The notes beneath the pieces are model-generated. The model was not told the origin of the DNA and did no database searches. It saw nothing but the letters and a program-made list of their open reading frames with translations. DNA of 55,369 nucleotides, from assembly GCA_902767785.1 (NCBI GenBank), contig CACXIR010000029.1, positions 15,523 through 70,891 on the forward strand, in the 5' to 3' direction. Below, one piece after another: positions 1-55,369 of this stretch; position 1 is the first letter of the stretch, and each line of letters starts with the position of its first letter. A program made the translations under genes and the position numbers. The stretch is from Fibrobacter succinogenes (GTDB lineage: Bacteria; Fibrobacterota; Fibrobacteria; Fibrobacterales; Fibrobacteraceae).

Positions 1-42
1 AGGCGAGAGCGTATTTTTAGAGTGTGAAGTGTGATGAGTGAA

Positions 43-67
43 GGTATGAAAAGACGTCATCCCGAGC
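43..67 (+). repeat. 25-bp direct repeat, left copy
   Basis: The 25 bases from 43 to 67 (starting GGTATGAAAAGACGTCATCC) recur identically at 110-134, where they form the ATG and first codons of the Omp85 gene. The two copies lie 67 bp apart, which suggests a local duplication that included part of the dispersed GTCATCC repeat. Confidence 0.85.
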
Positions 68-92
68 GGAGTGTAACGGAGCCGAAGGATCT
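56..92 (+). repeat. Dispersed intergenic repeat (GTCATCCCGAGC type)
   Basis: This element starts GTCATCCCGAGCGGAG and ends GAAGGATCT. The same head and tail recur at 123, 1598, 3247, 33654 and 55004, always between genes or at gene edges. Confidence 0.75.
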
Positions 93-112
93 AGTTGAGA
101 ATGTGTAATGGT

Positions 113-1588
113 ATGAAAAGACGTCATCCCGAGCACAAGGTGCGAGGGATCCAGGCCGGAGGGGCAATCGGGCTAGTCCTGCTTGTTCTTGCCCTGGCGT
201 CTTCCGCTTTTGCGGAAGGGGCGTCTCTTTGCCGTATAGATAGCATCGCTTGGGCCGGCGAACATACCGCACTTGACGAAAAGCAAATGGAGCATGCTCT
301 AGGCGAGCCTTGTGACGCATGGGCCGCTTTTGCCGAAAAGCTCACCCGCTATTACGAGGACCGCGGTTTTGTGGCCGCGCAGGTGCAAGGAAGCGTTCTT
401 GAGTCCGGCGGCAAGCATGTGCTTTCGCTTTCGCTGGCCCGCGGGTCGGCCTGGGTGTGGGCCGCGGCGGAAAACCTGGATTCCAGCGGAACCCGCCCCG
501 ATGTTTTCCGCAGATTGAGCGGCATAGAAGAGGGTGCTCCTGTTTCCCTGACGGATTTGGAACGTTCGGAGCAGAAGCTGATGCGCTTGGGCTATTTCGA
601 AGGCACTGCCCCTGCAAGGCTTTTCCGCGACCCTGCAAGAAACAGGCTGATACCCGCCTTTAGCATGAAGGCCGCCCGCAATTCGGAGGCGGAAGGCCTG
701 CTGACTTATTCCAGTGATGGCGACCTTTGGGAAGGAGAGGTGAATGTCAAGCTGTACAACATTCTCGGTACGGCACGTGACTTGACCCTGCAGGGATTCA
801 CGGGCGAGAATTCCAGGCATTTGAACTTTATGTACAAGGAACCCTGGATTTTTGGCAGTTCCTGGAACGTGGTGTTGCGGGGACTGTTCGACGAGGAAAT
901 CTACACGGAGTACCCCGATAGTTTGGCGGGCGGCTCAAAGGATGTTACGGAACGGGTTGCCATGGGGGAGGTTGGCGTCACCCGCGATATCGGATTCAAC
1001 TGGACTGTTGGAATATTCTTTGGCGTAACGGAAGACGACAAGCATTCCACCTTCGAGGCGGCTTACGTTTCCTTGGACCGCTTTGCGCTGCCCCGCTCGG
1101 GACTTCGTCTGGACGGTTCCGCCAGCTGGAAAATGGATAGGCCCGATTCCCTGGACAGCTACCTGGATGTACACGGACGGTTAGTTTCCTACCAGCCTCT
1201 GCTTGGGAATTTCATTGCCCGCTATACGGGGGCTGCTGGCGGAATTTTCCCCACGGACGTGGAGTTGAAACGGTTGGATTATTTTGCCTTGGGCGGCATG
1301 GACAGCTTCAAGGGCATGGGCTACCGCTTTTTGCGGAGCCGTGCCTACGGGTTCTCGGAGGCGGCCCTTGTTTGGCAGGACGGCTACAACTTGAGCGTGG
1401 AGGCGTTTTACCAGCCGGGACTGTACCGCCGCATGGATCCGGGCCATGGCTGGGCAAGGGAGCAGGATTACGGCGTTGCCTTTACGCAATACCGCGGAAA
1501 CTGGAGTGTGAACCTGTATTACGCCCTCCGCAATGGCGAAAACTACCTAGACGGCATAATAGGTTTTGGGCTAAAAACGTTGTTCTAG
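113..1588 (+). CDS. Omp85-family outer membrane protein (BamA/TamA-like)
   Basis: Probable outer-membrane barrel of the Omp85 superfamily, 491 aa from the ATG at 113. A basic n-region (MKRRH) and a hydrophobic stretch ending ASSAFA look like a signal peptide. Roughly residues 37-185 resemble two short POTRA-like modules. The rest is an aromatic-rich barrel that carries the GGMDSFKGMGYR loop typical of Omp85 proteins and ends in Phe (KTLF). It is shorter than BamA, so an accessory assembly or secretion role is plausible but is only inference. ATG 113 was preferred over TTG 95 and ATG 101 because it gives the better signal peptide, although no clear ribosome-binding site is visible. Oddly, its first ~16 codons come from a copy of the dispersed GTCATCC repeat. 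Confidence 0.75.
   Translation: MKRRHPEHKVRGIQAGGAIGLVLLVLALASSAFAEGASLCRIDSIAWAGEHTALDEKQMEHALGEPCDAWAAFAEKLTRYYEDRGFVAAQVQGSVLESGGKHVLSLSLARGSAWVWAAAENLDSSGTRPDVFRRLSGIEEGAPVSLTDLERSEQKLMRLGYFEGTAPARLFRDPARNRLIPAFSMKAARNSEAEGLLTYSSDGDLWEGEVNVKLYNILGTARDLTLQGFTGENSRHLNFMYKEPWIFGSSWNVVLRGLFDEEIYTEYPDSLAGGSKDVTERVAMGEVGVTRDIGFNWTVGIFFGVTEDDKHSTFEAAYVSLDRFALPRSGLRLDGSASWKMDRPDSLDSYLDVHGRLVSYQPLLGNFIARYTGAAGGIFPTDVELKRLDYFALGGMDSFKGMGYRFLRSRAYGFSEAALVWQDGYNLSVEAFYQPGLYRRMDPGHGWAREQDYGVAFTQYRGNWSVNLYYALRNGENYLDGIIGFGLKTLF
123..155 (+). repeat. Dispersed repeat inside the 5' end of the Omp85 gene
   Basis: GTCATCCCGAGCACAAGG continues to GGGATCCAGG, matching the head and tail of the intergenic repeat family. 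It lies within the coding sequence and encodes part of the signal-peptide n-region. Confidence 0.7.
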
Positions 1589-1597
1589 CTTTAGCAT

Positions 1598-1650
1598 GTC
1601 ATCCTGAGCGAAGGCGTAACGCGCCGAAGTCGAAGGATCCAGGCCCGAGG
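1598..1650 (+). repeat. Dispersed intergenic repeat
   Basis: Copy starting GTCATCCTGAGCGAAGG and ending GAAGGATCCAGGCCCGAGG. It contains a small inverted repeat (GGCG, loop, CGCC) and fills the gap between the convergent Omp85 and epmB genes, where it may help termination. Confidence 0.75.
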
Positions 1651-1651
1651 T

Positions 1652-2617
1652 TTATACTGGTGTCTTGCTTTTTTCGCCTGCAATTTCCCGCACCAGTTTA
1701 GGCACAAGGTAGCCGGGAAGTTTTGTGCGAATTTTTGCCACCAGTTCCCGAGCGGAATTGTCGTCTACCTCGAAATGCGCCACCCCGTTGGCGTGGTCCA
1801 GCTGGTGCAGGTAGTAGGGGAGTACCCCTTGGGCAAAGAGCTTGCGGCTCAGGGCTTCTAGCGTAGTGGCGCAGTCGTTTACGCCCCTCAGCAAAACGCT
1901 CTGGTTCAGCAGAGTCCACCCGCTAAATCGGAGTTGCACGAAAAAGGTCGCCGATTCTTGGTCCAGTTCGTCGGGGTGGTTCACGTGGGAAACCAGCACG
2001 CAGTTGAAACGCCCTGCTAGGTGCTGCAAAAGTTCAAGGTGCCGCAGCGACAGGTCCGGGCGTACCACGGGGAGCCGGGTATGGATGCGGAGCGTGGTCA
2101 CGGACGGGTGCGCCGCAATGGCTTCGATCAGGTCACGGAATTCGCCGGGACCAAGCATTAGCGGGTCGCCCCCCGAAAGGATGACTTCCCATACGTCGGT
2201 ATGTTCGTCTAGCCAGCTGCTAACTTGCTGCGCCGCCTCTTTGATGTTTTGGAAGGGGTAGTTCCTGCGGAAGCAGAACCTGCAACGGATACCGCAGGTG
2301 GCGGTCGATACAACTAGGGCGCGTCCGTCGTATTTCTGGATGATGTTTTCGCATTTGCCTGCAGGCAGGTCCCCCACGGGGTCGTCCATGAATCCCGCCA
2401 CGCATTTGTTCTCTTCGGTAATGGGCAGCACCTGCCGGAGCAGAGCCATTGGGCATTCTGCCTTCTTGATAAGGTCGGCGTAGTGCTTGGAACAAAGGAA
2501 GGGGAACTTGGGGTGGCCGTCAAGCCCGGCGGCGAGGTCTTTCTCTAAAGCAAGGCCATCGCCCAGGTAATCCAAAAAGTCGGTGATTTGCGTGAAAACT
2601 TTTACGCTGTTTTCCAT
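1652..2617 (-). CDS. epmB: EF-P (R)-beta-lysylation enzyme, KamA-family radical SAM
   Basis: Radical SAM protein of the lysine 2,3-aminomutase family, 321 aa, close to EpmB size. The cluster-binding motif CGIRCRFCFRR (CxxxCxxC) lies near residue 110, followed by the SGGDPL motif. In the known pathway EpmB converts lysine to (R)-beta-lysine, which EpmA attaches to Lys34 of elongation factor P. The gene is divergent from efp with only 40 bp between starts, and that EF-P keeps Lys34, so EpmB is a better call than catabolic lysine 2,3-aminomutase. The ATG at 2617 is the natural start. EpmA is not in this window. Confidence 0.9.
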   Translation of the reverse strand: MENSVKVFTQITDFLDYLGDGLALEKDLAAGLDGHPKFPFLCSKHYADLIKKAECPMALLRQVLPITEENKCVAGFMDDPVGDLPAGKCENIIQKYDGRALVVSTATCGIRCRFCFRRNYPFQNIKEAAQQVSSWLDEHTDVWEVILSGGDPLMLGPGEFRDLIEAIAAHPSVTTLRIHTRLPVVRPDLSLRHLELLQHLAGRFNCVLVSHVNHPDELDQESATFFVQLRFSGWTLLNQSVLLRGVNDCATTLEALSRKLFAQGVLPYYLHQLDHANGVAHFEVDDNSARELVAKIRTKLPGYLVPKLVREIAGEKSKTPV

Positions 2618-2657
2618 TATATACTAAATTTAGCTTCAAAATCAACAAGAGGATAAT
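2618..2657. promoter_or_regulatory. Divergent epmB/efp intergenic region
   Basis: This 40-bp AT-rich spacer must hold start signals for both genes. It contains TATACTAAAT and an AAGAGG ribosome-binding site for efp at about 2648. On the minus strand TAAATT lies upstream of epmB. Confidence 0.45.
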
Positions 2658-3242
2658 ATGGGTACTGTAAGCACCAACGAATTCCGCAAGAAACTTAAAA
2701 TCATGGTTGATGATCAGCCGTACGAAATCATCGAAAACCAGTTCGTGAAGCCGGGTAAGGGCCAGGCTTTCAACCGCGTTCGCATCAAGAACCTGGTGAC
2801 CGGCCGCACTCTGGAACGCACCTGGAAGAGCGGTGACACGGTGGAAGAAGCCGATGTGACCTTCACCGAAATGACCTACCTCTACAATGACGGTTCTACT
2901 TGGTATTTCTTGAACAACGAATCCCAGGAAACCGAAGAAATTTCCAAGGAAGCTCTGAACGGCTGCGAAGTCTGGCTCCTGGACGGCGCTACCGTAGAAG
3001 TGACTTGGTGGAAGGACCCGAAGTCCGGCGCTACGCTTCCTATCGAAGTGATTCCGCCCACCTTCGTTGACCTGATGATCGTGGACGCTCCTCCGGCAGT
3101 GCAGGGCAACACCAGCGGCAACGTGATGCGCGAAGCCACTCTCGAAACCGGCGCCAAGGTGATGATCCCGCTGTTCATCGAGAACAACACCAAGATTCGC
3201 GTGGATACCCGCGACGGTTCTTACCTCGAACGCGCAAAGTAA
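2658..3242 (+). CDS. efp: Translation elongation factor P
   Basis: EF-P binds between the P and E sites of the ribosome and relieves stalling at polyproline stretches. The protein is 194 aa with the KOW-like N-domain and two OB domains of the family. Its tip loop reads PGKGQAF with Lys at position 34, the residue beta-lysylated by EpmA/EpmB. Other EF-P classes use Arg or 5-aminopentanol-Lys with different loops, so both the loop and the neighbouring epmB point to the beta-lysine type. An AAGAGG site precedes the ATG. The dispersed repeat follows the stop. Confidence 0.96.
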   Translation: MGTVSTNEFRKKLKIMVDDQPYEIIENQFVKPGKGQAFNRVRIKNLVTGRTLERTWKSGDTVEEADVTFTEMTYLYNDGSTWYFLNNESQETEEISKEALNGCEVWLLDGATVEVTWWKDPKSGATLPIEVIPPTFVDLMIVDAPPAVQGNTSGNVMREATLETGAKVMIPLFIENNTKIRVDTRDGSYLERAK

Positions 3243-3246
3243 TCCT

Positions 3247-3312
3247 GTCATCCTGAGCCCCGGAACAAGTCCGGGGTAAACTCCGCGACACTAGTAGCGA
3301 AGTCGAAGGATT
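3247..3312 (+). repeat. Dispersed intergenic repeat, long variant
   Basis: It begins GTCATCCTGAGC and ends GAAGGATTT. Inserted in it is a hairpin with arms CCCCGGA and TCCGGGG around ACAAG, linking the GAGC and CCCCGAC variants of the family. Confidence 0.7.
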
Positions 3313-3410
3313 TATTGATTATCAAATGCCTCGTCCATGCGACGGGGCTTTTTTTATGTTCATTATTAGTGCTAAATTATAGCGCATACTTTCAATGGAA
3401 GGCGTTTGTT

Positions 3411-4043
3411 ATGAAGTTGCTTGTGTCCTTGTTCTTTCTGCTGTTCTTTGTTTCTTGTGGAGACGACTCTTCGTCGACGTCGGCAAAAAACACGGGGCCA
3501 GAAAAAGGGACATCGAATATTGTTGACGGATCTTTCACGGATCCCCGCGACGATCAATCCTACAAGGTGGCTGCCGTTGGCACGCAGACCTGGATGGCAG
3601 AGAACCTGAACTACAAGGCAGATTCAAGTTTCTGCTATAACGGCCAGGATAGCAGTTGCGCCAAGCACGGTCGCCTTTATCAATGGGCCGAAGCTCAACG
3701 GGCTTGCCCAAGCGGTTGGCACCTGCCGAGCAAATCTGAACTGGAGGCGTTGATTAAAGCTGCTGGGGGAACGGAGTCTGCAGGCGAAAAGCTCAAAGTT
3801 GCTTCGGGCTGGAACAGCGATGGCAATGGGTCGGACGAGTTCTCTTTTTCTGCGTATCCTGCGGGCCTTAGAAATTACGATGGCAGTTTTGGCGGGGAAG
3901 GTTCCCAGGCGTACTTCTGGAGTTCCACGGACCATGATAGCCATATTGCGTATTGCATAATCCTGTATTACAACAACGACGCCGTGCGGTTTGGCAACAG
4001 GGTCAAGACCGACGCGCTTAATGTCCGTTGCCTTAAGGACTAG
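3411..4043 (+). CDS. FISUMP-domain lipoprotein
   Basis: Secreted lipoprotein of the Fibrobacter succinogenes major paralogous family, 210 aa. The signal peptide ends in a lipobox (FFVSC), then a Ser/Thr-rich linker leads to the FISUMP domain. Hallmarks visible in order are TWMAENLNY, GRLYQWAEA, CPSGWHLPS, SAYPAGLRN, YFWSST and a terminal VRCLKD. The start was set at ATG 3411 because it gives a clean lipoprotein signal, with GGAAGG about 10 nt upstream; an in-frame start at 3315 would add a meaningless leader. The family's function is unknown. This is the only intact FISUMP copy of the four in the window and serves as the template for the broken ones. Confidence 0.9.
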   Translation: MKLLVSLFFLLFFVSCGDDSSSTSAKNTGPEKGTSNIVDGSFTDPRDDQSYKVAAVGTQTWMAENLNYKADSSFCYNGQDSSCAKHGRLYQWAEAQRACPSGWHLPSKSELEALIKAAGGTESAGEKLKVASGWNSDGNGSDEFSFSAYPAGLRNYDGSFGGEGSQAYFWSSTDHDSHIAYCIILYYNNDAVRFGNRVKTDALNVRCLKD

Positions 4044-4046
4044 CCT

Positions 4047-5036
4047 TTAACGCAATGCTTCCCTGAAAGCCCGGGCGACTTCGTCCGGGTTGTCGCTTTT
4101 TAGCCAGCTTAGGGTCTCGGTACCGCGGTAGCTCCAGGCGAATATGTTGTCTACGCCAGCGTTGCGGCTTTCGGCGACGGCGATGGCCAGGTCGTTTTCC
4201 CGGCCAGCCTCGATCTGGTAGGCCTTGACCCACATTTGCACGGCCTTGCCGTACTTGGTGGCAACGTCTACCAACTTGCGTGCGGTCTCGGCGTATTTTT
4301 CCCGGACCCAATCCTCGGTGGCGCCCCGTTCCCAGTACGGGTCGGATGCCACTTCGTCCACGCTATCAAGGCTTGCCACGCGACCCCAATCGTCGAGACC
4401 GGCGGGGAACCAGGGCGGCAGCATGCACACGCAGTTCCGCTTTCCGCGGGCGTGCACGTCTGCGGTCATTTCCTTCAAAAAGTCAATCAGCGAATCCTCG
4501 CGGAACTTGAGGACGTCGCCGGTAAGTTCGGCGGGCATCTCGTACCCGAAACGTTTGCGGAACAGCTCGCGGCATTTTTCGCAGCGGCAGCTCCAGTTAG
4601 CAAGTCCGCCCTTTTCGAAATAGAAATGGGGTTCGTCCCAAAAAATGGTGCTTACTTTGGTGGCACAGACAGATTCGATCCACTTGTGCATGTAGGCCCG
4701 GAATTCCGGATGGTTGGGGCAGGCGGCTACCTTGGGCTTGCCGTCCAGTGCCACCTGGCACAGGTCGTGGTTCCTGGCGGTCAGTTCCGAATAGGCCTCT
4801 CCACCGAACACGCGGCCAACTCCCCAAGGGTTCACGTACACGGCCAGACCGAGGTCTGCGGACCGGTCCACGATTTCTTTCATGGTATCGTAGTAGTACT
4901 GCTGGTCTTCCTCGCTCCAGGTGTGGAGCACTGCGTTAAAACCGGCAGCCTTAATATCTTGCATGTCGGCAAGCGCGTGCTTGGGGGAGCGCACGCCAAA
5001 ATAGCTGACGCCCTTGATTTTTACTGCTGCTGTCAT
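4047..5036 (-). CDS. TIM-barrel glycoside-hydrolase-like protein
   Basis: A 329-aa protein whose alternating pattern and motifs (GFNAVLHTW, YVNPWGVGRVFGG, IFWDEPHFYF) resemble (beta/alpha)8 glycoside-hydrolase-like proteins; the Asp-Glu after strand 4 would suit a catalytic acid. Residues near 150 carry a CRCEKC cluster followed by RELFRKRFG, a zinc-knuckle-like insert seen in several uncharacterised putative glycosidases. No signal peptide is visible, so it is probably cytoplasmic. ATG 5036 was chosen over an upstream in-frame start that overlaps the preceding gene. It lies 20 nt downstream of the small gene ending at 5057 on the same strand, so the two are likely co-transcribed. The substrate cannot be assigned. 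Confidence 0.55.
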   Translation of the reverse strand: MTAAVKIKGVSYFGVRSPKHALADMQDIKAAGFNAVLHTWSEEDQQYYYDTMKEIVDRSADLGLAVYVNPWGVGRVFGGEAYSELTARNHDLCQVALDGKPKVAACPNHPEFRAYMHKWIESVCATKVSTIFWDEPHFYFEKGGLANWSCRCEKCRELFRKRFGYEMPAELTGDVLKFREDSLIDFLKEMTADVHARGKRNCVCMLPPWFPAGLDDWGRVASLDSVDEVASDPYWERGATEDWVREKYAETARKLVDVATKYGKAVQMWVKAYQIEAGRENDLAIAVAESRNAGVDNIFAWSYRGTETLSWLKSDNPDEVARAFREALR

Positions 5037-5056
5037 AAATGTCCCTGCGGTCGGAA

Positions 5057-5482
5057 TCAGTTGTCCGCGTCGGCCCACTGGGGAGTGGGGGTCTTCCGCA
5101 ACACCTGGTCCAGGGTTTCCCGCCATTCGTCTTCGGTGAGCGGCCTGCGTATCCAGTACAGGCTGTTGTCGTCTTTTTGGATGGGCATGGAGTCCGGCAC
5201 GATTTCTACAATCCAGGATTCGGGGATGCTGTTGTGGAGCCTCTTGCTGAAGGCGATGTTCATGTCGGTGGGCCTGTCGGCGTGGTCAAAGATGATAAGC
5301 GCCGGGGAATCTCCCGTAATGAGCGCCGTTTCCAGGATGTTCACCGCTTCCTCGATGGTGTTGCAGGTGTACATGGTGGAATCTTCGGCCATATCGTTTT
5401 CCAGAAGCCAGCGGAGTGTCCATTGGCTCAGGCGGTCCAAACTGCCCGGTGAAGACGGGGCTATAAAGAATATGTGTCCCAC
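5057..5482 (-). CDS. Small protein of unknown function, possible degenerate receiver fold
   Basis: A 141-aa cytoplasmic protein that I do not recognise. Its organisation, with a hydrophobic first strand (HIFFIA), a central ALIIFDHADRP strand-turn, and an IRRPLTEDEW segment near the C-terminus, recalls a receiver domain, but the usual acidic pocket is not convincing. The start is GTG at 5482, preceded 7 nt upstream by TATACT and by no ribosome-binding site, matching the leaderless pattern seen elsewhere here. It is probably co-transcribed with the TIM-barrel gene. Confidence 0.5.
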   Translation of the reverse strand: MGHIFFIAPSSPGSLDRLSQWTLRWLLENDMAEDSTMYTCNTIEEAVNILETALITGDSPALIIFDHADRPTDMNIAFSKRLHNSIPESWIVEIVPDSMPIQKDDNSLYWIRRPLTEDEWRETLDQVLRKTPTPQWADADN

Positions 5483-5489
5483 GGGCTAA

Positions 5490-5495
5490 AGTATA
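5490..5495 (-). promoter_or_regulatory. -10-like box for a putative leaderless transcript
   Basis: On the minus strand TTTCTATACT is followed by TTAGCCC and the GTG start at 5482. The -10-to-start distance of 7 nt leaves no room for a Shine-Dalgarno sequence. Confidence 0.5.
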
Positions 5496-5547
5496 GAAAC
5501 ATTAAAGTCCTCAAAAAAACCTAAAAAAGGGGACTTTTGTTATTTTT

Positions 5548-6570
5548 ATGGAAAGGAAAAGCCTATCAAACATTAATCAACAGTTAACGCACATGTTTCC
5601 TGACCTCGGTGAATTTAGACTGGTGAACAGGCTCCTGGAAAATGCCAGGGACCTGGACAAGGAGGGTCCCCGCTTCAGGGAATGGCTCCCTGCAGGGGAC
5701 GATGCCGCGGAATTTGACGGATGGCTTGCCACCAAGGACCTTTCCGTAGAGAACGTACATTTCCGCCTGGACTGGTCCACCCCGGAGCAGGCCGTGGAAA
5801 AGCATATCGTCTCCAACGTCTCGGACATTTCCGCCATGGGGGGCCGCCCCCGGTTCGCCTTGTTCGGGCTTTGCGTAGGCAAGGGCTGGAGCGAGGAGAC
5901 GGTGCAGCGGGTGGCAAGTGCCGTGTCCAAGGGTTTTGCCCAAAGGAACATCGCCTTGATTGGGGGCGACACCGTCTCTGGCGAGGTGGGAATGTTCTCT
6001 ACCACCCTCATCGGGGAGCAAGTGGCACCCCGCCGCCTATTGCGGAGCGGCGCTAGGGCAGGGGACAGCCTTTACGTGTCGGGAACCTTGGGTCGCTCCG
6101 CTGCAGGGCTGTGGCTTCTAAAGAACCGCCCCCAGGGCTGGGAAAGCTACCAGGACTTGGTGGAATACCACCTGAATCCCACCATTCGGGAGGATTTCGG
6201 CGTGCGTCTCGCTACCGCGGGCGTTTGCGGCGGGGCGCTGGACATAAGCGACGGACTCTCTTCGGAACTGAACCACCTGGCCTTGTCTTCGGGGGTGTCG
6301 CTGGAGGTTTTCCAGGATAAAATTCCCGTGGATGGTCGCGTTCGGCAGATGTGTGGCCAATATGGCCTGAATCCAATGGATTTTGCGATGGATGGTGGGG
6401 AAGAATATGTGCTTTTATTTACCGATTCTTCCAAAAATGATATATTTTCATTAAATGGCTCCTCCTGGGAGGTGTATGGGATCGGTTCTGTCAAGGAAGG
6501 GACCGGCGTCTATATGCTGGCCTCGGGTGGAAAAAAGATTGTTAAAGCTCAAGCTTGGTCGCATTTATGA
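5548..6570 (+). CDS. thiL: Thiamine-monophosphate kinase
   Basis: ThiL phosphorylates thiamine monophosphate to the cofactor thiamine diphosphate. The 340-aa protein has the AIR-synthase-like fold signatures: GDDAA near residue 50, DLSVENVHF, SNVSDISAMGG and IGGDTVSG. Length is normal. The ATG at 5548 is used, though an ATG at 5593 would remove an atypical 15-residue extension. A GGGGAC site lies upstream and is part of an inverted repeat (AAAGTCC at 5504-5510, GGACTTT at 5531-5537) that could mask it. The stop overlaps the start of the next gene by ATGA, indicating translational coupling to the secretion ATPase. Confidence 0.93.
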   Translation: MERKSLSNINQQLTHMFPDLGEFRLVNRLLENARDLDKEGPRFREWLPAGDDAAEFDGWLATKDLSVENVHFRLDWSTPEQAVEKHIVSNVSDISAMGGRPRFALFGLCVGKGWSEETVQRVASAVSKGFAQRNIALIGGDTVSGEVGMFSTTLIGEQVAPRRLLRSGARAGDSLYVSGTLGRSAAGLWLLKNRPQGWESYQDLVEYHLNPTIREDFGVRLATAGVCGGALDISDGLSSELNHLALSSGVSLEVFQDKIPVDGRVRQMCGQYGLNPMDFAMDGGEEYVLLFTDSSKNDIFSLNGSSWEVYGIGSVKEGTGVYMLASGGKKIVKAQAWSHL

Positions 6571-8504
6571 TTAGCAACACGAAAATGAACTTGGGACAGC
6601 TTCTTATTCGTCAAGGCGTTTTGGACGAAGACCAGCTGGCCCACGCTACCTCGGAACACAAGCGTACGGGAATTCCCCTTGCGAAGATCTTGATCCGCCT
6701 GGGCATGGTCAGCGAGGATACCCTGACCAGCATTTTGGGCGTGCAGATGCAGTCTGCTACCAAGATGCGTATCGGCGAGATGCTCCTGGCGCAAAAGTAC
6801 ATTACCCAGGAACAGCTGGACCAGGCTCTGGAAGAGCAGAAAAAGACCGGCAAGCGCCTGGGCCGCACCCTGGTGGACTTGAAGTTCATGCCAGAAGAAC
6901 GCCTGGTGGAGATCCTTTCCAAGCAGTTCGAAGTGCCTTACGTAAGGCTGGAAAACTTTGCCCTGGATCCCGATGCCTACACCTACCTGCCCGAAGACCT
7001 GTGCAAGGCCTACAAGGTGGTCCCCCTGTTCCTTTCCAAGGGCGAGGATGACCGCAGGGTGCAGCGCGAAGCCTTGACCATCGCCATGACCGATCCCACC
7101 AACATGCGTGTGATCAACATCGTGAAGTTCAAGGTGAAGATGGAAGTGGACATCGTCATGGCTTCCGATGCCGACGTGGTCAAGACCATCGAACGCGTGT
7201 TTGCTGGCCATGGTGCCTCCAACGAAGAGTCCCTGGCAGAACTTATTAGCGAGTCCAAGGAAGGCGAAGAACTGGAAACGGTGGAACGTGGCCAGGGCAA
7301 TAGCGACGAACCTGAACTGACCGACGAAGAAGGCCGCGCGGTGGTGAAAATCGTGACCACGCTGATTCACGAAGCCATCGCCCGCCATGCATCCGATATT
7401 CACCTGGAACCGCAAGAGACCTTCCTGAAGCTGCGTTACCGTATTGATGGTGACTTGCAGGTGATGTCCCCGATTCCTGCCCGTCTGATGCCCCAGATCC
7501 TTTCGCGTATTAAGCTTCTTTCTAAGATGGACATCGCTGAAAAGCGTAAGCCTTTGGACGGCCGCTTTACCGTGCGTTACAAAGGGTCCGAAGTTGACCT
7601 TCGTGTAAGCTCCTTCCCGATTTCGCTCCGCAAGCGCGGCGTCTGCGAAAAGATCGTTATGCGTATCTTGGACCCGAACTCGGGTCAGTTCCCGCTGAAG
7701 GACATGGGCTTTGACCCCCGCGTGCTTAAGCAGTTCATCGACGCTATTAACGCTCCTAACGGCATTGTGCTTGTGACCGGTCCTACGGGTTCCGGTAAGT
7801 CTACCACGCTTTACGCTTCTATTCGAGAAATTCTGGATTCCACGATCAACATCTCTACGATGGAAGACCCTGTGGAACTTAATATTGACGGTGTGAACCA
7901 AGGACAAATTAACAACGCCGCTGGCTTTACCTTTGCGGCGGGCATTCGCGCCCTGCTGCGTCAGGACCCGGATGTGATTATGATCGGTGAAATGCGTGAC
8001 CAAGAAACCTCTTCCATGGCTATCGAAGCAGCCTTGACGGGTCACTTGGTCTTCAGTACGCTCCATACCAACGATGCTGCTGGCGCATTCCCCCGTCTGC
8101 TGGAAATGGGTCTGGAACCCTTCCTTGTGTCTACCGCCATCAAGGGCGTGCTGGCCCAGCGTCTGGTTCGCCGCATTTGCAAGTACTGCAAGGAGCCTGT
8201 GGAAATTTCCCAGTCCTTGCGAGACGAACTCCATCTGGATCCCAGCATGCAGTTCTACCATGGCAAGGGTTGCGACAAGTGCGACGGTTCGGGTTACAAG
8301 GGACGTTGCGGTATTTACGAGTTCCTGGTTCCCAACGAAACGGTGCGTAACCTTATCATCAAGCGTTCTTCTGGCGACGTGATCAAGCGTGCCGCCATGC
8401 AGGAATGCGACATGATTACGCTCCGTATGGACGGCATCCAGAAGGCTCTGGACGGCCACACTACGCTGGAACAGGCAATCGGCGCCTCTGCAGCCGACGA
8501 CTAG
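6567..8504 (+). CDS. GspE/PilB-type secretion ATPase
   Basis: Cytoplasmic hexameric ATPase that powers type II secretion or type IV pilus assembly, 645 aa. Two tandem N-terminal MshEN/GspE-N repeats (about residues 8-125; GQLLIRQGVL and GEMLLAQKYI) precede the motor. Walker A GPTGSGKST lies near residue 405, followed by the Asp box, Walker B (DPDVIMIGE) and His box (TGHLVFSTLHTNDA). A zinc-binding tetracysteine (CKYC and CDKC) lies near 536-571. This distinguishes it from the retraction ATPase PilT. The PilM/PilN-O pair 4 kb downstream may be its partners. ATG 6567 overlaps the thiL stop; a hairpin terminator follows. Confidence 0.9.
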   Translation: MISNTKMNLGQLLIRQGVLDEDQLAHATSEHKRTGIPLAKILIRLGMVSEDTLTSILGVQMQSATKMRIGEMLLAQKYITQEQLDQALEEQKKTGKRLGRTLVDLKFMPEERLVEILSKQFEVPYVRLENFALDPDAYTYLPEDLCKAYKVVPLFLSKGEDDRRVQREALTIAMTDPTNMRVINIVKFKVKMEVDIVMASDADVVKTIERVFAGHGASNEESLAELISESKEGEELETVERGQGNSDEPELTDEEGRAVVKIVTTLIHEAIARHASDIHLEPQETFLKLRYRIDGDLQVMSPIPARLMPQILSRIKLLSKMDIAEKRKPLDGRFTVRYKGSEVDLRVSSFPISLRKRGVCEKIVMRILDPNSGQFPLKDMGFDPRVLKQFIDAINAPNGIVLVTGPTGSGKSTTLYASIREILDSTINISTMEDPVELNIDGVNQGQINNAAGFTFAAGIRALLRQDPDVIMIGEMRDQETSSMAIEAALTGHLVFSTLHTNDAAGAFPRLLEMGLEPFLVSTAIKGVLAQRLVRRICKYCKEPVEISQSLRDELHLDPSMQFYHGKGCDKCDGSGYKGRCGIYEFLVPNETVRNLIIKRSSGDVIKRAAMQECDMITLRMDGIQKALDGHTTLEQAIGASAADD

Positions 8505-8525
8505 TTTTTCTTCAAATGTTTTAAG

Positions 8526-8558
8526 GCGGTCGATGACAAAGTTGTCGACCGCTTTTTT
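8526..8558 (+). terminator. Rho-independent terminator after the secretion ATPase gene
   Basis: A 12-bp stem (GCGGTCGATGAC against GTTGTCGACCGC, with two G-U pairs) and an AAA loop are followed by six T. Confidence 0.92.
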
Positions 8559-8559
8559 C

Positions 8560-8565
8560 TATATT
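8560..8565 (+). promoter_or_regulatory. -10-like box for pcrA
   Basis: TTTTCTATATT lies 25 nt before the ATG, with an AAAGGA ribosome-binding site between. It is the same -10 motif as in the putative leaderless genes, here with a normal leader. Confidence 0.45.
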
Positions 8566-8590
8566 GTACATTTGAGCAAAGGATTTTTGA

Positions 8591-11029
8591 ATGGCGAATT
8601 TGGTAGACGATTCCGTACTTGACCGTGAACTGAACCCGGAGCAGGCCGCTGCGGCAAAGAAAATCGATGGGCCCATGCTTATTTTGGCGGGGGCCGGTTC
8701 GGGAAAGACCCGCGCCATCACCTACAAGATCGCCCACCTGGTTTCTTGCCATGGCGTGGAGTCGGACCGCATTTTGGCGGTGACCTTTACCAACAAGGCC
8801 GCCCGCGAGATGAAGGATCGTATCCAGAAACTTTTGGATGCAAGGCTTGCCTTTAGCTGGATGGGAACTTTCCATTCGGTGTGCCTGCGCATGCTCAGGA
8901 TGTGCCTTGCCAAGGAGTTCGTGGTCCGCGTCATGGGGAACGCCTGGTACGACAGCAACTTTTCCATTTACGACGATGATGACCAGAAGCGCATACTAAA
9001 GGAAATCCTCAAGGAAGAACTGGGGGACGGTTACGATGCCGCCGAGGTAAAGAAGTTGCATGGTGCCATTTCCCGCTACAAGAACACTATTTTGTACACC
9101 AATGGAGAGGCCGTCTTGCAGACTCCAGAGGTGGCCATGATGCGTGCCGAGTATGCGGACCAGGAACGCAACGCTCGCCTTTACGGAGAATACCAGAAAC
9201 GCCTTCTGGAATCCAACGCCATGGACTTTGACGACCTGCTTTTCAATTCGGTGCTTCTGTTGCAGAAAGTTCCCACCCTTGCAGACCAGCTGGCAGAACG
9301 TTTCCGCTACGTGGTGGTGGACGAATACCAAGATACCAACGATGTCCAGTACGAGCTTTTGAAGCTTCTGATAAACGAAGAGCGGAACGTGACGGTGGTA
9401 GGTGACGACGACCAGAGCATTTATGGCTGGCGGGGAGCCAACATCAAGATCATCCGCAACTTCCACCGGGACTTTGCTCCGGTGACCATCGTGAAGCTGG
9501 AACGCAACTACCGCTCCACCTCCAACATCGTGAAGGGTGCGGGTTCCGTGATTGCCCACAATGTGCGGCCCCTGGAAATGCAGAAGGTGGTTTATTCCAA
9601 GCAGGAGGCGGGGGACCCCATTCGTGTGCGGCACATGTTCGATGACCGCTCCGAGGCCAAGCAGATTGCGGACCTCATTGCGGTGGCGGGTGCGGAAAAT
9701 TTCTCCAAGACTGCTATTTTCTACCGCACCAACGCCCAGTCTCGGGTGATTGAAAAGGCATTGAACGACAACCGCATTCCTTCGGTAATCTTTGGCGGTA
9801 CGCGGTTCTGGGACCGCAAGGAGGTCCGCGACATTCTGGCATACTTGCGCCTACTTTCTAACGAAAAGGACGATGCGGCACACCTGCGGGTTATCAATAC
9901 GCCGCCTCGGGCCATAGGCAAGACCACGGTAGAGACGGTGCTTGCACGGGTCCGTAACGGCGAAGGTTCCTTTTGGCAGATGCTCTTGGCCGAGGCGGCA
10001 GGGGACTCCCGGGCCGCAGCCAAGCTGAAACCCTTTGTAGAGCTGGTCCAGAGCTGGAAGGCACTTGTAGTGGCAGGGGAGACCCCGCTTCCGCTTTTGG
10101 CGGAACGGATTGTGCAGGACACGGGCTACAAGGAGTTCTTGCGCAAGGAAGACGAACTGAGTGCCGACGAACGCATTGGCAACATCGACGAAATGATCAA
10201 CGCCATCCGGGAATTCGACGAGGAACATCCCGGCGCTACTCTGGATTCTTTTTTGCAAGACATTTCCTTGCTGACGGATGCAGACAAGAAGGTGGACGAG
10301 TCCAAGGGCCATGTTACCCTCATGACCATCCACATGGCCAAGGGCCTGGAATTCCACACGGTCCACATTGCGGGCTGCGACGATGGCATATTCCCTCTGA
10401 TCCGGGAAAGTTCCATGCTGTCTGTAAAAGAGGCCAACGACCAGTTGGAAGAGGAACGCCGCTTGTTCTACGTGGGTTGCACCCGTGCCGAGAAAAAGCT
10501 TTACCTGTACCACGCGGAACGCCGGTTCTTCCAGGGCTCCATCCGTCCCTTTGCCCAGTCCCGCTTTTTAAAAGAGCTGGATTCCTCCGTGGTGGAGTTT
10601 ACGCCCTGCACCGAGGAACGCTCGGGTTTTCCGGGCTGGACTCCTGAGCCGCCAAGCGGTTCGCCCCGCTACAATCACGCATCCTTTGCACGCAACCGCA
10701 GCTTCTCCGGTTCCGGCAGTTTTGGCACTTCCCGGAGTTCCATTCCCGCTAGCGTCAAGAAGAACGACCAGCGCATCGTGTACCGCAACCCCGTCAAGGT
10801 AGCCTCTGCTTCAAAACCCGCCGTACCTTCTGGCCCTCGCATTGTATACGACGAGTACAGCGAGAATCCCTTCCATCCGGGAGCCAGGGTGCGGCACATC
10901 AAGTTTGGCGTGGGTACCGTTTCCCGCTGTTACGGCGAGGGGGACAACGCCCGCGTGGACGTTCGTTTTGGCGACGGAACCACCCGTACCATCATCTTGA
11001 AGTACGCCGCCCTGCAGGTGGTGGGCTAA
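8591..11029 (+). CDS. pcrA: ATP-dependent DNA helicase, UvrD/PcrA family
   Basis: Superfamily 1A 3'-5' helicase for repair and replication-fork clearance, 812 aa. Motifs in order: Q-motif and Walker A (LNPEQ, GAGSGKT near residues 34-41), motif II DEYQDTN, motif III GDDDQSIYGWRGA, motif IV ERNYRS, motif V TIHMAKGLE and motif VI YVGCTRA. The last ~50 residues (GARVRHIKFGVGTV onward) form the Tudor-like RNA-polymerase-binding module found in PcrA/UvrD, after a Ser/Pro-rich linker. The ATG has an AAAGGA ribosome-binding site. PcrA versus UvrD naming is arbitrary here. Confidence 0.95.
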   Translation: MANLVDDSVLDRELNPEQAAAAKKIDGPMLILAGAGSGKTRAITYKIAHLVSCHGVESDRILAVTFTNKAAREMKDRIQKLLDARLAFSWMGTFHSVCLRMLRMCLAKEFVVRVMGNAWYDSNFSIYDDDDQKRILKEILKEELGDGYDAAEVKKLHGAISRYKNTILYTNGEAVLQTPEVAMMRAEYADQERNARLYGEYQKRLLESNAMDFDDLLFNSVLLLQKVPTLADQLAERFRYVVVDEYQDTNDVQYELLKLLINEERNVTVVGDDDQSIYGWRGANIKIIRNFHRDFAPVTIVKLERNYRSTSNIVKGAGSVIAHNVRPLEMQKVVYSKQEAGDPIRVRHMFDDRSEAKQIADLIAVAGAENFSKTAIFYRTNAQSRVIEKALNDNRIPSVIFGGTRFWDRKEVRDILAYLRLLSNEKDDAAHLRVINTPPRAIGKTTVETVLARVRNGEGSFWQMLLAEAAGDSRAAAKLKPFVELVQSWKALVVAGETPLPLLAERIVQDTGYKEFLRKEDELSADERIGNIDEMINAIREFDEEHPGATLDSFLQDISLLTDADKKVDESKGHVTLMTIHMAKGLEFHTVHIAGCDDGIFPLIRESSMLSVKEANDQLEEERRLFYVGCTRAEKKLYLYHAERRFFQGSIRPFAQSRFLKELDSSVVEFTPCTEERSGFPGWTPEPPSGSPRYNHASFARNRSFSGSGSFGTSRSSIPASVKKNDQRIVYRNPVKVASASKPAVPSGPRIVYDEYSENPFHPGARVRHIKFGVGTVSRCYGEGDNARVDVRFGDGTTRTIILKYAALQVVG

Positions 11030-11090
11030 ATACTGCCGCCATGCAAAGTCCCCTGTAAGGGGGCAGTGCATCCGGACCAAAGTTTTTTGC

Positions 11091-11096
11091 TATATT
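11091..11096 (+). promoter_or_regulatory. -10-like box for gatC
   Basis: TTTTTTGCTATATT lies 23 nt upstream of the gatC ATG, with TAGGAATAGGA as ribosome-binding region. Confidence 0.4.
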
Positions 11097-11119
11097 ACCT
11101 CCTAGGAATAGGAATCGTT

Positions 11120-11407
11120 ATGCTAGAAAGCGAAGAAATACAGAAGTTGGCCAAGCTGTCCCGCCTGAGTGTTTCCGAAGAGGAAATTCCCGCATACAAG
11201 GGACACCTGGACAAGATGCTCAACCACCTGGAAGCCCTGAAGGCTTTGGACCTTTCCCAGGTGGAACCCATGACCGCCGTAGAGAACGGCGAGACCGTCC
11301 TTCGCGAGGACGTCCCTGTGCAGGGCTTTACCCTGGAACAGGCTTTTGCAAATGCCCCGGCGGTGGAAAACGACCACTTCGCCATTCCCAAGGTTATTGG
11401 CGGTTAG
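11120..11407 (+). CDS. gatC: Asp-tRNA(Asn)/Glu-tRNA(Gln) amidotransferase subunit C
   Basis: Small subunit of the GatCAB complex that amidates mischarged Glu-tRNA(Gln) or Asp-tRNA(Asn). The 95-aa protein begins with the characteristic IQKLAKLSRLSVSEEE helix and ends with the DHFAIPKV tail of the family. ATG 11120 was chosen since it fits family length and has an AGGA-rich site upstream; an in-frame start at 11066 would add a nonfamily leader. gatA lies 14 kb away on the other strand and gatB is not in the window, so the operon is dispersed. Confidence 0.93.
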   Translation: MLESEEIQKLAKLSRLSVSEEEIPAYKGHLDKMLNHLEALKALDLSQVEPMTAVENGETVLREDVPVQGFTLEQAFANAPAVENDHFAIPKVIGG

Positions 11408-11425
11408 TCCGCCATTAACGGGACC

Positions 11426-12157
11426 ATGACACCAGTATCTTGTATCGTTCCTGCACGCATGGGGTCTTCCCGCTTTCCGGGAAAGCCCCTTTTCAAGTTG
11501 CGCGGCAAGGAGATGATTGTCCGCACTCTGGAGCGTGCCGCCTTGGCGGAATGCTTTGACCGTATCGTCTGCGCCACCGACAGCGAGGCCATTGCAGACG
11601 TGGTTTCCCGCGCGGGCTTTGAATTTTTGCTGACAGGGGAGGCGGCCACGGGTTCGGACCGCGTGGCCCTTGCCGCCCGCGCCCTGGACTTGGATTTGGT
11701 GGTGAACTTGCAGGGGGACGAACCTCTGGTGGAGCCGTCCCTCTTGTGCACGGTGGCGCAGACTCTTGTAGAACACCCCGAAGGCTGGGTGACGGTGGCC
11801 TGCCCCCTTTCGCCTAGCGATGTTCCTTTGAAAACTGTGGTGAAGGTTTTGGTCCGCGACGGCTATGCCGTGGACTTTAGCCGCGAGATTCCGGCTAACG
11901 AAGCGTCCCTGTGGCTGCAGCACCAGGGAATCTACGCCTACTCCCGCAAGTGCCGCGACGAATTTTCCTCTTTGCCGCAAAGTCCTCTGGAACTGGAACG
12001 TTCCCTGGAGCAGATGCGGATTCTGGGCAAGACGCCCATACGAATTGTCTACAGCCCCTATGCCAGCGTGTCTGTAGACGTGCCTTCTGACGCCAGTAAC
12101 GTGGAAGCCTTGATAGATGAAAGCAAGAATCGAGGCTTCTACCATGAACGAGCCTGA
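11426..12157 (+). CDS. kdsB: 3-deoxy-manno-octulosonate cytidylyltransferase (CMP-KDO synthetase)
   Basis: KdsB activates KDO with CTP for attachment to lipid A, so the cell makes lipopolysaccharide. The 243-aa protein shows the nucleotide-binding start VPARMGSSRFPGKPL, the ATDSEAI motif, TGSDRVA and NLQGDEPL. Length is typical. It sits 18 nt after gatC and its last codons overlap the next gene's start, suggesting one transcript through the ComEA-like gene. Confidence 0.95.
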   Translation: MTPVSCIVPARMGSSRFPGKPLFKLRGKEMIVRTLERAALAECFDRIVCATDSEAIADVVSRAGFEFLLTGEAATGSDRVALAARALDLDLVVNLQGDEPLVEPSLLCTVAQTLVEHPEGWVTVACPLSPSDVPLKTVVKVLVRDGYAVDFSREIPANEASLWLQHQGIYAYSRKCRDEFSSLPQSPLELERSLEQMRILGKTPIRIVYSPYASVSVDVPSDASNVEALIDESKNRGFYHERA

Positions 12158-12605
12158 ACGGAAAATCCTTTACCTGGCCCTGGTGCTTTTCGCCTTGGGA
12201 CTCCTTTTTCGCTTTTTGCCCTGGGGCGTTCCTGCCATTTCTCAGCGGGACGTATATTCCGAGTTGGAATATGGCGTGGAGGGGGCGGCTGGGACTAAAT
12301 CCTGGTCCCCAGCCTCTTCTGAAGTTACATACAAAGTAACAGAACGCGATGCAGGCGAAGGGAAGGACAAAAAAAGAAAAAATAGGGAAAAAAAGCGAAA
12401 AACACCAAATTTGCCGGTCCGCGTGAACCATGCGGGGGCGGAGGAAATGTGCACTTTGAAAGGCGTTGGCCCCAAACTTGCGGAGCGAATTGTCGAGTTC
12501 AGGACTCGAAATGGCCCCTTTGCGGGTCCTGGCGACCTGGAAAAAGTGCCTGGAATAGGGAAGAAAAAATTGGAGGGCCTCCTAAAGGGGGTAATTTTTG
12601 ATTAG
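12144..12605 (+). CDS. ComEA-like helix-hairpin-helix protein, membrane anchored
   Basis: A 153-aa protein with one N-terminal membrane segment (about residues 8-28, ILYLALVLFALG), a charged Lys/Arg-rich linker, and a C-terminal double helix-hairpin-helix with LKGVGPKLAERI and VPGIGKKKLEGLL. This is the ComEA layout: DNA captured in the periplasm during transformation. Small HhH proteins of this type can also have other DNA-related roles. ATG 12144 overlaps the kdsB end by 14 nt and was preferred to an in-frame start at 12117 that would lengthen the overlap. Confidence 0.72.
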   Translation: MNEPERKILYLALVLFALGLLFRFLPWGVPAISQRDVYSELEYGVEGAAGTKSWSPASSEVTYKVTERDAGEGKDKKRKNREKKRKTPNLPVRVNHAGAEEMCTLKGVGPKLAERIVEFRTRNGPFAGPGDLEKVPGIGKKKLEGLLKGVIFD

Positions 12606-12641
12606 TTTTAGGGGGTACATTTTTCATAAGTCGTTGAGTAT

Positions 12642-13556
12642 ATGAGTGATACGAAGATTTATCTAGGTATTGAGGTCGGGGATGCTTCCTTGAAGGTTGC
12701 CCTGGTAGACTCCACCGAGAGGCGAGTCCTCCGGACCGCCATCTTGCAGACGGGTACCAGTCCCTTGGACGACGTGTATACCTTCGAGTCGGTCCTCCAG
12801 GCTTGGTTGGACTCCATTCAGCAGGAGTCCCTGGAAGCGGTTTCCGTGGCGATTCCCGCCTTCCGCTCCATTATCAGGCAGGTCTACGTGCCGGCTGAGG
12901 CCTGCGCCAACCGCGACGACTACCTGGAGTGGTACCTGGGTCTCATTACCAACGCCGAGAAGGGTTCCTACATCATGGATACCCAGGTCCTTTGCGGCGA
13001 TGCCACCGTCGGCGAGACCGTTCTTTTGATTGCCGTCCGCCGCGAGTGGGTGGATGGATTGCGTAAAGGCTTCCGTAGCAAGATGTTAGCGCCCAAGGCT
13101 ATGGAAGTGGATGTGCTTTCGCTTATGAACTTGATGGATTCCGCCGAACGTATCGACGGCCTGGAGTGCGTCATCAAGGCGGACTTTGCCGGCGTGACCC
13201 TCATGTGGCTTTCCAAGGACAGGCTCCAGGACTTGCGCTGCGTTTCTACCCTTTCCCTGGTGGACAAGTCCGCCGAAGAGGCTTACGGGTTCCTCGCCAA
13301 GGAAATCCGCCGGCAGATCGACCTTGCCAAGGAGGACAACGTGTCCTTCGACGTGCACCAGATTCACCTGTGTGGAGAGCTTGCCACGGATCCGCTGTTT
13401 ATGCGCAACCTGCAGGAAGCCATTTCCGGTTACCAGGTCGTGCTGATGGACTCCTTCTCCAACCTTAGACTTCCGGTGGAGGAAGAAGATTCCGCCGCCG
13501 TTCTTAGCTGCTCCGCTGCAATCGGTGCTGCCTTGAACCTGATGGAGGAAGCATGA
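12642..13556 (+). CDS. PilM-like actin-fold protein
   Basis: A 304-aa protein with the actin/FtsA-like nucleotide-fold opening YLGIEVGDASLKVAL and a late SCSAAIGAALNL segment, matching the PilM or GspL cytoplasmic domain. In type IV pili PilM binds the N-terminal tail of PilN on the inner membrane. The next gene overlaps by ATGA and encodes a protein starting MIHLNLIE, the typical PilN tail, which supports this reading. Sequence similarity to classical PilM is modest, so the exact machine (pilus or type II secretion) is uncertain. Confidence 0.7.
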   Translation: MSDTKIYLGIEVGDASLKVALVDSTERRVLRTAILQTGTSPLDDVYTFESVLQAWLDSIQQESLEAVSVAIPAFRSIIRQVYVPAEACANRDDYLEWYLGLITNAEKGSYIMDTQVLCGDATVGETVLLIAVRREWVDGLRKGFRSKMLAPKAMEVDVLSLMNLMDSAERIDGLECVIKADFAGVTLMWLSKDRLQDLRCVSTLSLVDKSAEEAYGFLAKEIRRQIDLAKEDNVSFDVHQIHLCGELATDPLFMRNLQEAISGYQVVLMDSFSNLRLPVEEEDSAAVLSCSAAIGAALNLMEEA

Positions 13557-14566
13557 TTCATTTGAACTTGATTGAAGCCGCTGAACGTTCTTCCTTGATG
13601 GAGAACGTGAACCCGGTCCATGTTACCGACATTCGTTCTGCAAAGGGCAAGTCCAAGTCCAAGCTGCTGACGATTGGCCTTGCCGCCGCCTTTGTGGTGG
13701 TGGCCTTCAGCTGCTTCTTGAGCGTATTTGGCGTGCCTGTCCCGTTGCAGGGAGCTTTGCCGCCCGCCTACCTGGACTTGATTGGTGCGGAAGACCCCAG
13801 TCAGAAGGCCCTGACCTTAAGTGCTGGACAGACCACCACTGCCGGTGGAGTGCTGGAAGCGGAAGCCGCTGCCGAACGTGCCGTTATGAAAATGCGTGAA
13901 GCCATGACGGTGCAGCAGGTGGTGAAGGAAATCAATCCCAAGGCCCTGTACAACAACAGCAGGACTAGCTTTGAGTCTTACCTGCCGCTGGAAAAGATTT
14001 CTTACCAGCGCATGGCCGCGGCTCAGTTCTTGACGTTCCTCACAACGGCGACCCCCGACGACGTGGGCTTCTCCGATTGCGTATTCCAGTCTCCCAACTA
14101 CTTCTACATCCGTGGCGTCGCCGCCAAGCCCACTTCTCAGAGGAACTTCCTGGAAAGGGTGAAAGCAGTAAGTACCGACTTCAGGACTCCTCCTCTGCCG
14201 GAGAATGCCCCTGCTACCGACATTACCGCCTTTGGCATGTTCAACGTGTCTAACCCCAACCTTGGCGCGGTTACCAGCTTTGTGAAGTCCGCAGAAGTGG
14301 CAGAAGAAATCAAGGCCCTCAAGGCCCTTGCAACCAACAGCAAGGTAGATGTCAAGGGACTGGACAAGCCTGTTGTGGAAGACTTTGGCGTTTACAAACG
14401 CTACACCTATACCGCTGTTGCGAACTCGGACTTCCCGGAATTGCAGCGCTTTGCTACCGCCATTATGGAATCTCCGGTTCGCATGGGTGTCCAGAAGATG
14501 GAATTGGTCCTTGCCAAGCGTGACTTGCAGAGTTCTTTGCAGTTCGTGATGTTCGTGGTTCCTTAG
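13553..14566 (+). CDS. PilN-like protein with PilO-like C-terminal domain
   Basis: A 337-aa inner-membrane protein. The N-terminal MIHLNLIE resembles the PilM-binding peptide of PilN, and a single transmembrane segment follows at about residues 38-60. The periplasmic part has two candidate ferredoxin-like domains. The first covers roughly residues 155-225. The second is the last ~70 residues (VYKRYTYTAVANSDF to FVMFVV), which look PilO/GspM-like. A PilN-PilO fusion with one anchor is my inference; a lone extended PilN/GspL-C is the alternative. It is coupled to the PilM-like gene by a 4-nt overlap, and rsmD starts right after its stop. Confidence 0.6.
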   Translation: MIHLNLIEAAERSSLMENVNPVHVTDIRSAKGKSKSKLLTIGLAAAFVVVAFSCFLSVFGVPVPLQGALPPAYLDLIGAEDPSQKALTLSAGQTTTAGGVLEAEAAAERAVMKMREAMTVQQVVKEINPKALYNNSRTSFESYLPLEKISYQRMAAAQFLTFLTTATPDDVGFSDCVFQSPNYFYIRGVAAKPTSQRNFLERVKAVSTDFRTPPLPENAPATDITAFGMFNVSNPNLGAVTSFVKSAEVAEEIKALKALATNSKVDVKGLDKPVVEDFGVYKRYTYTAVANSDFPELQRFATAIMESPVRMGVQKMELVLAKRDLQSSLQFVMFVVP

Positions 14567-14567
14567 C

Positions 14568-15128
14568 ATGATCCGCATTACCGGGGGAGCATTGCGTGGA
14601 AGGAATGTTCCCTCGCCCCCCACAATGAAGACTCGCCCCACAGGGTCCAGGACCCGTGAGGCGTTGTTCAATATTTTGCAAAGTGTAGATGGCTTTCGCA
14701 TGCTGGATCTGTTTGCAGGTTCTGGCATCATGGGCATCGAGGCCTTGAGCCGCGGGGCTTCGCAAGTGGTCGCCGTAGAAATGGCGCATAGCCAAGCTCG
14801 CTTGATTTTGCAGGCGTACAAGTCGCTGTCGCTGGAAGGCAAGCTTACTTTGTACGAAAAGAATGCCTTGACCTTGGAAAAGGAATTAATTTGTTTGCAA
14901 TCTGGGTTTGACCTGATTTATGCGGATCCTCCTTTCAAGGACATGGACTACCCGGACCTGCGATCTTTTTGGCAATGGCTGAATCCGGGCGGGGTAGCTG
15001 TGTTCGAGGCCCCCAGTCGCAAGCTGCCGGTTTGGGCCACAGAGGAATCTGACGCAGGCCGTCTGCAAGTCCGCCGTTATGGCGAATCTTCCCTGTTGGT
15101 GCATAGGGCAAGCGCGTCGTCGTGCTGA
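14568..15128 (+). CDS. rsmD: 16S rRNA (guanine(966)-N2)-methyltransferase
   Basis: RsmD methylates G966 of 16S rRNA in the 30S subunit. The 186-aa protein opens with the family signature ITGGALRGR and TRPTGSRTREALFNIL. It then shows the SAM-binding motif LDLFAGSGIMGIEAL and the catalytic DPPF (in YADPPF). It begins 1 nt after the upstream stop, so translation is coupled. The rsmD-coaD order that follows is conserved in many bacteria. Confidence 0.94.
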   Translation: MIRITGGALRGRNVPSPPTMKTRPTGSRTREALFNILQSVDGFRMLDLFAGSGIMGIEALSRGASQVVAVEMAHSQARLILQAYKSLSLEGKLTLYEKNALTLEKELICLQSGFDLIYADPPFKDMDYPDLRSFWQWLNPGGVAVFEAPSRKLPVWATEESDAGRLQVRRYGESSLLVHRASASSC

Positions 15129-15181
15129 ATGGCCCCGCATGGCTGTAGAACATTCAGGTTGAAGCACTGGTCAATTACGTT

Positions 15182-15228
15182 GTCATGCTGACGGCCCCGT
15201 AGGGGGCGGAAGCATCCACGCCCGAGGT
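15182..15228 (+). repeat. Dispersed intergenic repeat, divergent copy
   Basis: GTCATGCTGACGGCCCCG, then AGGGGGCGGAAGCATCCACGCCCGAGG. It keeps the GTCAT head and CCCGAGG tail of the family but has a different middle. Confidence 0.5.
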
Positions 15229-15246
15229 CCCTTGTATTGGAATAAT

Positions 15247-15252
15247 TATATT
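15247..15252 (+). promoter_or_regulatory. -10-like box for coaD, putative leaderless
   Basis: TATATT is followed by TAACGT and the ATG at 15259. The 6-nt gap contains no ribosome-binding site. Confidence 0.5.
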
Positions 15253-15258
15253 TAACGT

Positions 15259-15756
15259 ATGAGCAAAATAGCCGTATTTGCAGGATCCTTCGATCCGTTT
15301 ACCGTTGGGCATTTGGACATTGTGAAGCGCGGCGCCGCGTTGTTTGACGAGGTCTACGTGCTGCTGGCGGTGAATGCCTCCAAGAAGTACCTGCTCAGCG
15401 AAAGCCTGCGGCTGGAAATCGTCCGCAAGGCTGTGGCAGATATCCCGAATGTGAAGGTGGACGCCTTTGACGGGCTAACCGTGGACTTCATGAAGCGTGT
15501 CGGCGCACGGTTCTTGTTGCGGGGCGTTCGCGGCGCCGCCGATGTGGACTACGAGCAGGCGGTGGCTTGGAATAACCGGGTGCTTTTCCCCGATTGCGAG
15601 ACGGTCTTGCTGAGCAGCGCTCCCGAACACCTGATGGTGAGCAGCACCGTGGTCCGCGAACTTTTGAAGGCGGGAATCGCCCGGACTGCCGAAGGTCGTA
15701 AAAAATTATCCCTTTACGTCCCGCAAGCGGCAATTTCCTTGTTGCCCAACGAATAA
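15259..15756 (+). CDS. coaD: Phosphopantetheine adenylyltransferase
   Basis: CoaD transfers AMP from ATP to 4'-phosphopantetheine, the penultimate step of coenzyme A synthesis. The 165-aa protein has the nucleotidyltransferase motif AGSFDPFTVGHLDI (TxGH), the LLRGVRGAADVDYE segment and the VSSTVVREL motif (ISSTxVR type). Length is typical. No ribosome-binding site is visible; a TATATT box ends 6 nt before the ATG. Confidence 0.96.
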   Translation: MSKIAVFAGSFDPFTVGHLDIVKRGAALFDEVYVLLAVNASKKYLLSESLRLEIVRKAVADIPNVKVDAFDGLTVDFMKRVGARFLLRGVRGAADVDYEQAVAWNNRVLFPDCETVLLSSAPEHLMVSSTVVRELLKAGIARTAEGRKKLSLYVPQAAISLLPNE

Positions 15757-15797
15757 TTTTTCTACCATGTTGATAAACCACTAACCAAGGATTCCGT

Positions 15798-16748
15798 ATG
15801 ACACCGTTCCGTTACCTGCCAAAAGTTTTGCGAACCTTGCTGATCATCAATACTTTGGTGTTCGCCATTGCCGCCATTTTGGGTGGAGTGTTGGGGCTGC
15901 AGTTGAACCTGACCGGTGAAGGCCTTAAGCCACTTCAGGTGTGCATTGCCGAAATTGCTGCGTTTGACCCGAATGAACCTTTCCAGGTTTGGCGCTACGT
16001 TACCTACATGTTCATCCATTTTGACTTTATGCATTTCTTTTTCAACATGCTTATGCTTTGGATGTTCGGTGCCGAAATCGCGCAATGGATGGGGACCAAG
16101 CATTTTGCGGCCTTGTACTTTTTCTGCGGAATCTTTGCGGCCGTCTTCAGCATGGTTATGAGCATTTGGGGCTTGACCAACAGCCCCATCATTGGTGCCT
16201 CCGGTGCTCTGATGGGCGTATTCGTCGCCTACTACAAGTTCTTCCCGGACCGTCGCATTATGATGTTCTTCATCATCCCCATGAAAATCAAGTACGCCAT
16301 GTGGTTGATGGTAGCCTTCGACCTGGTTTTTGCCAACACCGGCGATGCAATAGCCCACTTTGCCCACCTGGGTGGCGTGGTGGCCGGCTTTATCTACATG
16401 GCCGTCTACATGAACGTGTTTGCCAAGGGGGACAGCCTCCTCTACGATTCTCCTTTTTCGGAAATCTTCCGCCTGTTCTCCAAAAATCCTGAAAACTACA
16501 GGAGCCATTTGGATGGTCAGGAAAAAGAGAGAAAGTCTGCTAGCAGCAATGCGACCGGCGGTAACGGTTCCAAGACGGGCGAGTCCGATGTTTTGGAGGG
16601 AGAGGTTTGTTACATGGACGAGCAGAAGAGGATGGACGAAATCCTCAAGAAGGTCGCTCGCGAGGGAATCAATTCGCTGACTGATTCGGAAAAGCAGTTC
16701 CTGCTGCAGACGGGGGACAGAATCCGTCGCCGCAGGGGAGGAATGTAA
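15798..16748 (+). CDS. Rhomboid-family intramembrane serine protease
   Basis: Integral membrane protease, 316 aa. A membrane core of about six helices carries the rhomboid signatures: HFDFMHFFFNMLMLW (Asn near 83), the catalytic Ser in GASGAL near residue 135, and the catalytic His in AHLGG near 190. The C-terminal ~110 residues are soluble and end in a short helical module (MDEILKKVAREGINSLT onward) found on many bacterial rhomboids. The substrate is unknown. The stop overlaps the next start (TAATG), so it is coupled to the kinase gene. Confidence 0.9.
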   Translation: MTPFRYLPKVLRTLLIINTLVFAIAAILGGVLGLQLNLTGEGLKPLQVCIAEIAAFDPNEPFQVWRYVTYMFIHFDFMHFFFNMLMLWMFGAEIAQWMGTKHFAALYFFCGIFAAVFSMVMSIWGLTNSPIIGASGALMGVFVAYYKFFPDRRIMMFFIIPMKIKYAMWLMVAFDLVFANTGDAIAHFAHLGGVVAGFIYMAVYMNVFAKGDSLLYDSPFSEIFRLFSKNPENYRSHLDGQEKERKSASSNATGGNGSKTGESDVLEGEVCYMDEQKRMDEILKKVAREGINSLTDSEKQFLLQTGDRIRRRRGGM

Positions 16749-17710
16749 TGAAGAAAGTTTTGGGCATGGGCGCGGCCCTTGTGGATATTTTGGCCAATGT
16801 GGATGATTCCTGGATTGAATCTCAGGGCGTGCAGAAGGGCGGCATGAACATGGTGGACTGGCCCCAGATGGAAAAATTTCTGGGCGCTTTAGACAACCCT
16901 CTGCGGGTTCCTGGCGGATCCACCTGCAACACTATGGTTGGGCTTTCCCGCCTGGGAGGCAAAGCCGCCTTCATTTCCAAGATTGGCGACGACGAGCTGG
17001 GGAGAATTTTCCATACACACCTTGAAAAGAACGGCGTGGAATCCAAGTTGGGAATTTCCGATGCGGCCACGGGTTGCGTGTTCTCTGCGGTGACGCCTGA
17101 CGCTCAGCGCTCCATGTGGACTTACCTGGGGGCGTCCGACTTTTTGGGTAGCGACGACTTTGTGCCTGCCCTTTATGACGGCGTAGGACTTTTGTATGCC
17201 GAAGGCTACCGTGCTTTCAATGCGGATTGCTTCAAGAAATCCTTTACGCTGGCTCGCAGCTTGGGAGTGGAAACTGCTCTGGACTTTAGCAGCTTTGGGG
17301 TGGTGGATGCTTGCCGCAAGCTGTTCGACGAGCTTTTCGAAGAGAAGATGATCGACATCATCATTGCCAACGAAGACGAAGCCTTTGCCTATGCAGGCGT
17401 AAGGGAAGAAGCCGCGCTGGATGTGCTTGCGAAAAAAGCGAAGGTGGCGGTAGTGAAAATTGGCAAGCGCGGCGCCCTGATTGCCAAGGACGGCAAGACG
17501 GTGCATGTGAATGCAGGACCCGCCAAGGCCATCGATACTACGGGTGCCGGTGACTTGTGGGCGTCGGGATTTTTGTACGGCTACATGAACGGCTGGGACA
17601 TGGAACGTTCCGGCAACTTGGGCAGCATAGTGAGCAACGAAGTGGTGCAGGTCATGGGCGCCCAGATTCCCGAAGAGGGCTGGCAGCGCATTTTGGCGGC
17701 TCGCGGTTAA
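16748..17710 (+). CDS. PfkB-family carbohydrate/nucleoside kinase (adenosine-kinase-like)
   Basis: A 320-aa ribokinase-family protein with the N-terminal GGSTCNTMVGLSRLGG substrate motif, KIGDDELG, and the C-terminal PfkB signature DTTGAGDLWASGF containing the catalytic Asp. Overall spacing resembles the adenosine kinase subgroup more than ribokinase or fructokinase, but the phosphoacceptor cannot be fixed from sequence alone. It overlaps the rhomboid stop by one base. Confidence 0.85.
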   Translation: MKKVLGMGAALVDILANVDDSWIESQGVQKGGMNMVDWPQMEKFLGALDNPLRVPGGSTCNTMVGLSRLGGKAAFISKIGDDELGRIFHTHLEKNGVESKLGISDAATGCVFSAVTPDAQRSMWTYLGASDFLGSDDFVPALYDGVGLLYAEGYRAFNADCFKKSFTLARSLGVETALDFSSFGVVDACRKLFDELFEEKMIDIIIANEDEAFAYAGVREEAALDVLAKKAKVAVVKIGKRGALIAKDGKTVHVNAGPAKAIDTTGAGDLWASGFLYGYMNGWDMERSGNLGSIVSNEVVQVMGAQIPEEGWQRILAARG

Positions 17711-17750
17711 ATAGTTTGTTAGCGCTTCCCGCTTTTAGGAGGGCTTTGCG

Positions 17751-18546
17751 ATGGCGGATATTCTTGTTTTAGGTTATGGTCCTGCAGGCATTTCTGCAGC
17801 CTTGTACGGACTCCGTGCGGGTTTGGACGTGCAGATTGTGGGCAAGGACGGCGGTGCCCTTGGTGGGCAAGAAACAGGCCTTGGAACTGGGCGCAAGCAT
17901 TGCCGATGACGAGGTGATGGACCTGATGTTCGACGGCAGGGACTTTGTGGCCAAGGGCCTTGTGGGGGATTACCACGGGCGAGTCTGCATTATGGCTACC
18001 GGAGCCGCCCGCAAAAAGCACCCGCTGCCGGGCATGGAGGCTCTGGAGGGCCACGGGGTCAGCTACTGTGCCGTTTGTGACTCCTTCTTTTACAAGGGCA
18101 AGAACGTGGCCGTTCTAGGGAGCGGCGAATACGCACTTCACGAGACCCAGGAACTTTTGCAGGTGGTGTCTTCTGTGACGTTGCTGACTAACGGCGTAGA
18201 ACCTACTGCACCCTTCCCCGACAAAGTTCGCATCGATAAGCGTCATTTGCAGGGCCTGGTAGGCGAGGGTGCCTTCCAGGGAGTGCATTACGAAGACGGT
18301 ACGGAAGAAAACTTTGACGGCTTGTTCGTTGCTTTGGGCAGTGCCAACGCTACGGATTTGGCCCTGAAGGCGGGAGCTGCCTTTGACCAGGGAAAGCTGG
18401 TGCTGGACGAAAACTTGCAGACGTCTTTGCCCGGGCTTTATGCGGCGGGAGACTGCACCGGCGGCATCTTGCAGGTGTCCATTGCCGTAGGCGAAGGCGC
18501 CCGCGCGGCCCTTGCGGCGATTAAGTACCTGAGAGAGAATAAATAA
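17751..18546 (+). pseudogene. Thioredoxin-reductase-like flavoprotein, frame broken by an internal deletion
   Basis: The gene opens at ATG 17751 behind a strong AGGAGG site with the FAD-binding motif LGYGPAGISAALYG. This frame runs into a stop at about 17910. From about 17865 the continuation is in another frame (GKKQALELGASIADDE). That frame carries the redox motif YCAVCDSF, the NAD-binding VLGSGEYALHE and the C-terminal AAGDCTGGILQ. The segment that normally holds the conserved IENYYGF-like motif after the first FAD strand, about 20-25 residues, is missing. The break therefore looks like a deletion of roughly 70 bp rather than a single-base slip. GTGGGCAAG occurs on both sides (about 17848 and 17863) and could have mediated it. 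An assembly error is the alternative. Confidence 0.8.
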
Positions 18547-18553
18547 TTCAGAA

Positions 18554-18580
18554 TTCGGAGTTCGGAACTATAACTCCGAA
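18554..18580. other. Intergenic hairpin
   Basis: TTCGGAGTT and AACTCCGAA pair around a 9-nt loop in the 62-bp gap before the radical SAM gene. No T-run follows, so it is not a clear terminator. Confidence 0.5.
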
Positions 18581-18608
18581 ATCTGGAGTCAGAAATCAGA
18601 ATTATCCC

Positions 18609-19460
18609 ATGCATCGTCTGACTTTACTGACCAATCCGGACACTTGTAATTTACACTGCCCGCTGTGTTTTTTGAACCAGCGGGGTGTACCGACCGGTCT
18701 TGGCGAGATGCCCGTAGAAGTGGCGCGAAGTTCCATTGAAAAATATGCAGGTGTGCGAGAGGTGATTCCCTCCACCATGGGGGAACCTTTACTTTATTCG
18801 AAATTTGAAGAACTGCTGGAACTGTGCGTGTGCCGCGGAATTCCCCTGAACCTGACCACCAACGGGACGTTTCCGGGAAGGTGGGGGACTGAAGAGGGCA
18901 TGGAGGCCTTGCTTTTGGCCTGTAGCGACATCAAGGTAAGCTCCTTGTCTTATGAGGTTGGCGGTTTGTCCGAAAGCGAGTGGAAAGCGAATGTGGAAAG
19001 GTTGCTGGATGTTCGCAGACGGTTGCTGGAGTCTCGCCGCCTCGAGCAGGCGGGAAAGCCAGTGGCCTCTGTTTCCCTGCAGGTGACTTTGCATCGTGAA
19101 AATATGGCGATGGTGTCAGAACTTTTGCGGTGGGCGGAACAGGCCGGGATAAATCGCATCAAGTGGAATCCCGTGGTATTTCTGGATTGTGCGTCGCAAG
19201 AATTGCGGGAAAGGTTTGCTTTGCCCGAAGGTGCCGTGGAGCGTTTGCACTCGGTGCTGTGTTCGGAAAAAGTGCGTTGCGAAGGAAGCCTGTATTTTGA
19301 AGGGCACAACGGCACTTGTATCGATGGCGGCTCCTGTTCCGTTGGCGGAGACTGCCCGCAAGATGGCTCCCAGAAGGGCTGCCCTTTTGCAGACGAAGTG
19401 TGGGTGTGGCCCGACGGCCACGAGGACCATTGCCCCGATCCTAAGCGAAGGTGGGGGTGA
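18609..19460 (+). CDS. Radical SAM protein of unknown function
   Basis: A 283-aa radical SAM enzyme. The cluster motif CNLHCPLC (CxxxCxxC) is at residues 13-20, followed by an STMGEPLLY glycine/glutamate motif and a strand with NLTTNGT. The C-terminal third has several Cys (CIDGGSCSVGGDC and GCPFADEVWVWPDGHEDHC), suggesting an auxiliary cluster or a reduced SPASM-like end. The neighbours (a broken flavoprotein reductase and purN) do not reveal a substrate. Confidence 0.75.
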   Translation: MHRLTLLTNPDTCNLHCPLCFLNQRGVPTGLGEMPVEVARSSIEKYAGVREVIPSTMGEPLLYSKFEELLELCVCRGIPLNLTTNGTFPGRWGTEEGMEALLLACSDIKVSSLSYEVGGLSESEWKANVERLLDVRRRLLESRRLEQAGKPVASVSLQVTLHRENMAMVSELLRWAEQAGINRIKWNPVVFLDCASQELRERFALPEGAVERLHSVLCSEKVRCEGSLYFEGHNGTCIDGGSCSVGGDCPQDGSQKGCPFADEVWVWPDGHEDHCPDPKRRWG

Positions 19461-19466
19461 TTTTTC

Positions 19467-19472
19467 TAAATT
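19467..19472 (+). promoter_or_regulatory. -10-like box for purN, putative leaderless
   Basis: TTTTTCTAAATT is followed by TGGCCC and the ATG at 19479. There is a 6-nt gap and no ribosome-binding site. Confidence 0.5.
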
Positions 19473-19478
19473 TGGCCC

Positions 19479-20069
19479 ATGCTGAAATTCGGTGTGATGG
19501 CTTCCGGCAGTGGAAGCAACTTCAAGGCGATTTTGGAACGCATCCGGTCCGGAGAATTCCAGGCCCAGTGCCTTTTTCTGATTTCGAACAACGGAAACTG
19601 CGGAGCCGTAGGCTACGCGAAGGATTATGGAATTCCCGTGTTCCATATTTCCGGCAAGACCCACCCCGATGGGGCCGCGTACGAGGCGGCGCTGCTTGAA
19701 GTTGTGGATCGCTTTGACGTGGACCTGGTGGTTCTGGCGGGTTACATGAAGGTCCTGCCGTCTAGTTTTATTAAAAGGCTTGCAGGGCGCATATTGAACA
19801 TCCATCCTTCGCTGCTGCCCAAGTATGGCGGCAAGGGCTTTTACGGGATGCATGTGCACGAGGCGGTTATAGCCGCCGGCGAACAGGAGTCGGGGGCTAC
19901 CGTCCACTTGGTTGGCGAAGAAATCGACAGCGGGCGGATTTTGGCGCAAGGCCGCGTGCCCGTGCTGCCGACAGATACTCCGGAGTCCCTGGCTGCCCGT
20001 GTCCACGAGGTGGAACACCAAATTTACTGGAAGGCCATCCGGGATTACGGAAAGTGCTTGAAAGGGTAG
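19479..20069 (+). CDS. purN: Phosphoribosylglycinamide formyltransferase
   Basis: PurN transfers a formyl group from 10-formyltetrahydrofolate to GAR in purine synthesis. The 196-aa protein shows the phosphate loop ASGSGSNF, LAGYMKVLP, the catalytic NIHPSLLP (Asn and His) and HLVGEEIDSGRIL with the catalytic Asp. Length is normal. It starts 18 nt after the radical SAM stop, but a TAAATT box ends 6 nt before its ATG, so it may have its own leaderless transcript. Confidence 0.95.
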   Translation: MLKFGVMASGSGSNFKAILERIRSGEFQAQCLFLISNNGNCGAVGYAKDYGIPVFHISGKTHPDGAAYEAALLEVVDRFDVDLVVLAGYMKVLPSSFIKRLAGRILNIHPSLLPKYGGKGFYGMHVHEAVIAAGEQESGATVHLVGEEIDSGRILAQGRVPVLPTDTPESLAARVHEVEHQIYWKAIRDYGKCLKG

Positions 20070-20070
20070 G

Positions 20071-20340
20071 GGAAGCGAGATTGATTTGGGACGGAATAGC
20101 GAGATTGCCAAAAGTTTCACTTTGTTCAACTTTTGCCCTTCGGGCTTGCCTGCGATTCTCGCAGGTCAAGGTTGTGGTTTACAGTAGCGAGATTGGACAA
20201 GAACTTCGCTACGCTTCAGTTCTTGCCCTTCGGGTTAAGCCTACGGCTTAATCCCTAAATCGCTCATTATTCGCTTTGCTCATCGAGCGATTTAGTCGAA
20301 CTCACGACTACGTCGCTCGTTCTTGAACCTCGCTATTCCG
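20071..20340. repeat. Mosaic of tRNA-Pro 3'-end fragments and inverted repeats
   Basis: This noncoding stretch contains pieces of the adjacent tRNA-Pro. CGGAATAGCGAGATT at 20092-20106 is identical to the tRNA 3' end at 20384-20398. TAGCGAGATT recurs at 20185-20194. TCGAACTCACGAC at 20296-20308 matches the T-loop region at 20398-20410. An inverted copy, CTCGCTATTCCG, lies at 20329-20340. Between them are inverted repeats: TAAATCGCTC (20256-20265) with GAGCGATTTA (20285-20294), and CAAGAACT (20198-20205) with AGTTCTTG (20218-20225). No plausible gene is present. Confidence 0.75.
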
Positions 20341-20345
20341 CGTAT

Positions 20346-20381
20346 AAAAAGAAAATCACCCTTCAGGGTGGTCTTCTTTTT
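20346..20381 (-). terminator. Rho-independent terminator after tRNA-Pro
   Basis: A palindromic element whose CACCC/GGGTG core has a TTCA loop and extends into A/T-rich flanks that pair with G-U tolerance. T-runs occur in both directions, so it could also stop transcripts arriving from purN. Confidence 0.85.
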
Positions 20382-20382
20382 A

Positions 20383-20456
20383 TCGGAATAGCGAGATTCG
20401 AACTCACGACCTCTTGCTCCCGAAGCAAGCGCTCTACCAGGCTGAGCTATATTCCG
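20383..20456 (-). tRNA. tRNA-Pro (anticodon CGG)
   Basis: On the minus strand the cloverleaf folds fully. The acceptor stem is CGGAATA/TATTCCG, the D-arm GCTC/GAGC, and the anticodon stem CTTGC/GCAAG with loop TTCGGGA (anticodon CGG). The T-arm is GTGAG-TTCGAAT-CTCGC and the discriminator base is A. The 3' CCA is not encoded. It lies 54 nt downstream of the smr gene and may be read from the same operon. Confidence 0.95.
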
Positions 20457-20510
20457 GTTGGTGGCACAAAGATAGTTAAAAAGGGCGAAAATTTAAAGCC
20501 CCTAGGGCCG

Positions 20511-20951
20511 CTATTTTTTGATTTTTGGGGCGGGTTTGCCGATTTTGAGGATGCTGGAGCCGGCGTTCTCGATTTCGGTGCGGTAGAAAACCACCCGGTT
20601 TCGCCATTCGGAGCGGACCTTGCGGTCGATGATCTTCTTGACGTTGCCGTAGGCGGGGTTTCCGCCCCCGTGAATAACCCGCAAGACGCTGAGCCCCGCG
20701 ATGGACATCTGGGACATGCGGCGTTCCACCGCTTCGGCCGCCTCGTCTGCGGTCATGCCGTGGAGGTCTATCTCGTCTTCGGGCAGCGGAGTACCCCAGG
20801 AGGCGGGGTTGCGGACCTTTTTGCCCTTGAAGTTCTTCGCCTTGTCGGGGGTCTCGGCGGCCTTCTCTGCCTCCAGGGCCTTGTCCTTGTCTTCCATGTG
20901 GTGGCTCTTGATCCACTCTAGCTGGAAAAGTTCCTCTTCGTTGAACGCCAT
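20511..20951 (-). CDS. Smr-domain protein
   Basis: A 146-aa protein whose C-terminal ~85 residues form a Smr (MutS2-type) domain. It has DEIDLHGMTADEAAEAVE (the DLHG signature), and VIHGGGNPAYG in place of the usual HGxG turn. Smr domains are nicking nucleases or nucleic-acid binders; stand-alone versions act on DNA or stalled-ribosome mRNA, but which applies here is unknown. ATG 20951 is 2 nt after the upstream acyltransferase stop, and an in-frame start at 21125 lies inside that gene. Last protein gene of the mraY-led operon. Confidence 0.85.
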   Translation of the reverse strand: MAFNEEELFQLEWIKSHHMEDKDKALEAEKAAETPDKAKNFKGKKVRNPASWGTPLPEDEIDLHGMTADEAAEAVERRMSQMSIAGLSVLRVIHGGGNPAYGNVKKIIDRKVRSEWRNRVVFYRTEIENAGSSILKIGKPAPKIKK

Positions 20952-20953
20952 GG

Positions 20954-21841
20954 CTACACCTTGAAGTTCCTGTGGTAGTTCCAGGTCCACTGTTCCGGGT
21001 GTTCTCCAATCCAGCGCTCCACGTCGTTTCCGATGGCCTTGACCAGCATCTCTTCGCCCTGGGGCGTGGCGGCCATCTTGGGCGGGTAGTAGTTCTCGAA
21101 ACGCACCACGTGCTGCCGCACCCACCTGCCGTTCTGGCGGACGTTTTCGCAGTAGGTGCGGAAGGTGACAATGCTTGCACCCATCTGGTTGGCCTTGATG
21201 GGGAGCCGCAGGTAGAGCAGGCTCTCTTTGTCGAACAGGGAAATCTTGTTGCCTTTGGGCGCCCGGGACTGGTCCACCACCATGGCCAAGATGCCTCGCG
21301 TCTTGAACAGGTTCCGCAATACCTGTGCCACGTCTTCGATGTTGTATTCGCTCAGGTGGGGGTGGTAGCGCAAGTCCCGCACCACTTGGGTCAGTTCCGT
21401 GTTCTTGAAGGCGTTGGTCACCAGGTGTACGTGCTGGCTGTAGTTGCAGAGGGTGCGGTGCATGTTCTCGAAGGCACCCTGGTGTATGCTTATGGCGGCC
21501 ACGGGTTCTGCCTTGGCGGCATCCATGATGATATGCTCGTTCTCGATGCGGACCCGCCGTGTGGCGGAATGTATGCCTGCCAGCAGGCGATAGCTGTCAA
21601 TGCCGTTCCAGTACAGGCTTTCAAAGACGTCCCTGGGGGAAATCCTGGGCCTGCGCATGGCCTTGCGGCCCCAGAATCCCGTTTCCCGCAAAAGACGGTC
21701 TACGCGGCCGTAGGCACGCTTGGTGTGGAGGATCCTGTAAACAGGGAAGGCGAATTTCAGCAACAACGCGAAGAATCCGTCGGGCAGGCGGAGCAGCACG
21801 AAAATCAGAGTCTTGAGGGCGTAGTACTTGAATTTGTTCAT
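20954..21841 (-). CDS. LpxL/LpxM-type lipid A acyltransferase
   Basis: A 295-aa inner-membrane acyltransferase of the HtrB/LpxL family, which adds secondary acyl chains to KDO2-lipid IVA. An N-terminal hydrophobic anchor (about 10-35) is followed by the catalytic SIHQGAFEN (HxxxxE type), a VVDQS motif, and the family C-terminal HPEQWTWNYHR. This fits the KDO pathway shown by kdsB. Which acyl position it serves cannot be told. It starts 8 nt after the pyrophosphorylase gene. Confidence 0.87.
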   Translation of the reverse strand: MNKFKYYALKTLIFVLLRLPDGFFALLLKFAFPVYRILHTKRAYGRVDRLLRETGFWGRKAMRRPRISPRDVFESLYWNGIDSYRLLAGIHSATRRVRIENEHIIMDAAKAEPVAAISIHQGAFENMHRTLCNYSQHVHLVTNAFKNTELTQVVRDLRYHPHLSEYNIEDVAQVLRNLFKTRGILAMVVDQSRAPKGNKISLFDKESLLYLRLPIKANQMGASIVTFRTYCENVRQNGRWVRQHVVRFENYYPPKMAATPQGEEMLVKAIGNDVERWIGEHPEQWTWNYHRNFKV

Positions 21842-21849
21842 GACGAACG

Positions 21850-23187
21850 CTATTCCTCGTCAAACTCCAGGATGTTGCGGCCCAGTTCACGCTCGAACAG
21901 TCTGCGGGAAAGTCCTTCGCCGGCATAGCTGATAGTAGGCGACACTTCGTAGAGCTTGTCGGGCTTGACCTCCACGTGGGCCTTTTTCAGCCATTCCTTG
22001 TGGAGCTTGCCAATCATGATCCTTGCGGTCTTGGGGGAGTCGTTGCCCTCGGCGTTCTTGACGGGGCTGAATTCCTCTTCGCGGACCACGCCGAAGGGCA
22101 TCATGGTCCCAAGCAGCGGGAAGGCGTCGAACAGGAACTGCTCGAACTTCCAGCACTTCTCGATACCGCAAACCGTCTTGCGGGCGGTGTGCCACGGGAG
22201 CTTTCCGGTCTGCAGTTTGCGAAGCCCATCGGTTTTGAACAAGTGGATGGCGATGTTGCCGCCGTCGAAGGTAAGGCTGCCGTCGGCGTTGGTCATGTCG
22301 CGGTAGTTCTCGGGAAGGTCGCTGTATTCCACCACGCCGGGCTTGCCGTTTTGAAGTGCGAATATACCAACCTTTTCGTTCGGGCCGGCCTTGGGGACTA
22401 CCTTGGAGGCCGACATGCTGCGACCTTCGCTGGCAAGCGCTCCGATGAATGCCGGGTCGCAAATGCGGCACAGCGCGTTGTCCACGCTGTAGAGGAACAC
22501 GTAACGCACGCCCTTCTCTATAAGCCAAGCGAGAGTTCCGCTCTGCGCCAACGCACGGAAGCATCCGCCGTTTCCGTCGGGAACAAGTGCCAAACGGTTG
22601 TTTTCGTCTACGATGGCCTTGCCGTTCGGGTCCAGGGCGCAGATGGTGCCCTGCTCAAAGAAACGCATGTTGTCGCGGTCGTAACCGAAAAAGCCGTGTT
22701 CGGTAAAGAAGTTGACGGTAGCCTGATGGTTCAGGGGGCTGGTCATAATGCACCAGGGAATGGGGTGGCCCACCTGCGCCGCCAAGTTCAGCAGCCGTTC
22801 CGCTTGCAGTTGGAACAGGCTCTTGTGGCTAGGGAGTCCGATGTCGAACATTCCCTTAGGGCCGTCGAAACCCAGGCGTGAACCCTGTCCGCCCGCCACC
22901 AGGAATGCGGCCACCTGCCCCTTTCCAAGCAAAATTTCGCCGGTCTCCTTCCAGTATTCATAACGCAGGTCGTCGGCTGCAATCTTGAAGGGCATTGGCT
23001 TGAGGTCGGCAGAGACGTTGTCCTCGAGAGAGGCTGCGGACTTTTCGGCATAGAGTGCTTTCAGTTCTTCCCAGTCTTGGCTCTGAATGTCCCGTTCCAG
23101 ATTGGCGCGGGCCTCGCCAGTCAAGGATTCCAGCTTAGCGACGAGTTCTTGCTGCCCCGCCGCTTTCAGATTTTCGATAATGTCCAT
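21850..23187 (-). CDS. Eukaryotic-type UDP-sugar pyrophosphorylase (UDPGP family, UAP1-like)
   Basis: A 445-aa nucleotidyltransferase that makes UDP-sugars from UTP and a sugar 1-phosphate. The motif LVAGGQGSRLGFDGPKGMFD, followed by SLFQLQAER, SPLNHQAT, ALVPDGNGGCFRAL and VFLYSVDNAL, matches the UDP-N-acetylglucosamine pyrophosphorylase branch found mainly in eukaryotes, not bacterial GlmU or GalU. Its place between mraY and an lpxL-like gene suggests supply of UDP-GlcNAc or a related UDP-sugar for the envelope. The UDP-hexose alternative cannot be excluded. Confidence 0.87.
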   Translation of the reverse strand: MDIIENLKAAGQQELVAKLESLTGEARANLERDIQSQDWEELKALYAEKSAASLEDNVSADLKPMPFKIAADDLRYEYWKETGEILLGKGQVAAFLVAGGQGSRLGFDGPKGMFDIGLPSHKSLFQLQAERLLNLAAQVGHPIPWCIMTSPLNHQATVNFFTEHGFFGYDRDNMRFFEQGTICALDPNGKAIVDENNRLALVPDGNGGCFRALAQSGTLAWLIEKGVRYVFLYSVDNALCRICDPAFIGALASEGRSMSASKVVPKAGPNEKVGIFALQNGKPGVVEYSDLPENYRDMTNADGSLTFDGGNIAIHLFKTDGLRKLQTGKLPWHTARKTVCGIEKCWKFEQFLFDAFPLLGTMMPFGVVREEEFSPVKNAEGNDSPKTARIMIGKLHKEWLKKAHVEVKPDKLYEVSPTISYAGEGLSRRLFERELGRNILEFDEE

Positions 23188-23196
23188 AAGTACTAC

Positions 23197-24273
23197 CTAA
23201 TACCGAAGAACACCACCATGCTGAAGATGAGGGCGTCCTTCCCATTTCTTTTGGTAGTGGTGGTGCAGGGGCGCGCACAGGAAAAGCCTTTTGCCTGTGC
23301 CAGTGGTCTTGCGGGTAAACTTGAACCACAAAATTTGCAGCAGCACGGAGAAGGCCTCGGCGATGATGATGATGCACACGATGGGCAGGAACAGTCCCGC
23401 TTGCACCAAGATGAACATGATGCCGATGGCCGCGCCAAAGCCTACGGAGCCTGCATCGCCCATGTAGATTTCTGCAGGGGGGCTGTTGAACCACAGGTAG
23501 GCAAGCAGTGCGCCTGCGATGGCTGTGGCCAGGGGGAACAGTTCGTCGCAGCCCGGCAGGTAGGGCACGCTCAGGTACTGGCTGAAGATAAAGTTGCCGC
23601 TCACGTAGGCCACGAGGCCCACGAACACCATGCTGGTAAGGATGGGCACGGAGACCAGGCTGTCCAGGCCGTCGGTAAAGTTGGTTCCGTTGGCAGATGC
23701 CGCAATCACGAAGGTCATGAAGCCCACGAAGGCCCAGTTGGGCAGGTAAATCTGGAATACGTCGATGGGGCAGAAGGGAATGGTCAGGTTGCCCTTGAGT
23801 TCGGGAATGAACTTGTAGCAGATGACCGCCACCACAAGGCTGAAAAGGAAATACAGGAACAGGCGGAGGCTGCTGGATATGCCGTCGGCCTTTTCCATGT
23901 AGTCGGCGGCCTTGAGCTTGCCCAGCTTGATAAGGCGCTTGGCCTTGACTTTGGCAATGTCGTCGATGGCGCCGATGGCGCTGAATGCCGCAAGGATGAT
24001 GAGGGTGGGCACCGTGTAGTTGTTCATCTGGCACACCAGCAGGGACACCGCCTCCACGACCACCACGAGCAAAAGGCCGCCCATGATCGGTGGGCTTTTG
24101 GCACCGTCCTTGTCGAAATCGCTGGTGGCGTCCAGCTTTTGCATGAACCTGATGTACTTGGGCATCAGGAACAGCACTAGCACAATGGAGAGCATGGCGG
24201 CCACGCCTGCGCGGAACAGACGGCCGTCGAAAAGGTCAATGTTGGTAACGTGATAAAGCCAGTGGCAAAGCAT
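23197..24273 (-). CDS. mraY: Phospho-N-acetylmuramoyl-pentapeptide transferase
   Basis: MraY attaches UDP-MurNAc-pentapeptide to undecaprenyl phosphate, forming lipid I. The 358-aa polytopic protein has PIMGGLLL, the catalytic IDDIAKV pair, NGTNFTDGLD, AEIYMGDAGS and the APLHHHYQK histidine triad. After the triad the frame reads a polar tail (WEGRPHLQHGGVLRY) where MraY normally has its last membrane helix. Skipping one base just after QKK gives KDALIFSMVVFFGIR, which is hydrophobic and stops at 23193. A one-base insertion is therefore likely near 23245. ATG 24273 has a -10-like box 6-7 nt upstream and no ribosome-binding site. First gene of the envelope operon, away from the usual mur cluster. 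Confidence 0.88.
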   Translation of the reverse strand: MLCHWLYHVTNIDLFDGRLFRAGVAAMLSIVLVLFLMPKYIRFMQKLDATSDFDKDGAKSPPIMGGLLLVVVVEAVSLLVCQMNNYTVPTLIILAAFSAIGAIDDIAKVKAKRLIKLGKLKAADYMEKADGISSSLRLFLYFLFSLVVAVICYKFIPELKGNLTIPFCPIDVFQIYLPNWAFVGFMTFVIAASANGTNFTDGLDSLVSVPILTSMVFVGLVAYVSGNFIFSQYLSVPYLPGCDELFPLATAIAGALLAYLWFNSPPAEIYMGDAGSVGFGAAIGIMFILVQAGLFLPIVCIIIIAEAFSVLLQILWFKFTRKTTGTGKRLFLCAPLHHHYQKKWEGRPHLQHGGVLRY

Positions 24274-24306
24274 GGGCAAATAATAAAAATTTCTACATTG
24301 TATGGC
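24274..24306. promoter_or_regulatory. 33-bp divergent promoter with two overlapping leaderless-type signals
   Basis: On the plus strand TTTCTACATT (box 24294-24299) ends 7 nt before ATG 24307. On the minus strand TATTAT (24280-24285) followed by TTGCCC precedes the mraY ATG at 24273. There is no room for leaders or Shine-Dalgarno sites for either gene. Confidence 0.55.
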
Positions 24307-24714
24307 ATGAGCGAACTTCATATCAACTGCCCCCACTGCGGGTCTTCTTTCCAAGTCATGGTGAAGGGCGAACCCTCCAACATGATGGTGTTCTCTTGCG
24401 TCAAGTGCAAGACTCCGCTGATGTATTACGGCGGCGACACCGCGGAACTGGACCGTGAGGAGTTCGCTGGCCTACGCAAGCGTCTGTCCAAGGTGCTGGA
24501 CGTGGTCATCAGCAACGATTCCTCGGTAAAGGACGTGGCGGATTCCTTGCGCAGCATGGTGAACGCCTCCAACGCCATTGCAGAGGAACGGGCGGAAAAA
24601 GCCCAGGAAGGCCGCTGTGCCGAGGGTGCCGTGGCCATTACGGACGAGGCCCTGGAGCAGTTGCAGAAGGACCTGTCGGAAATGGATGCCGACAGTTTCC
24701 TTTCCAAGCTATAA
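24307..24714 (+). CDS. Small zinc-ribbon protein of unknown function
   Basis: A 135-aa protein opening with a two-CxxC zinc ribbon (CPHC at about residues 7-10 and CVKC near 32-35) like the MJ0042/general zinc-ribbon type, then an alpha-helical, Glu/Ala-rich C-terminal region. No known function. ATG 24307 was chosen because the ribbon starts immediately after it and a TACATT box ends 7 nt upstream; an in-frame start at 24250 would run into mraY. Confidence 0.65.
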   Translation: MSELHINCPHCGSSFQVMVKGEPSNMMVFSCVKCKTPLMYYGGDTAELDREEFAGLRKRLSKVLDVVISNDSSVKDVADSLRSMVNASNAIAEERAEKAQEGRCAEGAVAITDEALEQLQKDLSEMDADSFLSKL

Positions 24715-24747
24715 AAGTGCCTTTGGGGCCGAGTCCGGAACGTTTCA

Positions 24748-25395
24748 ATGATAGAGTTTTTTGTTGCAGCCCTTGTGGTGGCCCTTGCTCCCGGCCCGGA
24801 TAATTTGTTTGTACTGGCCCAGAGCGCCACCCACGGTGTCCGGGCCGGGTTCTGCATTATTTGCGGGCTGTGTACCGGACTCTTGGTGCAGACCACGCTC
24901 TTGGCGGCGGGAGTGTCCGCCCTGATTGTGGCAAGCCCCTACGCCTTTTTCGTGATGCAGTGCCTGGGGGCGTGCTACCTGCTGTTCCTGGCCTACAAGA
25001 GTTTTCAGGTGCGGGCGGGAACGGTTAGTCTGGAATCGAGTGGGGCGTCCGACAGTGTCACCCAGAGCGAAACGCAGGCCTCGCAATCGCTGTCGTTCCG
25101 TAGGCTCTACCTGCGGGGCATCGTCATGAACCTGACCAACCCCAAGGCGGTGCTGTTTGCATTGTCCTTCATTCCGCCGGCGGTAAACTTGAGCCGCCCC
25201 ATGCACCCTACGCTGCAGATCGCTCTCTTGGGTGCGGAATTTATTGCGGCCACCTTCATCGTGTTCGGGACTATCGCTTTCTTGGCGGGGACGCTTAGGC
25301 GGTTCTTGCTGAATTCGCCCAAGGCCAACCGGAACTTGAACTGGTTCTCTGGCGTGGTGTTCCTGTTTATGGCGGTGGCGCTGTTTATACTATAA
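24748..25395 (+). CDS. LysE/RhtB-family amino acid exporter
   Basis: A 215-aa inner-membrane protein with the family opening FVAALVVALAPGPDNLFVLAQSATHGVRAG (PGP motif) shown here across residues 5-33, and about six membrane segments. LysE/RhtB proteins export basic or neutral amino acids such as lysine, threonine or homoserine. The substrate cannot be inferred. It lies 33 nt after the zinc-ribbon gene on the same strand. Confidence 0.88.
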   Translation: MIEFFVAALVVALAPGPDNLFVLAQSATHGVRAGFCIICGLCTGLLVQTTLLAAGVSALIVASPYAFFVMQCLGACYLLFLAYKSFQVRAGTVSLESSGASDSVTQSETQASQSLSFRRLYLRGIVMNLTNPKAVLFALSFIPPAVNLSRPMHPTLQIALLGAEFIAATFIVFGTIAFLAGTLRRFLLNSPKANRNLNWFSGVVFLFMAVALFIL

Positions 25396-25414
25396 AAATT
25401 TGTCCTGTAAAGAC

Positions 25415-25444
25415 GAAAAAAACTGCGCCGAGTAGGGCGCAGTT
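25415..25444 (-). terminator. Rho-independent terminator after gatA
   Basis: Stem AACTGCGCC/GGCGCAGTT with a 6-nt loop. On the minus strand it is followed by a run of six T (A-run at 25415-25420 on plus). Confidence 0.85.
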
Positions 25445-25465
25445 CTAAAAAAATGATTCCGAAAC

Positions 25466-26884
25466 TTACTTGTTCAAGCTTTCCGTTGCGGCGGCGACGC
25501 TCAGCAGGTCAGCCTCTTGGAAGGGCTTGCCAATCCACTGCAAGGCCACGGGGAGTCCGCCCGCCATGCCGCAGGGCACGCTTACGCCGGGTAGGCCCGA
25601 AAGGTTCAGGCTCACGGTGTAGATGTCGCTGAGGTAAACGGCCATGGGGTCGGATTCGTTCATGCCGCACTTGAGCGGAAGTCCCGGCATGGCGGGGCTT
25701 GCAATCACGTCGCAGTTTTCGAACGCCTTGTTGAAGTCGTCGGTAATGAGCCGGCGGACCTTCTGGGCCTGCACGTAGTAGGCATCGTAGAAGCCTGCGC
25801 TAAGCACGTAGCTGCCCAGAAGAATGCGGCGCTGCACTTCTTTGCCAAAGCCTTCGCTTCTGGACTTGGCGTAAAGGTCGAACAGCTTGCGGGCATCCTT
25901 GCTGCGGTAGCCGTAGCGCACGCCATCGTAACGGCTCAGATTGGAGCTTGCTTCGGCGGTGGCGATGATGTAGTAGCTGGACACGGCGTAGCTGATGTGG
26001 GGGAGGCTCACTTCCTTGAGGGTGGCTCCTTCCTTTTCCATCTTCTGGAGCATGCCTTCGATGGCGGCCTTGCATTCCTTGTCCAGGCCGTCGCCAAAGT
26101 ATTCCTTGGGTACTCCAATCACCTTGCCCTTGATGCCTGCGTCAAGCTTTGCAGAAAAGTCTTCTACCGGCCTGGAGCTGGTGGTGTTGTCGTGGGGATC
26201 CACGCCGCAAATGGCGCCCAGCAGGGTGGCGCAGTCCGCCACCGTAGTGCCGAAGGGGCCAATCTGGTCCAGAGAGCTGGCGTATGCCAAAAGTCCATAG
26301 CGGGACACGCGGCCGTAGGTGGGCTTTAAGCCCACGACCCCTGTGCAGGCGGCGGGCTGACGGATGGATCCGCCGGTATCGGAGCCAAGGGCACAGGGGA
26401 CCGTGCCTGCGGCCACGGCTACGGCCGAACCGCCGCTAGAACCACCCGGCACCCGCGTTGCATCCAGCGGGTTCTTCACAGGGCCGAAGTAAGAGGTCTC
26501 GTTGCTTGAACCCATGGCGAATTCGTCCATGTTGGTCTTGCCCACGATAATGGCTCCGGCACCTTCCAGCTTTTCGAGCGCTGTCGCGGTGTAGGGAGCC
26601 ACGAAGTTCTCCAAAATCTTGGAGGCCGCGGTAGTGCGCGTACCCGTAAGGCACATGTTGTCCTTCACGGCTACGGGGATTCCGTCCAGAGCGCCCAGGG
26701 CCTTGCCCTCGGCACGTCTTTTGTCGGACTCGGCGGCCTTGGCAAGGGCGCGTTCGCCCAGCACGGAAATGTAGGCGTTCAAATCCTTGGTGGCCTCGAT
26801 CTTTGCAAGGGATTCCTCGGCAAGGGAAACAGCCGTGGCGCTCCCGTTTTTAAGCTTTTCGCTCAGTTCCAAAACGGATGCCAT
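25466..26884 (-). CDS. gatA: Asp-tRNA(Asn)/Glu-tRNA(Gln) amidotransferase subunit A
   Basis: Amidase subunit of GatCAB, which releases ammonia from glutamine for tRNA amidation. The 472-aa protein carries the amidase signature: the catalytic Lys in GIPVAVKDNM, the Gly/Ser-rich GGSSGGSAVAVAAG, and the nucleophile Ser in SDTGGSIRQPA. ATG 26884 has a strong GGAGGA site and overlaps the upstream stop (TAATG); starts further upstream lie inside the DUF4321 gene. gatC is 14 kb away and gatB is absent here. Confidence 0.96.
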   Translation of the reverse strand: MASVLELSEKLKNGSATAVSLAEESLAKIEATKDLNAYISVLGERALAKAAESDKRRAEGKALGALDGIPVAVKDNMCLTGTRTTAASKILENFVAPYTATALEKLEGAGAIIVGKTNMDEFAMGSSNETSYFGPVKNPLDATRVPGGSSGGSAVAVAAGTVPCALGSDTGGSIRQPAACTGVVGLKPTYGRVSRYGLLAYASSLDQIGPFGTTVADCATLLGAICGVDPHDNTTSSRPVEDFSAKLDAGIKGKVIGVPKEYFGDGLDKECKAAIEGMLQKMEKEGATLKEVSLPHISYAVSSYYIIATAEASSNLSRYDGVRYGYRSKDARKLFDLYAKSRSEGFGKEVQRRILLGSYVLSAGFYDAYYVQAQKVRRLITDDFNKAFENCDVIASPAMPGLPLKCGMNESDPMAVYLSDIYTVSLNLSGLPGVSVPCGMAGGLPVALQWIGKPFQEADLLSVAAATESLNK

Positions 26885-27213
26885 TATCTGTTTCCTCCGG
26901 ACCATTTCATAATGTAGATGGACAGCACCATGCCTACGATGCTCACCACGTTGATCTTGAGTCCAAGGCCCAGCGCAAACTTGACCATGTAAAGGTCTAT
27001 GACCACCGGGTTCGCCTTGTTGCCCAGGAATCCTAGGTTCAGGTCGAAAGAGGCCACGAAGAAGTTGCGGACAATGTTGTCGTAGCCGCCGGCGTTCATC
27101 AGTTCGCCCAGTTCCCCGAACAGGAGTCCCAGGCACTCTCCAAGCACTCCGCCAATGATCAGGCCGAGCACGATAAAAAGAAGCAATCGGGCAAAAGAAT
27201 TTCTCTGTGTCAT
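26884..27213 (-). CDS. Small membrane protein, DUF4321-like
   Basis: A 109-aa protein with a membrane helix at its N-terminus (ARLLLFIVLGLIIGGVLGE) and another at the C-terminus (INVVSIVGMVLSIYIM), with a PVVIDLYMVKFALGLGLKI segment between. This two-helix layout matches the DUF4321 family, whose function is unknown. It overlaps gatA by one base. A TACATT box ends 7 nt before its ATG and no ribosome-binding site is visible. Confidence 0.7.
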   Translation of the reverse strand: MTQRNSFARLLLFIVLGLIIGGVLGECLGLLFGELGELMNAGGYDNIVRNFFVASFDLNLGFLGNKANPVVIDLYMVKFALGLGLKINVVSIVGMVLSIYIMKWSGGNR

Positions 27214-27220
27214 GGGCCAA

Positions 27221-27226
27221 AATGTA
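27221..27226 (-). promoter_or_regulatory. -10-like box for the DUF4321-gatA unit, putative leaderless
   Basis: On the minus strand TTTTTTCTACATT is followed by TTGGCCC and the ATG at 27213. Confidence 0.55.
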
Positions 27227-27240
27227 GAAAAAATGAACAC

Positions 27241-27270
27241 AAAAAAACGCCCGACTTGCGTCGGACGTTT
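27241..27270 (-). terminator. Rho-independent terminator after rpsD
   Basis: On the minus strand the arms AAACGTCCGAC and GTCGGGCGTTT pair (one G-U) around a 4-nt loop and run into seven T. Confidence 0.9.
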
Positions 27271-27302
27271 CAAACTTGCGTTTAGGCTGTTTGTGGCTCT
27301 CA

Positions 27303-27908
27303 CTACCTGGAGTAGTATTCCACCACCAGCTGTTCTTCGAGCTGAACAGGAATCTGGTCGCGGAGGGGGAGCTTCACCAGGGTGCCTTCCATCTTGCCGG
27401 CATCCACGGAAAGGTATTCCGGAGCGGCAGGAGCGTTGGCGATAGCTTCCTTGATCTGCACGTGTTCCTTGGAACGTTCGCGCACTGCGATCACGTCGCC
27501 GGCCTTGACCAGGCGGCTGGGAGAGAAGCTACGGACGCCGTTCACAGAGAAGTGGCCGTGTGCCACGTACTGACGGGCGGCGAAAATGGTGCGGGCAAAA
27601 CCCATGCGGTAGACGAGAGCGTCAAGGCGGGTTTCCAAGAGGATCATCAGGTTGTCACCAGCAGAACCTTCGCGACGGTTGGCTTCCTTGTAGGCCTTGG
27701 CCAGCTGTGCTTCGGAAATGTTGTAGGTGAAACGGAGGCGCTGCTTTTCCACCAGCTGCTGCTTGTACACGGAAGCAGACTTCTTGCGGTTCTGGCCATG
27801 CTGGCCAGGTGCAAAATTGCGGCGGTCGAGAGCCTTTTGAGTCTTGTGGGAAACGGCAACGCCCAGGGAGCGTGCTACTTTGCCTTTAGGTCCGCGGAAG
27901 GACGACAT
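27303..27908 (-). CDS. rpsD: 30S ribosomal protein S4
   Basis: Primary-binding protein of the 30S body, 201 aa. The S4 RNA-binding domain is clear at about residues 90-155 (LETRLDALVYRMGFARTI, QYVAHGHFSVNG, VKAGDVIAVRERSKE). The N-terminus (SSFRGPKGKVARSLG) lacks the four-Cys zinc site of some S4 proteins. It has a GAGGT ribosome-binding site. The gene is monocistronic with its own terminator, away from the usual rpsM-rpsK-rpsD-rpoA operon. Confidence 0.97.
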   Translation of the reverse strand: MSSFRGPKGKVARSLGVAVSHKTQKALDRRNFAPGQHGQNRKKSASVYKQQLVEKQRLRFTYNISEAQLAKAYKEANRREGSAGDNLMILLETRLDALVYRMGFARTIFAARQYVAHGHFSVNGVRSFSPSRLVKAGDVIAVRERSKEHVQIKEAIANAPAAPEYLSVDAGKMEGTLVKLPLRDQIPVQLEEQLVVEYYSR

Positions 27909-27981
27909 ATTGTACCTCGTAAGGAAGCTCTTTGGTTACGCTTGCAAATTGGCAGAGCTTGGCGCGACTTGCAAGAATGGA

Positions 27982-28012
27982 CCCCAATAATAGAAACTTG
28001 GGGGCCTTTTTT
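27982..28012 (+). terminator. Terminator-like hairpin facing the plus strand, upstream of rpsD
   Basis: CCCCAA and TTGGGG pair around 11 nt, then CC and six T on the plus strand. Both neighbouring genes are on the minus strand, so its orientation is unexpected; it could mark an antisense RNA end or be chance. Confidence 0.4.
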
Positions 28013-28019
28013 CAAGGGA

Positions 28020-29650
28020 CTACTGCACCTGGATGCGCAAAGTGTCCCGTTTTTGGGGGTCAATGAGGCTTTCGGCGATAAGGTAGGCCCAGTCGCCGGA
28101 GGAACCCTCGTTGATTGTCAGGATTCTTGCACCGTCGGAGTTCTCCGTGGCGTCCACTTTCAGCTCCTTTTCGCAGCTTTCGTAGACCACGTTGCCCAGA
28201 ACCACCAGGTCCTGGCAGGGAATGTACCAGTCCACGGCCCCTGCGGGGGTTTCTGCGGGGGCGGACTTGAAGGTTATGGTGTCCAGCTTCAGGGACTGGT
28301 TCTCCCTGACGTTCAGGGATTCTATGACCTTCTTGGCGGCGGCGTCATAGAAGTTGAAGGAGGTGAGGGAGCCGGGGCGCTTTACCAGGGTGTACAATTC
28401 CAGTTCCTTGGCGTCGGTGGTGTTCTGGCTGTTGAGCATGCGGAAGTGCAGGTACACGGGGCCGTCCTTTTCCACCTTGTAGCCCAGCTTGTCGCGAGGA
28501 ATGGTCTTGAGGGAGTCGCCGCCCTTGCCCAGGATGCTATAGTCGATAACTGTGTAGGGGTGTACCGACCTTTCGCCATAGCCCTTGAAGTGGTGGTCCA
28601 GCGCCAGGGTGTCGCCCTTCTTGAAGTCGCCAAGCCACACGTACTGGTCTTGCCTCAGTTCGAACGCGTCAATTTTGGCGCGGGTCTTTTTCAGCAACAC
28701 GCCGGTGCCCTTCAGGGAGTCGGGCAGCGCAAAGTATTCGCCCTGGGACAGCTTGCGGTTGCTGGAGCTGACCGTGAAGGTGGCGAAGGGGCCGGTCTTG
28801 TAGTTGGGGATGGCTTCGGGCACGATTACCAGGTCCCAGCTGGTGGTGTCGTCGGTAAGCATGGTGTTGTCTACGGTGTCCGTCTCCAGCTGCCGCTGGC
28901 CTTGATGGTGACGCTGTTGCCTATGGGCGAGCCGAACTTCACCCGGATGCTGTCGGGGGAGTCGCCAATCTTGATGATGCCCCGCAGGTTGTCCTTCAGG
29001 GAAATGTTCAGCTTGCTGGAATCGCCGGTATAGCGGAAGTAGCCGTTGTCCATGTGGACCACCATACGCAGATGGGCCTTGTTTTCGAACTGTGCCCGCA
29101 GGCTCACGTAGTAGAATCCGTCTTCCAATATGGCGAACTGGTTGCTGTCCAGGGTCGCCCCGTTTCCGGGAATCAGGGACTTGTGGAATACGCAGTTGCC
29201 GTCGAGGCACTGGGAAAGCATGGGGGACACCATGTTCCCCAGCTCGTTCATAACCACCAGGGAATCCTTGGCCAGGCCGCTGGTGGCGGCACGGATGCTT
29301 ATGCGGGTCCCTTTCTTGAGTTCGCCCAGGAACAAGTTCACTTCGTTTTGCAGGGAGTCCAGGCAGATGGTGCTTTCGGGGCAGGTCTTTTGGGCGGAGG
29401 AATCCTTGGCGGTGGAGTCCGCTCCCTCGCCCCAGGTCTGGAAGTAGATGTTGGTGGTGTCGTCCAGCACCACGTCGCCGTCGTAGTCTATGTCGGCGCG
29501 GTTGCTGATGCCGGAACTGGAATTGAAGGAATCCTCTGCGAAATCCCCTTCGCCGTTGTTGATGCCCGAGTTGTTGGTATGGGATGATTCGCTGCAGCCA
29601 AGCAGGGCGAAGGCCGTCAAGGAAAATGCAATCAATAACTTTTTGTTCAT
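28020..29650 (-). pseudogene. Large lipoprotein, frame broken once
   Basis: The gene opens at ATG 29650 with a lipoprotein signal ending LLGCSES and a Ser/Asn/Asp-rich linker. It reads through repeated beta-rich segments to KASGSWRRTP and a stop at 28871. The same kind of sequence continues in another frame from about 28890 (QLETDTVDNTMLTDD) to a stop at 28020. Supplying one base near 28890 would restore a single protein of about 540 aa, so this is either a one-base-type frameshift mutation or a sequencing error. I do not recognise a family. It begins 12 nt after the beta-helix gene, suggesting co-expression and possibly surface partnership. Confidence 0.75.
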
Positions 29651-29662
29651 CGTAGAGCCGTC

Positions 29663-32600
29663 CTAATTCAAGATGTAGAACTTCTGTTCTGCGCTAAATG
29701 CTTCGCCGTTCACTTTCAAGGTGTACTTGCCCGTGGGGAACTCGTGGGCCTTGAACTTGAAGTGGGTCTTCTTTTCGCCGGCAAGTTCACGGGCCGCCAC
29801 CATGAGCATGCGGCGTCCGAACTCGTTCACGATCTCGATCTGCACGAACTGGGGGTAGCCCACCGTCAGGTCGAAGTCGCATTCCAGGGAGTAGATGTCG
29901 ATGTGCACCTTGGTCAGGGTGTAGCCACCTTCCATGGCGTCGCCGCTAACAGAGCGGGTGTTGTCGAAGTAGCCCACGTAAAGCGCCGGGGCCAGGTTCC
30001 TGTTCTGGTTGCGGGAATAGATGAAGGTCTCTCCAGGCTCCACTGCAGTAAGTATCAGGGTGTACATGTTGGAGGGGTGCTTCCTCTTGAAGAATTCCGT
30101 GAGGGTGGGGGTACGCAGGAAGGCTCCCAACGGGGCCTTGGGGTTCAGGGTGATAATGCCCAAGAAGTCCGCGTACTTGGTGTCGATGCCGCCGCCGGAG
30201 TTCTTGCGGATGTTGAAGTGTCCGCCGGGCTGCGGCAGGTTGGCGGGCGCGTTTTCCCAGGTCAGTTCGTCGCCCTTCCAGTCTATGCCCAGCTTGCCCT
30301 CGCCAAAGTCCATTTCCCGCGAGGTCTCCCTGAGTCCGAATATGTTGAACTGCACCGGCTTTTTCAGGGAGTCGGGGTTGTATTCCAGCTTAAGGCCTGC
30401 GTCAAACAGGGGGCCGGGCAATGCCGACAGGTCAAACTTCAAGTACATCTTGCCTGCGTCGCTGGTGTCGTTGGCCACGCGGAGCACGGCGTCGTTGTTG
30501 TGGGGAGTAAAGTTGTCGAACTGGGAAATCCAGGTGTCTACGCCCTTGCCGCTGGCGCCGCCGTCGCCGGTATTGTCCAGGGTGGTGTACTTCTTGTCGA
30601 ACACGTACACCTTGCCGGTGTCGGCTCCGGTCTTGGTGCCGTCGTCGGCGGTAAAGATAATATTGTAGCGGCCGCTACCCGTAAATGAAACGTCGGTCTC
30701 GTATTCGGCGCTGTCCGAGAAAATCACCTTTCCAGGGCCAACGCCTTTTTTCCACAGCACGGGGTCCCTGCAAAGCCCGTTGCCGCGGCCGTCGTCTTCT
30801 ACCACGCCCTTCAGGTGGATCTTGCCGGGCTGCACCACGATCATCTCGTCGGCGATGGTGACCTTGGGCGCCTCGTTCTGCCCTTGCTTGGGGGCGTAGC
30901 CGGTGTACAGCGTCACGGTCACGCCGCCGGTCTCGTTCTTTTCGAACTGGTTGTCGGTAAGGGCGTAAATGGCGGACCCCATGCGGGATTCCTCTATGAT
31001 TTTCTTGTAGGGGTTGCCGCGGGTCAGTACTTCCTTCAGGCCTTCGATAGAAAGGCTGGAGTTGTCGTTGATGAACATGGGGGTGGTCTTGGCCTTGTCG
31101 CTGGCTATGACTTGCACGCCCAAGAGTTCGGCAGAAGCCCCGTTGGAGTTCTGCAGTATGGTATTGCCGTCCTTGGAGGTTAGTCCCAGTATCCAGATGG
31201 ACCCGCCGTTGTTCTGTATCTTGGCACCCTTGGTGTCAGAGAACATGGAGACCTGGCGGCCCCACAGGTGCTGCTGGTTAATCTGGATGGAACCCACGGA
31301 AACGTCTTCCATGTAGATGTCGCCCACGCCCAGCTCGTTGGTCTCGAAGGATTTGAACATCATGTTCTTGAGCAGGATCACCCGCTTGGACCGGTGGATG
31401 ATGCCGTTTCCGAATTCGGAGAAGCGCTCGATGGTCACCTCGTTGAAGGCACCGTCCTCGATAATGAACTTGCCCTTGCCGTCGATACGGCCCTCGGTAC
31501 CCAATATGCGGCGAACGCGGTTGCGGATGTAGATGTCGCGGTTGATGGTCCAGCGTCCTCCCGGCGGGAAGTAGATGGTCTCCGCTCCGTCGTCGATAGC
31601 GTCCTGGATGGCCTTGGCGTCGTCGGAACCGGTGTTCATCTTGCCGCCGTAGTCGCCGCCAATGGTGGTCCAGGAGTCGGACTTCTGGTCGTTCAGGTTG
31701 GGGGTTTCCGCGATGGGGAGCCTCATGGACTGCTTGGGGCTGTGGCACAGCTGGAAGGGGTCCTGCGTGGTGAATTCCACGATCTCGTTGCCCACGTAGC
31801 TCTCGCTGGCGGCAGGCGGCGTGCTCTTCACCTTATCTTGGAACTTGCTGGTCATGATGGAGCGGGCGAACAGCTGGCCCTCGTTCTCGATGGCCACGGC
31901 GGGCTTGGATTGGTTCACCCGGTTGTACTCCAGGGTGGCATCCACCATCACCATCACGGCCCCTTCGCCGTGGCTATAGACGGCGGGCACGTCGCCCTTG
32001 AAACGCAGGGCGCGGCTAGAGACCACCTGGCCGTCGTTTTCCACGCCGTACTTCTTTTGGCCTCCTAGGGTCACGTGTTCCAGGGTAATGCTATTGGTCT
32101 TGCCGGCTATGTACACTCCGGTCCCGAATCCCTGGACTTCCACGTTCTCCAGGAGCAGCGGGCCAATGTTCTCGGTATGGCCCAGGTCCACGCCGTAAAT
32201 GCCCAGGCTGTCGCCGGAATACACCTTCACGTTCCTGATGGTGCCTTGCTGGGCGGCGTTAAAGCGGATGCCCACGGCGCCGGCGTTCCTTTTGCCGGTA
32301 CGGATGGTAATGTCGCGGATGGAGTTCCTGTGCCGCAGGTTGGGACCCTCGCCTGTAAACAGCACGGGTGCAGGGAAATCGGGGTTGGTGAACCCCTGGC
32401 ATTCGTCGGCCAGGGCTATGATGGTGCCGCCAATGCTCTGCCCTTGCAAAATGGTGCGGCTATAGGACTGCTCCGGCTTTTCCGTGGCGGGCCATGTCAG
32501 CGTGTTGGTAATCTTGTAAATGCCGTGGGGCAGGTAAATGATGTAGTCCCCGTTGGGGTGGTCGTTGAGAGCCCTCTGGATGGCTTCCGTATCGTCGGTC

Positions 32601-32737
32601 TTGCCGTCGGCCTTGGCCTTGTAGGGGTCCTTGGTCACGTCCACTACGTTGGAACCCAGGGGAAACGTTATCTGGGCAAGGGTCGTGGAAACAAAAGTCA
32701 ACGACAAAAAAACACAAAGCGAAAAAACACGAAACAT
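29663..32737 (-). CDS. Secreted multidomain beta-helix protein (pectate-lyase-3 fold, DNRLRE/CBM96-like domain)
   Basis: A 1024-aa exported protein with a signal peptide (about 1-21, ending TTLA). Two similar modules each open like pectate-lyase-3/GH-like beta-helices: DDTEAIQRALND near residue 45 and DDAKAIQDAIDD near residue 375. Both are followed by YLP/YFPPG motifs and helix repeats. An Ig/PKD-like stretch (about 620-715) precedes a DNRLRE-type domain (about 720-890, starting TLDNTGDGG) related to carbohydrate-binding CBM96. The last ~90 residues end GKYTLKVNGEAF and FYILN, which resembles a type IX secretion C-terminal sorting domain. Binding or cleaving a plant or host polysaccharide is likely, but catalytic residues cannot be assigned. 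ATG 32737 has a GAGG site. Confidence 0.8.
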   Translation of the reverse strand: MFRVFSLCVFLSLTFVSTTLAQITFPLGSNVVDVTKDPYKAKADGKTDDTEAIQRALNDHPNGDYIIYLPHGIYKITNTLTWPATEKPEQSYSRTILQGQSIGGTIIALADECQGFTNPDFPAPVLFTGEGPNLRHRNSIRDITIRTGKRNAGAVGIRFNAAQQGTIRNVKVYSGDSLGIYGVDLGHTENIGPLLLENVEVQGFGTGVYIAGKTNSITLEHVTLGGQKKYGVENDGQVVSSRALRFKGDVPAVYSHGEGAVMVMVDATLEYNRVNQSKPAVAIENEGQLFARSIMTSKFQDKVKSTPPAASESYVGNEIVEFTTQDPFQLCHSPKQSMRLPIAETPNLNDQKSDSWTTIGGDYGGKMNTGSDDAKAIQDAIDDGAETIYFPPGGRWTINRDIYIRNRVRRILGTEGRIDGKGKFIIEDGAFNEVTIERFSEFGNGIIHRSKRVILLKNMMFKSFETNELGVGDIYMEDVSVGSIQINQQHLWGRQVSMFSDTKGAKIQNNGGSIWILGLTSKDGNTILQNSNGASAELLGVQVIASDKAKTTPMFINDNSSLSIEGLKEVLTRGNPYKKIIEESRMGSAIYALTDNQFEKNETGGVTVTLYTGYAPKQGQNEAPKVTIADEMIVVQPGKIHLKGVVEDDGRGNGLCRDPVLWKKGVGPGKVIFSDSAEYETDVSFTGSGRYNIIFTADDGTKTGADTGKVYVFDKKYTTLDNTGDGGASGKGVDTWISQFDNFTPHNNDAVLRVANDTSDAGKMYLKFDLSALPGPLFDAGLKLEYNPDSLKKPVQFNIFGLRETSREMDFGEGKLGIDWKGDELTWENAPANLPQPGGHFNIRKNSGGGIDTKYADFLGIITLNPKAPLGAFLRTPTLTEFFKRKHPSNMYTLILTAVEPGETFIYSRNQNRNLAPALYVGYFDNTRSVSGDAMEGGYTLTKVHIDIYSLECDFDLTVGYPQFVQIEIVNEFGRRMLMVAARELAGEKKTHFKFKAHEFPTGKYTLKVNGEAFSAEQKFYILN

Positions 32738-32812
32738 GGATACCTCGTTATACCCTTCAAAATTAGGTTTTTATGGGAAAATGGAGTCGCCGGGCAAGTA
32801 AAAATTGGCGAC

Positions 32813-33550
32813 TTACGGGGATTTTTCGCCTAGGGCCTGGCACTTTTCGTACACAAAGGGGTTGTGGTCCCCCTGGACCTTGAAAATGCGGCGGTCCCGC
32901 TCGCATTCCTTCTCGGTGACGGGGTACATCTTGTCCCAGGCCTCGAAGAGCTTGCGGTCCTGGCTAGAGAGCTTGATGCCGTAGGTCTTTTCCATGTAGA
33001 AATGCACACGGGCGATGAGTCCGCGGATTTCTTCTCTAGGCTGTACCTTTTTCATCTGGAAGTCCACGATGGTCTTGCAGTTCCCGTACATGGGGGTGGG
33101 GCTGTTGGTCCACTGGGAATACATGAAGTTGCTGCGGTCCCCGTTCACCTCGCCGATAGAGGGGTACAGGTTGTGGAGTTCCCCTTCCAAAATTTTGAAC
33201 AAAGTATCGTTTGCACTGCAGTTCTTGCGGCCGCCGTCTTGCCAGCAGGGCATAAAGTGCCCCATGTTGTGGGCGGTGACGATATGTTCCCACTCCACCG
33301 ATTCGGCTCGCTTGAAGCTTTTGCGGCGGGGATTTTCGCGAGGCTGAAAATCGCAGGTGCTGTAGTCCACCTTCTTCTTGTCGTTGTACTTGCAGCCGCA
33401 ATAGAGCGTCTCTTGCAGGTCGCCGTAGTAGATGCGCTTCATCTGCTGGCCTGCGCCCCGGTAGTTGTAGTGCTGCGGGGGAGGCTCCTTGTCCACCGCG
33501 GCAAGGGAAAAGGAAAATGCGATGGCGGTAAGCGCAAGGGTGAACCGCAT
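32813..33550 (-). CDS. endA: Endonuclease I family secreted nuclease
   Basis: A 245-aa nuclease with a signal peptide (MRFTLALTAIAFSFSLAA). The catalytic beta-beta-alpha-metal core contains SVEWEHIVTAHNMG (the WEHxxxA motif) and later ELHNLYPSIGEVNGDRSNFMYS. The Cys content (CGCKY, CWQDGGRKNC, NCK) suggests disulfides, fitting a periplasmic or secreted enzyme. It would cut double-stranded DNA non-specifically. ATG 33550 was chosen over in-frame starts as far as 34558 because it opens the signal peptide. It is upstream of the beta-helix gene on the same strand with a 75-bp gap. Confidence 0.88.
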   Translation of the reverse strand: MRFTLALTAIAFSFSLAAVDKEPPPQHYNYRGAGQQMKRIYYGDLQETLYCGCKYNDKKKVDYSTCDFQPRENPRRKSFKRAESVEWEHIVTAHNMGHFMPCWQDGGRKNCSANDTLFKILEGELHNLYPSIGEVNGDRSNFMYSQWTNSPTPMYGNCKTIVDFQMKKVQPREEIRGLIARVHFYMEKTYGIKLSSQDRKLFEAWDKMYPVTEKECERDRRIFKVQGDHNPFVYEKCQALGEKSP

Positions 33551-33653
33551 GGCAGAAAATGGACGTTGCTCGGCAAGTAAAGAGAACTGCCGCGACGCCT
33601 TTCGGAATGTGGAAATAAGGAACATAGGTATAACCCGAATATAATAAAAATAC

Positions 33654-33689
33654 GTCATTCCGAGCGTAGCGAGGAATCCAGTCCCGAAG
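33654..33689 (+). repeat. Dispersed intergenic repeat
   Basis: GTCATTCCGAGCGTAGCG, then AGGAATCCAGTCCCGAAG, in the endA/folC divergent gap. Confidence 0.75.
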
Positions 33690-33704
33690 TAGCTTAAACG
33701 GTGT

Positions 33705-33806
33705 TCTATTCTCGGGTGGTTGGTAGGGGAAAGCCTTCCCCTGGCTCGCATTACATTGCTCGCCACCCCTTCTGCGGGGGATGCCCCCGCAACGCCCCCT
33801 CTTGCA
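33705..33806. repeat. Hairpin-rich intergenic element
   Basis: Two perfect stems lie in the endA/folC gap: AGGGGAA/TTCCCCT at 33725-33742 and GCGGGGG/CCCCCGC at 33774-33790 with a 3-nt loop. No gene is seen between 33551 and 33829. Confidence 0.6.
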
Positions 33807-33816
33807 ATAAAAAAAC

Positions 33817-33822
33817 TACATT
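33817..33822 (+). promoter_or_regulatory. -10-like box for folC, putative leaderless
   Basis: CTACATT is followed by TGTGCCC and the ATG at 33830, a 7-nt gap without a ribosome-binding site. Confidence 0.5.
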
Positions 33823-33829
33823 TGTGCCC

Positions 33830-35155
33830 ATGAATTCCGCAGGCATGCAATATCTGGAGTCGAGGCTGATGTTCGGGATGGTTCCCGGGCTGGAATCTAC
33901 TTTCAAGATTTGCGAGGCCTTGGGGAATCCGCAAGAATCTTTCCGCACTATCCATGTGGTGGGCACCAACGGGAAGGGCTCCTGCAGTTATTACCTGGCG
34001 GGGGTGCTGCAGGCCCACGGAATCAGGACTGGCCTCTACACCAGCCCCCACTTGATTAGCCTGCGGGAGCGGATTCGGGTGAACGATACGCCCGTATCTG
34101 ATGCCGACCTGGACCGGCTCTTTTTGCAGGTGAAGGCTGCCGCCGAAACCGCCCGCGTTGAGCCTACTTTTTTCGAGGTGGTTACCGTGGCCGCCTTCCT
34201 CTATTACAGGGAACAGGGCGTGCAGGTGGCGGTTTTGGAAGCGGGCATGGGCGGCCGTCTGGATTCTACCGCTGTCGCCCGCGGGAATGTAGCGGTACTC
34301 ACCAGCATCGGGCTGGAACATACCGAAGTTCTGGGTGCCACCGAAAGTGCCATTCTGCGGGAGAAAATGGGGGTGATGCCTGGTGCTTGCGGAATTGCGC
34401 AAGGGCCTGATGGAACAGCGCGGGCCAAGACCTTCGTCGTGGGCGGGCTTTCTCTGGAACTGCTGCAGGAGGCAAAAGACTTCGCCGCCGCGGTCGAGGC
34501 GGAAATTCTGGTTCCCGAAATCCGCGATGACATTGAACTGCCCAATTTGGGCAGGCATTATGTGGAAAACGCAAGCCTCTCCCTGGCGGCGACGGAACTG
34601 TTCTTGCGGCAGGCGGGCGGGGACTTTCCGGATGCAAAACCCTACAGCGACAGCCTTGCCCTGGAGACTTTAAAAAAACGCTCCTGGCCAGGCCGCATGC
34701 AGCAACTCTTTGATACCGACGGTTCGCTTCGCTTTATTCTGGACGGCACCCACAATTCCCATGCGGCAAGACGCCTGGCCGAAACTCTGGACCGCTACTT
34801 TCCTGGCCAAAAGTTCCCCTGCGTCTTTGGAGCCCTCAAGGACAAGGATGTCGAAGAAATGCTCAGGTTTCTTGCTCCCTATGTTTCGGAGTGGCACTTG
34901 GTTCGCACTCCCTACGAACGCTTCCGCGAACCGTCGGAAATCGCCGGCATCTTGGAGAAGATGGGTGCTACGGTCGCCTCTACGGGACCTCTTTCCCGCA
35001 ACGTACTGGACAACGTTTCGGACAAAGTAAAATCGCCTGCTCTGGTGACGGGGTCTTTGTACATGATAGGGGAGGTCATCGATCTTCTGAAAAATGACTT
35101 TGACGGTCTCGCCTTTTTCCGAGGCCTCACGAAAGTCACCAACGAACACCGGTAG
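33830..35155 (+). CDS. folC: Folylpolyglutamate synthase / dihydrofolate synthase
   Basis: Mur-ligase-type enzyme that adds glutamate to dihydropteroate and to folates. The 441-aa protein shows the P-loop VVGTNGKGS, then YTSPHLISLRERI, AVLEAGMGGRLDSTA and, in the C-terminal domain, LDGTHNSHAARRL and VFGALKDKD. Length fits the family. ATG 33830 follows a TACATT box at 7 nt; an in-frame start at 33701 lies in the repeat-rich gap. ATG 33845 is another candidate. Confidence 0.93.
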   Translation: MNSAGMQYLESRLMFGMVPGLESTFKICEALGNPQESFRTIHVVGTNGKGSCSYYLAGVLQAHGIRTGLYTSPHLISLRERIRVNDTPVSDADLDRLFLQVKAAAETARVEPTFFEVVTVAAFLYYREQGVQVAVLEAGMGGRLDSTAVARGNVAVLTSIGLEHTEVLGATESAILREKMGVMPGACGIAQGPDGTARAKTFVVGGLSLELLQEAKDFAAAVEAEILVPEIRDDIELPNLGRHYVENASLSLAATELFLRQAGGDFPDAKPYSDSLALETLKKRSWPGRMQQLFDTDGSLRFILDGTHNSHAARRLAETLDRYFPGQKFPCVFGALKDKDVEEMLRFLAPYVSEWHLVRTPYERFREPSEIAGILEKMGATVASTGPLSRNVLDNVSDKVKSPALVTGSLYMIGEVIDLLKNDFDGLAFFRGLTKVTNEHR

Positions 35156-35178
35156 CAGGCTACACGAACTCTACCTTA

Positions 35179-35207
35179 TGTCATCCCCGACTTGGTCGGG
35201 GATCTCC
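35179..35207 (+). repeat. Dispersed repeat, CCCCGAC-hairpin variant
   Basis: TGTCATCCCCGACTTGGTCG, then GGGATCTCC. CCCCGAC/GTCGGGG forms a hairpin. A second identical copy lies 64 bp downstream. Confidence 0.8.
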
Positions 35208-35242
35208 TTGCCCTTCCCATTGTCACCCCGGTCCCTCCTACT

Positions 35243-35271
35243 TGTCATCCCCGACTTGGTCGGGGATCTCC
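35243..35271 (+). repeat. Dispersed repeat, CCCCGAC-hairpin variant, second copy
   Basis: Identical over 29 bases to the copy at 35179-35207. Confidence 0.8.
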
Positions 35272-35321
35272 CCTCTTTCCCCGCATTTCACAGCCCCTTC
35301 ATTTGGCATTCCCGAAAATTT

Positions 35322-35327
35322 TATATA
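35322..35327 (+). promoter_or_regulatory. -10-like box upstream of FISUMP gene 2
   Basis: TTTTATATAGATTA is similar to TTTTATATAAATTA at 36417-36430 upstream of the next FISUMP gene, about 37 nt before each ATG. This suggests shared regulation of the tandem genes. Confidence 0.4.
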
Positions 35328-35364
35328 GATTACATACAAACAACATTCTCAAGGGGAACTGGCT

Positions 35365-36187
35365 ATGAAAAATCTTTTTTGGGGGCTTTCCCTTGCCGCC
35401 ATGGCACTACTTGCTGCCTGCAGTAGTGGTTCGGGAACCAATAGCGAGCCTTTGGAAATTAGTTCGAATTCCTCCTCGGAATCGTTCGACGAATACGACG
35501 GCGAGTCCAGCGTTTCTGAAGAGCCGGAATCCAGCGGCTCCGAAGGCGTGGAAGGCTCTTCTGCAAGTGTTTCCGGCGGCAGCAGCGACGCCAGCGCCTA
35601 CGACGTGGTCACCGGCACGCTTACCGACTCCCGCGACGGACAGACCTACAGGACCGTGAAAATCGGTGGCCAGGTGTGGATGGCCGAGAACCTGAACTTT
35701 GTGACGGAAAACAGCTGGTGTGGTGGCGGAAGCGGAACCACAGAAGGGGATTGTTCCATTTACGGTCGTCTGTACAAGTGGGCCGCGGCAGTAGCGAAAC
35801 CTGAGAATGAATGCGGCTACGGCTATACCTGTGGGCTCAGCGGTACGGTCCGTGGCGTATGTGCCGAGTTATGGCGAGTGGGATGAACTGTTTACGGCCG
35901 TGGGCGGCTCCAATGTTGCTGGGAAAATGCTGAAATCTGAAACCGGATGGCAATCGTATTCGGGGATTGAGAATAGCGATACTTATCTTTTCTCGGCGCT
36001 TCCTGCCGGCTACGGGGACGGCGATGGGGGTTACTACGACGAGGGTAACAACGCGAACTTCTGGAGTTCGGCCGAGTACGGTAGCATCTACGCGTACAGC
36101 ATGGGTTTGTACTACGGCAGCGACGGCGCGAACCTGTACAGCTACGGTAAGAGCTACGGGTTTTCCGTCCGTTGCCTTAAAGACTAG
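35365..36187 (+). pseudogene. FISUMP lipoprotein gene 2, broken by an apparent 17-bp deletion
   Basis: The gene opens behind AAGGGG with a lipobox (LLAACSS), an acidic Ser-rich linker, and the FISUMP motifs QVWMAENLNF and GRLYKWAAA. At about 35862 the frame runs TVRGVC and then into a stop at 35886. The continuation PSYGEWDELFTAVGG lies in another frame and runs to VRCLKD at 36187. Compared with its paralogues (RGVCPEGWHLPGYEDWETL at about 38160) the residues PEGWHL are missing. A loss of 17 bases between TGT and the following CCG explains both the gap and the shift. Real decay and assembly error are both possible. Confidence 0.85.
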
Positions 36188-36191
36188 GTTG

Positions 36192-36333
36192 TAGGGGCTT
36201 GGATCTAGGGGTTAGGGGTATGAGGTGTGAGGCTCGAGGTTCGAGGCTCGGGAAATGTCATCTAGGGGCTTGGATCTAGGGGTTAGGGGTATGAGGTGTG
36301 AGGCTCGAGGTTCGAGGCTCGGGAAATGTCATC
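36192..36333 (+). repeat. Exact tandem duplication of a 71-bp unit
   Basis: Bases 36192-36262 and 36263-36333 are identical, each starting TAGGGGCTTGG and ending GTCATC. The unit itself contains shorter internal repeats (TCTAGGGGTTAGGGG, CTCGAGGTTCGAGGCTCG). It lies between two FISUMP genes; no gene is seen from 36188 to 36463. Confidence 0.95.
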
Positions 36334-36420
36334 CTCGCTGTCATTCTGGAGCCACGCTGTGGCGATAGGGCCTACCGGGCATCTCTTTTCATTCCTCGCA
36401 TTTGCATTTCCAAAAGCTTT

Positions 36421-36426
36421 TATATA
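36421..36426 (+). promoter_or_regulatory. -10-like box upstream of FISUMP gene 3
   Basis: TATATA within TTTTATATAAATTA, with the AAGAGGGGTGG ribosome-binding region further down at 36451-36461. Confidence 0.4.
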
Positions 36427-36463
36427 AATTAAACGACGGGAACTTCCTTAAAGAGGGGTGGAT

Positions 36464-37463
36464 ATGCGAAAACTGTGCCTTGGACTTTCTGTTGTCGCCA
36501 TAGTAATGCTTGCCGCTTGCGATGACGAGACTACCAACGTCACCGAGACCACGGGATTGTCCGTGATTGCAAAGGGTGACAAAATTCCTAGCTGCTCTGC
36601 CGACATTGAGGGTAAGATGATTTATGTGGCGCTTCTGTGCCGATGGCAAATGGCAGAGTCTGAAGGGGGAGAAAGGCGAATCGGGCGAACAGGGTGAAGG
36701 AAATCAAGGTCCTAAAGGCGAATCTGGCGATTCAAGTTCCAGCAGTTTTGAAGATGCCGGTTCCAGCGAATCTGGTGATTTAACTTCTAGCAGTTCTGAA
36801 GATGTCGGTTCCAGCGAATCGGAAGAGTCTTCTTCCAGCAGCGAAGAAGACTCTAGTGGTTCCATATCGCCGGCTTCCAGCAGTGGCAGCATCTACGATG
36901 CTGCAGCCAACACCCTTACGGACTTGCGCGACGGGCAGGTTTACAGGACCACCACCATCGAAATCAACGACGCAGAACATGGAATAGACTATTCCGAAGT
37001 GTGGATGGCCGAGAATTTGAACTTTGTAACGGCAAGCAGCTGGTGCGGCGGTGGAAGTGAAACGACGGAAGGTGATTGTTCCGTTTACGGCCGTCTTTAC
37101 TCCTGGAAGGCGGCAATTGCCGTGTGTCCTGAAGGTTGGCATTTGCCGAGTGTAGAGGAGTGGGTTGCACTGATTACGGCCGTGGGCGGTTCCAGCGTTG
37201 CAGGGACAATGCTGAAATCTAAAACTGGATGGGAATCGTATCCAGGGGTTGAGAACAACGACACCTATCTTTTTTCAGTGCTTCCTGCTGGCTACAGGTC
37301 TGGTGATGGATTTTTCTATTTCGGCTATGCGGACTTCTGGAGTTCTACGGAGTACAATGGCAACTATGCGTACTATATGGACATGGCCGACGAAAACAAC
37401 GGTGCAAGCCTGGGTCATTACAATAAGTACTTCGACTATTCGGTTCGCTGTCTAAAAGATTAG
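36464..37463 (+). pseudogene. FISUMP lipoprotein gene 3, broken after the signal region
   Basis: The gene opens at ATG 36464 behind AAGAGGGG with a lipobox (MLAACDD). The first frame reads through GDKIPSCSADIEGKMIYVA and then stops at 36697. From 36631 the true continuation (FCADGKWQSLKGEKGESG) is in another frame. It runs through a Ser-rich acidic linker to a complete FISUMP domain (VWMAENLNF, CPEGWHLPS, DFWSST, VRCLKD). If the usual ADSAAVYFCADGKW-type segment is expected, 17 bases are missing right after ATGTGGCG. The first ~168 bases are almost identical to those of the next gene. Confidence 0.85.
36533..36631 (+). repeat. 99-bp block identical to the next FISUMP gene, copy A
   Basis: Bases 36533-36631 match 37586-37684 exactly. 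In both genes the block ends precisely where the reading frame breaks (ATGTGGCG). Confidence 0.95.
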
Positions 37464-37513
37464 GTGGTCGACGTATAAATTGAATGTTGGTTTTATCATA
37501 AAGAGGGGTGGAT

Positions 37514-38541
37514 ATGCGTAAACTGTGTCTTGGACTTTCTGTTGCCGCCATGGTATTGCTTTGTGCCTGTGGCGACGAGACTACCACCAACGTCACCGAG
37601 ACCACGGGATTGTCCGTGATTGCAAAGGGTGACAAAATTCCTAGCTGCTCTGCCGACATTGAGGGTAAGATGATTTATGTGGCGAATCGGGCAAACCGGG
37701 TGAAGGCAAGCAAGGCCCTAAAGGCGAAGATGGCGTAGGTACTCCCGGTGCGTCAGGCAAGTCTTGCACGGCAAAGGCACTGGATGGCAACAAGGGCTAC
37801 AAGATTGAGTGCGACGGCGACTCCGTGGGTGTGGTACTGAACGGAAAAGACGGAGGACCTGGAGCCGATGGCAAGAGTTTCGTGGACGGCTGGATGGTTG
37901 ATCCACGCGATAAGCAGCTTTACAGGACTGTAACCATTGGGGACCAGATTTGGATGGCAGAACACTTGAACTACCGTTACCTGGGACCCACCAAAGACCA
38001 AGACTCATCCAGTTTCTGCTATCAGAATGACCCTGCCAATTGTGTCAAGTACGGCCGTCTGTACTTGTGGAGTGCCGCCATGGACAGTGCAGGCATCATC
38101 GATGGTAATACGGCCAATGGTTGCGGCAATCTTTCGGAATGCCCGCTTGGTGGAACCGTGCGTGGCGTTTGTCCCGAGGGCTGGCATCTGCCCGGCTATG
38201 AAGATTGGGAAACCCTGATTGTGACCGTTGATGGTTCCATCACGGGATATGATAGGAACAATACGGCGGGCCTCAAACTCAGGTCCTCTAGCGGTTGGAA
38301 CAATAACGGCACCGACACCGACGACTATCGCTTCTCGGCGTTGCCTGCTGGCTACTGGGCGGACTGCTTCAGTAGAGTTTCTTCCGAGGGAAAGGACTAT
38401 GCTGCGTATTTCTGGAGTTCTACAGAGGTTGATAGAAGCCACCCGTACAACATGGTCTTGGGGAAAGGCGGTGCCTTTGCGGACCTGAACTACGAAGGCG
38501 GTAAGTGCCATGCTTTCTCCGTCCGTTGCCTTAAGGATTAG
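37514..38541 (+). pseudogene. FISUMP lipoprotein gene 4, broken after the signal region
   Basis: The gene opens at ATG 37514 behind AAGAGGGG with a lipobox (LLCACGD). The first frame stops at 37738. From 37684 the real continuation lies in another frame: GESGKPGEGKQGPKGEDG, a collagen-like Gly-x-x stretch, then a FISUMP domain with IWMAEHLNY, RGVCPEGWHLPG, YFWSST and VRCLKD. By comparison with gene 3, about 64 bases are missing after ATGTGGCG, with GGCG present at both ends of the inferred gap. No independent internal start is convincing, so the downstream part would be silent if the break is real. Confidence 0.85.
37586..37684 (+). repeat. 99-bp block identical to the previous FISUMP gene, copy B
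   Basis: Second copy of the block at 36533-36631; it also ends at the frame break. Confidence 0.95.
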
Positions 38542-38546
38542 TTTTC

Positions 38547-38552
38547 TACATT
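38547..38552 (+). promoter_or_regulatory. -10-like box for the ahbC-like gene, putative leaderless
   Basis: TTTTCTACATT starts right after the FISUMP stop codon and is followed by TCGCCTC and the ATG at 38560. Confidence 0.55.
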
Positions 38553-38559
38553 TCGCCTC

Positions 38560-39732
38560 ATGATTAGCATTACCAAGCTGTTGATGGATGTGCCGAATTT
38601 TGGCGACACTCTTCGCTACACTCCCGAGGCTCACGAAGCCCGGAACGGGGTGAGCGAAGGTCGTGGACCTGTGGTGGTCTGGAACTGCACCAAGACCTGC
38701 AACTTGAACTGCGTGCACTGCTACGCCCGCTCCGAGGCCATCAAGTACCAGAACGAACTGACCCACGAAGAAGGCCTTTCGCTCATCGACCAGCTTGCGG
38801 ACTTCAAGGTTCCCGTCATCCTCTTTAGTGGTGGCGAGCCCCTGTTGCGTCCGGATTTTTTTGAACTGGCGAACTACGCCGCCAGCAAGGGCATTCGCCC
38901 CACCATCAGCACCAACGGCACCCGCATCGACGAAGACGTTGCAAAACGCCTCAAGGACATGGGCGTAGGCTACGTGGGTATCAGTTTGGACGGCTGCGAA
39001 ACCACCCACGACAAGTTCCGTGGTAAGCCTGGTGCCTTCCAGATGGCACTTCGGGGCATTCGCAACTGCGTGGCCACTGGGCAAAAGGTAGGGCTTCGCT
39101 TTACTATCACCCGCGACAACGTGCAGGATCTGAATTCCATCTTTGACTTGCTAGAACGGGAAAACATCGACCGGGTCTGCTTCTACCACCTGGTCTACAG
39201 CGGTCGCGGTTCTGCCATGGTAGAGCGCGACTTGAACCACGAAGAAAGCCGTCGTGCCATGGACCTGATTATCGAACGCACTCTAGATTTCAGGGCCCGC
39301 GGGATCAACAAGGAAATCCTCACGGTGGACAACCACGCCGACGCCGTTTACCTGTACCTCAAGATGAAGGAGCGGGACCCTATTCTCGGGGAGCGCATCC
39401 TGAAGCTCATCCAGAGCAACGGCGGAAACCGCAGCGGCATGGCCTTCGGTAACATCGATAGTGTAGGGAATGTCCACCCCGACCAGTTCACCCAGTACAT
39501 CACCTTAGGCAATGTTCGTGAACGGCCCTTTGGTGAAATTTGGACCGACGTGAGCAATCCCATTATGGCGGGCCTCAAGGACCGCAAGCCCCTTTTGAAG
39601 GGCCGCTGCCCCGAGTGTGCCTATCTGAACCTGTGCAACGGTAACTTCCGCACCCGCGCCGAAGCCGTGACCGGAGACTTCTGGGCTCAGGACCCGGCCT
39701 GCTACCTGACGGACGAAGAGATTAGGGGCTAA
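38560..39732 (+). CDS. ahbC: AhbC-like radical SAM enzyme (12,18-didecarboxysiroheme deacetylase)
   Basis: A 390-aa SPASM/twitch-type radical SAM protein. The cluster motif CNLNCVHCYAR lies near residue 47, followed by LFSGGEPLLRPDF, ISTNGT, SLDGCETTHDKFRG and FYHLVYSGRGS. The C-terminal cysteines CPECAYLNLCNG bind an auxiliary cluster, and the ending RAEAVTGDFWAQDPACYLTDEEI is highly typical of AhbC. AhbC forms Fe-coproporphyrin III from didecarboxysiroheme in the siroheme-dependent heme route; the related NirJ acts in heme d1 synthesis. A quinol-linked cytochrome b would need heme. No other ahb gene is in the window. Confidence 0.83.
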   Translation: MISITKLLMDVPNFGDTLRYTPEAHEARNGVSEGRGPVVVWNCTKTCNLNCVHCYARSEAIKYQNELTHEEGLSLIDQLADFKVPVILFSGGEPLLRPDFFELANYAASKGIRPTISTNGTRIDEDVAKRLKDMGVGYVGISLDGCETTHDKFRGKPGAFQMALRGIRNCVATGQKVGLRFTITRDNVQDLNSIFDLLERENIDRVCFYHLVYSGRGSAMVERDLNHEESRRAMDLIIERTLDFRARGINKEILTVDNHADAVYLYLKMKERDPILGERILKLIQSNGGNRSGMAFGNIDSVGNVHPDQFTQYITLGNVRERPFGEIWTDVSNPIMAGLKDRKPLLKGRCPECAYLNLCNGNFRTRAEAVTGDFWAQDPACYLTDEEIRG

Positions 39733-39750
39733 CCTTTAGGGGCTGGGCGG

Positions 39751-39779
39751 TGTCATGCCCGGCTTGATCGGGCATCTCC
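39751..39779 (+). repeat. Dispersed repeat, GCCCGGC-hairpin variant
   Basis: TGTCATGCCCGGCTTGATCG, then GGCATCTCC, a compensated variant of the copies at 35179 and 35243: both stem arms changed (GCCCG.../CGGGC). Confidence 0.75.
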
Positions 39780-39834
39780 TTGCCTTAAAAAGCATTTTTC
39801 GTAATATTTTTTGGCTTTTTTCCATGGGATAAAG

Positions 39835-39840
39835 TATATT
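39835..39840 (+). promoter_or_regulatory. Promoter-like -10 (and possible -35) for the kinase gene, putative leaderless
   Basis: TATATT ends 7 nt before the ATG at 39848. TTGGCT at 39812-39817 lies 17 nt upstream and could be a -35. Confidence 0.55.
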
Positions 39841-39847
39841 CTATTCC

Positions 39848-40864
39848 ATGAATTGCGATGATTTGAAAATTTCCGACAAAATCAGGGATTATTTGGGTTC
39901 TCACGGCTACGGCGCGGACTTTTCCGTGGAGTCCATAGCAGGTGCCGGTTCTGGCCGTCGTTACTACAGGATTTCTTCCGGGGAACGTACTTCGGTTTTG
40001 CAGGTGTCTTCTGAACTGAACGAAGACTTCAAGAAGTTTGTTGAAAATTCCCAGGTGTTCAGGGCTGCGGGCCTGCCGGTTCCCAAGCTCTTTTGCGTGG
40101 ACGAAGATGCTGTGCAGATTCTGCAAGAGGACCTAGGTTCTCGCAGGCTTCTGGACGACGTTTCTCCGGACAGGCCCCAGTCGGGCAGCGTACGCATCCT
40201 CTATCCCGAGGTCATCGAGGCGCTTATCCGCTGGCAGAATGCCTCTCAGTCGCTTTTCAGCACCCATACCGACATTTGGCTCCGCCGCTTTGATTTTGCC
40301 GCGCTGAAGTGGGAGACGGATTACTTTACCGAAAACTACCTGAAGGGCCATTGCGGCATTACGGAAATTCCCGACTACGTGCGGAATTTCTACTCCTTGC
40401 TGGCAGTGTCGGTGGACGCCCAGACCAAGGTGCTGATGCACAGGGATTTCCAGAGCCAGAACATCATGGTCAAGGACAGTTCCGAGGTGGCCTTCGTGGA
40501 TTACCAGGGGGCAAGGCGCGGTTCCATGTTCTACGACATCGCTTCGCTTTTGTGGGACCCCTACGTGAGCCTTCCGCTGGATTTGGTCAAGGACTTTTTC
40601 GAGTACTGGCGTTTCCAGTACAAGGGCGCCAAGATATACACCAAGGAAGATGCTTGGGAAAGTTTTGTGCATGCAAGCCTCCAGCGCCTTATGCAGGCCA
40701 TGGGTGCTTTCTGCTTCCTTTCCAAGGTCAAGGGAATCCAAAAGTTCGAGCAGTACATTGAGCCGGGCAAAAAGCAGCTGCGGGTCTTGTTCGCTGAATT
40801 CAGAAAGATTGCCAAGGCCACGGACCCTCAGGTGTTCTCCTTTATGGAGAGGGCGCTCCTTTGA
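39848..40864 (+). CDS. Aminoglycoside-phosphotransferase-fold sugar kinase (AmgK-like)
   Basis: A 338-aa APH-fold kinase. Visible motifs are the Brenner-type catalytic loop LMHRDFQSQNIMV (HxDxxxxN) and the metal-binding VDYQGARRGSMFYDIASLL. The latter is characteristic of the subgroup containing AmgK, the MurNAc/GlcNAc anomeric kinase of peptidoglycan recycling. Antibiotic resistance is unlikely because that subgroup differs. The stop overlaps the TTG start of the following PTS EIIA gene, so the two are translationally coupled. Confidence 0.75.
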   Translation: MNCDDLKISDKIRDYLGSHGYGADFSVESIAGAGSGRRYYRISSGERTSVLQVSSELNEDFKKFVENSQVFRAAGLPVPKLFCVDEDAVQILQEDLGSRRLLDDVSPDRPQSGSVRILYPEVIEALIRWQNASQSLFSTHTDIWLRRFDFAALKWETDYFTENYLKGHCGITEIPDYVRNFYSLLAVSVDAQTKVLMHRDFQSQNIMVKDSSEVAFVDYQGARRGSMFYDIASLLWDPYVSLPLDLVKDFFEYWRFQYKGAKIYTKEDAWESFVHASLQRLMQAMGAFCFLSKVKGIQKFEQYIEPGKKQLRVLFAEFRKIAKATDPQVFSFMERALL

Positions 40865-41289
40865 GTGGACTGGTTCCCGCCTATACCCAGGTTTATAAGG
40901 AACCCGTTGCGTTCCAAAGGGCCTTGGGACTTGCCTACGACGCCTTGGTGCATGGGGCTGTGCCGTTTGACGCCCTTTCCGTGTGGAAGGCACTAGAAAA
41001 AAGGATAGGGGAGGGGATCTACATGGGTTCCGGCTTGTTGCTTCCCCATGCCCGCGTTCAGGGGCTTGCTGAACCCCTTATGGCGTTTGTAGTGGCTCCC
41101 GAAATCAAGGAAATCGTGGTTCCCCGCGGCGAGACCGCTCAGTTTTTGTGCCTGCTCCTTTCTCCCGCAGAGTCTGCGACGGCCCATACGGTGGCCATTG
41201 CCGGAGTGGCCAAGCTTTTGCTGGATCCGGAGTGGAAAAAACGCGCTTTGACCGCTCCCGACGCTCTTTTTTTGCAAAGCTTGTTTTAG
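40861..41289 (+). CDS. PTS EIIA-type (PtsN/fructose family) domain protein
   Basis: A 142-aa single-domain protein of the EIIA-2 (fructose/nitrogen) family. The phosphorylatable His lies in LLLPHARVQGL near residue 62, followed by FVVAPEI and LCLLLSPAESATAHT. With no EIIB/EIIC partner nearby, a regulatory PtsN-like role is more likely than sugar transport. The start is TTG 40861, overlapping the kinase stop (TTGA). Its coupling to an AmgK-like kinase suggests, but does not show, a link to cell-wall sugar recycling. Confidence 0.8.
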   Translation: MSGLVPAYTQVYKEPVAFQRALGLAYDALVHGAVPFDALSVWKALEKRIGEGIYMGSGLLLPHARVQGLAEPLMAFVVAPEIKEIVVPRGETAQFLCLLLSPAESATAHTVAIAGVAKLLLDPEWKKRALTAPDALFLQSLF

Positions 41290-41568
41290 TTGAAAGACTC
41301 TTTTTTTTGTCAAGACATCCCCAAAAAAATTTCTGTTGATAACCTGTGAAAACCATAGGGACGAATCCTTGATTTGCAAGGGGGTAAAAAGGGTTTTATT
41401 AGGCAAAAAACGGAGATTGACGGGCAAAAACAAAAATTGCCCTTTTTAGGCTGAAATTTGAGGTTTTTTAAAAAATTTCACAGAAAAATCTCTTTTCTGT
41501 ATGTTTTATTTAATTTTGGTGAACGATTTTGTTTGACCCCTTTTTCGTGTTTGGTTGATTGTGGATAA
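41290..41568 (+). other. AT-rich region with DnaA-box-like sites, candidate replication origin
   Basis: A 265-bp gene-free stretch with long A and T runs (for example 41471-41480 and 41500-41516). TGTTGATAA at 41334-41342 differs by one base from TGTGGATAA. TGTGAAAAC follows 2 nt later. A perfect DnaA box (TGTGGATAA, reverse of TTATCCACA) lies at 41560-41568, overlapping the start of the DnaA-family gene. Being next to dnaA is a common oriC position, but skew and other marker genes cannot be judged from this window. Confidence 0.4.
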
Positions 41569-43048
41569 TATCGCCTATTTGTTAGATGAAAAATGCTCTC
41601 CTTGGGACAGGATTTTGGAGCTTGTCCGCAGAGAATGCAACGATTTTGGTGCCGCCATATTTGACACTGTTGGATTTGAAGGCTTTTTTGATGGCTGTGT
41701 GTGCCTGACCGTACCCGACGCTTTCAGGGAAACTTGGCTGAATAGCCATTATGGTGCCTTGCTGCGCAAGACCTGCGCCTCTGTTTACGGAAGCGACTTC
41801 GTGGATTACAAGGTTCGCGTTTTGGAGCCTGCATCCAAGGTCGAAACGCCCAAGGTTTCCAATCCTATTCCACAAGAGGTGAAACTCTGGATTCGCGCGG
41901 CCAGGCTCAAAGCCCAGCAGGCAACGGCAAAAGCCTCTGCCGAAGAAAAACTTAATTTGTACGAAAAGTACACTTTTGAGAATTTTGTGGAAGGGGAGAG
42001 CAACTTTACTGCGTTGAAGGCCTGCCAGACTATTGTGGACCATCCGGGCGATGCGGCCATGAACCTTTTGCTGGTCTATGGCGCGCCGGGTCTTGGGAAA
42101 ACGCACTTGCTCCAGTCCATTGCCGCTAGTTTGCGCGAAACCCGTCCTGGGCTTCGCATCGTCTACCGCCAGGCGTATGATTTCCTCAGGGATTTCACCG
42201 CCATGGGCAAGGCCGCCGTGGACAAGGACTGGGCAAAGCTGAACGAGCTGAAGCAGCAGTTCTCGGACCGCTATGAGCACTGCGACGTGTTGCTGATGGA
42301 CGATATCCAGCTCTTGAAAAATGGAATCAAGTGCCAGGAGCGTTTGGCCATGCTCATCAAGTACATGGGCCAGATGGGGCATCAGGTGGTGCTGTCTTGC
42401 GATTGCCACCCTTCCAAGTTTAAGAAACTTTCTGCCGGCGAACATCCTGAGAAAAATTCCCTGTCCCACGAACTTACGGACAAGCTATTGAACCCCTTGG
42501 AAAACTGCGTTGCCGTGGGCATTGCCGAACCGGATTTCAATACCCGAATGGCCCTCATCCGCAAGATGTCAGAGAACATTCCCCTGGTAGAGCCGGACCG
42601 CGAAGAGATCTGCCGTTACCTGGCCATCCAGCCTAGGGCCAATGTGAGGATTATCGAAGGGCTTATGAATTGGCTCAGGGCCATGCACATTTTGAATAAC
42701 GTGGAGCTGAACCTTTCCAACGTGAAGAGGATGCTTTCTGCGCCAAAGCCCGGCGAGGCCGCGGTCCTTACGGTGGACAATATCGTGGAGTCCGTTGCTG
42801 CGGAGTTTTCCATGGATCAGCGGGTATTGTCTTCCAAGCGACAGGACATAGGGGCTTCCATTCCCAGGAAGATTGCCATGTACCTGTGCCGGGAACTCAC
42901 TACGGAATCCCTGAAAAAAATCGGCGACCTTTTCAACCGGGACTATTCCACGGTCATAGCCTCCATCAATTCCTTAGTTGACCAGATGGCCACCGATCAG
43001 GCGCTTGCTCGCAGGGTCCAGGACATCCGCTATTTGCTAGAAAGCTGA
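41555..43048 (+). CDS. dnaA: Divergent full-length DnaA-family replication initiator
   Basis: A 497-aa AAA+ protein with DnaA architecture. Domain I covers about residues 15-95 (WDRILELVRRECNDFG), followed by a linker, and the AAA+ domain has Walker A GAPGLGKTH (near 176-184), Walker B LLMDDIQLL and sensor II NVRIIEG. Domain IV is a helix-turn-helix with RKIAMYLCRELTTESLKKIGDLF. Three features are odd. Box VII reads DKLLNPLE instead of DRLxSRFxWG, so the Arg-finger positions are Lys and Pro. About 10 extra residues precede it. The domain IV signature has DYSTV where DHSTV/DHTTV is usual (Tyr near 464). The start is uncertain: TTG 41555 or GTG 41561, both without a ribosome-binding site. It may be the chromosomal initiator or a DnaA paralogue. 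Confidence 0.8.
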   Translation: MIVDNIAYLLDEKCSPWDRILELVRRECNDFGAAIFDTVGFEGFFDGCVCLTVPDAFRETWLNSHYGALLRKTCASVYGSDFVDYKVRVLEPASKVETPKVSNPIPQEVKLWIRAARLKAQQATAKASAEEKLNLYEKYTFENFVEGESNFTALKACQTIVDHPGDAAMNLLLVYGAPGLGKTHLLQSIAASLRETRPGLRIVYRQAYDFLRDFTAMGKAAVDKDWAKLNELKQQFSDRYEHCDVLLMDDIQLLKNGIKCQERLAMLIKYMGQMGHQVVLSCDCHPSKFKKLSAGEHPEKNSLSHELTDKLLNPLENCVAVGIAEPDFNTRMALIRKMSENIPLVEPDREEICRYLAIQPRANVRIIEGLMNWLRAMHILNNVELNLSNVKRMLSAPKPGEAAVLTVDNIVESVAAEFSMDQRVLSSKRQDIGASIPRKIAMYLCRELTTESLKKIGDLFNRDYSTVIASINSLVDQMATDQALARRVQDIRYLLES

Positions 43049-43115
43049 AATTCGCAAAAAAGCTGTTTTTTGGCTTATTTCATGGGAATCTTGGTGTTCA
43101 CTTCTTGAAATAGTG

Positions 43116-43121
43116 TATATT
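43116..43121 (+). promoter_or_regulatory. -10-like box for the lipoprotein gene
   Basis: TATATT lies 24 nt before ATG 43146, with an AAAGAGG ribosome-binding site between. TTGGTG at 43091 is a possible -35. Confidence 0.4.
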
Positions 43122-43145
43122 TTTAGGTAAAAAAAAGAGGTGCTT

Positions 43146-44348
43146 ATGAAGAAGTTCTTTTTGACGTTTTGCGGGTTTGCCGCAGCCCTGATGCTTGTGG
43201 CTTGTGGTGACGATAGCGGTTCCAATTCTGTGGACCGCGAGTCGAACAAGTCTTCGTCCAGTGTGGATTCTACCGATGGGTCTTCTTCTTCGGCATATGT
43301 CGACCCCACTTGGCCTGAAGGGGCCAGGGCCGCTACGCTAGATGATTTGGGAAAATACTACCTGGTAAAGATAAAGGGGGAGACCTTCCACCTGAGTACT
43401 GGCATCAAGGAAGGCATGTTCTCCTTGTGGGCCATTGACACCAAGGATAACGTTACCAGCAAAGCCATACTTTTGGTAAAGACGGATTTCAAGAATGGTA
43501 TCGTGAAGATGAATTCCGCTACCACCAGAACACCATTCAATCTAAATGAATCTCTGGCTAGCCAAAAAATCTTAAAGAATATCATGGAGTCTGGAAATGT
43601 TGTGGAATTGTCGTTCATCGTGCTTGGCGATAAACTGATGTACCGCGTGGACAAGGAAAAGTTCGAAGATGCGGAAGTTGAAACGGTAACCTCTGCGAAG
43701 GCCTTGGTAAACAGCGCGAAGGATTTGGACAAGAAACGCATTTCTTGCAAAGCGGGCGACACTACTCAAGTCTTGACTTTCTATAATGGGCGATTTGTGC
43801 ATGAGAAGGTAGCTGGCAAAGACACCGTCTCTTGGTCGGCGGGCTATGTGGATACCTACAGGGGCAGCACTTTCCTTTGGCCGGAGTTTCAATCTTCGTC
43901 GTATGTTAATTTGAACGTTTGGAACATTTCTTCTGACCTTAAATCCTTTGAGGGATTCTCGACTTCCATTCAGAGCTTTACTGATTGTTCGCCTTCTGAT
44001 TTCAAGTATACAGCGGTGGATAAGTCTGCCCTAGTCGGGGATTGGGCCGCTTTCGATGACAAGGCCAATTTGGATTGGAGCCTTGCTTTGAAGGCTTCTA
44101 TGGATTACTCTTTGAAGGCTGGCCATAGCGAAGACAAGGCTGGCACGTGGGATGTTTATGGCGATGTTCTGCTTTTAAAAGTCTCCACCATGTTGGATTC
44201 CCAAAAACGCTGCGCAAACAATGGCTGTAAATTGTCTATCAAAGGACCTGTGACCGGCGTTTCCGAGAATGGATTTACGTACAATCATTCTGAGAAGGGA
44301 ACTCCTGTCATGCCCACGAAGTGGGGCTTGCCCGAGTACGACGAATAG
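43146..44348 (+). CDS. Lipoprotein of unknown function
   Basis: A 400-aa exported lipoprotein. The signal peptide ends in LMLVACGDD, then a Ser/Asp linker (about residues 25-55) leads to a mixed beta-rich body with no family I recognise. The Ser-rich linker after the lipobox resembles that of the FISUMP proteins, but the FISUMP motifs are absent. ATG 43146 is behind AAAGAGG. The Wzi-like barrel gene starts 10 nt after its stop, so the two are probably co-expressed and may both act at the outer membrane. Confidence 0.7.
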   Translation: MKKFFLTFCGFAAALMLVACGDDSGSNSVDRESNKSSSSVDSTDGSSSSAYVDPTWPEGARAATLDDLGKYYLVKIKGETFHLSTGIKEGMFSLWAIDTKDNVTSKAILLVKTDFKNGIVKMNSATTRTPFNLNESLASQKILKNIMESGNVVELSFIVLGDKLMYRVDKEKFEDAEVETVTSAKALVNSAKDLDKKRISCKAGDTTQVLTFYNGRFVHEKVAGKDTVSWSAGYVDTYRGSTFLWPEFQSSSYVNLNVWNISSDLKSFEGFSTSIQSFTDCSPSDFKYTAVDKSALVGDWAAFDDKANLDWSLALKASMDYSLKAGHSEDKAGTWDVYGDVLLLKVSTMLDSQKRCANNGCKLSIKGPVTGVSENGFTYNHSEKGTPVMPTKWGLPEYDE

Positions 44349-44358
44349 ATCCTAGTTT

Positions 44359-45927
44359 ATGGTAAAAGTAAGGGTTCGACTGCAACATGCGGTTCTGACG
44401 GTGCTGGCATTAGCCGCGGCGTCTTGGGCTGCATCTCCCGTGCTGGGGCCTGATCGTGTCCGGAACCTGAAAACCCTGGAAACGGCACCCCTGCTGTTCG
44501 AATACCACAGGCTCACAACCGGCGACATGCCCCAGTCTTTTGCCTACCCCAGGCGAGACACCACCTTCCGCAAGAACTTCACGCAGACGGAACGCAATGC
44601 GTTGCTCTACTACGATAATGCCTGCGGTCCCATGATTTCGGGACACCCAGGCACCGACTCTGCCGGTTATCTGGATTCGTGCAGTACCCTTGTTCCCCAT
44701 ATAGCCCTTGCCACAAGCCTGGTGGGCGGCATGGATTACCGCGGTGGAGAAGCCCTTGGCGATACCATTTGGCCGGCCGTCGATGGAGGCATTTACCTAA
44801 GGGGCTACGCGGACTCCGTGGACTTTGTGCTGGATGCCCGAATCTATGACGAGGGACATTCTGCAGAGACGCCCAGGTCCTTTGACCGGGAGTTTTTGGA
44901 AGTCCAAAAGGAAGAAAACAATTCTGGCGTGGAGTATACCAGCTACGCCCGTTACCGCACTCACTTCGGATTCAACCATGACTGGTTGCGGGTGGACCTG
45001 GGCCGTGACGTTTTGCACTGGGGGCCGGGCTATTACAACAACCTGACCTTGAACCAGTTTGCCCTCCCTTACAACATGCTGTTGCTGGATATGCAGCTAG
45101 GCCCCCTTCGTGTTATCAGTTTCTATGCGGATTTGCGTGTATACAACAACAGCATGAGCATGAAGAACAAGGATGACACCAGGAACCTGTTTGGCCACCG
45201 TTACGAACTGGCGGTAGGAAACGCGACTGTGGGCATTAGCGAACTGACGGTACTCTATGACAACATGAAACCCTGGCTCTTTGTGCCGACAGCGCCATTG
45301 TTCATGGAAAAGGGGAACTTTTCGGAAAACAGCAACAATGGGGCCTTGGCCTTTGATTTCAACTACCGCCTGTTCCAGTTCATGCGTTTGTATACGGAGT
45401 TTTTCCTAGATGACATGGAAAGTCCCGTGAGCTTGGTCAAGAACGACAACATCGAGGCCAAGTGGGCCTGGATGGCAGGCTTGCAGGCGGGGCATGACTT
45501 CTATTTCAAGGGACACAAGCTGGAAGTAGGAACCATTGCCGAATACGCCCGCGTGGAACCGTACGTGTACAGCCATTTTAAGGCGAATACGGCCCAGATA
45601 GCGCACTTGGGTTACCCTTTGGGAAACCAGGGCGGCCCTAACAGCCGCACGGTGGACTGGAATGTCTTTGCTAGGCTGGACGGCCACATCTTTGCAGGAG
45701 TCCGGAACACCTGGTTCTGGAAGGGAACGGATTACGGCAGCGCGGTGAACGACACTACGCCGCATCATGTTCACATGAAACTGCAAAAAAAATACCTGGA
45801 TGGTGCGAAAATGCAGTATTCCCTGACGCCTGCCTTGAGTTACGAGGGACAGTTTGTTAGCTTCATGGGTGAACTGACTCTGTTTGACGACCGCAAGGTT
45901 TATTTGAGGGCTGGCTTTAAATGGTAA
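44359..45927 (+). CDS. Outer-membrane beta-barrel protein, capsule-assembly Wzi-like
   Basis: A 522-aa protein with a signal peptide ending AAASWA. The central segment DVLHWGPGYYNNLTL, then LPYNMLLLDMQLGPLRVISFYADL, matches the HWGPG-centred core of Wzi-type barrels, and the chain ends in an aromatic residue (AGFKW). Wzi anchors capsule polysaccharide at the surface in enterobacteria; here a role in displaying a surface polysaccharide is inferred. No capsule genes are nearby. The stop overlaps the start of trhP. Confidence 0.65.
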   Translation: MVKVRVRLQHAVLTVLALAAASWAASPVLGPDRVRNLKTLETAPLLFEYHRLTTGDMPQSFAYPRRDTTFRKNFTQTERNALLYYDNACGPMISGHPGTDSAGYLDSCSTLVPHIALATSLVGGMDYRGGEALGDTIWPAVDGGIYLRGYADSVDFVLDARIYDEGHSAETPRSFDREFLEVQKEENNSGVEYTSYARYRTHFGFNHDWLRVDLGRDVLHWGPGYYNNLTLNQFALPYNMLLLDMQLGPLRVISFYADLRVYNNSMSMKNKDDTRNLFGHRYELAVGNATVGISELTVLYDNMKPWLFVPTAPLFMEKGNFSENSNNGALAFDFNYRLFQFMRLYTEFFLDDMESPVSLVKNDNIEAKWAWMAGLQAGHDFYFKGHKLEVGTIAEYARVEPYVYSHFKANTAQIAHLGYPLGNQGGPNSRTVDWNVFARLDGHIFAGVRNTWFWKGTDYGSAVNDTTPHHVHMKLQKKYLDGAKMQYSLTPALSYEGQFVSFMGELTLFDDRKVYLRAGFKW

Positions 45928-47252
45928 AGGCTCCTGAGCTTTTGGCCCCCGCGGGTGATCTTTTCCGCATGAAATACGCCATTGCGTATGGGGCCGACGC
46001 CGTCTATGCGGGGCAGCCCGCCTTCTCGTTGCGTTCCCGTGAAAACGGATTCAAAAATTTGGACGATTTGGCCGAGGGCGTTTCTTACGTCCATGGCAAA
46101 GGCAAAAAGTTTTACCTGACCAGCAACGTGATTCCCCGGAATACCAAGGTGGAACCGTTTCAGAAGGCCCTGCTTGCCGCTTTGGAACTGAAGCCGGATG
46201 CGTTGATCGTTGCGGATCCAGGATTTGTGGGCTGGCTTAGGAAGGTTTCTTCCCAAACAGAAGTTCATTTGTCTGTACAGGCTAACACCACTAACTATTT
46301 GACAGCCTCTTTCTGGAGGGAACTTGGGGTTAGGCGGATTATTTTGAGCCGCGAACTTCGCTTGTCCGAGATTTTGGAAATTAAGGAACGCAACCCCGAC
46401 CTGGAGCTGGAGGTCTTTGTACATGGGGCCGTGTGCATGGCCATGTCTGGCCGCTGCATGCTTTCCAATTGGGTTACCCATCGGGACGCCAACCAGGGAG
46501 CCTGCGACAACAGCTGCCGCATGCCTTACCGCCTATACGCCAACGATGGCCCCCAGTGTGCAGACTACAGGGAACATCAGGGGGACTTCTTTTTGCAGCG
46601 GACCGACCGTCCGGAACTTGCCCCTGTGGCGTTGGACGAGGACACCTGGGGAACCTACTTTATGAGCAGCCGGGACCTGTGCGCTTTGGACGTGGTCCCC
46701 GAACTGGTGGCGGGCGGTTTAGATTCCTTCAAGATAGAGGGCCGCACCCGCTCGGTCTACTACTTGAGTCAAGTGGTTCGGGCTTACCGCATGGCGATTG
46801 ACGCTTCTGTGCGGGCTTTGGAATCGGGAACTCCTCCCGAGGTTCCACAAGAGTCCCGCCGCGCCATGGGTTTTGTGGATGGCCGCGGGTTTATGCCGGG
46901 ATTTTTGCGGGGTCCATTGCCTCAAAATTACGAGTCAACCCATGTGGCGGCGGAGTCAGGTTGCGTTTGCGCCCAGATTCTGGATTACGACCCTGCAAAT
47001 GGTTCTTGCCGAGTGAACGTGAAAAACGCCTTCTCGCTAGGGGACGAACTGGAATTGATGACACCCCAGGGAATGGTTCCTTGTAGCGTAGAGCGTTTGG
47101 AAGACTTTAGGGGCGGTGTAGCGGAGCGCCTGCACCCAGGAACCGAGGGCTGTGTTGTTTTATCGGGAGGGGCTTTTACATCGTGTGAAAACCTTTCTCT
47201 AGAATCGGCAAAATTTGGCTTTTTTGTGAAACGGACAACCCAAAAATCCTAG
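45921..47252 (+). CDS. trhP: U32-family protein, tRNA uridine-34 hydroxylase TrhP-like
   Basis: A 443-aa member of the U32 'peptidase' family. The opening ELLAPAGDLFRMKYAIAYGADAVY and the signature EVFVHGAVCMAMSGRCMLSNW, then RDANQGACDNSCR, match the YegQ/TrhP branch. That branch makes 5-hydroxyuridine at tRNA position 34 using prephenate rather than acting as a protease. The Cys cluster could bind Fe-S. RlhA (rRNA hydroxylation) is a close alternative. The start overlaps the barrel gene stop by 7 nt. Confidence 0.83.
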   Translation: MVKAPELLAPAGDLFRMKYAIAYGADAVYAGQPAFSLRSRENGFKNLDDLAEGVSYVHGKGKKFYLTSNVIPRNTKVEPFQKALLAALELKPDALIVADPGFVGWLRKVSSQTEVHLSVQANTTNYLTASFWRELGVRRIILSRELRLSEILEIKERNPDLELEVFVHGAVCMAMSGRCMLSNWVTHRDANQGACDNSCRMPYRLYANDGPQCADYREHQGDFFLQRTDRPELAPVALDEDTWGTYFMSSRDLCALDVVPELVAGGLDSFKIEGRTRSVYYLSQVVRAYRMAIDASVRALESGTPPEVPQESRRAMGFVDGRGFMPGFLRGPLPQNYESTHVAAESGCVCAQILDYDPANGSCRVNVKNAFSLGDELELMTPQGMVPCSVERLEDFRGGVAERLHPGTEGCVVLSGGAFTSCENLSLESAKFGFFVKRTTQKS

Positions 47253-47260
47253 ATAATAGA

Positions 47261-47266
47261 TAAATT
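47261..47266 (+). promoter_or_regulatory. -10-like box, putative leaderless
   Basis: TAAATT is followed by ATTGGT and the ATG at 47273; no ribosome-binding site is present. Confidence 0.45.
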
Positions 47267-47272
47267 ATTGGT

Positions 47273-47731
47273 ATGGCTGTTGACGAAGCGACAAAGAAAC
47301 AGGACGCACTGGAACTTTACCAGATAGACGATAAGGCCGTCGTCCCGTTTTTCAAGTCCCACTTGGAGGAACTGAAGAAGTACCTTCAAGAACACAAGGA
47401 CGAGGACTTGTCCCTGCTGGTCAAGCTTAAACAGTTTATCCGCACCTACCGCCTGCCCTTCAACATGCAGCGGTATATGGAGGTGCAGCGGACCTATATC
47501 CAGCAGAGCCTGCAGAACCAGATGCAGGACCGCCAGGTGGCGGTGAGCCACTGGATTCAGGAACACGCCTGCAGGCACAGGAACCGCATGATCCAGCTCC
47601 AGTGCCTTTACTTGGAAAAAATTAAGGATAAACTAATACCCGAAGTCCAGTCTATGCTGGAAAAGCGGATAGAAAAATTGCAGGGCATCCATGCGGAAGA
47701 CCCTGCAGAAAAAGATTCGCAAAGCGAATAG
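47273..47731 (+). CDS. Small helical protein of unknown function
   Basis: A 152-aa, highly charged protein predicted by eye to be almost entirely alpha-helical, with heptad-like stretches (SHLEELKKYLQEHKDEDLS, LEKIKDKLIPEVQSMLEKRI). No signal peptide or membrane segment. I do not recognise a family. It is convergent with the ACT-domain gene, with 10 bp between stops. Confidence 0.6.
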   Translation: MAVDEATKKQDALELYQIDDKAVVPFFKSHLEELKKYLQEHKDEDLSLLVKLKQFIRTYRLPFNMQRYMEVQRTYIQQSLQNQMQDRQVAVSHWIQEHACRHRNRMIQLQCLYLEKIKDKLIPEVQSMLEKRIEKLQGIHAEDPAEKDSQSE

Positions 47732-47741
47732 GCTTTGGTTT

Positions 47742-48167
47742 TTACCCTAGCAATTCTTCCTTGCTGATTGCCTTGAAGTTCGTGGCCTTCAGGGCTTCGA
47801 TGGCCTTGTCCGTATCCTGGAAGCGGAGTATCATGATGTTAGATCCGTTCAGGGTGGAGGGGTAGGCATACATGTAGTCGATTTGCTGGCTGCCCACTGC
47901 AGTGGAGAGCAGCTCGGCAAGGCCGCCGATGGCGGCGTTCACGGGGCAGGCCACCACGTCGGTGATGGTAGCGCTGAGGCCCGCCTTGGCCAGCACATCC
48001 ACGGCCTTTTCCGGGTCACTGACGATAAGGCGGATGAGGCCGAATTCGCCAGAGTCGGCAAGCGTGAGCGAAAGGAGGTTCACGCCGGCGTCGGCAAGCG
48101 AGCGGCACACCGCCTGGAGACGGCCCGGACGGTTGGAAACGAATACGGATACTTGCGGAATCTTCAT
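47742..48167 (-). CDS. ACT-domain protein paired with phenylacetate-CoA ligase
   Basis: A 141-aa protein with two tandem ACT-type modules: VSVFVSNRPGRLQAVCRSLADAGVNLLSL in residues 5-33, and a second from about residue 72. ACT domains bind small ligands such as amino acids. Stand-alone tandem-ACT proteins are often encoded directly after paaK-type ligases in anaerobes, as here (11-nt gap), where they may sense an aromatic amino acid or aryl acid. It has a strong AAGGAGG site. Confidence 0.85.
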   Translation of the reverse strand: MKIPQVSVFVSNRPGRLQAVCRSLADAGVNLLSLTLADSGEFGLIRLIVSDPEKAVDVLAKAGLSATITDVVACPVNAAIGGLAELLSTAVGSQQIDYMYAYPSTLNGSNIMILRFQDTDKAIEALKATNFKAISKEELLG

Positions 48168-48178
48168 GTTGTACCTCC

Positions 48179-49516
48179 TTACATCTTCTTGCGGTTGTCA
48201 ATAACTCTCTTAGCCTTGCCTTCGCTACGCGGCAGCGAATCGGGTTCGCACAGCGTGACGATCACAGAAATGCCGAGGATCTGCTCGATGGAGTGCTTGA
48301 ACTTCTTGTTCAGCTGTTCCATGGCGCTCATGGAGTCGCTCACCATGTCGCGGGAAACTTCCACCTTGACTTCCAGCGTGTCCATGTTGTTCTTTGTGTC
48401 CAGCACGATCTGGTAGTGCGGCAATGCCTTCTCTGCACGGAGGAGGGCCGTCTCGATCTGGCTCGGGAACACGTTCACGCCGCGCATAATAATCATGTCG
48501 TCGCTACGGCGGCCAATGCGGCGGATGCGGCGGATGGTGCGGCCGCAGCTGCACTTGGTCTTCTCGATGGTTGTAATGTCGCGCGTACGGTAGCGGATGA
48601 TGGGCATGGCCTTCTTGCTGAGCGTAGAAAGCACCAGCTCGCCCTCTTCGCCGTCCGGCAGCGGTTCAAGAGTTTCCGGGTCGATGATTTCGGGGTAGAA
48701 GTGGTCTTCGAAGATGTGGATGCCGTCGCGGCACTCGCATTCGCAACCCACGCCCGGGCCAACGATTTCGGAAAGGCCGTAGATATCGTACGCCTTGATG
48801 CCGGTCTTTTCTTCGATGTAGTCCCGCATGCCGTCGCTCCACGGTTCTGCGCCGAAGATTCCGCGCTTGACCTTCAAGTCACGGATGTTGATGCCCATCT
48901 TTTCGGCAACGTCGATGATGCGGACAAAGTAACTCGGGGTTCCGCCCACCGCGGTAACGCCGAAGTCCTTCATGAGCATCACCTGGCGTTCGGTATTGCC
49001 GCCGCTGATGGGGATGACGGTCGCACCGAGGGCTTCAAAGCCGCCATGGATGCCGAGACCGCCGGTAAACAGGCCGTAGCCGTAGAAGTTCTGCACAATA
49101 TCGGTGCTGCGGAAGCCGCAGGCGAGGAGGCCGCGCTTGACGACCTGGGCCCACACGTCCATGTCTTCCTTGGTGTAGCCCACCACGATGGGCTTGCCGG
49201 TGGTGCCGGAACTTGCGTGCAGGCGCACCACTTCGCTCATGTCGACGGCGAATAGGCCATACGGGTAAGTGTCACGTAAATCCTTTTTCATGGTGAAGGG
49301 GAGCTTGGCGACATCCTTGAGAGTCTTGATGTCGTCGGGCTTGAGGCCCTTCTCGTCCATGCGTTCACGGAAGAGCGGGACCTTTTCGTAGGCGAGCTTT
49401 ACGGTGGCACGCATGCGCTGCAGTTGCAGGTCGCGGAGTTTTTCTTCGGGCATGAAGTCCAGGGCCATTTCGGGCAGGACTTTATTTTCTTCGTCATTCC
49501 AGGCGGTTGAACGCAT
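48179..49516 (-). CDS. paaK: Phenylacetate-CoA ligase family (PaaK-like)
   Basis: A 445-aa adenylate-forming ligase that would make an aryl-CoA from ATP, CoA and an aryl acid. Motifs seen are LHASSGTTGKPIVVGY (AMP-binding P-loop), YDIYGLSEIVGPGVG, RTRDIT and the C-terminal SDDMIIMRGVNVFPSQIE. ATG 49516 was chosen over an in-frame start at 49645 because it has a GAGGA site and matches the family's N-terminus. In rumen anaerobes such enzymes have been linked to aromatic amino acid synthesis from aryl acids; a role here is inference. Confidence 0.9.
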   Translation of the reverse strand: MRSTAWNDEENKVLPEMALDFMPEEKLRDLQLQRMRATVKLAYEKVPLFRERMDEKGLKPDDIKTLKDVAKLPFTMKKDLRDTYPYGLFAVDMSEVVRLHASSGTTGKPIVVGYTKEDMDVWAQVVKRGLLACGFRSTDIVQNFYGYGLFTGGLGIHGGFEALGATVIPISGGNTERQVMLMKDFGVTAVGGTPSYFVRIIDVAEKMGINIRDLKVKRGIFGAEPWSDGMRDYIEEKTGIKAYDIYGLSEIVGPGVGCECECRDGIHIFEDHFYPEIIDPETLEPLPDGEEGELVLSTLSKKAMPIIRYRTRDITTIEKTKCSCGRTIRRIRRIGRRSDDMIIMRGVNVFPSQIETALLRAEKALPHYQIVLDTKNNMDTLEVKVEVSRDMVSDSMSAMEQLNKKFKHSIEQILGISVIVTLCEPDSLPRSEGKAKRVIDNRKKM

Positions 49517-49613
49517 ATAATCCTCAAATGCCGGTCCTTGGTACCGGGTTAAAAATACAGGGTAGAATTTATCTTTTTTTCTTTGGGAAAAAACAAAAAA
49601 CAAATGAAAAATT

Positions 49614-52562
49614 TTGGTGAAAAAACCGTTTTGCCTGTTTGACAAGAAATGTAAAACTCGGGCTTTGCGTCCGGGGTTGTTTTTGCCCTGCTTTTTTAGG
49701 GGCTTTTGTGGGCTGGATTCCCTTTTTTTTGTATTTTTGGGCAGAATTTTATCTTTTTTTGACTGGATAGGTAGGTTTATTCTGCGCTGTCGCTTGATTT
49801 TTTTGTTGCTCTTTTTTGTGGGTTTTGCTTCGGCCCAGCTTCTGGATTTGTCCCAGATGCCGGGTAACTACATGGCGGAGAATAAGGTCCGTAAGGTCCG
49901 TGTGGAAGGAAACCAGCACATGGACGAACGGGATATTTTAAGCAGGATTGGTGTTCGTGGTGGAGAGAGCTATTCGCCGGTGGCACTTTCCGAAAGGGTC
50001 CAGGGCGCTGTGACCTCCCTTTATGAATCGGGACTTTTTGACGACGTTACCGCCTGGGTGGATTATGTGGACGAAGGGTCCGACGTGGACCTGATTTTTA
50101 AGATTAAGGAACTGCCCGCCTTGGACACGGCCATTATTGACGGCTGTGACGAGGTCCCCGAAGAGGACTTGCGGTTGAAAATACGCCTGATTCCGGGCCG
50201 GGTTTACAGCAAGAGCCAGCTGGAGCGGGACCGCCAGGCCATGATAGACTACTACCATTCCGAAGGCTATTTGCTTGCGGAAGTGGGCTATCGGGAAACT
50301 CCTACCGACGAGAACAAGAACCAGGTCACCTTCATTGTCCGTGAAGGCGAAAAGGTGAAGGTCCGCCAGTTTGACATCCAGGGCAATGAAAACGTTCCCT
50401 CCGAAGACATCATGGAGCACATGCTCACCAAGCTGGACCAGTGGTGGGGCGGCGGCGAATTTAAGGAAGCCGTGTTCGAGGCTGACCGCGATACCGTATT
50501 GAATGCCATCCGCCATTTTGGCTACTTGGATGCGGAATTGACCGACTACCGTGCGGAATACTTGCCGGATTCTTCTTGCCTCTTCTATTTGGGCCGGATG
50601 GTACCTATTGGGGAGCCCTTGCAGATCCTTTACGACCAGCTGAACCGCGCCATGGGGGATACCGCTACGGCCATGGCCAAAATGGCGGGAAAGCCCACCA
50701 TGGAAGTGACCCATTACTTTAGGCAAATGCATAACGCCCCCTTCCATGACAAGGTGTCCCGTCCGCTACCCCAGGTCAAGTCCGAAGAAGACGCCCTGAA
50801 GCTTTTGAACGACATCATCCGCTACGAAAAGTCCCGCAAGGAATGGTTGAAAATCGTGGAGGGCCGCAAGTTCAACAATCCGAAAATTGATTCCCTCAGG
50901 TACAAGAAGAAGCGTTCTCCCTACGAAGAAAAGCTGTTGGTCCGCTACATGATAGAGGACATGTTCCCTGCCTTGAACAAGTACGACAACATCCATACCT
51001 CCAGCGCTATCTGCATCCACATCGCCATGATAGAGGGCCGCAAGTACTACATGGGCAATGTCCATTTTACGGGCAACGAGGTGCTGAACGATGGCATTTT
51101 GAACTACGCCTTCCGCTTGGATAGCGGCGAAGTCTTTGACCAGTACAAGTACGACGCCTCCCGCAAGGCCATTTTGGACGCCTATCGCGAAGACGGCTAC
51201 CTGTTTGCCCAGTTCGACGAAGAACGGACCTTTGTGAACGACTCCGTGGTGAACCTTACGTACCGCATGCGCGAGGGCTTGCCTGCGTCTATCCACAAGG
51301 TCTATATCCGCGGTAACACCAAGACCAACGAAAAGGTGATTCGTCGCGAGGTTCGCCTGTATCCTGGCGATACCTACCGTCAGTCTGCTTTGGAACGTAG
51401 CTTCCGTGAAATCATGCAGCTCAACTACTTTGACATGGTTACCCCCGACATCAAGGTGGTGGGCGAGCAGGAAGTGGACCTGGATTTCAACGTGCAAGAA
51501 AAAGAAGCGGGTACGGGTCAGTTCAGCTTGGGCGTGTCCTACAGCCAGAGCGATGGACTTGTGGGAACCGCCAGCGTGTCTATTCCCAACTGCTGCATGG
51601 GTAACGGTCAGGCAGCCTCCTTCAGTGTGGAATACGGTATGGACAAGAGGAGTGCTGCGGTGAGCTTCCAGGAGCCCTGGTTCCTGGACAAGCCCATAAC
51701 CGTGGGAACGAGTCTCAGCTACAGCTGGTGGAACATGAGCGACTACGATGACCCCAACATCACCCGTTATGGTGGTCAGGTGTACGTGGGTAAACGACTC
51801 AAGTGGCCCGACGACTATTTCTACGGTCAGGTGGGTTACAGCTGGCTCATGAACAAGCAGGGACCCAATATCGACGGCAGCTACGTGGTATATACCGGTC
51901 TGGAATCGGCGGTGAACTTCCGCTTGATTCGTGACGACAAGAACCTGCCCCAGTTCCCCACGGACGGATCCCGCTATGTTCTGGACGTGCAGGTGGCAGA
52001 CGATGTACTCTATAGCGACTTTGAATTTGTCAAAACCGAGCTTACCATCAAGTGGTGGTTCCCGCTGTTCAGGGACCGCCTGGCCATTGCCCTTACTAAC
52101 GAGTATGGCGTTATCATAGGCGACCAGCTGCAGTATCGCACCTTGTACACCATGGGCGGCGTGCTGGGCTACGAAGGCATGATGCGAGGCTATAGCTCTG
52201 GTTCTATCGGCTACCGCCGACTGGGACGCAGCTTCCAGTACTTGGGTGCAGAACTTCAGTTGGGTGTGGTTCCCCAGACGTTCTACTTGCTGCCCTTCTT
52301 CTTTGATGCGGGCAATGTGTTCGGTGAACGCTACAATCCACGAACCAAGGTTCCCAAGCCCAGCCGAAATCCGCTTAACGAATGGGATCCCACCAGCCTC
52401 AAGAAGGACATCGGTTTCGGGTTCCGTGTAGTGGTTCCCATGCTTGGCATTATCGGATTTGACTTTGCCTGGCCATTGGATGTGGGTGAGACCTATTCCG
52501 GTTTGCAGCGTACCGAGGTGGGTGACATGGAATTCAACTTTGTCATAGGTCAGGGATTCTAA
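49614..52562 (+). CDS. bamA: Outer membrane protein assembly factor BamA with a POTRA insertion
   Basis: Central Omp85 insertase that folds barrels into the outer membrane. The true start is uncertain. The maximal frame is given, but the signal peptide (LRCRLIFLLLFFVGFASA) begins near 49782, where a CTG sits 6 nt after GGTAGG. Five POTRA modules can be traced by their GN/GC turns (VRVEGNQ, IIDGCDE, FDIQGNE, VHFTGNE, VYIRGNT). Between the helical part and last strand of the third POTRA lies an insertion of about 140 residues (about 318-460 of the maximal frame), charged and helical. The barrel contains GGVLGYEGMMRGYS and YRRLGR and ends in IGQGF. skp follows after 10 nt. Confidence 0.93.
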   Translation: MVKKPFCLFDKKCKTRALRPGLFLPCFFRGFCGLDSLFFVFLGRILSFFDWIGRFILRCRLIFLLLFFVGFASAQLLDLSQMPGNYMAENKVRKVRVEGNQHMDERDILSRIGVRGGESYSPVALSERVQGAVTSLYESGLFDDVTAWVDYVDEGSDVDLIFKIKELPALDTAIIDGCDEVPEEDLRLKIRLIPGRVYSKSQLERDRQAMIDYYHSEGYLLAEVGYRETPTDENKNQVTFIVREGEKVKVRQFDIQGNENVPSEDIMEHMLTKLDQWWGGGEFKEAVFEADRDTVLNAIRHFGYLDAELTDYRAEYLPDSSCLFYLGRMVPIGEPLQILYDQLNRAMGDTATAMAKMAGKPTMEVTHYFRQMHNAPFHDKVSRPLPQVKSEEDALKLLNDIIRYEKSRKEWLKIVEGRKFNNPKIDSLRYKKKRSPYEEKLLVRYMIEDMFPALNKYDNIHTSSAICIHIAMIEGRKYYMGNVHFTGNEVLNDGILNYAFRLDSGEVFDQYKYDASRKAILDAYREDGYLFAQFDEERTFVNDSVVNLTYRMREGLPASIHKVYIRGNTKTNEKVIRREVRLYPGDTYRQSALERSFREIMQLNYFDMVTPDIKVVGEQEVDLDFNVQEKEAGTGQFSLGVSYSQSDGLVGTASVSIPNCCMGNGQAASFSVEYGMDKRSAAVSFQEPWFLDKPITVGTSLSYSWWNMSDYDDPNITRYGGQVYVGKRLKWPDDYFYGQVGYSWLMNKQGPNIDGSYVVYTGLESAVNFRLIRDDKNLPQFPTDGSRYVLDVQVADDVLYSDFEFVKTELTIKWWFPLFRDRLAIALTNEYGVIIGDQLQYRTLYTMGGVLGYEGMMRGYSSGSIGYRRLGRSFQYLGAELQLGVVPQTFYLLPFFFDAGNVFGERYNPRTKVPKPSRNPLNEWDPTSLKKDIGFGFRVVVPMLGIIGFDFAWPLDVGETYSGLQRTEVGDMEFNFVIGQGF

Positions 52563-52572
52563 AGGAGGCGAT

Positions 52573-53103
52573 ATGCTGAATGGAACGCTTATCCGTCGAA
52601 TTGTGATTTTGCTTGCCATGGCGCTTGCCTGTTCGGCCTATGCCGAAGACGGGTTACGTATTGCCCATGTGGATTCCAAGCTTATTTTTGACGGCTACAA
52701 GGGCACCCGCAAGGCCCAAGAAGAATACGACCGCCAGGTGGCTAAATGGGAACAGCAGGGCAACCTGCTCCAGAAGGAACTTTCTGCCATCAAGGAAAAG
52801 TTGGACAAGCAGGTGTTGATGCTCTCTGACGAAAAAAAGCGGGAGCTGGAGGCAGATTACGCCAAGAAGGAAACGGAACTTAAGGAATTCATTGACCGCG
52901 TCTATGGTCGTAAGGGCGAGCTGATTTCTGAAAACGAGAAGGTTAGCGGCCCCATTATCCAGCTGATTCGCAAGGCCATAAATGAAATTGCCCTGCAAGA
53001 GGGCTACGACATGGTGGTGGACCGTGCCACCGGTGCGGTGGTTTTCTGGAAAAAAGAGAACGACCTGACTCAGAAGGTGCTGGACTACCTGAATAACAGG
53101 TAG
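52573..53103 (+). CDS. skp: OmpH/Skp-family periplasmic chaperone
   Basis: Periplasmic holdase that carries unfolded outer-membrane proteins to BamA. The 176-aa protein has a signal peptide ending ACSAYA, the conserved IAHVDSKLIFDGYKG beginning of the mature domain, a long coiled-coil arm (about residues 50-125), and the returning strand YDMVVDRATGAVVFW. AAAGGAGG precedes the ATG. The bamA-skp order is conserved in diderms. Confidence 0.93.
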   Translation: MLNGTLIRRIVILLAMALACSAYAEDGLRIAHVDSKLIFDGYKGTRKAQEEYDRQVAKWEQQGNLLQKELSAIKEKLDKQVLMLSDEKKRELEADYAKKETELKEFIDRVYGRKGELISENEKVSGPIIQLIRKAINEIALQEGYDMVVDRATGAVVFWKKENDLTQKVLDYLNNR

Positions 53104-53147
53104 CGTTTCATGCTATACGAGGTCCTTGGAATGGGGCCGCGGCGAAC

Positions 53148-53894
53148 TTATCGGTAGGATTCTGTTTTCAGAATCCTATTTGCGTTTTGGACCCGCTCGG
53201 GGCTAGGGGACTTCGTGTCCTTTAATGCATAGTCCAGTCCCATCTCTTTATACTTTGCCAATGCCAGCGAGTGGTAGGGGAGGACCTCCACCTTTTTCAC
53301 GTTGGAAAGGGTGCCGATGAACTCGCTGGCTTGCTGCAGGTACTCGTCGTTGTCGCTAATGCCGGGTACTAGCACGTGGCGGATCCAGATGGGCTTGCGG
53401 ATTTCGTCCAGGTAGCGGAACATGTCCAGGTTGTGGTCGATGGGGTGTCCCGTCAATTTTTTGTGCAGCTCGGGGTCCATGATTTTAAGGTCCACCAGCA
53501 GCAAGTCCGTTGCTTCCATAAGCCGCTGGAACTTGCCAAAATAAGGTTCGGTGCGAACAAAGTTTACGCCCGAGGTGTCGATGCAGGTATGGACCCCCGC
53601 ATCTTTTGCAAGTTCAAAAAACTCGATGAGAAAATCCATTTGCATTAAAGGCTCGCCGCCGCTGACGGTGATGCCGCCCTCGGTTCCCCAGTAGCCTTTG
53701 TAGCGCAGGGCTTTTTTCAGCAGGTCTTCTGCGGAAATGTCGAAGGCACCGGCAGCGGTGCCCTTGAAATCCCAGGTTTCTGGATTGTGGCAGAACAGGC
53801 ACCGCATGGGGCAACCTTGGGTGAACACTACAAAGCGTACGCCTGGCCCGTCCACAGAGCCGAAGGTTTCGAGCTTGTTGATTCGTCCTAGCAT
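53148..53894 (-). CDS. pflA: Pyruvate formate-lyase activating enzyme
   Basis: Radical SAM enzyme that installs the glycyl radical on pyruvate formate-lyase during anaerobic growth. The 248-aa protein shows ETFGSVDGPGVRFVVF, the cluster motif CPMRCLFC, GGITVSGGEP and ENLLVDLK-like LLLVDLKIMD. Length is typical. The pfl gene itself is not in the window. The 3' end overlaps a hairpin that may terminate skp transcripts from the opposite strand. Confidence 0.93.
   Translation of the reverse strand: MLGRINKLETFGSVDGPGVRFVVFTQGCPMRCLFCHNPETWDFKGTAAGAFDISAEDLLKKALRYKGYWGTEGGITVSGGEPLMQMDFLIEFFELAKDAGVHTCIDTSGVNFVRTEPYFGKFQRLMEATDLLLVDLKIMDPELHKKLTGHPIDHNLDMFRYLDEIRKPIWIRHVLVPGISDNDEYLQQASEFIGTLSNVKKVEVLPYHSLALAKYKEMGLDYALKDTKSPSPERVQNANRILKTESYR
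53155..53190 (+). terminator. Terminator-like hairpin for skp, inside the pflA 3' end
   Basis: A perfect 10-bp stem, TAGGATTCTG/CAGAATCCTA, with a TTTT loop, followed by a broken T-run. It encodes the last residues of PflA on the other strand. Confidence 0.45.
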
Positions 53895-53898
53895 AATT

Positions 53899-54948
53899 CT
53901 AGAAAGCCTCCCGCAAGTCGATGGTTAGGCCCAGGTGCTTTCCGTCAATTAGGGAAATGTCCCCTCGGGCGTGGAGCTTTTCGCTCCTGTTCAGGGCCAG
54001 GCGTCCGCCAAATCCCACGGAATAGTGCAACTGTCGTCTGAACATTTCGCTAAAATAGGGGCCAGTTTGCAGGGCCTCTCCAAATATTACGCCTCCCAGC
54101 CTCCAGAACAGGGGGCGGCGGAATTCCATTTGCCAAATCATGGCCTGGTTGTCGTTCCAGAGGCCGCTTTCTACGCCGCGGAAACGGTCCGTGCCGTCGG
54201 GGCCAACGAGCCTTCCCAGGGGAATGTTGTCTCCTGCGCTTTGCTTGAAAACGAACCCCAGGGCTAGCGATGTCCGCCAGAATAGGGGCGTGTAAAATCG
54301 CATGTCCAGCGTTTCGGTGTGGAAGTCGAAATCCACTCCGTAAAAGAGTTCTTCGAAGGCGGCGTAGTAGCCTTGGGTGGGCCAGTTGATGTTGTCCCGC
54401 TCGTCCAGGGCGATAATGTAGCCGCCGCCAAGCATGGTTCCATCCTTGGTTTCGGGGGTGCGTTCCAAGTCGATTTCTCGAGTTTCGCCATCTACCACGG
54501 GGCCGTACCGCAGCGGGAGCCATTTGGGGATGCCGAAACTCAGTTCGAATGGGACGTTCCAGTGGAATTGTGTAATTTCGTATTCGTCAACGGGGTCAAA
54601 ACTTCCGCGGGATCCCCGTTCAAAGAGGGAGTAGTTCCACTTGTATAGTTCGAACTTGGCGGGAATGTGCAGCTGGTCCTTAAGGAGCCAAAAATTCGGG
54701 GAAACGCGGCCCCCGTATTGCTTGCGGGTGGTGCCCAGTGCCACGAAGTCGATGGTGGACACATGGGAACTTCCCTCGAAGGGCTTGAAAAATAGCACCA
54801 GTATGCCGCCGTACTCCAGCTCCGTGTCCTCGGAGTAGGCGAGGACGGGTAGAGCCGAGAACCGCTGGAAGTGTTCCTGCGAGCTGTCTTGCGCGTGTGC
54901 AAAATAGGCAAGCACAAGACAGACGATAATGGCGCGGACAAAGCTCAT
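53899..54948 (-). CDS. Omp85-superfamily barrel without POTRA domains
   Basis: A 349-aa outer-membrane barrel with signal peptide (LVLAYFAHA). The start of the mature chain, SALPVLAYSEDTELEYGG, and the later DRFRGVESGLWND loop (RGxxxG-like) match the D15/BamA-type barrel found alone or fused to patatin domains. It ends DLREAF with a terminal Phe. Function is unknown. ATG 54948 was preferred over TTG 54957; a TATACT box ends 8 nt before this ATG. It lies 4 nt upstream of pflA on the same strand, an unusual pairing. Confidence 0.75.
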   Translation of the reverse strand: MSFVRAIIVCLVLAYFAHAQDSSQEHFQRFSALPVLAYSEDTELEYGGILVLFFKPFEGSSHVSTIDFVALGTTRKQYGGRVSPNFWLLKDQLHIPAKFELYKWNYSLFERGSRGSFDPVDEYEITQFHWNVPFELSFGIPKWLPLRYGPVVDGETREIDLERTPETKDGTMLGGGYIIALDERDNINWPTQGYYAAFEELFYGVDFDFHTETLDMRFYTPLFWRTSLALGFVFKQSAGDNIPLGRLVGPDGTDRFRGVESGLWNDNQAMIWQMEFRRPLFWRLGGVIFGEALQTGPYFSEMFRRQLHYSVGFGGRLALNRSEKLHARGDISLIDGKHLGLTIDLREAF

Positions 54949-54956
54949 ACGGAACA

Positions 54957-54962
54957 AGTATA
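54957..54962 (-). promoter_or_regulatory. -10-like box for the Omp85 barrel gene, putative leaderless
   Basis: On the minus strand TTTTCTATACT is followed by 8 nt and the ATG at 54948. Confidence 0.45.
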
Positions 54963-55003
54963 GAAAACATTTTTATTACATTTAAGAAGAAGACTGGTGC
55001 TGT

Positions 55004-55044
55004 GTCATTCTGAGCGGAGTGCGAAGTACGAAGTCGAAGGATCT
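55004..55044 (+). repeat. Dispersed intergenic repeat
   Basis: GTCATTCTGAGCGGAGTGCG to GAAGGATCT, almost the same head and tail as the copy at 56-92. Confidence 0.75.
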
Positions 55045-55059
55045 ACTAGATCTTTTGAC

Positions 55060-55102
55060 GCCCCCTATCGCCTGCGGCTTAAGGGTTCGCTCAAGATGAC
55101 AC
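55060..55102 (-). repeat. Inverted dispersed repeat copy facing the previous one
   Basis: Read on the minus strand it starts GTGTCATCTTGAGCG, which pairs with GTGTCATTCTGAGCG at 55002-55016 except for two positions. The two copies can form a long stem upstream of ettA. Confidence 0.6.
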
Positions 55103-55141
55103 TAGCGTAATCACACATTTCACACCACGAAGCGAGCTAAT

Positions 55142-55369
55142 ATGGCCGAACAGAATAAAGCAGAAAAATTCGTTTTCTACATGTACAAGATGACCAAGTC
55201 GTACCCGCCTAACAAGGAGGTGCTGAAGGATATTTCCCTCAGTTTCTACTACGGTGCAAAGATTGGCATCATCGGCCAGAACGGTGCCGGTAAGTCTACG
55301 CTGCTCCGTATTATGGCGGGCATCGACAAGGAATTCCAGGGCGAAGCCTGGATCGAGCCGGGCCGCACC
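55142..55369 (+). CDS. ettA: Energy-dependent translational throttle protein EttA (partial, 5' part)
   Basis: Beginning of an ABC-F ATPase, cut by the window end after 76 codons. The start FVFYMYKMTKSYPPNKEVLKDI in residues 9-30 and the first Walker A GQNGAGKSTLLRIMAGIDKEF match EttA rather than other ABC-F proteins. EttA binds the ribosomal E site and gates the first peptide bond according to the energy state. Domain 2 and the arm are outside the window. Confidence 0.88.
   Translation, partial: MAEQNKAEKFVFYMYKMTKSYPPNKEVLKDISLSFYYGAKIGIIGQNGAGKSTLLRIMAGIDKEFQGEAWIEPGRT

Follow-up and report, generated by a model that had tools for sequence, protein, structure and literature searches.

A full-length DnaA paralogue with an intact ATP site and no box VII arginines in Fibrobacter

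The DnaA initiator (TIGR00362; PF00308 + PF08299) has a four-domain layout with Walker A and B motifs, sensor 1, sensor 2 and a helix-turn-helix (HTH) in domain IV, and is usually viewed as a single protein that combines ATP binding with donation of the arginine finger. Chlamydia carries two DnaA genes per genome. Each E. coli DnaA protomer senses with its finger the ATP held by the adjacent one, and the resulting assemblies are polar and head-to-tail (PMC5742627, PMC6127211). The residues of the E. coli DnaA–DnaA interface include R227, K243 and L290 (PMC5742627), and H434 is one of the residues contacting the DnaA box (PMC7561715). A DnaA box is essential for the autoregulation of E. coli dnaA (PMC5835720). 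Two further groups of proteins are related to DnaA in part. Hda (TIGR03420) is homologous to DnaA domain III only (The DnaA Tale, PMC5835720), and GafA-type regulators employ a DnaA-like DNA-binding domain in a role other than that of initiator, with no AAA+ ATPase domain reported in the accessible part of the source (PMC9638019).

The DNA analysed here, referred to as the window, is a 55,369-nucleotide stretch of contig CACXIR010000029.1 of Fibrobacter succinogenes. It encodes a full-length protein of the DnaA family of 495 aa, named here DnaA2. The initial annotation had described this protein as a DnaA with all four domains, and the searches agree: TIGR00362 aligns over model positions 1–434 of 437, and Bac_DnaA (116.7 bits) and Bac_DnaA_C (69.8 bits) both score above the gathering threshold. 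The start codon is probably GTG 41561 and not TTG 41555, since close relatives match from residue 3 onwards and the aligned GTG is the start codon in many relatives. The closest solved structures, both by sequence and by fold, are those of DnaA (8btg, 2z4r, 2hcb). The AF2 model of DnaA2 is of modest confidence (pLDDT 69.5, pTM 0.45), with very low confidence for an insert preceding box VII, and it represents a monomer, hence the subunit interface is outside its reach. The features of the gene and its control region are listed in Table 1.

Table 1. Predicted features of dnaA2 and its upstream region in window coordinates.
Feature	Position	Strand	Basis or remark
TTGTCAAG element, nearly invariant upstream of Fibrobacter dnaA2	41307..41314	+	Alignment of 20 upstream regions
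DnaA-box-like TGTTGATAA at −227	41334..41342	+	~20 bases downstream of TTGTCAAG
TGTGAAAAC	41345-41353	+	2 bases after TGTTGATAA
TGTGGATAA, a perfect DnaA box spanning the start codon GTG	41560..41568	+	Sole TGTGGATAA in the 55 kb window
dnaA2 CDS	41561..43048	+	Probable GTG start at 41561, alternative TTG 41555; Pfam Bac_DnaA + Bac_DnaA_C
Domain I-like N-terminal region, F46 equivalent present	41597..41824 (approximate limits)	+	TIGR00362 alignment, residue map, AF2 secondary structure
Walker A GAPGLGKTH	42080..42106	+	K and T in 35/35 Fibrobacter DnaA2
Walker B LLMDDIQ	42290..42310	+	Both Asp in 35/35
Sensor 1 Asp (D269 equivalent)	42401..42403	+	35/35
15-residue insert, sensor 1 to box VII	42419..42463	+	Low model confidence, likely disordered
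Box VII position, DKLLNPL replacing DRLxSRF	42479..42499	+	Motif reading, residue map
Sensor 2 NVRIIEG, R334 equivalent kept	42641..42661	+	35/35
Domain IV helix-turn-helix (Bac_DnaA_C)	42773..42970	+	Pfam
DYSTV, Tyr at the H434 equivalent	42941..42955	+	Residue map

DnaA2 shares with the initiator the four-domain layout, Walker A and B, both sensors and the HTH of domain IV. Unlike the initiator, it scores below the equivalog cut-off of TIGR00362 (285.1 bits versus 343.9), lacks the box VII arginines, has altered residues at the R227, K243 and L290 positions and a Tyr in place of H434, is located away from the rnpA–dnaN origin locus, and coexists with a canonical DnaA. It differs from Hda in having domains I and IV and no finger, and its TIGR03420 score is 55.3 versus a cut-off of 194.8; in the model proposed below, DnaA2 would nevertheless resemble Hda as a DnaA paralogue acting on DnaA itself. 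Compared with the GafA type, as described in the accessible part of PMC9638019, DnaA2 is a complete DnaA. Fibrobacterota resemble the chlamydial group in having two DnaA genes in one genome, but DnaA2 reaches only 109.7 with NF009087 against a cut-off of 657. No prior description of two DnaAs in Fibrobacter was found in the open-access literature searched.

The functional residues were mapped over 35 Fibrobacter DnaA2 orthologues using E. coli DnaA numbering. The absence of the box VII arginines, noticed in the window protein (R281 to K, R285 to P), extends to the whole set, with no Arg at either position (0/35). The R281 position is occupied by K in 16 of the 35 sequences and by D, N, V and others in the rest, and the R285 position by P (24), H (9), N (1) or Y (1), never by K or R. 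The equivalents of R227, K243 and L290 are replaced in all 35, R227 by K in one of them. A read error is ruled out, as these residues are also missing from the orthologues of dozens of genomes that were assembled separately. The ATP site, described initially as apparently intact in Walker A, Walker B and sensor II, is conserved throughout: K178 and T179 of Walker A, D235 and D236 of Walker B and R334 of sensor 2 are each found in 35/35 sequences, as is sensor 1 D269. The extra residues before box VII are real, though they number 15 in the window protein and not about 10. A compensating Arg provided by the insert, which would have undermined the reading of a lost finger, was rejected, as no column of the insert has an invariant Arg or Lys; the best basic columns have K/R in 30/35 and 26/35 sequences, and the window protein has His in the second of these.

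The DNA-reading residues of domain IV are changed but kept within Fibrobacter DnaA2: H434Y is found in 34/35 sequences and Q408K in 35/35, and H439 is replaced in 35/35 by A or S. The DYSTV motif of the window protein is thus a genuine change; as a peculiarity of a single gene it did not hold, since Tyr for H434 marks most DnaA2 families and none of the mapped DnaA1 sequences. A supposed R399 to Q replacement was withdrawn: it reflects a one-residue shift of the loop register, and the spacing is identical in Fibrobacter DnaA1.

The genome from which the window originates (2.53 Mb, 177 contigs, 88% complete) also carries a canonical DnaA, DnaA1, on another contig (G000:C77:8484-9809), with SDRLVSRF and KDHSTV motifs. 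At least two DnaA matches were found in 90 of the 101 genomes searched, and two DnaAs are present in nearly all Fibrobacterota genomes among them. Four genomes (G093, G097, G099 and G085) gave a single DnaA match each, with DnaA2-type features; either DnaA1 is absent from these assemblies or only DnaA2 is encoded. DnaA1 and DnaA2 were separated in three trees, with branch supports of 100/98 in the last tree and 98/95 in another. In the DnaA2 clade of Fibrobacterota, as defined in the present analysis, the window protein is joined by the second DnaAs of other families, to the exclusion of DnaA1. With a canonical DnaA in the same genome and this separation in the trees, the window gene is practically certain to be a paralogue of dnaA1, which was one of the two options considered in the initial annotation. 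A duplication inside Fibrobacter only was rejected (p-AU 0.007). As read from the trees, which are unrooted and do not date the duplication relative to other phyla, this second DnaA of Fibrobacterota is ancient and has been passed on vertically. The finger-less sequences (12/12 tested, without R285) group together at 99/95 and belong to families f1 (Fibrobacter), f2 (same order) and f4 (same class); as reconstructed, the loss of the arginine finger falls on this one branch. The Fibrobacter DnaA2 stem is long (2.1–2.7 changes per column), and its exact position within DnaA2 should be treated with caution.

Among pairs with dS of 0.03–1.2, dN/dS has a median of 0.065 in DnaA2 and 0.088 in DnaA1, and on this estimate DnaA2 is under strong purifying selection. 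Mean pairwise identity across Fibrobacter is 60% for DnaA2 (35 sequences) versus 88% for DnaA1 (10 sequences). Of 60 further Fibrobacter genomes searched, 57 have a dnaA2 frame uninterrupted by stops; the remaining three are 62–74% complete.

A comparison of 65 DnaA2 and 38 DnaA1 sequences was used to follow the ATP-site residues (K178, D235, D236, D269 and R334) and the finger. Every one of the 65 DnaA2 sequences retains all five ATP-site residues, whereas R285 is retained in 26 and both arginines in eight. Both box VII arginines are present in 38/38 DnaA1 sequences, and ATP-site changes occur only in three sequences of family f7: D269P and R334G in L056, D236N, D269N and R334H in L169, and D236E in L082. 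The pattern of these three sequences is opposite to that of Fibrobacter DnaA2, and the L056 and L082 genes adjoin rnpA. The altered DnaA1 is confined to this one family, in which loci L159 and L169 were assigned by motif and not by tree. The erosion is given as counts with no statistical test, as related sequences are not independent. From these counts, we infer that the erosion is reciprocal and one-directional, which fits DnaA1 as a finger donor and DnaA2 as an ATP-bearing acceptor.

The control region of dnaA2 is rich in DnaA boxes. Between positions −270 and +12, 25 boxes were found at 18 Fibrobacter dnaA2 loci versus 0.09 expected from the remainder of the same loci, and 27 versus 0.09 expected at ten dnaA2 loci of families f9–f11, where they again lie around −210 and over the start codon. 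Both sets comprise related loci, and the weight rests on the excess, not on a P value. Upstream of Fibrobacter dnaA1, a box is present in 6/10 loci, in five of them 84–95 bases from the start. Given the conserved upstream boxes and the box-dependent autoregulation of E. coli dnaA, the expression of dnaA2 is likely to be controlled by DnaA.

In families f9–f12, dnaA1 is located beside rnpA–yidC–mnmE and dnaN, and the GC skew changes its sign there in most loci read; dnaA2 of these families is located away from the rnpA–dnaN locus. No GC-skew switch was found at dnaA2 across the window, and hence its control region was rejected as oriC. The Fibrobacter loci read had no clear switch at either dnaA1 or dnaA2, and the Fibrobacter oriC was not located by box clusters, by rnpA or by skew sampling of two genomes. 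Sampled GC skew (loci L085/L103–L122 of G047 contig 1 and L192–L210 of G005 contig 2) placed dnaA2 ~150 and ~230 kb from the inferred terminus in these two genomes.

The reading we prefer, with a probability of roughly 0.4, is that DnaA2 works with DnaA1 and not instead of it, as an acceptor that carries ATP and either caps mixed assemblies or completes them. DnaA2 would bind ATP and recognise a site of the DnaA-box type, and an adjacent DnaA1 would use its arginine finger to read the ATP of DnaA2 through a putative DnaA1–DnaA2 contact. The finger-less DnaA2 would be unable to activate the next protomer and would become the end unit of a head-to-tail DnaA assembly. As it can receive but not give, it would either act as a cap, halting growth in the finger-facing direction, or serve in a mixed complex as the fixed end, the one that holds ATP. 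The expression of dnaA2 may in turn respond to DnaA through the boxes of its control region. This model builds on what the sequences themselves show: DnaA2 is a paralogue under purifying selection that has lost its finger face but kept an intact ATP site, and its gene is preceded by conserved boxes. Two observations go against it: where DnaA2 has lost the finger, the DnaA1 of the same genome shows no corresponding change, and Lys at the R281 position (16/35), together with the basic residues of the insert, could provide another interface. The pattern suggests that the two copies share initiation or that DnaA2 restrains DnaA1. A broader proposal, which we consider unlikely, is that initiation in Fibrobacterota relies on a two-protein DnaA system, with labour divided between paralogous subunits, DnaA1 being the finger donor and DnaA2 the ATP-holding acceptor; eukaryotic ORC, with its mixed AAA+ subunits, would be a partial parallel to such a system.

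The main rival to a mixed assembly is a stand-alone regulator: DnaA2 may be a sequence-specific transcription factor, an ATP-responsive DNA binder that abandoned oligomerisation and origin unwinding. This is possible, if on balance somewhat unlikely. It agrees with the disappearance of all finger-face residues, the changed but clade-conserved DNA-reading residues, the lack of a skew switch at dnaA2 in the window, the position of dnaA2 far from the origin in two genomes and the reuse of a DnaA-like DNA-binding domain in the regulator GafA (PMC9638019). However, a transcription factor would not need strict conservation of domain I and a complete ATP site, and the changes in the f7 DnaA1 ATP site are left unexplained. 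The latter changes, being part of the same reciprocal erosion, are consistent with DnaA1 and DnaA2 as obligate initiation partners, with fingers supplied by one subunit and ATP held by the other, as is the retention of both copies across the phylum. Nevertheless, 35 of the 38 DnaA1 sequences have a complete ATP site and both arginines and should self-oligomerise, and obligate partnership appears distinctly unlikely.

It is quite improbable that DnaA2 is a conditional or second initiator (e.g., for stress or another replicon) that oligomerises via a new contact made by Lys308 or the insert. The retained domain I, ATP site and HTH would suit this role, as would Lys at the R281 position and the two mostly basic insert columns, but neither column is invariant, the R285 position never has K or R, the AID and K243 positions are also lost, and no origin signature is found at dnaA2. 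The initial annotation had also considered an initiator with a different mode of activation. This is unlikely, and DnaA2 as the Fibrobacter chromosomal initiator with DnaA1 as an accessory is very improbable: the ATP site and the two box VII arginines are all present in Fibrobacter DnaA1, which is also the better conserved copy, and the DnaA1 clade is linked to rnpA–yidC–mnmE/dnaN in other families (f9–f12) and, in most loci read, to the skew switch. The lack of a clear skew switch at either gene in the Fibrobacter loci read, where oriC was not located, is what speaks for this option. A decaying gene or an assembly error, to which the long DnaA2 stem branch might point, is already contradicted by the stop-free frames, the low dN/dS and the invariant ATP-site residues, and its probability is negligible.

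The two Fibrobacterota proteins, with the donor face lost in one and the ATP site changed in the other in one family, offer a natural separation-of-function pair, making it testable which DnaA face serves oligomer growth and control. Annotation as "dnaA" and the use of this gene as a marker in Fibrobacterota must distinguish both copies.

The neighbourhood of dnaA2 does not name its function, and among the loci read, the neighbours of Fibrobacter dnaA2 are not conserved beyond the genus. Directly upstream of dnaA2, the window encodes an AmgK-like sugar kinase and a PTS EIIA-type protein (39848–41289) with overlapping end and start; among the loci read, the order kinase–PTS EIIA-type–dnaA2 is common only to close relatives of the window. 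Further upstream, positions 38560–39732 encode a radical SAM protein whose score with the NirJ1 model TIGR04054 is 683.5, over the cut-off of 650. A tRNA-Pro (CGG) gene at 20383–20456 on the minus strand is the sole tRNA or Rfam match of the window.
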